Source: an uncultured Spirochaetales bacterium (GTDB lineage: Bacteria; Spirochaetota; Spirochaetia; Sphaerochaetales; Sphaerochaetaceae). From it: a stretch of DNA of 34,705 nt. The stretch is taken from the NCBI GenBank assembly GCA_949295125.1, contig CASFJV010000051.1:1-34705 (forward strand), given 5' to 3'. Of this stretch, positions 1 to 34,705 are shown piece by piece (position 1 is the first letter of the stretch; each line of letters opens with the position of its first letter). The notes beneath the pieces were generated by a model. That model saw only the letters and a program-made list of their open reading frames with translations, did no database searches and was not told the origin of the DNA. The translations under genes were made by a program, and so were the position numbers.

Positions 1-119
1 GGACACTTCTGAAAAAGGGAGAGCTTTATTCTCCGACACCGGTCAATGTTCTGAGAAGAAAACTCAAAGAGGCAAAAATAGAGGCCATCGATTGCAGTTT
101 TTTTCCTGAACTCTGCTGA
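1..119 (+). CDS. C-terminal end of an unidentified protein (partial)
   Basis: Reading from base 3, an open frame runs into the window and ends at a TGA at 117-119. It gives about 38 residues of protein-like composition, with a lysine/arginine-rich helix (VLRRKLKEAK) followed by a cysteine-containing tail that ends FFPELC. The other two plus frames either stop at once or read as low-complexity peptide. I do not recognise the family. The upstream part lies outside the window, so no function is proposed. Confidence 0.45.
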   Translation, partial: TLLKKGELYSPTPVNVLRRKLKEAKIEAIDCSFFPELC

Positions 120-546
120 TGGCCCTTCCTAAATTACTCCAACTTTAGGATAGCAATGCTCTTTGAAAAACTCAACTCCTCTTAAGGTGTATTTTGTCAT
201 GACTTCATGTTTGAAGAAATTCTTTGCTTCCCCACTTTTTTAAGATAAATTCAATCAGCAGAAGAAATGATATTTCTAAATTTCTTTTTCTTATGCTTGA
301 CAGCTATGGACTAATAAAAAACAATTTAGAGCAGAAATGGAGTGGATCTTCATGCCTTATCCAGGATAAGGCCGAAAACGCCTAAAAAAAACCAGCTCTA
401 TAGAAAGCCAGAGGTTCCAAGAAATCAGGAGCATGATCCCACTCAAAAAAAAGGAACAATAAAATCATTTTATTTATATTATTCCGAAATAAGAATAGTT
501 AGAATTAACATCTACTAAATATCGCATGATAATCAGCATTTTCCAC
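120..546. other. Gene-free spacer with several inverted repeats
   Basis: No convincing reading frame lies here. The stretch holds a perfect 19-bp palindrome at 354-372 (GCCTTATCC-A-GGATAAGGC). It also holds two longer-range pairings that cross each other: TAGAGC at 327-332 with GCTCTA at 395-400, and GAGTGGATC at 340-348 with GATCCCACTC at 435-444. A run of eight A follows at 445-452. The arrangement could be a structured RNA, a terminator region for the flanking genes, or a decayed element. The sequence alone does not decide between these. Confidence 0.4.
445..474 (-). terminator. Possible weak terminator downstream of pspF
   Basis: On the minus strand a perfect AT-only palindrome (458-474, arms AATAAAAT and ATTTTATT around one base) is followed five bases later by eight T. 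It sits about 70 bases beyond the pspF stop codon. The stem has no G-C pairs, so termination would be weak. Confidence 0.3.
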
Positions 547-1548
547 TCATTTGAGCCTGTCTTTATATTTCCTGTAAAGACCTCGGAACTGATCATATGT
601 AAGGTTCAGGCTCTCTGCCGCAACCTTCTGATTTCCCTTTCCCTGATCCAGGGCACGGGAGAGGAACAGTATATCCAGATCCTCTTCAGCTTTTTCAAAA
701 TCCTTCAGCTCATAAAAGAATTCTCTTGCTGCGACCTTACCTTCTGCTGTCTCCTCTTTTGAAGCATCCGCATATGGATTTCTGAATGGGTCAAAGTCTA
801 TATCATCGATCACTCCGTTTCCTGATCTGTATACGGCACGCTCTACAACATTTTTCAGCTCTCTCACATTTCCAGGCCACATGTAATTCCTGAGTTTCTC
901 AGCAGCTGCATCAGAAAACACGGGTTTTTCCTGCAGTCCGCATTCAAAAGCCATTTTTGAGGCAAAGAAATCAGCAAGAAGCATTATGTCCCCTTCCCGC
1001 TTCCTTAGCGGTGGAAGGAAAAGGACTTCAAAGGAAAGCCTGTCAAGCAGATCCTGCTTGAACTTCCCCTCTTCTGCCATCTTTTTCAGGTCAGCATTTG
1101 TTGCACCTACAATTCTTACGTCGGTCTCATGCGTTATGGAAGATCCGACCCTTTCGTATGTTCCATACTCCACAACACGCAGTATCTTCTCCTGCACTTC
1201 CATTGGTATAAGTCCGATCTCATCTAAAAAGAGAGTTCCACCCTGGGCCTCTTCAAACCTTCCTTTCCTGGTGGAGACAGCACCTGTGAAAGCACCTTTT
1301 TCGTAGCCGAAGAGCTCAGATTCAATCAGGGATGGAGGAAGGGAGGCACAGTTGACAGTGACAAGAGGCCCCTGCCACCTCTCAGAGAGGTAATGGATTC
1401 TCCTTGCACTTATCTCCTTTCCGGTTCCCCGTTCTCCGATCAGAAGGACAGGACGGTTTATTTTTGCAACCCGGCTGAGTTTTGCCTGGAACTCAAGATA
1501 TGCCTCAGATTCCCCAATGCCATTAAAATCCCTATCTAGTGTGCTCAT
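547..1548 (-). CDS. pspF: PspF, sigma-54 enhancer-binding activator of the phage-shock operon
   Basis: This is an AAA+ activator of sigma-54 RNA polymerase, expected to switch on pspA under envelope stress. From the ATG at 1548 (333 aa) the order is: no receiver or sensor domain, Walker A GERGTGKE at residues 38-45, the sigma-54-contacting GAFTGA loop at 85-90, Walker B FLDE near 107-110, an arginine-finger region, and a C-terminal Fis-type helix-turn-helix ending near LTYDQFRGLYRKYK. The lack of an N-terminal regulatory domain is the hallmark of PspF, which PspA inhibits directly. The sequence follows E. coli PspF closely (for example WPGNVRELKNVVERAVYRSG). The frame stays open 26 codons upstream, but homology starts only after MSTLDRDF. 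No Shine-Dalgarno is visible. A TACTAT box at 1555-1560 would start transcription at the ATG. The gene is divergent from pspA. Confidence 0.93.
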   Translation of the reverse strand: MSTLDRDFNGIGESEAYLEFQAKLSRVAKINRPVLLIGERGTGKEISARRIHYLSERWQGPLVTVNCASLPPSLIESELFGYEKGAFTGAVSTRKGRFEEAQGGTLFLDEIGLIPMEVQEKILRVVEYGTYERVGSSITHETDVRIVGATNADLKKMAEEGKFKQDLLDRLSFEVLFLPPLRKREGDIMLLADFFASKMAFECGLQEKPVFSDAAAEKLRNYMWPGNVRELKNVVERAVYRSGNGVIDDIDFDPFRNPYADASKEETAEGKVAAREFFYELKDFEKAEEDLDILFLSRALDQGKGNQKVAAESLNLTYDQFRGLYRKYKDRLK

Positions 1549-1582
1549 AAGATAATAGTACACAAAAAACTCTGCAATAGTC

Positions 1583-1616
1583 AGGCTAAAATAACCACAA
1601 TTGGTTAAATTAACCA
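1583..1616. promoter_or_regulatory. Tandem palindromic upstream activator sites, probably bound by PspF
   Basis: Two related palindromes lie side by side in the pspF-pspA gap: AGGCTAAAATAACCA at 1583-1597 and the perfect TGGTTAAATTAACCA at 1602-1616. Their centres are 19 bp apart, close to two helical turns. They lie about 110 and 130 bp upstream of the predicted pspA start site, where a sigma-54 activator would bind. They also sit just upstream of the presumed pspF promoter, which fits autoregulation. Assignment to PspF is inferred from position and symmetry. Confidence 0.7.
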
Positions 1617-1692
1617 GAAATAGCATATGGCAGCTGTATGTGAAGTAAGTATATTTTTATGCATTTGAACAAGTTAGCAAAACAAAATAAAG

Positions 1693-1709
1693 TTGGCATG
1701 TATTTTGCT
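1693..1709 (+). promoter_or_regulatory. Sigma-54 (-24/-12) promoter of pspA
   Basis: The sequence TTGGCATGTATTTTGCT carries the invariant GG at 1695-1696 and GC at 1707-1708, separated by exactly 10 bp as sigma-54 requires. Transcription would begin at about 1720. This leaves a leader of roughly 11 bases that is almost entirely the ribosome site (GAGGTG at 1721-1726). Confidence 0.85.
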
Positions 1710-1730
1710 AAGTAATTTTTGAGGTGAATT

Positions 1731-2372
1731 ATGGGAATATTTTCTAGATTCAAGGACATAGTCAATTCAAACATAAATGCCATACTGGACAAGGCAGAGG
1801 ACCCGGAGAAGATGCTCCGCCTGATGGTGCAGGAGATGGAAGACACCCTTATAGAGCTGAAAAGCAACTGTGCTTCCCTGATGGCAGAAGGAATACGTAA
1901 AGAGAAGAAGCTTGATGAAGTGAAGAAAGCCTATGACAGGTGGGAGAACAGGGCAATGCTTGCCATCAGCAAAGGAAGGGAAGACCTTGCAAGGGAAGCT
2001 CTGGTGGAAAAGAAGAATACAGAGACCGAGGCAGCAAAGATCATGGAAGAGCTGAAAGACAACATGGCAGCTGTTGAGGAAGCAAAAAATGAGATAGCCA
2101 CACTTGAGAAAAAGCTGAAAGAGACAAATGACAAGCTCAGGACGCTAAAAGAGAAAAAAGAGCGCGCAGAAATGGAAAGGAAAGCAAATGAGGCCATGAG
2201 GAAAAAAACTCAGGACCATTTCGACGCAATGGAAGAGAAGATAGACAGGATGACCAGCTGGAATGACCTCAGCAGGGAAGAGAAATCTGCAGAGGAAAAA
2301 TTCAGGGATTTAGAGAACAGCGATGAAATTGATAAAGAGCTGGAAGAACTTAAAAAGAAAATAGGGAAATGA
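1731..2372 (+). CDS. pspA: Phage-shock protein A (PspA/IM30 family)
   Basis: This is a peripheral inner-membrane protein that oligomerises on stressed membranes and, in the enterobacterial model, restrains PspF. The 213 residues (E. coli 222) are almost wholly alpha-helical coiled coil. They begin with the amphipathic helix MGIFSRFKDIVNSNINAILDK, continue with the family-typical AEDPEKMLRLMVQEMEDTL, and have long E/K-rich heptads to the end. GAGGTG lies five bases before the ATG. The promoter is of the sigma-54 type, and the ATGA overlap with the next gene shows translational coupling. No oddities were seen. Confidence 0.95.
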   Translation: MGIFSRFKDIVNSNINAILDKAEDPEKMLRLMVQEMEDTLIELKSNCASLMAEGIRKEKKLDEVKKAYDRWENRAMLAISKGREDLAREALVEKKNTETEAAKIMEELKDNMAAVEEAKNEIATLEKKLKETNDKLRTLKEKKERAEMERKANEAMRKKTQDHFDAMEEKIDRMTSWNDLSREEKSAEEKFRDLENSDEIDKELEELKKKIGK

Positions 2373-2704
2373 GCATGCAGCAGGTAATCGGAATAGTGGC
2401 AGTGGTATTCGCTTTTGTGACTGTCGTAAGCATAGCAGGGATAATCAGTGAGACAAAAGTCAAGAAAATGAAAATTGAGGCTGCACTGAGGAAGGCAGAG
2501 ATGGAACATGGATATGCTCCAGGAACCTATTCAAGATCATTTTCCTCAAAGAGTGATAATACCTTCGGAAAGGATCTAAATGAAATGGGCAAAGAGGGAA
2601 TTACACGGGAAGACCTTGAGAAAGGGATAAGGGACCTTGAAAAGAGGATTGAGAACATCGACCTCATAATGAAAGAGAGAAAAGAAGGAAGGAAAGATGA
2701 CTAA
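2369..2704 (+). CDS. PspB-like membrane-anchored coiled-coil protein
   Basis: This is a small protein of 111 aa with one N-terminal membrane segment (about residues 5-27, VIGIVAVVFAFVTVVSIAGII). A basic stretch and a C-terminal coiled coil (about 75-110) follow. The layout matches PspB: a single transmembrane helix, then a cytoplasmic leucine-zipper-like tail that takes part in sensing with PspC. It is longer than E. coli PspB (74 aa), and the sequence similarity is in layout rather than in identical residues. The start overlaps pspA by 4 nt (ATGA). An ATG two codons later is possible. The following gene overlaps by 8 nt. Confidence 0.65.
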   Translation: MSMQQVIGIVAVVFAFVTVVSIAGIISETKVKKMKIEAALRKAEMEHGYAPGTYSRSFSSKSDNTFGKDLNEMGKEGITREDLEKGIRDLEKRIENIDLIMKERKEGRKDD

Positions 2705-3098
2705 GAGATGGACGAGATCGCCACGTGGTGAGGTGTTTGGAGTAGTTGCAGGTTTTGCAGAATGGAGGGATCTCCCGGTAAAGGAAACAAGATTGATAGT
2801 ATTTCTCATAATGATTTTCACTTCAATCTTTCCAGGCCTCATCATATATCTTCTTCTGGCATTGATCCTGCCAATGCAGACTGAGGATGATGTAATATCC
2901 TCTTATGAGCCAAGATCGTTTTCCCAGAGGAAAAGCAGGAAGAAAGCTGATGTTGAGGATGCAGTGTTTGAGGAAAAGAGCACTGAGGACCTCAAGAGGG
3001 AATATGAAGAGCTGAAAAGGAAAGTGGAAGAAATGGAAAGCGATATGTTCGACAAGGAGAAAGACTGGGACGAACGCTTTAACAATGGAGATAAATAG
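2697..3098 (+). CDS. pspC: PspC-domain envelope-stress protein
   Basis: This is an inner-membrane partner of the phage-shock response. The N-terminal PspC domain is recognisable: a short basic lead (RWTRSPRGEVFGVVAGFAEW), then a conserved region into one strong membrane segment (about 30-60, VFLIMIFTSIFPGLIIYLLL) ending LALILP. The C-terminal half is charged, with an E/K coiled coil (about 98-125). The length of 133 aa is close to E. coli PspC (119). A ribosome site AAGGA precedes the ATG inside the end of the previous gene. It is the last gene of the pspA operon, with a terminator right after. Confidence 0.88.
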   Translation: MTKRWTRSPRGEVFGVVAGFAEWRDLPVKETRLIVFLIMIFTSIFPGLIIYLLLALILPMQTEDDVISSYEPRSFSQRKSRKKADVEDAVFEEKSTEDLKREYEELKRKVEEMESDMFDKEKDWDERFNNGDK

Positions 3099-3103
3099 AG
3101 AAT

Positions 3104-3138
3104 AAGGCAATGGCAGAAAAAGCTGTTGCCTTTATTTT
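3104..3138 (+). terminator. Intrinsic terminator of the psp operon
   Basis: The hairpin pairs AAGGCAA (3104-3110) with TTGCCTT (3126-3132), plus an inner CAG/CTG pairing, and is followed by a T-rich stretch (TTTATTTTAT). It starts six bases after the pspC stop codon. Confidence 0.8.
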
Positions 3139-3140
3139 AT

Positions 3141-3477
3141 AATGAACACTAACTAAATATTAATTCCTTACAGCAAAATAATTTCCAACCTGAAATCAAT
3201 TTAAATGACTATGAGATCTTGATGCTGAAGAGCAATCTGGAGCTTCTTTGCCAGGGCAATCGGGAATCCAGGAAAGGTAAGTGTGCTTACAAAAAGGGAC
3301 TGTTTCCCTGTGCGAACCGGCTGCCTTCACATATATGGCCTCGCCGTTGTCCGTTGGATAATGTTACCCTGATCCCTATTGAGGAACGTACCTATAGCCT
3401 TCTTACAGGGAAAGAGCCATGATCTTTCATCTTAGTCCCCATTCCTGGTAAAATAATGATATAGGAGAAACAACATA
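3141..3477. other. Spacer before bcp; only a doubtful short ORF
   Basis: A 67-codon plus frame (3219-3422) is open here. It has no ribosome site, no recognisable motif and an unusual composition (many Cys, Arg and Pro), so I do not call it a gene. Near the end, an extended -10 box (TGG-TAAAAT, 3446-3454) and a ribosome site AGGAG (3463-3467) serve bcp. Confidence 0.4.
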
Positions 3478-3936
3478 ATGCTAGAAGCAGGATCAGCAGC
3501 TCCTGATTTCACATTAAGGGATCAGGACGGAAACGAAAGGAAGCTCAGCGACTACAGGGGAAAGAAAGTGATACTGTATTTCTACCCGAAGGACAACACG
3601 CCAGGATGCACAAAGGAGGCATGTTCACTCCGCGATGCAAAAGAGAGCCTGGAAGGGCATAATGCAGTAATACTTGGAGTTAGCAGGGACAGTGTGGAAT
3701 CACATAAGAAGTTCATTGAGAAGCAGAACCTGAACTTCACTCTTCTCTCTGATCCAGATCATGAAGTGATGCAGGAGTACGGCGCATGGGGAGAGAAAGT
3801 CCTCTATGGAAAGAAAAGCGTAGGAACCATAAGGATCACTTACATCATTGATGAAGAGGGAAAGGTTGAGAAGGCATATGCAAAAGTGAATACAGCCACA
3901 CATGGCCAGGATGTGAAGAAATATCTCGAAAGCTGA
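3478..3936 (+). CDS. bcp: Thiol peroxidase, Bcp/PrxQ-type peroxiredoxin
   Basis: This enzyme reduces hydrogen peroxide and organic hydroperoxides in the cytoplasm at the expense of thioredoxin. The 152 aa form one AhpC/TSA thioredoxin-fold domain. The active site YFYPKDNTPGCTKEAC gives the peroxidatic Cys44 and, five residues on, the resolving Cys49, the spacing of the atypical 2-Cys Bcp class. The conserved Thr at -3 is present. The start ATG has AGGAG ten bases upstream and an extended -10 box before that. It is transcribed alone, with a hairpin right after the stop. An oxygen-defence role fits an anaerobe that meets air. Confidence 0.94.
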   Translation: MLEAGSAAPDFTLRDQDGNERKLSDYRGKKVILYFYPKDNTPGCTKEACSLRDAKESLEGHNAVILGVSRDSVESHKKFIEKQNLNFTLLSDPDHEVMQEYGAWGEKVLYGKKSVGTIRITYIIDEEGKVEKAYAKVNTATHGQDVKKYLES

Positions 3937-3944
3937 GATCTGCA

Positions 3945-3979
3945 GGGTGAGGCTGCTAAGGAAAAAGCAGCCTCATGCC
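3945..3979. terminator. Hairpin between convergent bcp and outer-membrane gene
   Basis: A perfect 10-bp stem (TGAGGCTGCT at 3948-3957, AGCAGCCTCA at 3966-3975) encloses an 8-base loop and extends outward with GGG/CCC. Neither strand has a clear T run. It lies between two convergent stop codons and so probably ends both transcripts. Confidence 0.6.
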
Positions 3980-3999
3980 CATCAAGCAGGGTACATCCA

Positions 4000-5082
4000 T
4001 CATTTGATGGCAATTGCAAATGATACGTACTCAACCCTTTTCCAGAAGAAGTTCAGCAGCGGGAACCGCCCATTGTGGTATGAAAGCTCAAAAGACAGGT
4101 CAAGATTGTCAACAGCGTTCATGAATGTGAAGCCAAGGGCTGCGGAGAACTCAGTTTCCCAAGTCTCCCTGTCATCGTCAGCAGTGAGCGTATGGTTTGT
4201 CATCCCGTCCTGATGGAACTTGAGATTGACAGAGCCATAGACCTCATACCTTCCAAGAAACGGATAGCGCCCGTTCAGATCAAGCTGGAGGATATAGCCT
4301 CCATAGCCATTCCCATAAGGACCCCTTACATCCCACTGTTCAGGATTGCGTTCGCTGGTGTACTGAGGATTGTCTGTCGTTGTATGGATCCAGTCCGGCT
4401 GATGGAAATATGGGGACCACCACATACCTGGATTCGGCATTATGAACGAAAACCATGCATCAAAGTACTTTATGCCGTCATAGCCGACACTGAGCTCAAT
4501 CATGTTATCCCTTACATAATCCACAGGACCCCAGTCAGTGCGTCCAAGCGTTCTCATGGCATCATTTAGAATCTCATCCCCTACATGTCCTGAATAATGC
4601 CTCAAGCCAGCCCTCAGCGTAACCATGTCAAAAAGACGGAGCTCACCTCCAAAGAAGAGTGAGCCGTCAAACCCCAGGGTATCAGTTCCTCCCGCAAGGA
4701 CGAAAACGGAATTGAGAAGTCCCTGCAGGGCCAGATCAGCCATGACGTATCCAGGCCAGCCGAAACGCAGGACAGAAGCCCCGGCAGAAAGCCGCATATT
4801 CAGCATCAGGTTATAGTCATCATTGAAATCCCTGTAGTCAATTATCTGATAGTGATCAGGATCAGAAGCAGGCAGGCTGGAATTCTCTATCATCATGTTG
4901 TTTCCCTCATGATTGCTTCCAGTCATATAGAAAACCCTGATCTTTGAACCATCAAAGCCATAGGGATCCAGAGTCTTCGGATTATAGTAAGGATCATGCG
5001 GTCCAAAAGAAAAAGTAAACTCAGCAAATAATGATCCAGTCAGCACAAAAAGCACAATGAATATGCTAAAAACCTTCTTCAT
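4000..5082 (-). CDS. Outer-membrane beta-barrel-type protein, paralogue 1
   Basis: This is a secreted protein of 360 aa. The signal peptide is clear (MKKVFSIFIVLFVLTGSLFA, cleavage after about residue 20). The mature part is rich in aromatic residues and glycine, with alternating short strands typical of an outer-membrane barrel. The last residues are hydrophobic strands (YVSFAIAIK) rather than a canonical terminal Phe. It shares with its neighbour the blocks LGFDGSLFFGGELRLFD, HYSGHVGDEILND and YHNGRFPLLNFFWK. The H-x-SGH-x-GDE motif recalls the DUF1207 family; that is an impression, not a search result. The paralogue ends 11 bases upstream on the same strand, so the two are probably co-transcribed. 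Substrate and function are unknown. Confidence 0.75.
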   Translation of the reverse strand: MKKVFSIFIVLFVLTGSLFAEFTFSFGPHDPYYNPKTLDPYGFDGSKIRVFYMTGSNHEGNNMMIENSSLPASDPDHYQIIDYRDFNDDYNLMLNMRLSAGASVLRFGWPGYVMADLALQGLLNSVFVLAGGTDTLGFDGSLFFGGELRLFDMVTLRAGLRHYSGHVGDEILNDAMRTLGRTDWGPVDYVRDNMIELSVGYDGIKYFDAWFSFIMPNPGMWWSPYFHQPDWIHTTTDNPQYTSERNPEQWDVRGPYGNGYGGYILQLDLNGRYPFLGRYEVYGSVNLKFHQDGMTNHTLTADDDRETWETEFSAALGFTFMNAVDNLDLSFELSYHNGRFPLLNFFWKRVEYVSFAIAIK

Positions 5083-5093
5083 AGGCTACCATC

Positions 5094-6221
5094 CTAAAGT
5101 GTTAAGAGTATTCCTGCAGAGAAATACCTGGATTTCTGGAAGAAGTAGTTAAGAAGCGGGAACCTGCCCTCATGGTAAGAAAGCTCAATTGTGCATTCAG
5201 GAAGATTCTCCTGGGCTTCCAGGCTTAGGCCCAGAGCTACCGTATATTCAAAATCCCAGGGCCTGTCCTCTTCATATTCAAGCGTTTCCAGATTAATCTT
5301 GCCATCCTGATGGAACTGCATATCAAGCGCAATGTATGCCAGGCCTACTGTCGGAATTAGAATCTCGCCTTCAGCCCCTATTCCTATACGCAGCGCCTTG
5401 TATGAATCAGGATATGAATCATTGTTCCTTCCTTCTATCCCTTCCTGGCTGTATATGTATCCAGAAAGAGGAAGGCCGTAATCAGGGCTCTCCTCTGATG
5501 TATTCTTGATGGTATCTGCAGGAACATGGGCAGCCGGACGGATCCAGCCAACATGCTGAGGAATCTCGATCTCAGCAAGAATCCTGAAGTACTTCACTGG
5601 TTTTATTGAGATATCGAGGAGCCATGAATTATTCCTTGTGTATTCAGTAAGGCCGCTGTACTCTTTACTTTCAGTCCTTGCATAGAAATCGTTGAGAGCC
5701 TCATCACCCCAGTGCCCAGAGAAATGATGGAAACCAAAACGCAGTGTCACGATATCAAAAATGCTGAGAGATGCACCTGCCCCGTAAAATCCATCAAACC
5801 CAAGGACATCAACACCTCCATACGCACCAAATACCGTATTTAGCCCTCCATGAAGATACATTTCCGCCTTCAGGTAGTTATCCCAGGCGAACCTGAAAAG
5901 CCCTGCATTCACTGCAGTCTTCAGATTCCAGTAGGTATTGTTTGATGCATCTGGATCACGGAAAGCCAGTTCCTTATAGCCTCCATCAGGACCATCTGCG
6001 ACAAGGATATCCGTTGGAAGATAGTCTGTATCCTCAGGGGCTATCATATAGCGGAATGCCACATTATTTGCGAATGGATAAGCCCTGCTTTCCTTGAAAA
6101 GTGGATCTATTGGAGCCCATGTGAAGGACACACCGGAATCTCCGAATTCATAGGAAGCAGAAAAAACAGATAACAGCGAAAAACACAGTAAAACCAACAG
6201 GGTCAGAACTTTCCTTTCCAT
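5094..6221 (-). CDS. Outer-membrane beta-barrel-type protein, paralogue 2
   Basis: This 375-aa secreted protein is a diverged copy of the next gene downstream. A signal peptide (MERKVLTLLVLLCFSLLSVFSA) leads into an aromatic-rich mature chain. The shared blocks are VLGFDGFYGAGASLSIFD, HHFSGHWGDEALND and SYHEGRFPLLNYFFQK. A good ribosome site (AGGAG in TATTAGGAGTAGAT) precedes the ATG, and a possible TTGTCA/-10 promoter lies in the AT-rich 90-bp gap upstream. The adjacent paralogues point to tandem duplication and divergence. They could be porins or adhesins; the sequence does not say which. Confidence 0.75.
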   Translation of the reverse strand: MERKVLTLLVLLCFSLLSVFSASYEFGDSGVSFTWAPIDPLFKESRAYPFANNVAFRYMIAPEDTDYLPTDILVADGPDGGYKELAFRDPDASNNTYWNLKTAVNAGLFRFAWDNYLKAEMYLHGGLNTVFGAYGGVDVLGFDGFYGAGASLSIFDIVTLRFGFHHFSGHWGDEALNDFYARTESKEYSGLTEYTRNNSWLLDISIKPVKYFRILAEIEIPQHVGWIRPAAHVPADTIKNTSEESPDYGLPLSGYIYSQEGIEGRNNDSYPDSYKALRIGIGAEGEILIPTVGLAYIALDMQFHQDGKINLETLEYEEDRPWDFEYTVALGLSLEAQENLPECTIELSYHEGRFPLLNYFFQKSRYFSAGILLTL

Positions 6222-6311
6222 ATCTACTCCTAATAGAAAGTCTAACCCCTAAAAAGATATCTGTATATTTAAATCTTTAATGTGACAAAAAATAAATCAG
6301 GAAGCCTTAAT

Positions 6312-6929
6312 TCAGCGGATGAAATTCATCCTTGCCTTTCCATTTTCAGGAGCATCAATCCCATTTTTCTTTGCGCATTCTATGCATTTTAAGAGCCATG
6401 CCATATTAAGCCCGATATTCCTCATTGTATTCAGGCCTTCCTCATCCTGTGAACTCTCCTCCCTGGAGTTTCCAAAGCCCTGGTTCCAGTACGTAGATGT
6501 CACAATCGGCATTGATGCTATTCCAAAGTACTTGTTAATCACATCATAGGAGGCAACGCATCCTGCCCTTCTTGCGGAAAGGACTGCAGCTGCAGGCTTA
6601 TGCTGGAATGCGCTTCCTGCTGAGTAGAATGCCCTGTCCATGAAAGAGAGGAGCCTTCCCGACGGATGCGCATAGTATACAGGGGAAGCAAACACAAAAC
6701 CATCGGCACTTCTTGCCTTCTCTGTAAATTCATTCACGGCATCATCAAAGACACATTTACCAAGGCTTCCGCATTTCCTGCATCCTATGCAGTCCCTCAG
6801 GGGATCATTTCCAATAAAGAAGTTCTCAGTCTCTATACCCTCCTTATTGAGCGTATCCTCCACCTCTTTAAGCATTCTTGCAGTAGCGCCATCCTTATGG
6901 CTGCTTCCATTTACCAGTATCACTTTCAT
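6312..6929 (-). CDS. NADPH-dependent FMN reductase / flavodoxin-fold protein
   Basis: This is a flavodoxin-like oxidoreductase (205 aa). The N-terminus MKVILVNGSSHKDGATARML is the phosphate-binding loop of the NAD(P)H:FMN reductase family. A cysteine cluster, C-x2-C-x2-C-x5-C (CIGCRKCGSLGKC, about residues 47-59), resembles the compact motif of archaeal-type iron-sulfur flavoproteins and may hold a [4Fe-4S] cluster. SPVYYAHPSGRLLSFMDR is the conserved flavin-contact segment. A strong ribosome site GAGGTGAG precedes the ATG. It is divergent from carA. The physiological substrate is unknown; electron transfer or quinone/aromatic reduction is likely. Confidence 0.85.
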   Translation of the reverse strand: MKVILVNGSSHKDGATARMLKEVEDTLNKEGIETENFFIGNDPLRDCIGCRKCGSLGKCVFDDAVNEFTEKARSADGFVFASPVYYAHPSGRLLSFMDRAFYSAGSAFQHKPAAAVLSARRAGCVASYDVINKYFGIASMPIVTSTYWNQGFGNSREESSQDEEGLNTMRNIGLNMAWLLKCIECAKKNGIDAPENGKARMNFIR

Positions 6930-6994
6930 AATCTCACCTCTTCATTAATATAATCCAGGATCCGTTAATCGGCTAATGAACTATTTAGGTATTT

Positions 6995-7012
6995 TGCAAC
7001 ATTTTTGTTGCA
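6995..7012. promoter_or_regulatory. Perfect palindrome upstream of carAB, probable operator
   Basis: TGCAACA-TTTT-TGTTGCA is a perfect 7-4-7 inverted repeat in the divergent gap between the flavoprotein gene and carA. A further GTTGCAA at 7037-7043 overlaps a candidate -35 box for carA (TTGCAA at 7038-7043, then TAAACT at 7061-7066 after 17 bp). The binding protein is unknown. The short loop would also allow a hairpin, but position and symmetry favour a protein site. Confidence 0.5.
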
Positions 7013-7083
7013 TAATGGTGTATTTTTCCCAGGCACGTTGCAATAGTTGCTTCATTTCCATAAACTTCTAACAGTTTGGACTT

Positions 7084-8181
7084 ATGAGAAAAGCAATATT
7101 GAAATTAAAAGACGGAAAAGAATTTCCTGGCGTCCAGTTTGGAGCAGATATCAACCTGGAATGCGCAGAAGTAGTGTTCAACACGGGAATTCCAGGTTAT
7201 GAGGAGATTCTGACAGATCCTTCATACAAAGGACAGATAGTCACGCTGACAAGCCCGATGATCGGGAACTATGGCATTACCATTTCTGACGGAGAGAGCG
7301 GTAGCGCAAAAGCTGCTGCTCTTATTGTAAAGAAGCTGTACAGGGGAAAGGTAATGGATGGAAGGCTCTCTCTTGATGAGTATCTTAAAAAAGAGGGAAT
7401 CCCTGCCCTTGAAGGCGTGGATACAAGGGCACTCACAATACACCTCAGGGAACATGGGAGCCAGAATGGAATACTCTTTTATGAGCAAGACAGGGCGAAA
7501 GCTGAAGAAAAGCTTAAAGCATATCCGTCAATCACTGATATTGACCTGATAGACACCGTAAGCGTAAGGGAAAATATCCATAACCCGTCATTGGGAGAAG
7601 GAAGGACAGCACCTCCTTCTGCACCTGAGAAGCACTTTGTCCTTGTGGACTATGGAATAAAGAGATCAATAATAGAGAATTTCTATAAAAGGAATATCGC
7701 AGTTACGCTGATGAAGGCTTCAACAACGGCAGAAGAAGTCCTTGACCTGAAGCCTGACTGCCTCTTCCTCTCAAACGGGCCAGGAGATCCGGCACTGCTG
7801 AAGGATGCTGTAAAAATGGCAAGGGGATGCATCGGCAGGATCCCTGTTGAAGGAATATGCCTTGGCCACCAGATCATCACGCTTGCCCTGGGAGGCAGGA
7901 CAGTGAAAATGAAGTTCGGCCATCATGGGTCAAACCAGCCGGTAAAGGATATGGACAGTGGCAGGACATTTGTCACAGCACAGAACCATGGCTTCATGAG
8001 TGATGAGAAGAGCCTTCCTGAGGGAGTGAGGGTCTGGATGAGAAACGCAAACGACGGCACAGTTGAGGGGCTCTATGACAGGGAGAAAAGAGTTTACTCC
8101 GTACAGTTCCATCCGGAAGCAGCACCGGGGCCGGAAGATGCACTCTGGCTGTTCGATTTCTTTAAGGAGAAGGCAGACTGA
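7084..8181 (+). CDS. carA: Carbamoyl-phosphate synthase, small (glutaminase) subunit
   Basis: This subunit hydrolyses glutamine and channels ammonia to CarB for carbamoyl phosphate, the precursor of pyrimidines and arginine. It has 365 aa. The N-terminal CPSase_sm domain occupies about 1-150 (GIPGYEEILTDPSYKGQIV, GVDTRALT). The class I glutamine amidotransferase domain follows, with the triad Cys259 (GICLGHQ), His343 and Glu345 (QFHPEA). The length is slightly short of E. coli CarA (382). No Shine-Dalgarno is seen before the ATG, so the leader is probably very short. The stop overlaps the carB start by one base (TGATG), giving coupled translation. Confidence 0.97.
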   Translation: MRKAILKLKDGKEFPGVQFGADINLECAEVVFNTGIPGYEEILTDPSYKGQIVTLTSPMIGNYGITISDGESGSAKAAALIVKKLYRGKVMDGRLSLDEYLKKEGIPALEGVDTRALTIHLREHGSQNGILFYEQDRAKAEEKLKAYPSITDIDLIDTVSVRENIHNPSLGEGRTAPPSAPEKHFVLVDYGIKRSIIENFYKRNIAVTLMKASTTAEEVLDLKPDCLFLSNGPGDPALLKDAVKMARGCIGRIPVEGICLGHQIITLALGGRTVKMKFGHHGSNQPVKDMDSGRTFVTAQNHGFMSDEKSLPEGVRVWMRNANDGTVEGLYDREKRVYSVQFHPEAAPGPEDALWLFDFFKEKAD

Positions 8182-11100
8182 TGAAGAGGACAGATATAAG
8201 CCACATACTTGTAATTGGAAGCGGCCCGATAGTAATCGGACAGGCATGCGAATTCGATTATTCCGGGGTGCAGGCAGTAAGGGCCCTGAAAGAGGAAGGG
8301 TATGAAGTATCCCTGATAAACCCTAATCCGGCAACAGTAATGACAACACCAGGCCTTGCTGACCATATTTTCATGGAACCACTGACACCTGAATACATAG
8401 AGAAGATATTTGAACAGGCAGCTCCGGATGCAGTACTTTCCACGATGGGAGGACAGACTGCCCTTAACCTCACAATGGAGCTGAAGAAGAGAGGAATACT
8501 CGAGAAATACGGGGTGAAGGTCATCGGAGCAAGTGCTGAGGCGATTGAACGGGCTGAGGACAGGGGGAAATTCAAGGATATCATGACATCCCTTGGTCTT
8601 GAGAGCGCAAGAAGCGGAATCGCACACTCTGTTGATGAGGCACTCAAAGTCAAGAAAGAGATAGGACTGCCACTGATCATAAGACCATCGTTCACCCTGG
8701 GAGGAATGGGAGGGGCAATTGCCAAGACAGAAGAAGAGTTCATTCCATTGGTTGAGAATGCACTTGAAATAAGCCCTGTGGGGGAAATCCTTTTGGAGGA
8801 ATCCCTTATCGGATGGAGGGAGTTTGAGATGGAAGTCATGCGTGACAGGGATGACAATGCAATTATCGTATGCTCCATAGAAAACATAGATCCGATGGGA
8901 GTGCATACGGGCGACAGCATTACGGTTGCACCTATCCAGACACTGACGGATGATGAGTACCAGAAGATGAGGAGCGCCTCAATTGATATCCTGAGAGCAG
9001 TTGGTGTTGACTGCGGAGGATCAAACGTGCAGTTTGCAGTCTCTCCAGACCATAAAAGGATGATCGTAATAGAGATGAATCCCCGCGTATCAAGATCCTC
9101 AGCACTGGCCTCAAAAGCCACAGGCTACCCTATTGCACGCATCTCTGCAAAGCTTGCAGTCGGCTATACCTTGAGCGAGATACTGAATGAGATCACAGGA
9201 GAGAGCGTCAGCTGTTTTGAACCAGCCCTTGACTATGTGGCTGTGAAGGTTCCACGCTTCGAACTTGAGAAATTCCCTCTTCCGGCATCGGCACTGGGAA
9301 CACAGATGAGAAGTGTTGGTGAAGCCCTGGCTCTTGGAAGGACCCTCAATGAAGCACTCAACAAGGCTTTCAGGTCATCGGAGCAGAAACTGGAAGGCAT
9401 CGTTGAGCTTGACAGAAGCAAATATGATGTCGAGACACTCTCAAGATCAGCACATCCTATGAGATTCCTTTCCCTCTATACTCTTATTAAGGAAGGCTAT
9501 GGAGATCTTGCTAGGCTTAGTGATGAGACAGGATATGACATATACTTCCTCCAGGCACTGAAAGAGCAGGCTGAGCTCGATCATGAACTCTCTTCCGTTC
9601 CACTGGATATGGACATCTATAAAAAGGCAAAAATGAATGGAATGAGTGATAAGAGGATATCAGAGCTGACTGGAAATGAAAGCCTTCCATTCCATATCGA
9701 TGCAGTATCCCACTATGTTGACACATGTGCAGGAGAGACGGAGGCTAAGACTCCATACTGCTATCTCACATACGGTGAGGAGGATGAGGGAGAAGCACTT
9801 GGAGAGGATGCTGTAATAATCCTTGCTTCCGGGCCGAACAGGATCGGACAGGGGCTTGAATTCGATACATGCTGCACTCTGACAAGCGCCGCATACAGGA
9901 AGCTTGGAAGAAAAACCATAATGGTGAACAGCAATCCGGAAACCGTCTCCACAGACTACAATACTTCCGACAGGCTTTATATAGAACCGCTTTCTCCGGA
10001 AGCAGTTCTTGAAATAATGAGGAAGGAAGGCACAAGGGATGTCGTTGTGCAGATGGGAGGCCAGACTCCGCTGAACATGGCTGAGAGGCTGGAAAAAGAG
10101 GGAGCACACATAATCGGTACAAGCCTGGACTCAATAAACAGGACAGAGGACAGGGAACTTTTTTCAAACCTTGTAAGGGAGCTGGGGCTGAGGCAGCCTG
10201 AGAACAGGATGGGGCACAGCAGGAAAGAAGTTTTTGAAAAAGCAAAGGAAATTGGATTTCCAGTACTTCTGAGGCCTTCATTCGTTCTCGGAGGAAGGAG
10301 CATGTTCATCGCATATGATGAGGAAAGCCTCGACGAGTTCTTCTCCAAGATGAACGTACAGGTATCGCAGAGCCATCCGATACTTGTAGACCAGTTCCTG
10401 GAAGATGCATTTGAATACGATCTTGATGCAGTATCCGATGGAGAGAGGATATATATCGGAGGGATTCTTCAGCATATAGAGGCTGCGGGCATCCACTCTG
10501 GAGACAGCGCCGCTGTTTTCCCACCATACAAGGCAAAGCCTGAGATACTTTCAGAAATGAAGAGATGGACACTGCGTCTTGCAAGGGAGCTTAAGGTCAA
10601 GGGACTGATGAACATACAGTTTGCGGAAAAGGACGGCAAGCTTTATATCATAGAAGTGAACCCAAGGGCCAGCAGGACAGTTCCTTTCATATCAAAAGCC
10701 AGCGGAGTGAACCTTGTTGAAGCAGCTATAAGGGTATTTGAGGGAGAAGACCTTATTGCGCAGGGACTCCTGGAAGAAGGGGAAGAGATAAGGGAAGGCA
10801 AATGCATTACCGGCTGGGCAATAAAGGAAGCCGTATTCAGTTTTGACCGGTTCTCTGATGTTGATCCGGCCCTTGGCCCGGAGATGAGGAGCACTGGCGA
10901 AGTAGTCGGAATGGGAAGGACTTTCGGGGAAGCCTATGCAAAGAGCCAGGCAGGAGCAAACAACATCCTTCCTGTGAAAGGAAGGGTCGTTATCAGCGTC
11001 AACAATAAGGACAGGGTTACAATCGCCCCCATTGCAAAAGCCCTTGAAGAGATGGGCTTTGAAATACTGTGCACAAAAGGGACAGCCAGGGATCTGTTCA

Positions 11101-11366
11101 ATCTCGGCATTCTCACTGATGTTGTGCTGAAAGTGCATGAAGGGCATCCGAATATCGTGGATAACATCAGGGCAAGGAAAGTCGATCTTATCATCAACAC
11201 TCCGATGGGTTTCCATGCAAGGCGCAGTGATGATGACATCAGGACTGAAACGATCAGGGCGCACATCCCCTACACTACTACCACAAGTGCCGCAAACGCT
11301 GCGGTGGAAGCTATCAGGTATCTGCAGACTGGACGCTATGTAGTGAGGGAACTGCCAAGGAAATGA
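8181..11366 (+). CDS. carB: Carbamoyl-phosphate synthase, large subunit
   Basis: This is the synthetase subunit, which uses two ATP, bicarbonate and ammonia. Its 1061 aa (E. coli 1073) show the internal duplication of the family. Each half has a pre-ATP-grasp segment (ILVIGSGPIVIGQACEFDYSG near residue 10; IILASGPNRIGQGLEFD near 545) and an ATP-grasp domain with a glycine-rich loop (RPSFTLGGMGG; RPSFVLGGRSM). Metal-ligand motifs VIEMNPRVSRSSALASKATG and IIEVNPRASRTVPFISKASG are intact. The C-terminal MGS-like allosteric domain starts near 930 (VVISVNNKDR) and ends at TAANAAVEAIRYL. It is the second gene of the carAB operon, with a terminator after. Confidence 0.98.
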   Translation: MKRTDISHILVIGSGPIVIGQACEFDYSGVQAVRALKEEGYEVSLINPNPATVMTTPGLADHIFMEPLTPEYIEKIFEQAAPDAVLSTMGGQTALNLTMELKKRGILEKYGVKVIGASAEAIERAEDRGKFKDIMTSLGLESARSGIAHSVDEALKVKKEIGLPLIIRPSFTLGGMGGAIAKTEEEFIPLVENALEISPVGEILLEESLIGWREFEMEVMRDRDDNAIIVCSIENIDPMGVHTGDSITVAPIQTLTDDEYQKMRSASIDILRAVGVDCGGSNVQFAVSPDHKRMIVIEMNPRVSRSSALASKATGYPIARISAKLAVGYTLSEILNEITGESVSCFEPALDYVAVKVPRFELEKFPLPASALGTQMRSVGEALALGRTLNEALNKAFRSSEQKLEGIVELDRSKYDVETLSRSAHPMRFLSLYTLIKEGYGDLARLSDETGYDIYFLQALKEQAELDHELSSVPLDMDIYKKAKMNGMSDKRISELTGNESLPFHIDAVSHYVDTCAGETEAKTPYCYLTYGEEDEGEALGEDAVIILASGPNRIGQGLEFDTCCTLTSAAYRKLGRKTIMVNSNPETVSTDYNTSDRLYIEPLSPEAVLEIMRKEGTRDVVVQMGGQTPLNMAERLEKEGAHIIGTSLDSINRTEDRELFSNLVRELGLRQPENRMGHSRKEVFEKAKEIGFPVLLRPSFVLGGRSMFIAYDEESLDEFFSKMNVQVSQSHPILVDQFLEDAFEYDLDAVSDGERIYIGGILQHIEAAGIHSGDSAAVFPPYKAKPEILSEMKRWTLRLARELKVKGLMNIQFAEKDGKLYIIEVNPRASRTVPFISKASGVNLVEAAIRVFEGEDLIAQGLLEEGEEIREGKCITGWAIKEAVFSFDRFSDVDPALGPEMRSTGEVVGMGRTFGEAYAKSQAGANNILPVKGRVVISVNNKDRVTIAPIAKALEEMGFEILCTKGTARDLFNLGILTDVVLKVHEGHPNIVDNIRARKVDLIINTPMGFHARRSDDDIRTETIRAHIPYTTTTSAANAAVEAIRYLQTGRYVVRELPRK

Positions 11367-11378
11367 AAAGGCATCACA

Positions 11379-11414
11379 TCCTGGGAAAGCCAGCTTGGCT
11401 TATCCCAGGACTTT
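11379..11414 (+). terminator. Intrinsic terminator of carAB
   Basis: TCCTGGGA (11379-11386) pairs with TCCCAGGA (11403-11410) around an inner AAGCCA/TGGCTT stem. CTTTT follows. The hairpin begins 12 bases after the carB stop. Confidence 0.75.
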
Positions 11415-11510
11415 TCCATTCCGCGCAGGAACAGAATAATCTTAAGCTTTTACAGATTGCAAAAAAAAGCCTGAATAATTATCCTCTTTTGTATCTAAGG
11501 AGACAAATAA

Positions 11511-13301
11511 ATGGAAGAAGCTTTCATGCAAAGAACCGTCACATGCGGCTCTCTAAGGGCTAGTGATGAAGGCAAGACCGTTATCCTTAACGGCTGGGTT
11601 GCAAGAAATAGGGACCATGGTGCACTCCATTTCATCAACCTAAGGGACCGCTACGGCGTTACACAGGTTGTTGTGGATGATGATGCATCAGAAGAGCTGG
11701 AAAAAACAGCAAGATCATTGAAGATGGAATACTGCATTGCTGTTAAGGGAACTGTAAGAAAGCGCCCCGATGAGATGATCAATCCAGATATGGTCACTGG
11801 TGAGATCGAAGTGAAGGCAGAGGAAATCGAAATCCTCTCAGAATGCGCTACCCTTCCGTTCATGATTGAAGATGAGAATAATGCAAGGGAGGATCTCAGG
11901 CTCAAATACAGGTTCCTCGATCTCAGGACAAAGGGAATGCAGGACAGGATCAGGCTTCGCCATGAAGTCGTTAAGGCCATAAGGGAATTCTTCTATAAGA
12001 CAGATTTCTATGAAATAGAGACACCTACCCTTGTAAAGAGCACGCCAGAGGGTGCAAGGGACTTCCTCGTTCCATCAAGGATATATCCGGGAAAGTTCTT
12101 CGCTCTTCCCCAGTCCCCTCAGCTTTATAAGCAGATACTCATGGTTTCCGGATTCGACAAGTACTTCCAGATTGCAAGATGCTACAGGGATGAGGATCCA
12201 AGGGGAGACAGGCAGCTTGAGTTCACACAGCTCGATATTGAAATGAGCTTCGTAAAGAGGGACGATGTCCTGCTACTGATTGAGAACCTCATGAAAGAAG
12301 TGTTCAGGAAAGTCGTGAATGTTGATCTTCCATCTCACTTCAGGAGGCTGAGCTACCAGGAAGCAATGGAAAAATATGGATCTGACAAGCCTGACCTGCG
12401 TTTCGGCCTTGAAATCGGAGATGCATCGACATTTGCATCAAAGTCCACATTCAATGCATTTCTAGACACGCTTAAAGAAGGTGGATATGTCAGGTATATC
12501 GTAGCTCCGAAGACTGAAGGCCACGATTACACAAGAAAGTACCTTGCAGAGCTTGAGAGCGCAGCAAAGATATATGGCGCACATGGCCTTGCCTGGATGA
12601 AAGTGGAGAACGGCAAGCTGAATGGAGGCGTTTCCAAATTCTTTGCAGGTCTGGATGAAGAAGTACTGAACGCCACAGGGGCAAAAGACGGTGATGTCAT
12701 CCTCATTGTTGCACAGAAGGATTTCAAGAAGTGCTGCAACAGCCTTGGCGCTGTGAGAAACCGCCTTGGAAACGACCTTAAGCTGATCAGGCCCGGCTAT
12801 GAGTTCTGCTGGATCATAGATTTCCCGCTGTTTGAGTACAACGAGGATGAAGGGCACTGGGAAGCTGCCCATCATATGTTCAGCATGCCTCAGGCAGAAT
12901 ATATAGACACAATGGAAGAGGATCCAGGAAAGGTCAAGGGAGATCTCTATGATCTCGTACTCAATGGCTATGAGCTTGCATCAGGATCCATAAGAATCCA
13001 TGATATCGAACTGCAGAAGAGGGTATTCAGGATCTGCAATTTCCCAGATGATGTTGCCCAGGAGCGCTTTGGCTTCCTGCTTGACTGTTTCAAGTACGGG
13101 CCACCACCACATGGAGGAATAGCCCCTGGAATCGACAGGCTCTGCATGATCCTTGCCGGAGAGAGCTCAATTAAGGAAGTAATCGCGTTCCCGAAGAACA
13201 CTGCAGCACTCTCTCCAATGGATGACTCACCTTCCTTTGTAGAGCAGAAGCAGCTTGATGAGCTCCATCTTGCAATAGTCGACGACAAGAAGGATGAATA
13301 A
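11511..13301 (+). CDS. aspS: Aspartyl-tRNA synthetase (bacterial type)
   Basis: This enzyme charges tRNA with aspartate. The 596 aa comprise an N-terminal OB-fold anticodon-binding domain (about 1-115), class II catalytic motifs (motif 2 FQIARCYRDEDPRGDRQLEFTQLD; motif 3 GGIAPGIDRL) and the bacterial GAD insertion (about 290-415). AAGGAG eight bases before the ATG at 11511 supports this start; the ATG five codons later has no such site. In GWVARNRDHGALHF a His occupies the position that is Leu in tRNA-Asp-specific enzymes and His31 in the relaxed Pseudomonas aeruginosa enzyme. The protein may therefore also charge tRNA-Asn, to be corrected by GatCAB. The following gene overlaps by 8 nt. Confidence 0.97.
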   Translation: MEEAFMQRTVTCGSLRASDEGKTVILNGWVARNRDHGALHFINLRDRYGVTQVVVDDDASEELEKTARSLKMEYCIAVKGTVRKRPDEMINPDMVTGEIEVKAEEIEILSECATLPFMIEDENNAREDLRLKYRFLDLRTKGMQDRIRLRHEVVKAIREFFYKTDFYEIETPTLVKSTPEGARDFLVPSRIYPGKFFALPQSPQLYKQILMVSGFDKYFQIARCYRDEDPRGDRQLEFTQLDIEMSFVKRDDVLLLIENLMKEVFRKVVNVDLPSHFRRLSYQEAMEKYGSDKPDLRFGLEIGDASTFASKSTFNAFLDTLKEGGYVRYIVAPKTEGHDYTRKYLAELESAAKIYGAHGLAWMKVENGKLNGGVSKFFAGLDEEVLNATGAKDGDVILIVAQKDFKKCCNSLGAVRNRLGNDLKLIRPGYEFCWIIDFPLFEYNEDEGHWEAAHHMFSMPQAEYIDTMEEDPGKVKGDLYDLVLNGYELASGSIRIHDIELQKRVFRICNFPDDVAQERFGFLLDCFKYGPPPHGGIAPGIDRLCMILAGESSIKEVIAFPKNTAALSPMDDSPSFVEQKQLDELHLAIVDDKKDE

Positions 13302-14421
13302 TAAGATACTGATCATCGGGCTTGGAAGCAGCGGACTCTTCCTCTACAGCCTTCTCAATGGCAAAGCCATGGCTGTAGAGCAGAATCAGGAAGCGGGGCT
13401 CAAGCTGCTGATCACAGGAGGGGGAAGGTGCAACTTTTCCCCCTCTTTTGATGAGATATCATCACACTACTACGATAAAAAGAATTTCGTCTCACCTTCT
13501 GTTTCCGCTTTTCCCCCATCAAGGATCAGGTCATATTTTGAAAACCTGGGTGTCAGGACAGGAAAAGAAGGGCAGAAACTGTTTCCTGAATCCGGGAAAT
13601 CCTCAGATATACGGGATGCACTCCTGAAAAACGGAGAGAACATAAAATATGGGGAAAAAGCCATCCTGGTGGAAAAAAGGGGCAATCTTTTCCATGTCAC
13701 TACAGATAAGGCATCATATGCATCTGAGATTGCGGTCATAGCAACAGGGGGCATCACATATCCGAAAACGGGAAGCGATGGATCACTGTATCCAGCAATA
13801 AGGAAGCTTGGGCATACTGTCATTGAGCCAAAGCCGGCATTAGCTGAACTGATGCTTGAAAACCACAGGCTGAGAAAAGCTGAAGGGGTAAGCCTTAAAC
13901 TCGCCCTGAGGAAAGGGAAAGCCTATGCAGAGGGGGATGCGGTAATAACTGGAAACGGTATTTCCGGCCCTGTAGCTGAAAACTTCTCACACTATGTGGA
14001 TAAGGGCAGCGAAATAGAGGTAAGCATCCTTAAGATAAGAAAGGAAGATCTTGAAAAATACAGCCAGAAAGCTATGCTCAAGAATGCGCTTCCCCTCCCG
14101 GAGCGCCTGACAACATCACTCTTTCCTTCACTTGCAGGAAAAAAGCTCAATGAGCTTAAAAAGGCCGAAAAGGAAGAGATTGTGAAAACCCTTAACTCCT
14201 TCAGGACAAAAGCATCCCCGAATGCCAGGAACGCCATGTGCACAAGGGGAGGAGTCTCTACGGATGAAATAAACCGCAAAACCATGGAATCCAGGCTCAT
14301 AAGCAACCTCTATTTTACAGGAGAGGCAATTGATGTGGATGGGGAGTGCGGCGGATTCAATCTTGCTTTTGCATTCTCATCAGCATATCTGGCATACCAG
14401 GATATTCTCAAGAAAAGTTGA
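13294..14421 (+). CDS. HI0933/YhiN (BaiN-like) FAD-dependent oxidoreductase
   Basis: This is a flavoprotein of the HI0933 family (375 aa), with a Rossmann FAD site at the very N-terminus (ILIIGLGSSGLFLYSLL; G-x-G-x-x-G) and the family signature ITGGGRCNFS near residues 41-50. The second nucleotide-contact segment IAVIATGGITYPKTGSDG and the C-terminal FAD-closing block YFTGEAIDVDGECGGFNLAFAFSSAYLA are intact. Its substrate is not established for most members; BaiN of gut clostridia acts on bile-acid intermediates, but that should not be transferred here. The start overlaps aspS by 8 nt, so it is read from the same transcript. It is somewhat shorter than the usual length near 400 aa. Confidence 0.88.
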   Translation: MNNKILIIGLGSSGLFLYSLLNGKAMAVEQNQEAGLKLLITGGGRCNFSPSFDEISSHYYDKKNFVSPSVSAFPPSRIRSYFENLGVRTGKEGQKLFPESGKSSDIRDALLKNGENIKYGEKAILVEKRGNLFHVTTDKASYASEIAVIATGGITYPKTGSDGSLYPAIRKLGHTVIEPKPALAELMLENHRLRKAEGVSLKLALRKGKAYAEGDAVITGNGISGPVAENFSHYVDKGSEIEVSILKIRKEDLEKYSQKAMLKNALPLPERLTTSLFPSLAGKKLNELKKAEKEEIVKTLNSFRTKASPNARNAMCTRGGVSTDEINRKTMESRLISNLYFTGEAIDVDGECGGFNLAFAFSSAYLAYQDILKKS

Positions 14422-14428
14422 CGTGTGC

Positions 14429-14434
14429 TAAAAT
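14429..14434 (+). promoter_or_regulatory. Extended -10 promoter for the OsmC-like gene
   Basis: TG-C-TAAAAT (14426-14434) is an extended -10 element. TTCTCA at 14406-14411 is a fair -35 at 17 bp. The predicted start of transcription falls at 14441, the A of the ATG, giving a leaderless message. Confidence 0.45.
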
Positions 14435-14440
14435 CAGGGT

Positions 14441-14824
14441 ATGGCTAAAAGAATTGTTGACGCACATTTTACAGGGGAAAGAAGCTATTTTGAGAACCAG
14501 CTTGGCCGGGAATTTGATTTCACAGCAGCAACAGGCCCTTACGAATACCTTCTCGGAGCACTCTCAGGATGCTTTGCAAAAACCCTCATCTCATATCTTG
14601 GGAAAGATAACGGATTCAGCTCAATAGATATCCACACAGAGGGCGAAAAGAGAACAGGCGAACCTGCCACGCTGAAAACCACTGACATCAGGATTGTGGC
14701 AAAGGGTGTGAAGGACAGGAAAGATTTCGAAGATGCCGTAACAAAAGCGGAAAATAATTGTTCTATATATCAGACAGTGAAAATGGTCAGCTCAATGAAT
14801 GTTGACCTCATTTTTGAGGACTGA
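14441..14824 (+). CDS. OsmC-family peroxidase-like protein
   Basis: This is a small redox protein of the OsmC/Ohr/YhfA fold (127 aa). The two conserved cysteines are present, one in GALSGCFAKTL (about residue 46) and one in ENNCSIYQTV (about 107). The conserved N-terminal strand and arginine region fits YhfA-like OsmC members better than true Ohr. These proteins use a Cys pair to reduce organic hydroperoxides, usually with lipoyl or other dithiol reductants. No Shine-Dalgarno is visible; the promoter predicts a leaderless transcript. The next gene starts just after the stop codon. Confidence 0.85.
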   Translation: MAKRIVDAHFTGERSYFENQLGREFDFTAATGPYEYLLGALSGCFAKTLISYLGKDNGFSSIDIHTEGEKRTGEPATLKTTDIRIVAKGVKDRKDFEDAVTKAENNCSIYQTVKMVSSMNVDLIFED

Positions 14825-14825
14825 A

Positions 14826-15341
14826 ATGCCGGAAGACCTGAGAAGCGAGAACATAGATACGTTTGCACTATTCAAGAAAGCACTTAAGATACTGTGCGAA
14901 GAGGATACATTCCTTTTTGCGAAGAAAGCAAAAAGAGAGGCTTTTTCCTGCCGGATGGCGCAGCACCTGAACCGCTATTTCGGTTCTGAATGGTATATCG
15001 ATGCCGCTCTCTTCGGATCAGACATCATGATATGGGACAGGCAGGGAAACATTGCCCTTGCCCTCTTCATTGCAAAAGACTACGTAACAGCCCACCAGAA
15101 AGAGAAAGCCAGGCTGTTCCATCTTGAACAGAAACCAGCCCTTACACTGGCCCTGTCCCTGCTTGAAGGCAAGGACTATGCATTAATCTACAGGTTCGAA
15201 AAGGAATATATTGACTATCTTCACATCTATCCGGCACAGGATTATGAGGACAGGGTGCTTAAACGCTGCCTCATAAAGGATGATAAGGACACAGATCCAT
15301 CCCTTTTCAGGATCAAGAAGAAAAAAGAGAGGAAAGAATAG
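14826..15341 (+). CDS. Hypothetical protein, possibly a restriction-endonuclease-fold relative
   Basis: I do not recognise this protein (171 aa from the ATG at 14826, which has GAGGA at 14816-14820). The frame is open nine codons further upstream, inside the previous gene. It begins with a charged helical section. A middle part then follows with alternating hydrophobic strands (IDAALFGSDIMIWD, NIALALFIAKDY, DYALIYRFEKEYIDYLHIYP), and the tail is very basic (RIKKKKERKE). The strand-Asp-strand-Lys order (D-IMIWD...LFIAKDY) is reminiscent of PD-(D/E)XK folds, but the acidic residue before the lysine is missing, so this is speculation. It is co-directional with the OsmC-like gene and ends two bases before a convergent gene. 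Confidence 0.6.
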   Translation: MPEDLRSENIDTFALFKKALKILCEEDTFLFAKKAKREAFSCRMAQHLNRYFGSEWYIDAALFGSDIMIWDRQGNIALALFIAKDYVTAHQKEKARLFHLEQKPALTLALSLLEGKDYALIYRFEKEYIDYLHIYPAQDYEDRVLKRCLIKDDKDTDPSLFRIKKKKERKE

Positions 15342-15343
15342 GC

Positions 15344-16081
15344 TTACTTCTTCCTGACAGGGTCTATCACCTCGGCTTCTCCGATGAACTTATATACGGC
15401 ACGCTTGGCTGCATCCTCGCATCCGTTCCATGGCTTGTCCCTGTTCTCACTCTTATATTTCTGCGTGAGGTAATAGTCATCTGCCTGAACTCTCTCCAAA
15501 TTCCTTTTCATCAGATCAGCGAGAGTCTGGTAGTATTCAAGAAGGATATCGCCCTTCAGCGCCTCAGGAGCCATATCCACAAGGACTTTCGTATGGTGAA
15601 TGCAGAAACCCTTGCTCTTTTTCAGTTCTGCCTTGAACTCAGGATCTTCAGAAAAGAGGGCTGCGACTGTGTATGCATAGCGCTCGAGGCGTTCATCCAT
15701 CCTTGAGCAGATCAGGCATCCTTTTTTCCTTGACTCATAGTAGGAAAAAAGTGAATTGAACGCTTTTTCTGCCTTTCTGGGGCTGCTGGCACTCATAACG
15801 CCATCGAGAGATGGATAGAATCCCTTCTTGTTCTCTTCATAATACGTATCCATGACAAGGCCAAGGCTCTGTGCCTTATTCTCTTCAGCAAGCATGCTGA
15901 AATGCTTGGCACAAAAGCCATGGGTATTTGTCTCCACCCTTATTTCAGGCGTCATTATGGCAGAGGAGAGATAGTACCGTATTCCATCCCTCTCTGCATC
16001 CTTCATCAGATCACAGATAAAGCATTCTGATCCGCTTTTAAGCCCATCCCAGACAGGGATCGTCTCTAGAACAATCTTCAC
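15344..16081 (-). CDS. DUF6062 family protein with two CxxC...CxxH cysteine clusters
   Basis: This is a helical protein (245 aa) with two repeated metal-binding-like units: CFICDLMKD with GFCAKHF (about residues 20 and 56), and CLICSRM with GFCIHHTKVL (about 121 and 160). The paired C-x2-C / C-x2-H sets suggest zinc or an iron-sulfur cluster. It fits DUF6062, which I recall from Firmicutes and spirochaetes; no function is known. I choose the GTG at 16081, which makes the usual 4-nt GTGA overlap with the transketolase stop and gives an N-terminus VKIVLETIPVW like family members. A GTG at 16099 in the same frame is the alternative. It is the last gene of the aldolase-transketolase operon. Confidence 0.75.
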   Translation of the reverse strand: MKIVLETIPVWDGLKSGSECFICDLMKDAERDGIRYYLSSAIMTPEIRVETNTHGFCAKHFSMLAEENKAQSLGLVMDTYYEENKKGFYPSLDGVMSASSPRKAEKAFNSLFSYYESRKKGCLICSRMDERLERYAYTVAALFSEDPEFKAELKKSKGFCIHHTKVLVDMAPEALKGDILLEYYQTLADLMKRNLERVQADDYYLTQKYKSENRDKPWNGCEDAAKRAVYKFIGEAEVIDPVRKK

Positions 16082-17022
16082 TTGATCAGATTCCTGCACA
16101 TATCTGCCAGATGGGAACCGGTGAAGCCGAAAGCTTCCTTCAGGTATGCCAGGTTCCCAACTTCTCCGAAGCGCTCTCCAACAGACATGAAATCCATTTT
16201 TACCGGATAGTTCCTTGCAAGCAGAGCTGCAATTCCTTCCCCTACTCCTCCTGCATACCTGCCATTCTCGCAGACGACGACATGGCCTGTCTTCCTGGCT
16301 GCCTTCAGGATAAGCTCCTGATCAAGAGGCTTTATGGTATGAAGGTCTATAACCGTTGCATTTATGCCTTCTTTCTTGAGGATATCATATGCCTCAAGTG
16401 CGTTATCAACCATAACCTGGCCTGTTGCAATGATAGCCACATCAGAGCCATCCCTGAGCTCAATTCCTTTTCCGATCTCAAATTTCATACCCTCTTCATA
16501 ACGGTATGAAACACCCTTTCTCGGAGTCCTTATATATGAATTCTGTTTCTTGAAATACACCTGCTGCGTAAGCTCATAAAGGCTTAACCCGTCACTTGGC
16601 TCAAGAACAATGAAATCAGGGATTTCCCTGTAAAGTGCGATATCCTCAAACGGCATATGTGTCCCGCCATTGTACTGTGCCGTAATTCCAGGATCGCTTC
16701 CGATGATATGGACACACCTCTTTGCGTATCCTATGGAAAGGAATGCCTGGTCATACATCCTGCGCGATGCGAAACATCCGAAACTATGGATGAACGGAGT
16801 AAGGCCAGCTGCGCTCATTCCAGCAGCGACTGCAGCCATGTTGGCCTCTGCAATACCGCAGTTTATGAAACGGTCTGGAAACTGTTTCTGGAAACTTGTG
16901 CTTGTGATGCAGGAAGAAAGATCGCTGTCGAGGAATACGATATCCTCATGCTCTTTTGCAAGATCTTCAATTGCCCCTACTACAACTTCCCTGTAATTCT
17001 TGAATTCAGTCTTCCTACTCAT
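16078..17022 (-). CDS. Transketolase, C-terminal subunit
   Basis: This is the second half of a split transketolase (314 aa), with a pyrimidine-binding domain (about 10-170; catalytic Glu in NCGIAEANMAAVAAGMS) and a C-terminal transketolase domain (about 185-310). It pairs with the gene just upstream to make a two-subunit thiamine-diphosphate enzyme that moves two-carbon ketol units between sugar phosphates. Split transketolases are common beside sugar-specific operons, including the apulose-4-phosphate type, so the real substrate may be an unusual pentose. The start overlaps the N-terminal subunit by 8 nt. Confidence 0.92.
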   Translation of the reverse strand: MSRKTEFKNYREVVVGAIEDLAKEHEDIVFLDSDLSSCITSTSFQKQFPDRFINCGIAEANMAAVAAGMSAAGLTPFIHSFGCFASRRMYDQAFLSIGYAKRCVHIIGSDPGITAQYNGGTHMPFEDIALYREIPDFIVLEPSDGLSLYELTQQVYFKKQNSYIRTPRKGVSYRYEEGMKFEIGKGIELRDGSDVAIIATGQVMVDNALEAYDILKKEGINATVIDLHTIKPLDQELILKAARKTGHVVVCENGRYAGGVGEGIAALLARNYPVKMDFMSVGERFGEVGNLAYLKEAFGFTGSHLADMCRNLIK

Positions 17023-17854
17023 TCTCCCCCTCCCTCTTTACAAGTTCGTCAATTGCCTCTTTTGCCTGCTCTGCATTGACTGTCATACTGTGATTGCTCT
17101 TTACCCCCTCTCCCGGGATATATCCATGGCTCTTCTGCGTATGGCAGATAATCATATGGGGTTTTCCAGGCTTTGCCTTTGCCTGTTTTACAGCTTCATC
17201 GATTTGAGCAAAATCATGGCCGTTTATCTCATAGGCATCCCAGCCGAAGCTCTCATACCTCTCCTTCAGGTGATGCATAGGTATGATATCCTCTGTATAG
17301 CCATCGAGCTGCTGTCCGTTTAGGTCTGTGAATGCAATAAGGTGATCAAGCTTCTGGGCCCCAGCAAGCTCTGCAGCTTCCCAGACTTCCCCTTCCTGGC
17401 TTTCTCCATCACCGACGATTGAGTATGTATATGCATCAATTCCCTGGATCCTGAGACCGAGTGCAATTCCAACTGCGGCACTTATCCCCTGGCCAAGGGA
17501 TCCGGCAGTGAAATCTATTCCAGGTGTCTTGGTCATATCAACATGGCTTGGCAGTGCAGTGCCTCCCTTATTGAGAGTGGAAAGCCACTCAAGCGGGAAG
17601 AATCCCTTTCGCGCAAGCGTTGCATATAGGGATGGCCCGCTGTGCCCTTTAGAGAGGACAAGGCGGTCCCTGTCAGCTTTTCCAGGATCGGATGGATCGA
17701 TATTCATCTCCTTAAAATAGAGATACGTGATAATCTCCACAATTGACATCGCGCCTCCGATGTGTCCTGATCCGAATGAAGAAATACACTCGATTGTCTT
17801 TATTCTTGTTTCCAATGCCTCTTTCTTAAGCATCTTTAATGTAGAATTATCCAT
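17015..17854 (-). CDS. Transketolase, N-terminal subunit
   Basis: This is the thiamine-diphosphate-binding half (279 aa). The cofactor motif GDGESQEGEVWEAA continues to the Mg-ligand Asn in FTDLNGQQ at the usual spacing. The conserved histidines of the active site are in GSGHIGGAMS (near residue 31) and SKGHSGPSLYA (near 71). GSLGQGISAAVGIALG is intact. It lies eight bases downstream of the class II aldolase gene and overlaps the C-terminal subunit, so all three are one operon. Joint presence with an aldolase suggests breakdown of a deoxy- or branched sugar into glycolytic and pentose-phosphate intermediates. Confidence 0.93.
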   Translation of the reverse strand: MDNSTLKMLKKEALETRIKTIECISSFGSGHIGGAMSIVEIITYLYFKEMNIDPSDPGKADRDRLVLSKGHSGPSLYATLARKGFFPLEWLSTLNKGGTALPSHVDMTKTPGIDFTAGSLGQGISAAVGIALGLRIQGIDAYTYSIVGDGESQEGEVWEAAELAGAQKLDHLIAFTDLNGQQLDGYTEDIIPMHHLKERYESFGWDAYEINGHDFAQIDEAVKQAKAKPGKPHMIICHTQKSHGYIPGEGVKSNHSMTVNAEQAKEAIDELVKREGENE

Positions 17855-17862
17855 TTATCCTC

Positions 17863-18516
17863 CTACTTCTTCCTTAATTGGTCTATTTCCTTTTTCTGGC
17901 TGTCTGAAAGCCGGTTAAAGCTCACAACCTCCCTGAAAAGACTCATCTTAGCAGCATTCTCAAGGCATTCAAGCTTTTCAAGCGCTTCAAGAAGAGTCCC
18001 ATCCGATAGCGCAAGCACTCCGTGATTCTCCATCAGCAGGACATCGGAATATCTTGCATCAGAGCCTACATTATGGGCTAATTCAGGAGAACCCATCAAG
18101 GCATAAGCACATTTCTTCATATTGCTCAGCTGGTAATAGCTTTCCTGGATTATATCACAAAGTATTTCATCTTTTGCAGAAGAAAATACAGTGGCATATG
18201 GGCAATGGGCATGAATGGCAGCCTTTGCCGAGACCCTGCTAAGATATATGGCCCTATGCATGCCGCTCTCTATTGAAAGGGTAATGCCGGCTGTCAGGTT
18301 CTCACCTGTAGCGATATCAACCTCGGCTATATCATCTGCTTTCAGATTTGCCTTATCAATGCTGGATGGAGTGATCAGCATGATACTGCCATAGCGCATG
18401 GAGATATTACCGCCAAGGCTTGTTGTGAGTCCCCTGCTGTACACCCTCTCCATAAAATAGCAGATTTCCTCTTTTTTCTTCCTTTTTTCTCCGTCCACTT
18501 CAAAAGTGTAAATCAT
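17863..18516 (-). CDS. Class II aldolase (L-fuculose-phosphate aldolase-like)
   Basis: This is a zinc-dependent aldolase/epimerase of the araD/fucA/adducin family (217 aa). Zinc ligands are the HAH of IHAHCPYA (near residues 102 and 104) and the His of ENHG (near 165). The catalytic Glu of ESGMHRAIY (near 83) and the phosphate loop TTSLGGNISMR are intact. It would split a ketose 1-phosphate into dihydroxyacetone phosphate and an aldehyde; which sugar is not visible. The ATG at 18516 is chosen. A TTG two codons upstream and an internal ATG near residue 22 are alternatives, since no site has a clear ribosome-binding sequence. It heads the operon with the transketolase genes and is divergent from proS. 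Confidence 0.85.
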   Translation of the reverse strand: MIYTFEVDGEKRKKKEEICYFMERVYSRGLTTSLGGNISMRYGSIMLITPSSIDKANLKADDIAEVDIATGENLTAGITLSIESGMHRAIYLSRVSAKAAIHAHCPYATVFSSAKDEILCDIIQESYYQLSNMKKCAYALMGSPELAHNVGSDARYSDVLLMENHGVLALSDGTLLEALEKLECLENAAKMSLFREVVSFNRLSDSQKKEIDQLRKK

Positions 18517-18573
18517 TTCCAATTGAGAAGAAAGATAAATTATGGTTAAATACCAAATTGGAGAAATAGAGTC

Positions 18574-20328
18574 ATGAGAATGTCAAATATGTTTTCCCGC
18601 ACACTGAGGGAAGCACCGAACGGAGCAGAAAGCAAGGGGTATGAATACCTTCTGAGAGCTGGCTTCATAAAGCAGCTTGGAGCAGGAATCTTCTCACTCC
18701 TGCCACTAGGCTTTAAGAGCACAAAGAAGATTGAGAACATCGTCCGCCAGGAAATGGACAGGATCGGAGGACAGGAGATCCTGATGCCGGTAGTGAATCC
18801 AGGAGACTTATGGAAGGAAAGCGGCAGGTACTATTCAATCGATAAGGAACTGGCAAGATTCAAGGACAGGGTTGGACGCGATATGGTTCTGGCAATGACG
18901 CATGAAGAGGCCGTGACAGATATCGCAAGAGGAGAGATCGACTCATATAAGAGACTTCCTCTCTTTGTCTACCAGATACAGACAAAATTCCGTGATGATC
19001 CACGCCCGAGGGCAGGGCTGATAAGGGTACGCGAATTCACAATGAAGGATGCATACTCTTTTGACCGTGACCAGGCTGGACTTGAGAAAATCTACGCAGA
19101 TAACTACCGCGCATATTTCAGGATCTATGACAGATGCGGACTGCCATCCATTGCAGTATCATCAGATACAGGTATGATGGGAGGTAAAGTGGCACATGAA
19201 TACATGTACCTCTCCCCGATCGGAGAAGACACGATCATCATCTGTGATGAATGCGGATATACGGCAAACCGCCAGATAGCAGAGATCAGGAAAGAGTACC
19301 TGAAAGAGGAAGAAAAGCCAATTGAGAAAATTGCGACACCTCACGCAAAAACAATTGATGACCTTGCAGAATTCCTGGATATCCCAGCATCAAAGACATG
19401 CAAAGCGGTATTCATGGTTGGCTCTTTCATCAATGACAGGACAGGAGAAGAGGAAGATAAGCTGATTGCTGCTTTCATCCGCGGTGATATGGAAGTTGAG
19501 GAGGCAAAGCTCCAGCATGCAGCAGGAGCAAACAGCCTGCGCCCTGCCCACGAGGAGGAGATCACAGCCTGTGGCATGGTTCCAGGTTTTGCATCTGCAA
19601 TCGGAGCAAAGGGAGATTTCATCACAATTGTAGATGAGAGTGCTGCCTATTCAAACAACCTGGTAGCAGGTGCGAATGAAGAGGGATACCACTATATCAA
19701 CACGAACTTCAAGAGGGACTATGATGGAACCGTCGCAGATATCGCATCGGCCCGCGAAGGCCACCTGTGCCCTAAGTGCGGCAAGCCGCTGAAAGCAAGA
19801 AAAGGCATTGAGATCGGAAACATCTTCCAGCTTGGAACAAAGTACAGTGAGGCTATGAACTGCACATTCCAGGACGAGACCGGAGTGCAGAAACCATGCA
19901 TCATGGGCTGCTATGGAATCGGAATTGGAAGGCTGCTTGCATGCCTTGCTGAAGAGTACAACGATGAAGACGGGCTCAAGCTTCCTATCACAGTCGCACC
20001 ATATGAAGTGCATCTTGTTTCCCTTGTGAAGGATCAGGAGATCGCGGAAAAGATCTATGAGGATCTTCTTAACAGCGGAATCGAGGTTCTCTATGATGAC
20101 AGGAAGGAATCTGCAGGAGTGAAGTTCGCAGATGCCGACCTGATCGGAATTCCAATCAGGATCACACTTGGAAACAGGAGCCTGAAAGAAGGGAAAGTCG
20201 AAGTGAAGCTCAGATCCACAGGAGAGACCACAAGCTATGATATCTCAGATCTTGCAAAAGAGATCAAAGCAGAGATTGCTAAGGAAAGGGCAAAGATCGA
20301 GGATAACATTGTAGAAAAGAACTTATAG
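18574..20328 (+). CDS. proS: Prolyl-tRNA synthetase, bacterial type with editing domain
   Basis: This enzyme charges tRNA-Pro. Its 584 aa match the bacterial type: class II core with motif 1 near residues 40-60, TxE proline loop AMTHEEAVTDIAR, and motif 2 KFRDDPRPRAGLIRVREFTMKDAYSF. The YbaK-like INS editing insertion (about 225-400) contains SKTCKAV and hydrolyses Ala-tRNA-Pro in known enzymes. Motif 3 is CYGIGIGRLLACL, and the C-terminal anticodon-binding domain runs from about 470. TTGGAGA about ten bases before the ATG is the ribosome site. It is transcribed alone, with a terminator just after. Confidence 0.97.
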   Translation: MRMSNMFSRTLREAPNGAESKGYEYLLRAGFIKQLGAGIFSLLPLGFKSTKKIENIVRQEMDRIGGQEILMPVVNPGDLWKESGRYYSIDKELARFKDRVGRDMVLAMTHEEAVTDIARGEIDSYKRLPLFVYQIQTKFRDDPRPRAGLIRVREFTMKDAYSFDRDQAGLEKIYADNYRAYFRIYDRCGLPSIAVSSDTGMMGGKVAHEYMYLSPIGEDTIIICDECGYTANRQIAEIRKEYLKEEEKPIEKIATPHAKTIDDLAEFLDIPASKTCKAVFMVGSFINDRTGEEEDKLIAAFIRGDMEVEEAKLQHAAGANSLRPAHEEEITACGMVPGFASAIGAKGDFITIVDESAAYSNNLVAGANEEGYHYINTNFKRDYDGTVADIASAREGHLCPKCGKPLKARKGIEIGNIFQLGTKYSEAMNCTFQDETGVQKPCIMGCYGIGIGRLLACLAEEYNDEDGLKLPITVAPYEVHLVSLVKDQEIAEKIYEDLLNSGIEVLYDDRKESAGVKFADADLIGIPIRITLGNRSLKEGKVEVKLRSTGETTSYDISDLAKEIKAEIAKERAKIEDNIVEKNL

Positions 20329-20330
20329 AA

Positions 20331-20362
20331 GGAAGCAGGCTGAAAGATGCCTGCTTTCTAAT
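20331..20362 (+). terminator. Intrinsic terminator of proS
   Basis: A 10-bp stem, including AAGCAGGC at 20333-20340 and GCCTGCTT at 20349-20356 with an 8-base loop, is followed by TTCTAATTTG. It begins three bases after the proS stop. Confidence 0.75.
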
Positions 20363-20391
20363 TTGCATCATTTAACATAGAATCTTAAATT

Positions 20392-21141
20392 ATGAATTCT
20401 TATGCTATTAAAGGGGACATGCATACTCACACTCTTGTAAGCCAGCATGCATTCGGTACCCTGAAAGAGATGATCGAGGCATCAAAGGCGAAAAACCTTG
20501 ACTTCATTGCCATAACAGATCATGGGCCAGAGATGACCGACGGCGCAAACAGGCTACATTTTATAGGGCTGGGCAACCTTCCAGATTTCATAGATGGGAT
20601 AAGGCTCTATAAGGGAATTGAGGCAAACATCAAAAGCTATGCTGGCCGTCTTGATCTTGAAAACAGCCTTCTTAGGCGTCTTGATTACGTAATTGCCAGC
20701 TTCCATAAAGAGGCAATAAAGCCGGGAACAGCTGAGGAGAATACGGAGGCATGGCTTTCTGTGATAAGGAAAAAGCATGTGGATGCCTTGGGACATATGG
20801 GCAATCCTGCGTTTCCATTTGATCACAGGACTGTAATGCTGGCCTTACGGGACAGCGGAAAGATTTTTGAAATAAACTCCCACTCCCCTGTCGCAAGGCC
20901 CGGAAGTGAAGAGAACTGCCTGGACCTGATAAAATACGCAAAAAAATGGGATATTCCCGTCGTATGCACAAGCGATGCCCATAGCCCGTACAGCGTCGGA
21001 GAAGTTAAGTATTCATTAGACCTGCTGAAGAGCCAGGACTTTCCTTCAGACCTGATACTGAATTCAAGCCTTGAGAGAATGGATAGCTACATTGAGAGAA
21101 GAAGGAAAGAAAAAAAGGCGGACTCAACCACTGGTTTGTAG
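20392..21141 (+). CDS. PHP-domain phosphatase (YcdX-like)
   Basis: This is a trinuclear-metal hydrolase of the PHP superfamily (249 aa). The four metal motifs are in order: DMHTHT (residues 9-14), ITDHG (42-46) with KGIEANI (about 79-85), SFHKEA (about 102-107) and TSDAHSP (near 194-200). The length and spacing match stand-alone YcdX-type phosphoesterases rather than histidinol phosphatase, but a HisK role cannot be ruled out. No ribosome site is present. TAGAAT at 20378-20383 would start transcription about two bases before the ATG, again suggesting a leaderless transcript. Confidence 0.85.
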   Translation: MNSYAIKGDMHTHTLVSQHAFGTLKEMIEASKAKNLDFIAITDHGPEMTDGANRLHFIGLGNLPDFIDGIRLYKGIEANIKSYAGRLDLENSLLRRLDYVIASFHKEAIKPGTAEENTEAWLSVIRKKHVDALGHMGNPAFPFDHRTVMLALRDSGKIFEINSHSPVARPGSEENCLDLIKYAKKWDIPVVCTSDAHSPYSVGEVKYSLDLLKSQDFPSDLILNSSLERMDSYIERRRKEKKADSTTGL

Positions 21142-21149
21142 CAATTAAC

Positions 21150-22004
21150 ATGGAAAAAGCTGAGAATGGTGCCATGAAAAGATGCTTAATATTCCTTTTT
21201 ATCACATTCGCTATATCATGGAGTATCTGGATCATAATGGATCTTGCCGGCTTATATGGGACAATGCCATACATGCTCATTACTGCCGCCCTTATGTTCA
21301 CTCCGCTCACTTCAGTTCTTCTGACAAAGCTTCTCATGAAAGGGAAAGCTATTGAGTACTCATGGAAATTGAGGCTTAAGGGGAATATCAGGATATACAT
21401 ATCAGCATGGCTTCTTCCCGTGCTCTTCTCCATTTTAGGATGCATGGCTTTCTTTGCTGTATTCCCATCAGCATTCACTTCTGACCTCATTGCCAGCAGC
21501 ACAGGAATGCAGCCTCCTGAGTTTCTGGCACTTTTATTCCCAACTGCAATCATAGGAGCCTTGTTCAATGCCCTCTTTGCGCTTGGAGAGGAAGCTGGAT
21601 GGCGTGGAATGCTCTATCCGGAGCTTGAGAGGAAGTATGGGAAAATCAGGGCTTCAGTAAGCTGCGGAATCATATGGGGAATATGGCATACCCCGGTAAA
21701 CATAATGGGGTACAACTATGGCATATCCTATCCAGGATTTCCAGTGCTTGGAATATTTGCAATGTGCCTCTCGTGCATAGCTTTAGGCCTGTGGCTTTCT
21801 TACTTTGCAAGTGAAAGCGGATCAATATGGACTGCAGCCCTTTTCCATGGTTCAGTGAATGCGATTGGATCCCTTGGAATAACAGTACTGGGAAGGACCG
21901 AACTGCAGGTATGGGGTCCTGCAATTACCGGAATCATTCCATCTTTCATAATGCTTGCAGGCTACATGCTGCTAATCAGGAGGAAGAAAAATGGATCAGA
22001 TTAA
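21150..22004 (+). CDS. CPBP-family intramembrane metalloprotease (Abi/CAAX protease-like)
   Basis: This is a polytopic membrane protein (284 aa, seven to eight hydrophobic segments) with the three CPBP motifs. They are EE-x3-R (GEEAGWRG, Glu147-Glu148-Arg152), the second-motif histidine in IWGIWHTP (His180), and ALFHGSVNA near residue 232. Family members cleave prenylated or bacteriocin-related peptides, or act in immunity and regulation; the substrate is unknown here. The start is uncertain: the ATG at 21150 or the one at 21174 (MKRCLIF) both lack a good ribosome site. The gene overlaps the following regulator by 14 nt, which suggests the two work together. Confidence 0.85.
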   Translation: MEKAENGAMKRCLIFLFITFAISWSIWIIMDLAGLYGTMPYMLITAALMFTPLTSVLLTKLLMKGKAIEYSWKLRLKGNIRIYISAWLLPVLFSILGCMAFFAVFPSAFTSDLIASSTGMQPPEFLALLFPTAIIGALFNALFALGEEAGWRGMLYPELERKYGKIRASVSCGIIWGIWHTPVNIMGYNYGISYPGFPVLGIFAMCLSCIALGLWLSYFASESGSIWTAALFHGSVNAIGSLGITVLGRTELQVWGPAITGIIPSFIMLAGYMLLIRRKKNGSD

Positions 22005-22599
22005 GATAGGACAGTTCATACAGGCAAGAAGAAAGGAAAAAGGGATGACACAGAATGATCTGGCAGCCCTCTTCAATATCTCAGACAGGGCGGTCTCCAA
22101 GTGGGAACGCGGCCTATCCCTTCCTGATGCATCAATAATGATCGGACTTTCGGAAATTCTTGGAATAAGCGTAAACGAGCTTTTAAGCGGAGAAAAAATG
22201 GAAAAGGAAACAGATTACAGGAAATCAGCTGAAGAAAACCTGCTTGAGCTGAAGAGAAAGGAAGAAGAAAGCAACAGGTACCTGCTGCGCATAGAAACTG
22301 TCATAGGAGTGCTTTCCACCCTATCCTTCCTCCTGCTTCTTTTCACTTCTGAATTCTTTGTCAGTATTCTATGGATCAGGATTGCCCTGGACATCTCAGC
22401 TTTCATCATTTTCCTTGTTGGCATATCCTTTGCCCTGCTTATAGAAAAGGATGCAGGATACTATGAATGTGCAAAGTGCCATGAAAAATATATCCCTACA
22501 TACAAGGCTGTGCTGCTTGCACCGCATAATGGAAGGACAAGATGGCTTAAATGCCCACACTGCCATAAGAGAAGCTGGCATAAGAAAGTCCTTTCCTAA
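21991..22599 (+). CDS. XRE-type regulator with two membrane segments and a zinc ribbon
   Basis: This is a three-part protein of 202 aa. An N-terminal XRE helix-turn-helix (about 5-65; MTQNDLAALFNISDRAVSKWERG) is followed by a coiled linker. Two transmembrane helices come next (about 107-125 and 128-150). The C-terminal zinc ribbon has C-x2-C pairs CAKCHEKY and CPHCHKRS. Membrane anchoring of a DNA-binding domain suggests regulation by an envelope or metal signal. The ribosome site AGGAGG is excellent and lies inside the end of the protease gene; the 14-nt overlap ties the two together. The protease could act on this regulator or its target. Confidence 0.85.
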   Translation: MDQIKIGQFIQARRKEKGMTQNDLAALFNISDRAVSKWERGLSLPDASIMIGLSEILGISVNELLSGEKMEKETDYRKSAEENLLELKRKEEESNRYLLRIETVIGVLSTLSFLLLLFTSEFFVSILWIRIALDISAFIIFLVGISFALLIEKDAGYYECAKCHEKYIPTYKAVLLAPHNGRTRWLKCPHCHKRSWHKKVLS

Positions 22600-22607
22600 A
22601 AGTTTAA

Positions 22608-22626
22608 TGTAACCATTGACATTACA
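22608..22626. promoter_or_regulatory. Operator TGTAA-N9-TTACA, copy 1
   Basis: TGTAA (22608-22612), nine bases, then TTACA (22622-22626), extended to an 8-bp palindrome TAATGTAA/TTACATTA. The -35 box TTGACA is contained in the spacer, so binding would block RNA polymerase. It shares the exact pattern with copies at 22650 and 23459 around the Rrf2 regulator gene. Confidence 0.75.
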
Positions 22627-22644
22627 TTAAAAGTGCTTTATATT
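22616..22644 (+). promoter_or_regulatory. Promoter of the SnoaL-rrf2 operon
   Basis: Consensus -35 TTGACA (22616-22621), a 17-bp spacer, and -10 TATATT (22639-22644). The start site is predicted near 22651, inside the second operator copy. The leader then carries GGAGG before the ATG at 22685. Confidence 0.8.
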
Positions 22645-22648
22645 CATT

Positions 22649-22671
22649 GTTGTAATCATAAAGGTTACAAC
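22649..22671. promoter_or_regulatory. Operator TGTAA-N9-TTACA, copy 2
   Basis: GTTGTAA (22649-22655) and TTACAAC (22665-22671) flank nine bases. This site covers the predicted transcription start. Copies 1 and 2 are centred 43 bp apart, about four helical turns, so cooperative binding on the same face is plausible. Confidence 0.7.
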
Positions 22672-22684
22672 ATGGAGGATTAAT

Positions 22685-23458
22685 ATGAATCAGAAAGAAA
22701 AAGCACTTGAACTGATTAAGACGTTCAGCAGCGGAAACATAGAGATGGCATCATCTCTTTTGGCAGAGGGCTACATCCAGCACAATTTAGCCTATGGCAC
22801 AGGAAGGGATGCATTCATCTCATCAGTTGAGTACCTTGCATCTGCTCCTTCCAGGACAACTGTCAGGAACATCAGGGCATTTGAAGATGGGGACAAGGTA
22901 TTCCTGCAGACTGTCTATAATTTCGCAGGAACCGGAGAGCAGGTGGCATTCGACATCTTCCGTTTTAATGAGGATGGAAAGATTGCAGAGCACTGGGACA
23001 ACCTTGCCCCTCTTGCAGGACCTAACCCATCAGGGCACACGCAGACTGATGGCTATATGCAGACTGAGGATCTTGATAAAACAGAAGAGAACAGGGAAAT
23101 TATCAGGAATTTCCTTTATGATGTGATGCAGGGAAACAACCTGGAAAAGACTCCTGATTACTTCAATGGGGACATCTACATCCAGCATAACACAGGAATC
23201 GCGGATGGCCTTTCAGGACTGAATGCAGCCCTTGGGGCAATGGCAGAACAGGGAATTTCAATGATATATGACAAAGTGCATATGGTTCTTGCTGAGGGCA
23301 ATTTCGTCCTGGCTGTGTCTGAAGGAACCTTTGGAGGCGCTTTGACAAGCTACTACGATCTCTGGAGGGTTGAGGATGGAAAGATCGCAGAACACTGGGA
23401 TGTAATGGAGACTATCGCTGATCCTTCCACATGGCAGAATGATAACGGCAAATTTTAA
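22685..23458 (+). CDS. Tandem SnoaL-like (NTF2-fold) protein
   Basis: This 257-aa protein is made of two copies of a SnoaL-like domain (about 1-125 and 135-257). Each repeats the pattern of an N-terminal helix, Y-x-QHN (EGYIQHNLAYGTG; DIYIQHNTGIADG) and a C-terminal F/W-R-(F/V)-x-EDGKIAEHWD. Proteins of this type (COG4922 kind) are annotated as aldol-condensation enzymes without proof. The identical QHN and EHWD blocks in both halves suggest a conserved ligand pocket. It is the first gene of the Rrf2-regulated unit, with a strong promoter and ribosome site. A role in handling reactive small molecules fits the context but is inference. Confidence 0.82.
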   Translation: MNQKEKALELIKTFSSGNIEMASSLLAEGYIQHNLAYGTGRDAFISSVEYLASAPSRTTVRNIRAFEDGDKVFLQTVYNFAGTGEQVAFDIFRFNEDGKIAEHWDNLAPLAGPNPSGHTQTDGYMQTEDLDKTEENREIIRNFLYDVMQGNNLEKTPDYFNGDIYIQHNTGIADGLSGLNAALGAMAEQGISMIYDKVHMVLAEGNFVLAVSEGTFGGALTSYYDLWRVEDGKIAEHWDVMETIADPSTWQNDNGKF

Positions 23459-23477
23459 TGTAATCATTGACATTACA
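23459..23477. promoter_or_regulatory. Operator TGTAA-N9-TTACA, copy 3, with embedded -35 box
   Basis: TGTAA starts immediately after the stop codon of the preceding gene, and TTACA ends at 23477. The nine-base spacer again contains TTGACA (23467-23472). GAGAAT at 23491-23496 is a plausible -10 after 18 bp. This looks like an internal, autoregulated promoter for the Rrf2 gene. Confidence 0.72.
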
Positions 23478-23512
23478 CCACACGTTGCCTGAGAATGATG
23501 GAAGGAGAGTCA

Positions 23513-23947
23513 ATGCAGATATCATCAAGATTCACAGTCGCCCTGCACATATTCGCATGTGTCGAATATTTCGGTGGGCAAACAAAAGTCACAAGTGATT
23601 TCCTGGCAGAAAGCATAAATACAAATCCTGTCATCATACGTAAAATACTTGGTCAGCTCTCAAAAGCAGGGCTGATCAGGGTCTTAAGGGGCACAGGAGG
23701 AATTGAAGTGACAAAGCCTCTGAAAGAGATTTCTTTCCTCGATGTATATAGGGCTGTTGAGCCTATTGAGAACGGAGAGCTTTTCCACTTCCATGAAAAT
23801 CCGAATCCAAAGTGCCCTGTAGGCAGGAATATCCATGCCCTGCTTGATGGAAAGCTGAATGCCATCCAGACAGCCATGGAAGATAAGATGAGGGAGTACA
23901 CACTTGAAGACATCAGAAAAGGAATCAGGGACATCATTGGAAAATGA
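23513..23947 (+). CDS. Rrf2-family transcriptional regulator, YwnA type
   Basis: This is a winged-helix repressor of 144 aa. The helix-turn-helix (about 25-65) contains the typical SINTNPVIIRKILGQLSKAG, and the wing follows with RVLRGTGGIEV. It lacks the three-cysteine iron-sulfur cluster of IscR/NsrR. Instead it has the YwnA-type HENPNPKCPVGR with a single conserved Cys101, plus Cys16. It therefore probably senses thiol-reactive or oxidising compounds rather than holding a cluster. The ATG at 23513 has AAGGAG six bases upstream and is preferred over two ATGs at 23495 and 23498. Three matching operators lie around its promoter and that of the preceding gene, which argues for autoregulation. 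Confidence 0.9.
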   Translation: MQISSRFTVALHIFACVEYFGGQTKVTSDFLAESINTNPVIIRKILGQLSKAGLIRVLRGTGGIEVTKPLKEISFLDVYRAVEPIENGELFHFHENPNPKCPVGRNIHALLDGKLNAIQTAMEDKMREYTLEDIRKGIRDIIGK

Positions 23948-24563
23948 AGGCTATTTTTCAATCCTTACAAGACAGATACATACTGTAATTGCTGCAACAG
24001 TGGATGATGAGAACCATCCCGTTACTTGTGCAATTGACATCATGGACTATGATGAAAACAGCCTCTACTTCCTTACAGCCAGAGGAAAGGGATTTTACCA
24101 CAGGCTGAGAGAGAGGCCTTATATTGCCCTGACTGGAGTGAAGGGCAATGGTACGATGTCATCCATAGCTATTTCCATAAAGGGGAAAGCCAGGGAATGC
24201 GATGATGATACCCTTAACCGCCTTCTTGATAAGAATAAGTACATGTATGAGATCTATCCGACAGAAGAGTCAAGGAAAGCATTAGCAGCCTTCAGGATCC
24301 ATGAAGGGACGGGAGAATTCTTCGATCTTTCACAAAAACCGATAGTAAGGAAAGAGTTTTCTTTTGGAGGGGCCTATCCTGAATGCAATGGATACATAAT
24401 TTCAGGTAAATGCACCGGCTGCGGAGCCTGCCTGCAATCATGCCCTCAGCAGTGCATCAGCAATGATACACTTCCCTTCCACATCAATGAAAGCAACTGC
24501 CTTAACTGCGGAAGATGCTATGAAGTCTGTCCAGAGCATGCTGTAGAAAAATGGAAAAGGTAA
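23937..24563 (+). CDS. PPOX-type flavin-binding domain fused to a 2[4Fe-4S] ferredoxin
   Basis: This is a two-domain redox protein (about 208 aa). The N-terminal pyridoxamine-phosphate-oxidase-like split barrel (about 5-130; HTVIAATVDDENHPVTCAID, SLYFLTARGKGFYHRL) is expected to bind FMN or a related flavin. The C-terminal ferredoxin module has two C-x2-C-x2-C-x3-C sets (CTGCGACLQSCPQ and CLNCGRCYEVCPE). The fusion would pass electrons from ferredoxin clusters to flavin. The start is unclear: the TTG at 23937 has AGGG six bases upstream and overlaps the regulator gene by 11 nt; a TTG at 23904 is the alternative, and no ATG fits. It is the last gene of the Rrf2-controlled unit. Confidence 0.85.
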   Translation: MENEGYFSILTRQIHTVIAATVDDENHPVTCAIDIMDYDENSLYFLTARGKGFYHRLRERPYIALTGVKGNGTMSSIAISIKGKARECDDDTLNRLLDKNKYMYEIYPTEESRKALAAFRIHEGTGEFFDLSQKPIVRKEFSFGGAYPECNGYIISGKCTGCGACLQSCPQQCISNDTLPFHINESNCLNCGRCYEVCPEHAVEKWKR

Positions 24564-24568
24564 AAAGC

Positions 24569-25069
24569 CTATCTCAGCCTGCTTACATCAATTCCTTCAA
24601 GTTCCAGGAGCCTGGTCTTACGCCATATCCCGCCTCCAAAACCGGTCAGCCTGTTATTTGATCCTATAACCCTGTGGCATGGGATCATGATAAGGATATG
24701 ATTCCTGCCAACAGCGCTCCCTACCGCACGGCTGGACATTTTTGCTATCCCCTTTTCCTCTGCTATTTTTAGTGCAATCTCACCATATGTGACGGTTTTC
24801 CCATATGGTATTGCAAGAAGATGGTTCCACACCCTCTCTGTAAATGGCGTTGAAGAAAAAGAAAGTGGGAGGGAGAAATCTGGCTTTTTACCGCTGAAAT
24901 AGATATCGAGCCATGTTCTTGCATCTTTTATCAGGCCATTCTCTTTCCCTTCCCCTTCCGCATCCTGGAAATCAAGATAGGTAATCGCATTCCCATCTGA
25001 CAAAACCGTAATAGCTCCAAGAGGAGAATCATAAATGCCTTTGTACATCATGAATTCAAGCATAAGCAT
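24569..25069 (-). CDS. ogt: Methylated-DNA-protein-cysteine methyltransferase
   Basis: This suicide enzyme removes alkyl groups from O6-alkylguanine in DNA. It has 166 aa, with a small N-terminal domain and the C-terminal ATL/Ogt domain. The helix-turn-helix region (IPYGKTVTYGEIA) is followed by the active site IPCHRVIGSNN, whose Cys accepts the methyl group, and by the Asn hinge region and GGIWRKTRLLELEG. Several in-frame ATGs lie close together (25069, 25063, 25051, 25048) without a clear ribosome site. MMYKGIYDSPLG at 25051 or 25048 matches family N-termini best. It is convergent with the PPOX-ferredoxin gene. Confidence 0.92.
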   Translation of the reverse strand: MLMLEFMMYKGIYDSPLGAITVLSDGNAITYLDFQDAEGEGKENGLIKDARTWLDIYFSGKKPDFSLPLSFSSTPFTERVWNHLLAIPYGKTVTYGEIALKIAEEKGIAKMSSRAVGSAVGRNHILIMIPCHRVIGSNNRLTGFGGGIWRKTRLLELEGIDVSRLR

Positions 25070-25152
25070 ATGATTTTACATTTTCAACCATCAAGTAAAT
25101 CAAAACAGATCAGCATCAGGAATGATAGTATGCTTATGCCTCTTAAAGTGAT

Positions 25153-25181
25153 TTGAGTTTTCAATTCTGCCGCCTTATAAT
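25153..25181 (+). promoter_or_regulatory. Promoter of the truncated response-regulator gene
   Basis: TTGAGT (25153-25158), 17 bp, and a perfect TATAAT (25176-25181). Transcription would begin at about 25188, two bases before the ATG. A good promoter in front of a broken gene suggests the break is recent. Confidence 0.65.
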
Positions 25182-25189
25182 CTATCAGT

Positions 25190-25354
25190 ATGGAGAGGAT
25201 CAAAGCTGTTGTACTGGATGACGAGAGGCATGTTGTCAATCTGATAAAAGCCCTTGTCCCATGGAGTGAACTTGGAATTGAATTCAGCGGCGAAGCATAT
25301 AACGGCGTAGACGGAACTGAACTCATAAAAGAGGTGCATCCGGATATCGTGATA
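25190..25354 (+). pseudogene. Truncated response regulator (receiver domain N-terminus only)
   Basis: The first 55 residues are a normal receiver-domain start of the YesN/AraC-type response regulators: acidic pair in VVLDDERHVV (residues 8-17), WSELGIEFSGEAYNGVDG and EVHPDIVI. The coding then stops matching at about 25354, one or two residues before the phosphoacceptor Asp expected in PDIVITD. After that the frame reads antisense sugar-kinase sequence to a stop at 25450. The rest of the receiver and the DNA-binding domain are missing. The loss coincides with the end of the neighbouring kinase fragment, so one rearrangement cut both. An assembly chimera would look the same. Confidence 0.8.
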
Positions 25355-25927
25355 AGACTGAAGGACTGTCTCTCCAAGCATGGCAATTCCGCCACCGCTT
25401 GCCCATCCTTCAGCAGACCCGATCTTTCCATACCCCGAAGGTCCGTCTGATGAGAGCCTTACATGCCCTATCTCCCCGGCTCCGTCATTCCTTCCCCTTC
25501 AGAGTTTTCCATTGAGTATAAGGCCTGCACCCATTCCAGTTCCAAATGTGCAGAATATTATGCTCTCATACCCTTTTCCGGCTCCATACCTGTATTCAGC
25601 AAGAGCCCCTGCATCTGCATCATTTAATAGGAATGCTGGAAGGGATAATGCTGATGACACATATTCAACCGCGGGAACATTATCCCATGAAGGAAGATTC
25701 GGAGGCGACAGGATCAATCCTTTCCGGCTGTCCAGCGGCCCTCCGCAGGAAATGCCAACAGCAGTGCATCCATCCTTCATTCCTTCCGCGATTGCAATTG
25801 CCTTATCAAGTGCTTCTTTCCAGGAGCTGGCAGTATTAGTCAGGAAAACTTCCTTCCTTTCTATCTCTCTCCCCTTTCCTTTTATGACGGCAATCTTGGT
25901 ACCGCCTATATCGAGTCCCAAAAACAT
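25355..25927 (-). pseudogene. Broken ROK-family sugar kinase
   Basis: This minus-strand gene begins with a typical ROK kinase N-terminus (MFLGLDIGGTKIAVIKG, phosphate 1 loop) and continues through GISCGGPLDSRKGLILSPPNLPSW and the nucleotide-site stretch FCTFGTGMGAGLILNGKL. At 25499-25501 an in-frame TGA interrupts it, but the same frame goes on with clear ROK sequence: RGRNDGAGEIGHV, GPSGYGKIGSAEGWASGGGIAML, up to GETVLQS near 25355. The C-terminal third is absent. It therefore carries two lesions: a nonsense codon where the family usually has an aromatic or other residue, and a 3' deletion at the junction with the response-regulator fragment. Glucokinase- or NagC/Mlc-like function is lost. 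Confidence 0.85.
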
Positions 25928-25951
25928 AATTAAATTATAAACGCTTTACTT

Positions 25952-26191
25952 TTGAGAGAGAAGAAAGTTTTCAAAAGGCTTCTATTAAAGATCGCCTGCA
26001 GTGCAAATCTTCTCTACAGGGATTTCCATGCAGATTTACTGACCCAGAAGCTGCTTACCAACATCATGGAATTTAGAACAATGGAACAGCTCAAGACTGC
26101 AATTGAAGAATATATAGAGTACTGCAATACAGATGAAACTAGGCTACCTTCCTCCATTGATTTTCAGAGAGAAGATCAAGTCCAGCTTTGA
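25952..26191 (+). pseudogene. Degenerate IS3-type transposase C-terminus
   Basis: The peptide has the feel of the end of an IS3/IS150 orfB integrase core. FHADLLTQKLL leads into MEFRTMEQLKTAIEEYIEYCN and then a decayed ending in place of the usual RIKAKLKGLSPVQYR. There is no proper start codon or ribosome site, and most of the DDE domain is missing. Family assignment is by eye. A nearby insertion-sequence scar fits the rearrangement seen just upstream. Confidence 0.5.
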
Positions 26192-26246
26192 GGGTTCACC
26201 CTTATAATGGCGATAGTGGTATTTGCACAACTTTAAAGAATTTACC

Positions 26247-26606
26247 TTAAACAAATCTTGATGCTGGAACATTGAAAATCTCTGAAAGCTTCTTTGTCAT
26301 CATCCTGCTGATTGGCTTTCTATCATTCTCATGATTGGAAAGGAACTGCTTTGTAGTTCCAAGCATCTCAGCAAGCTCAGGCTGGGTAAGTCCTTTAAGC
26401 TTGCGGTAAAAGCGAAGAGCTCTGCCGGGAGTATTCTTTGCAACTTCCTCCTTATACCAATCCATATCTTCTACATTCATCATATCGTCTTCTTCAATTT
26501 TTACATTATCAGGACCATTTTCGGAGACAAGGTTCTGAACAAGCTTTGCAGGAACATCCCCATTCAGGCTGAACTCAGTATGTGGTCTTCTCACGACTAC
26601 CAACAT
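26247..26606 (-). CDS. XRE-family antitoxin-like regulator
   Basis: This protein has 119 aa. Its N-terminal strand-rich part (MLVVVRRPHTEFSLNG, ending in an acidic stretch DDMMNVEDMDWYKE) is of the type found in a widespread group of XRE antitoxin-like proteins. A standard XRE helix-turn-helix follows (about 60-119; LRFYRKLKGLTQPELAEMLGTTKQFLSNHENDRKPIS). It starts 15 bases after the AbrB-type gene and is surely co-transcribed. No toxin gene (RelE, HigB or PIN) is found next to it, so it is either an orphan or regulates something else. A different frame over its first bases reads KLIVDVEY, vaguely like a PIN-toxin start, but stops after about 17 codons. Confidence 0.8.
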   Translation of the reverse strand: MLVVVRRPHTEFSLNGDVPAKLVQNLVSENGPDNVKIEEDDMMNVEDMDWYKEEVAKNTPGRALRFYRKLKGLTQPELAEMLGTTKQFLSNHENDRKPISRMMTKKLSEIFNVPASRFV

Positions 26607-26621
26607 ACTCTACATCCACAA

Positions 26622-26921
26622 TCAGTTTTCCTTTCTTTTACCTCCAGCAAGTGCAAGTTCTTTCCTTGCTTTTCGGGATTCGCTGATAGCCTTCTTGATA
26701 TCATCTTCTGTAAGCCCTTCTTTCTCAGCATATTCCCTGGCTTTTGCAAGTGCGGCTGAAAGCTTATCTTCAGATGGAAGTTCAACAGGCTTCAGGATGA
26801 TATTTTCACCATCTGAATAAATAACAAGCTGGCTTCCTTCCTTTATTGACAATGCTTTACGATAACTTACTGGAATGGCTATCTGACCTTTTGAAGATAC
26901 TGACACAAGCTGTATAGTCAT
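26622..26921 (-). CDS. AbrB/SpoVT-type antitoxin-like DNA-binding protein
   Basis: This protein has 99 aa. An N-terminal swapped-hairpin AbrB domain (about 1-45; VSVSSKGQIAIPVSYRKALSIKEGSQLVIYSDGENIIL) is followed by a charged helical tail, the layout of VapB/MazE-like antitoxins. The ribosome site AAGGAGGG is very strong. The gene lies directly behind a perfect palindrome that covers its own start site, which is the usual way antitoxins repress themselves. It forms a two-gene unit with the XRE protein downstream. No toxin was recognised. Confidence 0.88.
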   Translation of the reverse strand: MTIQLVSVSSKGQIAIPVSYRKALSIKEGSQLVIYSDGENIILKPVELPSEDKLSAALAKAREYAEKEGLTEDDIKKAISESRKARKELALAGGKRKEN

Positions 26922-26934
26922 GGTTAACCCTCCT

Positions 26935-26964
26935 TATGTAAGAATTTCTTACATAGATAATATA
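26935..26964 (-). promoter_or_regulatory. Promoter and palindromic operator of the AbrB-XRE unit
   Basis: A perfect 21-bp palindrome (26935-26955; TATGTAAGAA-T-TTCTTACATA) lies over the predicted start (near 26952) of a minus-strand extended -10 promoter (TGC-TATATT, hexamer 26959-26964). The half-site TGTAA/TTACA is the same as in the Rrf2 operators, but the spacing is 7 instead of 9, so a different protein, probably the AbrB-like antitoxin, is expected to bind. Confidence 0.7.
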
Positions 26965-27110
26965 GCATACCACTCATTCATTAGATGCCAATTCCTGTTT
27001 ATAAAAGTTGCAGCCATGCTGGAAAGCGTTGCCACTTTTCCCATGCCCCGTCTTATACTAGGCAAGTCGGCTCTTGTAGCAGCGGCTTCCGATTCCAATA
27101 CTCGCGCCAT
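26949..27110 (-). other. Small minus-strand reading frame of unknown origin
   Basis: A 53-codon frame reads MARVLESEAAATRADLPSIR and continues with GMGKVATLSSMAATFINRN. Without a start it stays open upstream (FFSVDKKQHSTRRLTK). Composition is protein-like and richer in G+C than the surroundings, yet there is no ribosome site, and its end overlaps the AbrB promoter. I read it as a relic or part of a repeated element rather than a working gene. Together with the decayed frame at 28192-28332 it brackets the lipoprotein gene. Confidence 0.35.
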
Positions 27111-27159
27111 TTTTGTCAGGCGGCGTGTGCTGTGCTGCTTTTTATCGACTGAAAAAAAG

Positions 27160-27205
27160 ACAGATGAAGGTACGGAATTTTCTTTCCACCTTCCTTTTCA
27201 TCTGT
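27160..27205. repeat. Inverted repeat upstream of the lipoprotein gene
   Basis: ACAGATGAA (27160-27168) and TTCATCTGT (27197-27205) form a perfect 9-bp stem with a 28-base arm-rich loop. It ends 18 bases before the ribosome site of the lipoprotein gene and could be a terminator for a transcript from upstream, a 5' leader structure, or an element end. Confidence 0.5.
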
Positions 27206-27237
27206 TAACATTTCCTTATAAAATAAGGAGATTGTTT

Positions 27238-28134
27238 ATGAAAAAGAGGTCTTTGTTCACTATTATTCAATGGGGGGGGGTACTATTCCTTCTAGCCCTC
27301 CTGACTTCCTGCCCTGGAAGCTCGGATATCAAAATCCATACCGTGACATTCGATCTTGGATATGAAGGCGCGTCGCCTCCTGAGAAGGTCGAGATAGAAG
27401 ATGGAGCCGTACTTCCGTCTGTCGAGGATCCAGTACGGGATGGCTATCAGTTCGATGGCTGGTACACTGCGGCGGATGGCACGCTGTATGACTTCAAAAC
27501 ACCGGTAACAGAGAGCTTCACGCTCACAGCCAGATGGACAGATTTTCTAGAAGGTCAGTGGTATGTATATCTCCAGGATCCTTCAGATCCTTCTAGTGAT
27601 TTTCAGTATTCTGGTAACCTGATTGATATCCAGCACACTCTGCCTGAATACTGGATTATTGTGTATACCACAGAAGAGCATGTGTACGGGGGAGCAGTGA
27701 AATCAGACCGTACGGAAACAGAAGATGGCTGGTTTGTTATTTCGTGGGATCCTTCTGATCCTGATACTATGATAATAAAATACAGATTCACGGACGAGGA
27801 ACGGAATACGCTGGAAGCTGAAGTTTCAATGGATGAAACACCCGTAGGAAATTGTAAGTTGGTACGAATCTCCAGCGAGAATGAAATTAAACTGCATATT
27901 GTGTCATTCAAGCTTGATGATTCTGCATCAGCTGATGACTATGTCATTTCCAATGAATTAGTAGCTGTAGAAGCTGGCAGTTCTCTTGGACAAAAAATCT
28001 TCCCAACTCTGAAGAAACAGGATGGAACTGAAGTTTCCGCGAATTTTATGACCTCTGACGGCACTGAATTCACGGAAGATACAATTGTAAATGAAGATAT
28101 CACTGTAACCGTAACTCCGGTACTAAGTGAATAA
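27238..28134 (+). CDS. Lipoprotein with an InlB-type repeat
   Basis: This is a surface lipoprotein of 298 aa. The signal peptide MKKRSLFTIIQWGGVLFLLA ends in the lipobox LLTSC (lipid-bearing Cys25). Residues about 35-100 are one Listeria-Bacteroides (Flg_new/InlB B-type) beta repeat, recognisable by VTFDLGYEG and DGYQFDGWYTAADGTLYDF up to SFTLTARW. The remaining part is strand-rich and acidic and not assignable. The ATG at 27238 has AAGGAG (27225-27230). The frame is open far upstream (to 26920), but that part is not lipoprotein. Nine consecutive G in the signal-peptide codons make this gene prone to on/off switching. Adhesion or surface display is likely. Confidence 0.85.
   Translation: MKKRSLFTIIQWGGVLFLLALLTSCPGSSDIKIHTVTFDLGYEGASPPEKVEIEDGAVLPSVEDPVRDGYQFDGWYTAADGTLYDFKTPVTESFTLTARWTDFLEGQWYVYLQDPSDPSSDFQYSGNLIDIQHTLPEYWIIVYTTEEHVYGGAVKSDRTETEDGWFVISWDPSDPDTMIIKYRFTDEERNTLEAEVSMDETPVGNCKLVRISSENEIKLHIVSFKLDDSASADDYVISNELVAVEAGSSLGQKIFPTLKKQDGTEVSANFMTSDGTEFTEDTIVNEDITVTVTPVLSE
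27272..27280 (+). repeat. G9 homopolymer in the signal-peptide codons
   Basis: Nine G in a row encode the W-G-G-V part of the signal peptide (codons TGG GGG GGG GTA). With eight G the frame meets a TAG after a few codons. With ten G it runs about 30 codons out of frame to a TGA. Only lengths of 9 plus or minus 3 give the lipoprotein. Confidence 0.85.
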
Positions 28135-28147
28135 TCGCCCCAAATAG

Positions 28148-28176
28148 CATCGGTGCTCATCAGCAGAGCACCGATG
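28148..28176 (+). terminator. Terminator of the lipoprotein gene
   Basis: A perfect 11-bp stem (CATCGGTGCTC at 28148-28158, GAGCACCGATG at 28166-28176) with a 7-base loop lies 13 bases after the stop, followed by a moderately T-rich stretch. Confidence 0.75.
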
Positions 28177-28191
28177 ACAGTATTCATTTAT

Positions 28192-28332
28192 TCACCACTT
28201 CTTTGGATTGGTCTTTGCCAGATAATCCCCATGGTGAAATTACCAGGCTTGATTAAGACTTCGGCCTGTTAGGTATGGTATGCGGGTTCCCTTGCAATGA
28301 AATTACGCAGTGTCTATGCGATGTCCTCTCAT
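28192..28332 (-). pseudogene. Decayed reading frame of unknown origin
   Basis: One minus frame reads MRGHRIDTA, stop, FHCKGTRIPYLTGRSLNQAW, stop, FHHGDYLAKTNPKKW, stop. Both internal stops are TAA, as would arise from CAA (Gln) by one change each, and the peptide is otherwise protein-like. It has no ribosome site. I do not know the family. It may be a fragment of a mobile or repeated element, a counterpart of the relic at 26949-27110 on the other side of the lipoprotein gene. Bases 28333-28435 beyond it show nothing I can assign. Confidence 0.3.
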
Positions 28333-28435
28333 TTTCAGCGCTTACATCTTAAGGCCTTTTTCAAAACCTTGTATTCAAAGGTTTATCCCTTCCCTTTTCT
28401 AATCGTTTTAATCCAGAATTGCTCTTTTCTTCAAT

Positions 28436-28547
28436 AAAAAAGATCCCTGAGGCTTAAACACGCTCAAGGGATCTTAAAGGAGAAAAAGGTTTTGGATTGC
28501 CCCAACGAAAATTAAGGAGGAAAGGAAGTATGAAAAGGGGCAAATCC
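28436..28547 (-). ncRNA. Candidate small RNA 2 with anti-Shine-Dalgarno loop
   Basis: On the minus strand a hairpin closes GGATTTGCCCC (28547-28537) with GGGGCAATCC (28503-28494) around a 33-base loop that contains CCTTTCCTCCTTAA, complementary to ribosome-binding sites. A pyrimidine-rich linker follows. An intrinsic terminator then pairs AAGATCCCT-TGAG with CTC-AGGGATCTT (28475-28440) and ends in six T (28441-28436). I see no good promoter, so it may be made by read-through from small RNA 1 or from a promoter I missed. The alternative is a plus-strand 29-codon ORF at 28530 with AAGGAGG in front; it lacks a terminator and any recognised product. Confidence 0.45.
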
Positions 28548-28588
28548 TTATTGAAGACTTCTCACTCTCCAATATTAAACTATTCATT

Positions 28589-28677
28589 AAAAAACCCCAC
28601 TGCGGACAAAAGGAGGTAAACCGCTCTGTGGGGAACAAAAGGAGGTTCGGAATAAGGAATGCGTCTTCCTTAATTCC
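28589..28677 (-). ncRNA. Candidate small RNA 1 with two 16S-tail-like seeds
   Basis: This is a likely 89-nt transcript. Start: the promoter at 28712-28684 puts +1 at 28677, the first G of a 5' hairpin (GGAATTAAGGAA/TTCCTTATTCC, 28677-28649). Middle: a single-stranded linker with ACCUCCUUUUGU (28646-28635). End: a terminator hairpin CCCCAC/GTGGGG (28633-28595, inner GCGG/CCGC) whose loop holds a second exact ACCUCCUUUUGU (28617-28606), then six T (28594-28589). The seeds contain ACCUCCUUU, the same as the 3' tail of 16S rRNA, and would pair with strong ribosome-binding sites. No coding frame of note lies on this strand. Confidence 0.6.
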
Positions 28678-28683
28678 ACTTGT

Positions 28684-28712
28684 AATATATACACTTTAGA
28701 AAACCTTGTAAA
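28684..28712 (-). promoter_or_regulatory. Promoter of small RNA 1
   Basis: On the minus strand: -35 TTTACA (28712-28707), a 17-bp spacer, and -10 TATATT (28689-28684). The start site 28677 is a G seven bases downstream and coincides with the base of the first hairpin. A very AT-rich stretch upstream could act as an UP element. Confidence 0.65.
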
Positions 28713-28925
28713 TAGGTTTTTGAAAAATTTTTTAGAATCTTTATTCCTGTATTTTTATATTTTATCTGAATAGTTATAATATTTATTCTTTATTTTTCAC
28801 ATTATTTACCATATTTAAACATAGTTAACAAAATATATGTTTCATAACAGTATATTATTTAATAAAATCTATGATAGTATACACAAATAATATTTGTATA
28901 CAACTTTTTAAAATGGATTATAATT
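28713..28925. other. Very AT-rich gene-free spacer
   Basis: About 210 bases made almost only of A and T, with no reading frame. One imperfect palindrome is notable (28877-28901: GTATAC-ACAAATA...TATTTGTATAC), a possible operator. The stretch lies between the 3' end of hydF and the small RNA promoter, and its composition is unlike the rest of the window. Confidence 0.6.
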
Positions 28926-28946
28926 GCCCCAAAAGAGGGGCATTTT
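28926..28946. terminator. Hairpin at the end of the hyd operon
   Basis: GCCCC (28926-28930) pairs with GGGGC (28937-28941) around AAAAGA. The T run (ATTTTTAG) lies on the plus-strand side, so as an intrinsic terminator it works best for plus-strand transcription. For hydF on the minus strand it is a stem without a T tail. Confidence 0.5.
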
Positions 28947-30130
28947 TAGACATCTGTATAGACTTTTCCCATTATTTCCAGGCTTCTTGAGAGAATACCG
29001 TTCATAAAAGCGATCACAGTTCCATAATTCGTGAAAGCAACATTCCTCCTTTCTGCTTCCCTCATACGGCTCAGCACTTCCTTTTCATTGAGCATGCACG
29101 CACCGCAGTGAATGATCAGGCTGTACTTTTCAAGGTTTTCAGGAAATCCCTGGCCGGAAGAGAATTCAAAACTGATATCTTTACCTGTATAGCTTCTGAT
29201 CCAGTTTGGGATCTTTACAGTCCCAATATCTTCACACTGCCTGTGATGGGTGCATCCTTCAGCAATCAGGATGGTATCCTTATCTTCAAGCTTCTTAATT
29301 TTTTCTACCCCTCTTACCGCTTCATCTAGAAATCCTTTATAACGTGCCATGAGAATTGAGAAAGATGTAAGTGGAATGCACTCTGGAACGATCTCAGAGA
29401 CTTTCCTGAATGCCTGGCTGTCCGTTATCACAAGATCGGCTTTATAGCTTAGGCGGGAGAGAGTCTTTTCAAGCTCTGTATCCTTAGTGCATACTGCTAT
29501 GGATCCTGAATCAAGAATATCCCTTATGGCCTGCTGCTGGGGAAGAATCAGCCTGCCCTTCGGTGCTGAGCTGTCTATTGGAATTACAAGAACCACTGTA
29601 GAGCCTTCAGGGATAAGGTCTGAAACAAGTTTCTTCTCATTCTTCTCCTCTCCTTTAAGCCGTGACAGGGCAACTCTGAGATCTTCAATATGCTCTTTTG
29701 TCTTTGCAGAAACATAGAAAAGCCCCTCTTTCCTTTCCTTCAGCTGATCTTCCTTATTAAAGACAACGATATATGGAATGTTTTCAGCTTTGATCTCCTT
29801 TTCTATGTCCTCTGGATAATCTCCGCTTGTGGCATCTGCTACTATCACGGCGGCATCAGCTTTCCTCAGCACCTCCCTGGCCTTCCTTATCCTGAGTCCT
29901 CCAAGTTCCCCCTCATCATCAAGTCCGGGAGTATCTATCAGGACACATGGCCCTATGGGAAGTATCTCCATTGATTTATATACAGGATCTGTCGTAGTCC
30001 CTTTCCTCTCGGAAACAACGGCAATATCCTGATTCGAAACTGCATTGAGCAAACTTGACTTTCCTGCATTCCTGTTGCCGAAGAATGCAATGTGGAAACG
30101 CTCTGAACGAGGTGTGCTGTTCAATCCCAT
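28946..30130 (-). CDS. hydF: [FeFe]-hydrogenase maturation GTPase HydF
   Basis: This is the scaffold protein on which the diiron part of the H-cluster is assembled before transfer to HydA. It has 394 aa. The N-terminal GTPase domain has G1 GNRNAGKSS (residues 18-26), a switch-type GTTTDPV, G3 DTPG (66-69) and G4 NKED. A dimerisation domain follows. The C-terminal cluster domain has CTHHRQCED and, about 50 residues on, IIHCGACML, which make the C-x-H ... H-C-x2-C ligand set of HydF. GGAGGG precedes the ATG, nine bases after hydG. Last gene of the operon. Confidence 0.96.
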   Translation of the reverse strand: MGLNSTPRSERFHIAFFGNRNAGKSSLLNAVSNQDIAVVSERKGTTTDPVYKSMEILPIGPCVLIDTPGLDDEGELGGLRIRKAREVLRKADAAVIVADATSGDYPEDIEKEIKAENIPYIVVFNKEDQLKERKEGLFYVSAKTKEHIEDLRVALSRLKGEEKNEKKLVSDLIPEGSTVVLVIPIDSSAPKGRLILPQQQAIRDILDSGSIAVCTKDTELEKTLSRLSYKADLVITDSQAFRKVSEIVPECIPLTSFSILMARYKGFLDEAVRGVEKIKKLEDKDTILIAEGCTHHRQCEDIGTVKIPNWIRSYTGKDISFEFSSGQGFPENLEKYSLIIHCGACMLNEKEVLSRMREAERRNVAFTNYGTVIAFMNGILSRSLEIMGKVYTDV

Positions 30131-30139
30131 ATCACCCTC

Positions 30140-31558
30140 CTAGAACCTGAAATCCCTTTCGCCATTCTCAATCTTTAGAATCCTTTCCCCTGTGATCTTC
30201 CTGACGTTCTCTTTCGGAATATTCTCCAGTTCCTTCCTAATAAGGGCTTCCCCTATTTCCTTTGTTTCAGGGGATGCATAATCCATCAGGTATTCCTTAA
30301 GCGTCATCAGCGCATTAGGATGGCAGCAGTTCAGGATATTGCCGCTCTTGCAGAGGCTCATGAACCTGTCTCCAGTCCTTCCTTCCCTGTAGCATGCCGT
30401 ACAGAATGAAGGAATATGCCCAAGTTCCATGAGCCACCTTACGACTTCATCAAGGCTCCTGTTGTCACTGACATCAAACTGTGCGGAGTTCTCATCATCT
30501 TCCTCCTCTTCAGCATAGCCTCCGACACTGGTTCTCGAGCCACCGCTTATCTGGGAAATTCCAAGTTCCAGAGCCCTTGCCCTCACGCTTTTGCTCTCCC
30601 TGGTTGAGATGATCATGCCCGTATAAGGAACGGAAATCCTTATGACTGCAATGATCTTCAGGAATGTCTCATCGTCAATGCCGTTATCAAAATCATCCGG
30701 GTTGATATCATCAGCCCTCTTTATCCTTGGAACGCTTATTGTATGTGGCCCCACTCCATGCACTGCCTCAAGATGCTCTGCATGCATTAAGAGTCCAGCA
30801 AGCTCATAGCGGTAAAGTTCAAGGCCAAAGAGCACGCCAAGGCCTACATCATCTATTCCTCCTTCCATAGCCCTGTCCATTGCCTCTGTATGGTAAGCAT
30901 AGTCATGCTTCGGTCCTGATGGATGGAGTTTCAGATAGCTTTCATTATGATATGTCTCCTGGAAAAGGATATACGTCCCGATCCCTGCTTCCTTAAGCCT
31001 ATGGTAGTTTTCAACAGTGGTTGCAGCAATATTCACATTCACCCTTCTTATTGCGCCATTGACATGGTTTATTGAGTAAATTGTCTTTATGCTTTCCAGT
31101 ATGTACTCAATCGGATTGTTCCTCGGATCCTCCCCAGCTTCGATGGCAAGCCTCTTATGCCCCATATCCTCAAGGGCAGTCACTTCCCTTACGATATCCT
31201 CCTGGCTGAGCTTTTTCCTGGCAATATGCTTATTCTTTGCATGGTATGGACAGTACACGCATCCATTCACACAGTAATTGGAAAGGTAAAGTGGGGCGAA
31301 CATCACAATCCTGTTGCCATAGAAATCGAGCTTGATCTCCTTTGCAAGCCTGTAGATCTCTTCAAGGCGCTCCTTATCATCACATGCAAGAAGAAGTGAT
31401 GCTTCCCTGTGGCTAAGCCCCTTTTTCAGCTTTGCCTTTGCTATGATGCTGTCTACCAATGCCAGGTCTGATTTGTTCTCATCTGCCCATTTCAGTGTTT
31501 CGAGAATTTCATCATGGCTGATGAATTCGTCCGCTTTCATAGATTTAACGTCATACAT
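30140..31558 (-). CDS. hydG: [FeFe]-hydrogenase maturase HydG (radical SAM tyrosine lyase)
   Basis: HydG splits tyrosine to p-cresol, CO and cyanide and delivers Fe(CO)2CN units for the H-cluster. It has 472 aa. The radical-SAM cluster motif is C-x3-C-x2-C (Cys96, Cys100, Cys103 in YCVNGCVYCPYH). A BATS-type barrel end follows, and the C-terminal auxiliary cluster motif C-x2-C-x22-C is complete (CTACYREGRTGDRFM to NCCHPNALMTLKEYL). Conserved SGGSRTSVGGY is present. It lies between hydE and hydF on one transcript. Confidence 0.97.
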   Translation of the reverse strand: MYDVKSMKADEFISHDEILETLKWADENKSDLALVDSIIAKAKLKKGLSHREASLLLACDDKERLEEIYRLAKEIKLDFYGNRIVMFAPLYLSNYCVNGCVYCPYHAKNKHIARKKLSQEDIVREVTALEDMGHKRLAIEAGEDPRNNPIEYILESIKTIYSINHVNGAIRRVNVNIAATTVENYHRLKEAGIGTYILFQETYHNESYLKLHPSGPKHDYAYHTEAMDRAMEGGIDDVGLGVLFGLELYRYELAGLLMHAEHLEAVHGVGPHTISVPRIKRADDINPDDFDNGIDDETFLKIIAVIRISVPYTGMIISTRESKSVRARALELGISQISGGSRTSVGGYAEEEEDDENSAQFDVSDNRSLDEVVRWLMELGHIPSFCTACYREGRTGDRFMSLCKSGNILNCCHPNALMTLKEYLMDYASPETKEIGEALIRKELENIPKENVRKITGERILKIENGERDFRF

Positions 31559-31605
31559 ATTATTCTCCTCTTATAGGTCAGGCTTCCCTTCCCTCTCAGA
31601 TTCAT

Positions 31606-32628
31606 TTACGCATCAACATGGCTGTCGCCAAATGTAACGGGGATGGAATACCCCGCTCTTCCAAGCCTTTCTTTCAGGCTGTCTGTGTTCTCCCTCTTTT
31701 TATTGTCATAGATACTGTACTTCCCGCTGACACAGAGCGGAGTGAAATTCGGCATTATCACATTTGCCCCGCTTTCAAGCCCAAGCAGGTCCCCGTTTTC
31801 CACTATGCTTGCCAGCGCTGTAGTGGATGGAAGAAGGACTTTGGGATTCATGATCCTGATAATCGCCAGGAGTTTCAGGGTAAGCTCTGCACTCCCTGAT
31901 TCAAAGTTCTCAAAAGGCGTATTCCGGGCTGCTATGAACGGTCCAATCCCAACCATATGAGGTTTAAAGCTTTTTATGAACATCAGATCCCTGGCAATAT
32001 CCATAGCGCTCTGGTAAGGAGAGCCAACCATGAAGCCACAGCCTGTCTGGTACCCGATATCCTTCAGATCCATCAGTGCCTTTATCCTTTTACTGAGCCC
32101 CTGGCCAGCAGGATGGAGTTTAGAGAAATGGCTTTCCGTTATGCTTTCATGCCTCAGCAGGTACCTTCTTGCTCCAGCCCTGTAAAGCCTTTCATAGCTT
32201 TCCCTGCTCCGCTCCCCGACGGAAAGTGTAATGCGGACATCATAGGATGAGACTATTTTCCCAATTAGGGAAGAAAGGCGCTCATCGGTGAAATATGGAT
32301 CCTCTCCGCTTTGGAGCACTATTGTCCTGAGCCCTTCTGAATAAGCAGATTCAACAGAAGAAAGTATTTCATCATCTGAAATCCTGTAACGCTCTGCTTT
32401 TCTGTTGCCGCACCTCAGGCCACAGTAACAGCAGTTGCATCTGCAATATGATGAGAATTCTATTAATGCCCTGAGAATTACTGATCTTCCGTATTCGCCG
32501 TCCCTTATCCTTACAGCCTCTTTCTGCAAAAGGCAAAGTGTCTCCTTTCCATCATCAAGGATGAGAGATACAAGCTCATCAAATGGCAGATCCTTTTCTT
32601 CTATAAGCTTTCTTGCCAGGTTTATCAT
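31606..32628 (-). CDS. hydE: [FeFe]-hydrogenase maturase HydE (radical SAM)
   Basis: HydE is the second radical-SAM maturase, acting on the cysteine-bound iron synthon from HydG toward the azadithiolate bridge. It has 340 aa. The SAM cluster motif is C-x3-C-x2-C (Cys62, Cys66, Cys69 in SSYCRCNCCYCGLR), with two extra cysteines inside the motif. HydE blocks TIVLQSGEDPYF, RRYLLRHESI and GCGFMVGSPYQ are clear, followed by the partial barrel and BATS end. The start overlaps the upstream regulator-like gene by 4 nt (ATGA), and hydG follows after 47 bases. Confidence 0.96.
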   Translation of the reverse strand: MINLARKLIEEKDLPFDELVSLILDDGKETLCLLQKEAVRIRDGEYGRSVILRALIEFSSYCRCNCCYCGLRCGNRKAERYRISDDEILSSVESAYSEGLRTIVLQSGEDPYFTDERLSSLIGKIVSSYDVRITLSVGERSRESYERLYRAGARRYLLRHESITESHFSKLHPAGQGLSKRIKALMDLKDIGYQTGCGFMVGSPYQSAMDIARDLMFIKSFKPHMVGIGPFIAARNTPFENFESGSAELTLKLLAIIRIMNPKVLLPSTTALASIVENGDLLGLESGANVIMPNFTPLCVSGKYSIYDNKKRENTDSLKERLGRAGYSIPVTFGDSHVDA

Positions 32629-32870
32629 AAGGATGAATAGGCAGTCTTGGCTGAAATGCCATCGAGTTTTCCAATCTTCCCGGACATGGCTGATATCTCA
32701 GACTGCGGAGCATCCACCGCAATGGATATTATGTTTACCCCGCGTGCCCTGTAGGGAACGCCCATTCTTCCTATTATGTACTTACGGTACTCATGCAGAA
32801 TGCCATTCAATGCTTCTACAGAGTCCTCTTTCTCTACAATTATGCCGATTACGGCAACCCTGCTATCCAT
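32625..32870 (-). CDS. TM1266-family protein (iron-only hydrogenase system regulator)
   Basis: This is a short ferredoxin-like/ACT-like protein (81 aa) of the TM1266 family, which is almost always found with hydE, hydF and hydG. The typical pattern is RVAVIGIIVEKEDSVEALNGILHEYRKYIIGRMGVPYR in the N-terminal half and an IISIAVDAP strand followed by a gamma helix ending in GKLDGISAKTAYS. Regulatory function is a database label inferred from structure, not shown. A strong ribosome site AAGGTGG precedes the ATG. First gene of the hyd operon. Confidence 0.9.
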   Translation of the reverse strand: MDSRVAVIGIIVEKEDSVEALNGILHEYRKYIIGRMGVPYRARGVNIISIAVDAPQSEISAMSGKIGKLDGISAKTAYSSL

Positions 32871-32919
32871 AAATCCACCTTATGCGTCAAACTTGTTTTC
32901 TGCTTCAGGAAGCTTAGTC

Positions 32920-32949
32920 ATTCTATTATTATGGAAAGGCATTGTTCAA
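32920..32949 (-). promoter_or_regulatory. Candidate promoter of the hyd operon
   Basis: Minus strand: TTGAAC (32949-32944), an 18-bp spacer, and TAGAAT (32925-32920). The leader then carries a perfect palindrome GCTTC-AG-GAAGC at 32902-32913, which might be an operator or a small hairpin, and a Shine-Dalgarno sequence at 32881-32875. Confidence 0.5.
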
Positions 32950-32980
32950 GAACCTGAACCAGATCCGCCAGGTAAAACAG

Positions 32981-33010
32981 AAAAAAATAAGGCTGTGGAA
33001 ACCCACAGCC
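32981..33010 (-). terminator. Intrinsic terminator of the lipoprotein gene at 33022
   Basis: GGCTGTGG (32991-32998) and CCACAGCC (33003-33010) form a perfect 8-bp stem with a 4-base loop. On the minus strand it is followed by TTATTTTTTT, a classical terminator 11 bases beyond the stop codon. Confidence 0.9.
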
Positions 33011-33021
33011 AGAGCCTTCAG

Positions 33022-33972
33022 TTATGCAGCAGATCCAGTACCCTGACCGCCAGATGATGAAGGAGGAGTCATATTTGCAATTATCTGATCTACATAGGTC
33101 TTTATGAGATCACTTGGAACACTCCATGATCCGGCATATTCACCGCCGTCAATCACGAGGCGCAGTGAAATATGCTCCAGCATGCCATTAAGCAGATTCT
33201 CCAACGCCACAGGATCATTTACATCAACAATATTAGTCTCAATGAGATCATCAAAATCAAGAACTGCAGAAATAGAGTTAATTGAGCTGACAGCAGGATT
33301 AAAGACAGCCTTTACAGTAATTGTTCCGTCAGCAATTGAAGATATCATCGTAGCAAGATCTCCATTCTCATCTTCTGCTACAGATACTGTACCATTCATA
33401 TTTCCATCCATTGAGATATCTATTTTCTGGGAACCAATAGCAATAGAGAAAGTGCCATCAACAACGGAAGTAACTTCATTTGAGCCAGCAGTAAGAAGAT
33501 AGATATCTGCCCAGATAGCTGTAACTTCTTCTGTATCCTTGCCGTCTTCCTTCATTTCCGTAAAGGCCGAACCATTTAATGAATACAAAGCCTTTTTACT
33601 TTCTGGATCAGTTTTCATTTCAAAAGTATTACCGGCTTGGGTAAGTTTTGTTGTTCCATCGACAGCTTTAAGCACTTCAAACCTAAAATCAGTATTTCCA
33701 TTAATCATTGAGATGGTCACTTTTAGGTTATCTGTTTCACCTGTTGCATTGATCTTGATCTCCGTAGTTGGATCCACAGGAGCTTGCCCTTCTTCCGTCT
33801 TCATCATCTCTGTAATCTCAGTTGCAATGGAATTCACTATTCCGCTTAGCTGTTCCTCACTAATGGTACCCCTATTATTCTCAGGTGATGACGGATCTGC
33901 ACCGTTTCCATCACATGAAACCGCAGCAAAGAGCATAAGAAGAACTGACAATACGCTGATTACTTTTCTCAT
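33022..33972 (-). CDS. Lipoprotein of unknown function
   Basis: This is an exported lipoprotein of 316 aa from the ATG at 33972, which has GGAG six bases upstream; an ATG four codons earlier does not. Signal peptide MRKVISVLSVLLMLFAAVSC places the lipidated cysteine at residue 20. The mature chain is acidic and Ser/Thr/Gly-rich, with many short beta strands (KVTISMINGNTDFRFEVLKA, GTFSIAIGSQKIDISMDGNM), and ends in a Pro/Ser/Gly-rich tail. The alternating strands could form a lipid-binding or barrel-like fold, but I recognise no family. Transcribed alone, with a strong terminator. A run of eight A lies between possible promoter elements upstream. Confidence 0.8.
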   Translation of the reverse strand: MRKVISVLSVLLMLFAAVSCDGNGADPSSPENNRGTISEEQLSGIVNSIATEITEMMKTEEGQAPVDPTTEIKINATGETDNLKVTISMINGNTDFRFEVLKAVDGTTKLTQAGNTFEMKTDPESKKALYSLNGSAFTEMKEDGKDTEEVTAIWADIYLLTAGSNEVTSVVDGTFSIAIGSQKIDISMDGNMNGTVSVAEDENGDLATMISSIADGTITVKAVFNPAVSSINSISAVLDFDDLIETNIVDVNDPVALENLLNGMLEHISLRLVIDGGEYAGSWSVPSDLIKTYVDQIIANMTPPSSSGGQGTGSAA

Positions 33973-34107
33973 ACATTTCTCCAAAATCTTAGATTAAGGA
34001 TTAATACAGCCATACCAATCCCCAAGTAAAGAATAATGTATCTTTTTTTTACTGTAAAGATTTACATGATATTTCAACGCATAATAAGGAAGGCATTGCA
34101 AAACTGC

Positions 34108-34132
34108 TGCCGTAAGGATATTTCCTGCGGCA
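34108..34132 (-). terminator. Terminator of the methyltransferase gene
   Basis: TGCCG (34108-34112) and CGGCA (34128-34132) with an inner AGGA/TCCT pairing form a stem. On the minus strand AGCAGTTTTGC follows. It sits a few bases beyond the stop codon. Confidence 0.6.
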
Positions 34133-34135
34133 ACT

Positions 34136-34705
34136 TTACTTTACAGCGCGGCATCTCAGGCGCACATAGTCTATGATCCAGCGGTTATCCCTGCAGAGCT
34201 CTGGCCTTAAAAGGCTTTCGGCCTCCCTCAGGATTTCCTCTCTCTCCTCTTCCCCTATTCCATCAAAGGCCGGAAGGTTGAACATCTTAATCCAGGATAC
34301 TAGTCCATCATCCCCATTCTGCACTGTCGGACGGTCAAAAAGGATTGCATAGTCCACTTTGAATCCAGCCTTTTCAAGCCTTGAGGAATACTCGCCTATG
34401 GAAGGGAAGTACTGCAGGCGCCTGTATTTCCTGTTTCTCCTGGCAAAAAGGCTTTCAAGTGTGGAATGCACTGCCTCTGAACATCCCTTTCCACCCATCT
34501 CAAAAACAAATTCCCCGCCTTTTCTGAGATTGGCATAGACATTGCTGAGCATATTATCCTGCTTCTCTTTATCTATCCAGTGGAGCACTGCATTGGAGAA
34601 AATGAGATCTGCCTTTCCTTCCAGGCTGAATGTGCATGCATCCCCTGAAATGAACTCAAGCTCAGGATAGTCCTTCCTTGCAAGGGCAAGCATATTATCA
34701 GAAGC
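34136..34705 (-). CDS. Class I SAM-dependent methyltransferase (5' end missing)
   Basis: The window ends inside this gene; the frame continues upstream through ASDN before the first ATG, so the N-terminal SAM-binding loop is not seen. The visible 189 residues show motif II/III of a class I methyltransferase (ELEFISGDACTFSL, ADLIFSNAVLHWIDKEKQ, LRKGGEFVFEMGGKG). The SNAVLHWI block and the C-terminal layout resemble trans-aconitate 2-methyltransferase and ubiquinone/menaquinone-type methyltransferases. The substrate cannot be told from the sequence. Confidence 0.88.
   Translation of the reverse strand, partial: ASDNMLALARKDYPELEFISGDACTFSLEGKADLIFSNAVLHWIDKEKQDNMLSNVYANLRKGGEFVFEMGGKGCSEAVHSTLESLFARRNRKYRRLQYFPSIGEYSSRLEKAGFKVDYAILFDRPTVQNGDDGLVSWIKMFNLPAFDGIGEEEREEILREAESLLRPELCRDNRWIIDYVRLRCRAVK

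Follow-up and report, generated by a model that had tools for sequence, protein, structure and literature searches.

Redundant C-rich seeds are used by at least two described groups of small RNAs (sRNAs). In Alphaproteobacteria, NfeR1, a member of the ar14 or "cuckoo" group, carries three redundant anti-Shine-Dalgarno (anti-SD) motifs and represses translation, its tested targets including periplasmic ABC-transporter components (PMC10746234). In Listeria, CU-rich motifs in loop A, the linker and the terminator loop of LhrC cover the SD sequence of the target and repress its translation (PMC4132741). The CcsR RNAs of Rhodobacter, which are of the CcsR/cuckoo type and linked to stress, have an alternative-sigma (RpoHI/RpoHII) promoter and are cut by RNase E from the transcript of a DUF1127 gene (PMC10253847). 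For the phylum Spirochaetes, six sRNAs are listed (PMC9029176).

Here we analysed a minus-strand locus in the window, that is, the whole stretch of 34,705 nt of DNA, which belongs to a spirochaete genome (G000) of 1.96 Mb in 78 contigs. An earlier note on this DNA had proposed two tandem sRNAs exposing copies of the 16S anti-SD sequence.

A minus-strand unit with two anti-SD seeds

The promoter, the 5' hairpin at the predicted +1 and the T6 terminator that had been described for the first of the two units were all present where the earlier note had placed them. The features of this unit are as follows.

28684 to 28712, minus strand: sigma70-type promoter TTTACA-17-TATATT, 10 of 12 consensus matches (TTTACA at 28712-28707, spacer of 17 nt, TATATT at 28689-28684)
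28589 to 28677, minus strand: sRNA gene of about 89 nt (covariance models R1 and R2; fold energy of the 89-nt unit -28.7 kcal/mol, z = -3.4)
28649 to 28677, minus strand: 5' hairpin of 29 nt, starting at the predicted +1 at 28677 (fold)
28635 to 28646, minus strand: first anti-SD seed ACCUCCUUUUGU, in the unpaired linker (sequence, fold, shuffles, BLAST-found copies)
28595 to 28633, minus strand: intrinsic terminator hairpin, stems CCCCAC/GUGGGG and GCGG/CCGC (pairing and covariation)
28606 to 28617, minus strand: second anti-SD seed ACCUCCUUUUGU, in the terminator loop (sequence, fold, shuffles, BLAST-found copies)
28589 to 28594, minus strand: T6 tail of the terminator (T-run kept in the alignment)

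The doubling of the anti-SD sequence also held. The exact 12-mer ACCTCCTTTTGT occurs at 28646-28635 in the linker and at 28617-28606 in the terminator loop, with no further copy in the window and an expectation of 0.00 in 100 shuffles. The loop of the 5' hairpin contains no CU-rich seed. Each seed is identical over 9 nt to the 16S rRNA tail (ACCUCCUUU) and then continues as UGU; the match claimed in the earlier note was thus borne out against a 16S gene of the same genus (L101), whose 3' end reads GGATCACCTCCTTTCT.

The proposal of a second sRNA in tandem found no support, since only the first unit is conserved. Although 28586-28436 can fold and has a terminator at its end, its hairpin is common to one relative only (G009/L002), in which the stem is changed. 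On the plus strand, the big loop of this unit contains AAGGAGG and ATG, with a 29-aa ORF (MKRGKS...), the loop being the reverse complement of AAGGAGGAAAGGAAGTATG, which by eye resembles the beginning of a gene for ribosomal protein L31 from another family (L308). On these grounds, reading the second unit as an sRNA copy is not supported, and it should be left out of the count of the sRNA.

Conservation, structure and promoters in Spirochaetia

Blast analyses recovered the unit in 34 of the 36 genomes of the window's genus, and both ACCTCCTTTT motifs stayed exact in every one of 30 copies obtained by BLAST. When GTDB contigs were scanned with a pattern, 63 stretches were recovered, spirochaetal except for about seven unrelated or low-complexity matches and including Bullifex porci, Ca. 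Aphodenecus and Pleomorphochaeta; because most motif letters are set by the scan pattern itself, motif invariance in this set is partly there by construction. Covariance model R1 had a match in 120 of the order's 139 genomes (17 of 22 genera), and a positive genome nearly always had a single copy. The broader model R2 matched 214 of 395 sampled Spirochaetia genomes (79 of 133 genera), some of which had 2-4 matches, and gave three weak matches only outside the class.

The terminator is the best conserved structure of the element. Among 50 aligned sequences, 95.1% of the cells in its stems are paired, with 36 double changes, where shuffles gave 8.6 and slid controls no more than 12. All 53 regions folded (53/53) had a 5' hairpin, although its sequence differs between them, each sequence being folded on its own, as the alignment of this hairpin (A5) is too poor for covariation. 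Across relatives, the extended seed reads ACCUCCUUUU(GU), and in several families the loop of a small hairpin (CAUC-GACCUCCUUUU-GAUG) holds the first seed, the second being in the terminator loop. The covariance-model search over spirochaete genomes that the earlier note had called for found covarying stems with both anti-SD motifs kept. On this comparative evidence, the minus-strand unit 28677-28589 is a real sRNA gene; judged from sequence, this applies to the gene itself and to its conservation, structure, promoter and seed identity.

Upstream regions from the pattern scan had a sigma70-type promoter in 53 of 53 cases, with 8-11 of 12 consensus matches and a spacer of 17 nt in 52. Outside the order, GT(A/T)AC-N15-18-GTT was found in 37 of 57 loci (spacer 17 in 32), compared with 2.5% of random stretches from the same loci, and from its sequence this element looks like an ECF-sigma promoter. 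In the form TGTAAC-N17-GTT, a promoter-like element outside the order is conserved upstream of the sRNA among these 57 class-level loci. For Sphaerochaeta, a GAAC motif was considered as an ECF promoter and rejected, as it lies inside the predicted transcript, 3' of a sigma70-like promoter, TTGAT-N17.

Other structured elements were seen in these genomes. Terminator hairpins with a ACCUCCUU loop occur upstream of leuS (leucyl-tRNA synthetase) in several families (L276, L280, L297, L298, L299), two of them in tandem in two genomes; they may be extra copies of the sRNA or leuS leaders. A TD-1 RNA (RF03155) was found at L268 546-648, in a Treponema-like genome that also bears the sRNA.

Candidate targets

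The seed statistics cover 286 kb sampled from the window's genome, and 710 kb of contigs of that genome and its relatives. In the 286-kb sample, 23 of 228 genes (about 10%) have a seed match of at least 7 nt and six have one of at least 9 nt, the best site being a perfect 12-nt match (-20.1 kcal/mol) in an ABC-transporter ATPase gene. A conserved perfect 12-nt target was not found; extra sites were few and lay in differing genes between genomes. Matches to a 10-nt seed number 1-10 per genome, and the 10-nt site CAAAAGGAGG, located 3-8 nt before the ATG, was present in 20 of 20 genomes of the genus tested.

Genes were called solute-binding-like when they encode a signal peptide and a motif typical of solute-binding proteins. 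Such genes account for 25 of the 77 distinct genes carrying CAAAAGGAGG 3-8 nt before the ATG, a set in which orthologues are not independent. In the comparison sets, they number 9 of 576 for genes as a whole, 2 of 100 where the pairing with 16S is equally strong, and 1 of 33 where the site is (A)AAGGAGG without the fourth A. Pfam analysis of ten of the 25 identified transport proteins in every case, eight of these being binding proteins (seven SBP_bac_1/8 and one TctC) and the others a GntP permease and an amino-acid permease. Of the solute-binding genes in the random sample, most carry a different strong SD sequence. Outside transport, an EF-G-like gene (PF00009) keeps CAAAAGGAGG as its ribosome site in 12 of the 20 genus members tested (e.g., L343, L364, L373, L380, L388, L398, L405, L417), and a hibernation-factor-like gene (PF02482) has it in 3 of 20. 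Target prediction against ribosome-binding sites, suggested in the earlier note, thus gave transporter-rich 10-nt matches, while perfect 12-nt sites were rare and not conserved.

Because the genes matched by the 10-nt seed are enriched in solute-binding transporter proteins, the results point to a putative transporter-centred regulon and not to blanket repression. They provide a concrete candidate target class for the spirochaete RNA, namely solute-binding proteins and transporters. Counting against this target reading, transporter genes may prefer this ribosome site for strong translation, and a less specific effect of seeds that match the 16S tail is possible.

Proposed mode of action

The unit has an autonomous promoter and an intrinsic terminator, and its exposed SD-complementary seeds are kept while the stems vary, as in a trans-acting anti-SD sRNA. 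We consider it likely that it specifies a trans-acting regulatory sRNA, belonging to a conserved Spirochaetia family, whose redundant anti-SD seeds would repress AAAAGGAGG-type mRNAs, mainly those of transporters. We infer its expression, pairing in vivo, repressive action and targets as follows. Transcription from its own promoter would give an RNA of about 90 nt ending at the intrinsic terminator and displaying two redundant extended anti-SD seeds, ACCUCCUUUU. The terminator loop would expose one of them and the linker the other, a small hairpin loop taking the place of the linker in other families. Through either of the two, the RNA could pair with the SD region of mRNAs bearing AAAAGGAGG-type sites, and this pairing would block the 30S subunit and repress translation. 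Transporter mRNAs, those for solute-binding proteins included, are likely the main targets, and the EF-G-like gene is a further candidate. Pairing would probably be independent of Hfq: a search for Hfq (PF17209) found none in 60 relatives and was positive in 5 of 14 control genomes. Help from Hfq is unlikely since these 60 relatives gave no Hfq, although a divergent Hfq is possible, and on sequence grounds the RNA would not be placed among the Hfq-dependent sRNAs.

The RNA has the look of a core regulator because it is class-wide, occurs nearly always once per genome and is absent from Rfam. More speculatively, and with a low probability in our estimation, it could be a class-wide, single-copy, Hfq-independent core regulator for which the extended SD AAAAGGAGG would be the regulon mark. 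It would then set nutrient uptake (solute-binding proteins) against translation capacity (the EF-G-like factor and the hibernation factor), with an ECF-type stress promoter in many families.

A global damper or decoy without a specific regulon, masking many strong SD sites together or presenting a ribosome-associated protein with a mimic of the 16S tail, appears unlikely. The 9-nt identity with the 16S tail, the seed matches of at least 7 nt in 10% of genes and the presence of EF-G-like and hibernation-factor-like genes among the 10-nt matches are in keeping with it. However, the seed letters UUGU, which lie beyond the 16S match, are conserved within the genus, the 10-nt matches are few and rich in transporters, and the 16S letters upstream of the core (GGAUC) have no mimic in the RNA. 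The absence of the GAUC part from the RNA speaks against a decoy for a protein binding the 16S tail. Of the broad repressor or decoy put forward in the earlier note, repression through anti-SD seeds is still the best reading, but full breadth is not supported, given that the genes matched by the seed form a narrow group rich in transporters.

Gene neighbourhood

In about 60 loci, the sRNA gene is located downstream of a phosphofructokinase gene (pfk, PF00365), on the same strand, and this is its position in most lineages. In about 20 loci, it and the phosphoglucose isomerase gene (PF00342) face each other, argR lying behind. The window instead has hydE-hydG-hydF upstream of it (HydF at 28946-30130). 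The sRNA keeps its own promoter in this different neighbourhood (hydF instead of pfk), which favours an autonomous gene. The same-strand position downstream of pfk, and the terminator being the best conserved structure, would also fit an element serving mainly as the terminator of the upstream gene (pfk, hydF), with a loop that binds a protein or has another role. We regard this as improbable: a promoter and a 5' hairpin of the element's own are conserved, 80-500 nt past the upstream gene, this gene differs in the window, and terminators do not need two invariant motif copies, in loop and linker.

Plus-strand small genes using the two AAAAGGAGGU copies as ribosome sites, for which both reverse-complemented motifs would be good SD sequences, can hardly be an option, being ruled out by the 16-19 nt between the motifs without a frame pattern and by the covarying stems, with the promoter and T-tail also belonging to the minus strand. 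The earlier note had named codon-like plus-strand conservation in place of conserved stems as the result that would overturn its proposal; the outcome favours an RNA, and the spacing and the covarying stems support a non-coding minus-strand sRNA with redundant exposed anti-SD seeds.

Cuckoo loci have a neighbouring DUF1127 gene; for the spirochaete sRNA, clusters of neighbouring genes of at least 70 aa included no recurrent small gene adjoining it. In several members of the genus, a gene starting with MGRHKEP (integrase-like by eye), whose SD is within a hairpin, follows the sRNA terminator at a distance of about 160 nt, and two recurrent genes come after it (loci L223, L091, L047, L065, L073, L086). 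This group is possibly a mobile element using a site downstream of the sRNA.

Comparison with known sRNA families

No family for the spirochaete RNA is present in Rfam 15, and a literature search found no description of it. The earlier note knew of no described family with such a layout, but there are precedents, as ar14/NfeR1 and LhrC also use redundant C-rich seeds. We class the spirochaete RNA as a new family within an established kind, that of RNAs with redundant anti-SD or C-rich seeds.

The best sub-threshold Rfam match of the window unit is LhrC (RF00616), scoring 23.3 bits where the gathering score is 110 (E 0.4). Both RNAs have a 5' hairpin, a single-stranded linker, a terminator loop and repeated seeds. 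LhrC, however, is multicopy in Listeria, with a UCCC motif and a seed in loop A, whereas the spirochaete RNA is single copy, with an extended anti-SD and seeds in the linker and terminator loop only. Membership in LhrC was rejected on the score and seed positions, and the match is a likeness of layout.

With ar14/NfeR1, the spirochaete RNA shares a build of several hairpins in which one anti-SD motif recurs unchanged where the RNA is unpaired, stems that vary, and redundant seeds (PMC10746234). The ar14/NfeR1 motif, CCUCCUCCC, is found in three hairpins, whereas the spirochaete RNA has ACCUCCUUUU in the linker and terminator loop. The two occur in different phyla, and in the 60 relatives of the window's genome no Hfq was found. 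Membership in ar14/cuckoo was rejected, the motif being ACCUCCUUUU(GU) and not CCUCCUCCC per hairpin, and ar14 being absent from the Rfam matches of the window unit up to E 10. The alternative-sigma promoter of the CcsR RNAs recalls the ECF-like element before many spirochaete members, but CcsR RNAs are processed from a longer transcript, whereas an autonomous transcript is predicted here.

Annotated sRNAs are scarce in spirochaetes, and this class-wide family adds one. Besides the ar14/NfeR1 and LhrC RNAs, it seems to be another case in which the design with redundant anti-SD seeds arose independently, in this instance in bacteria that yielded no Hfq in our search.
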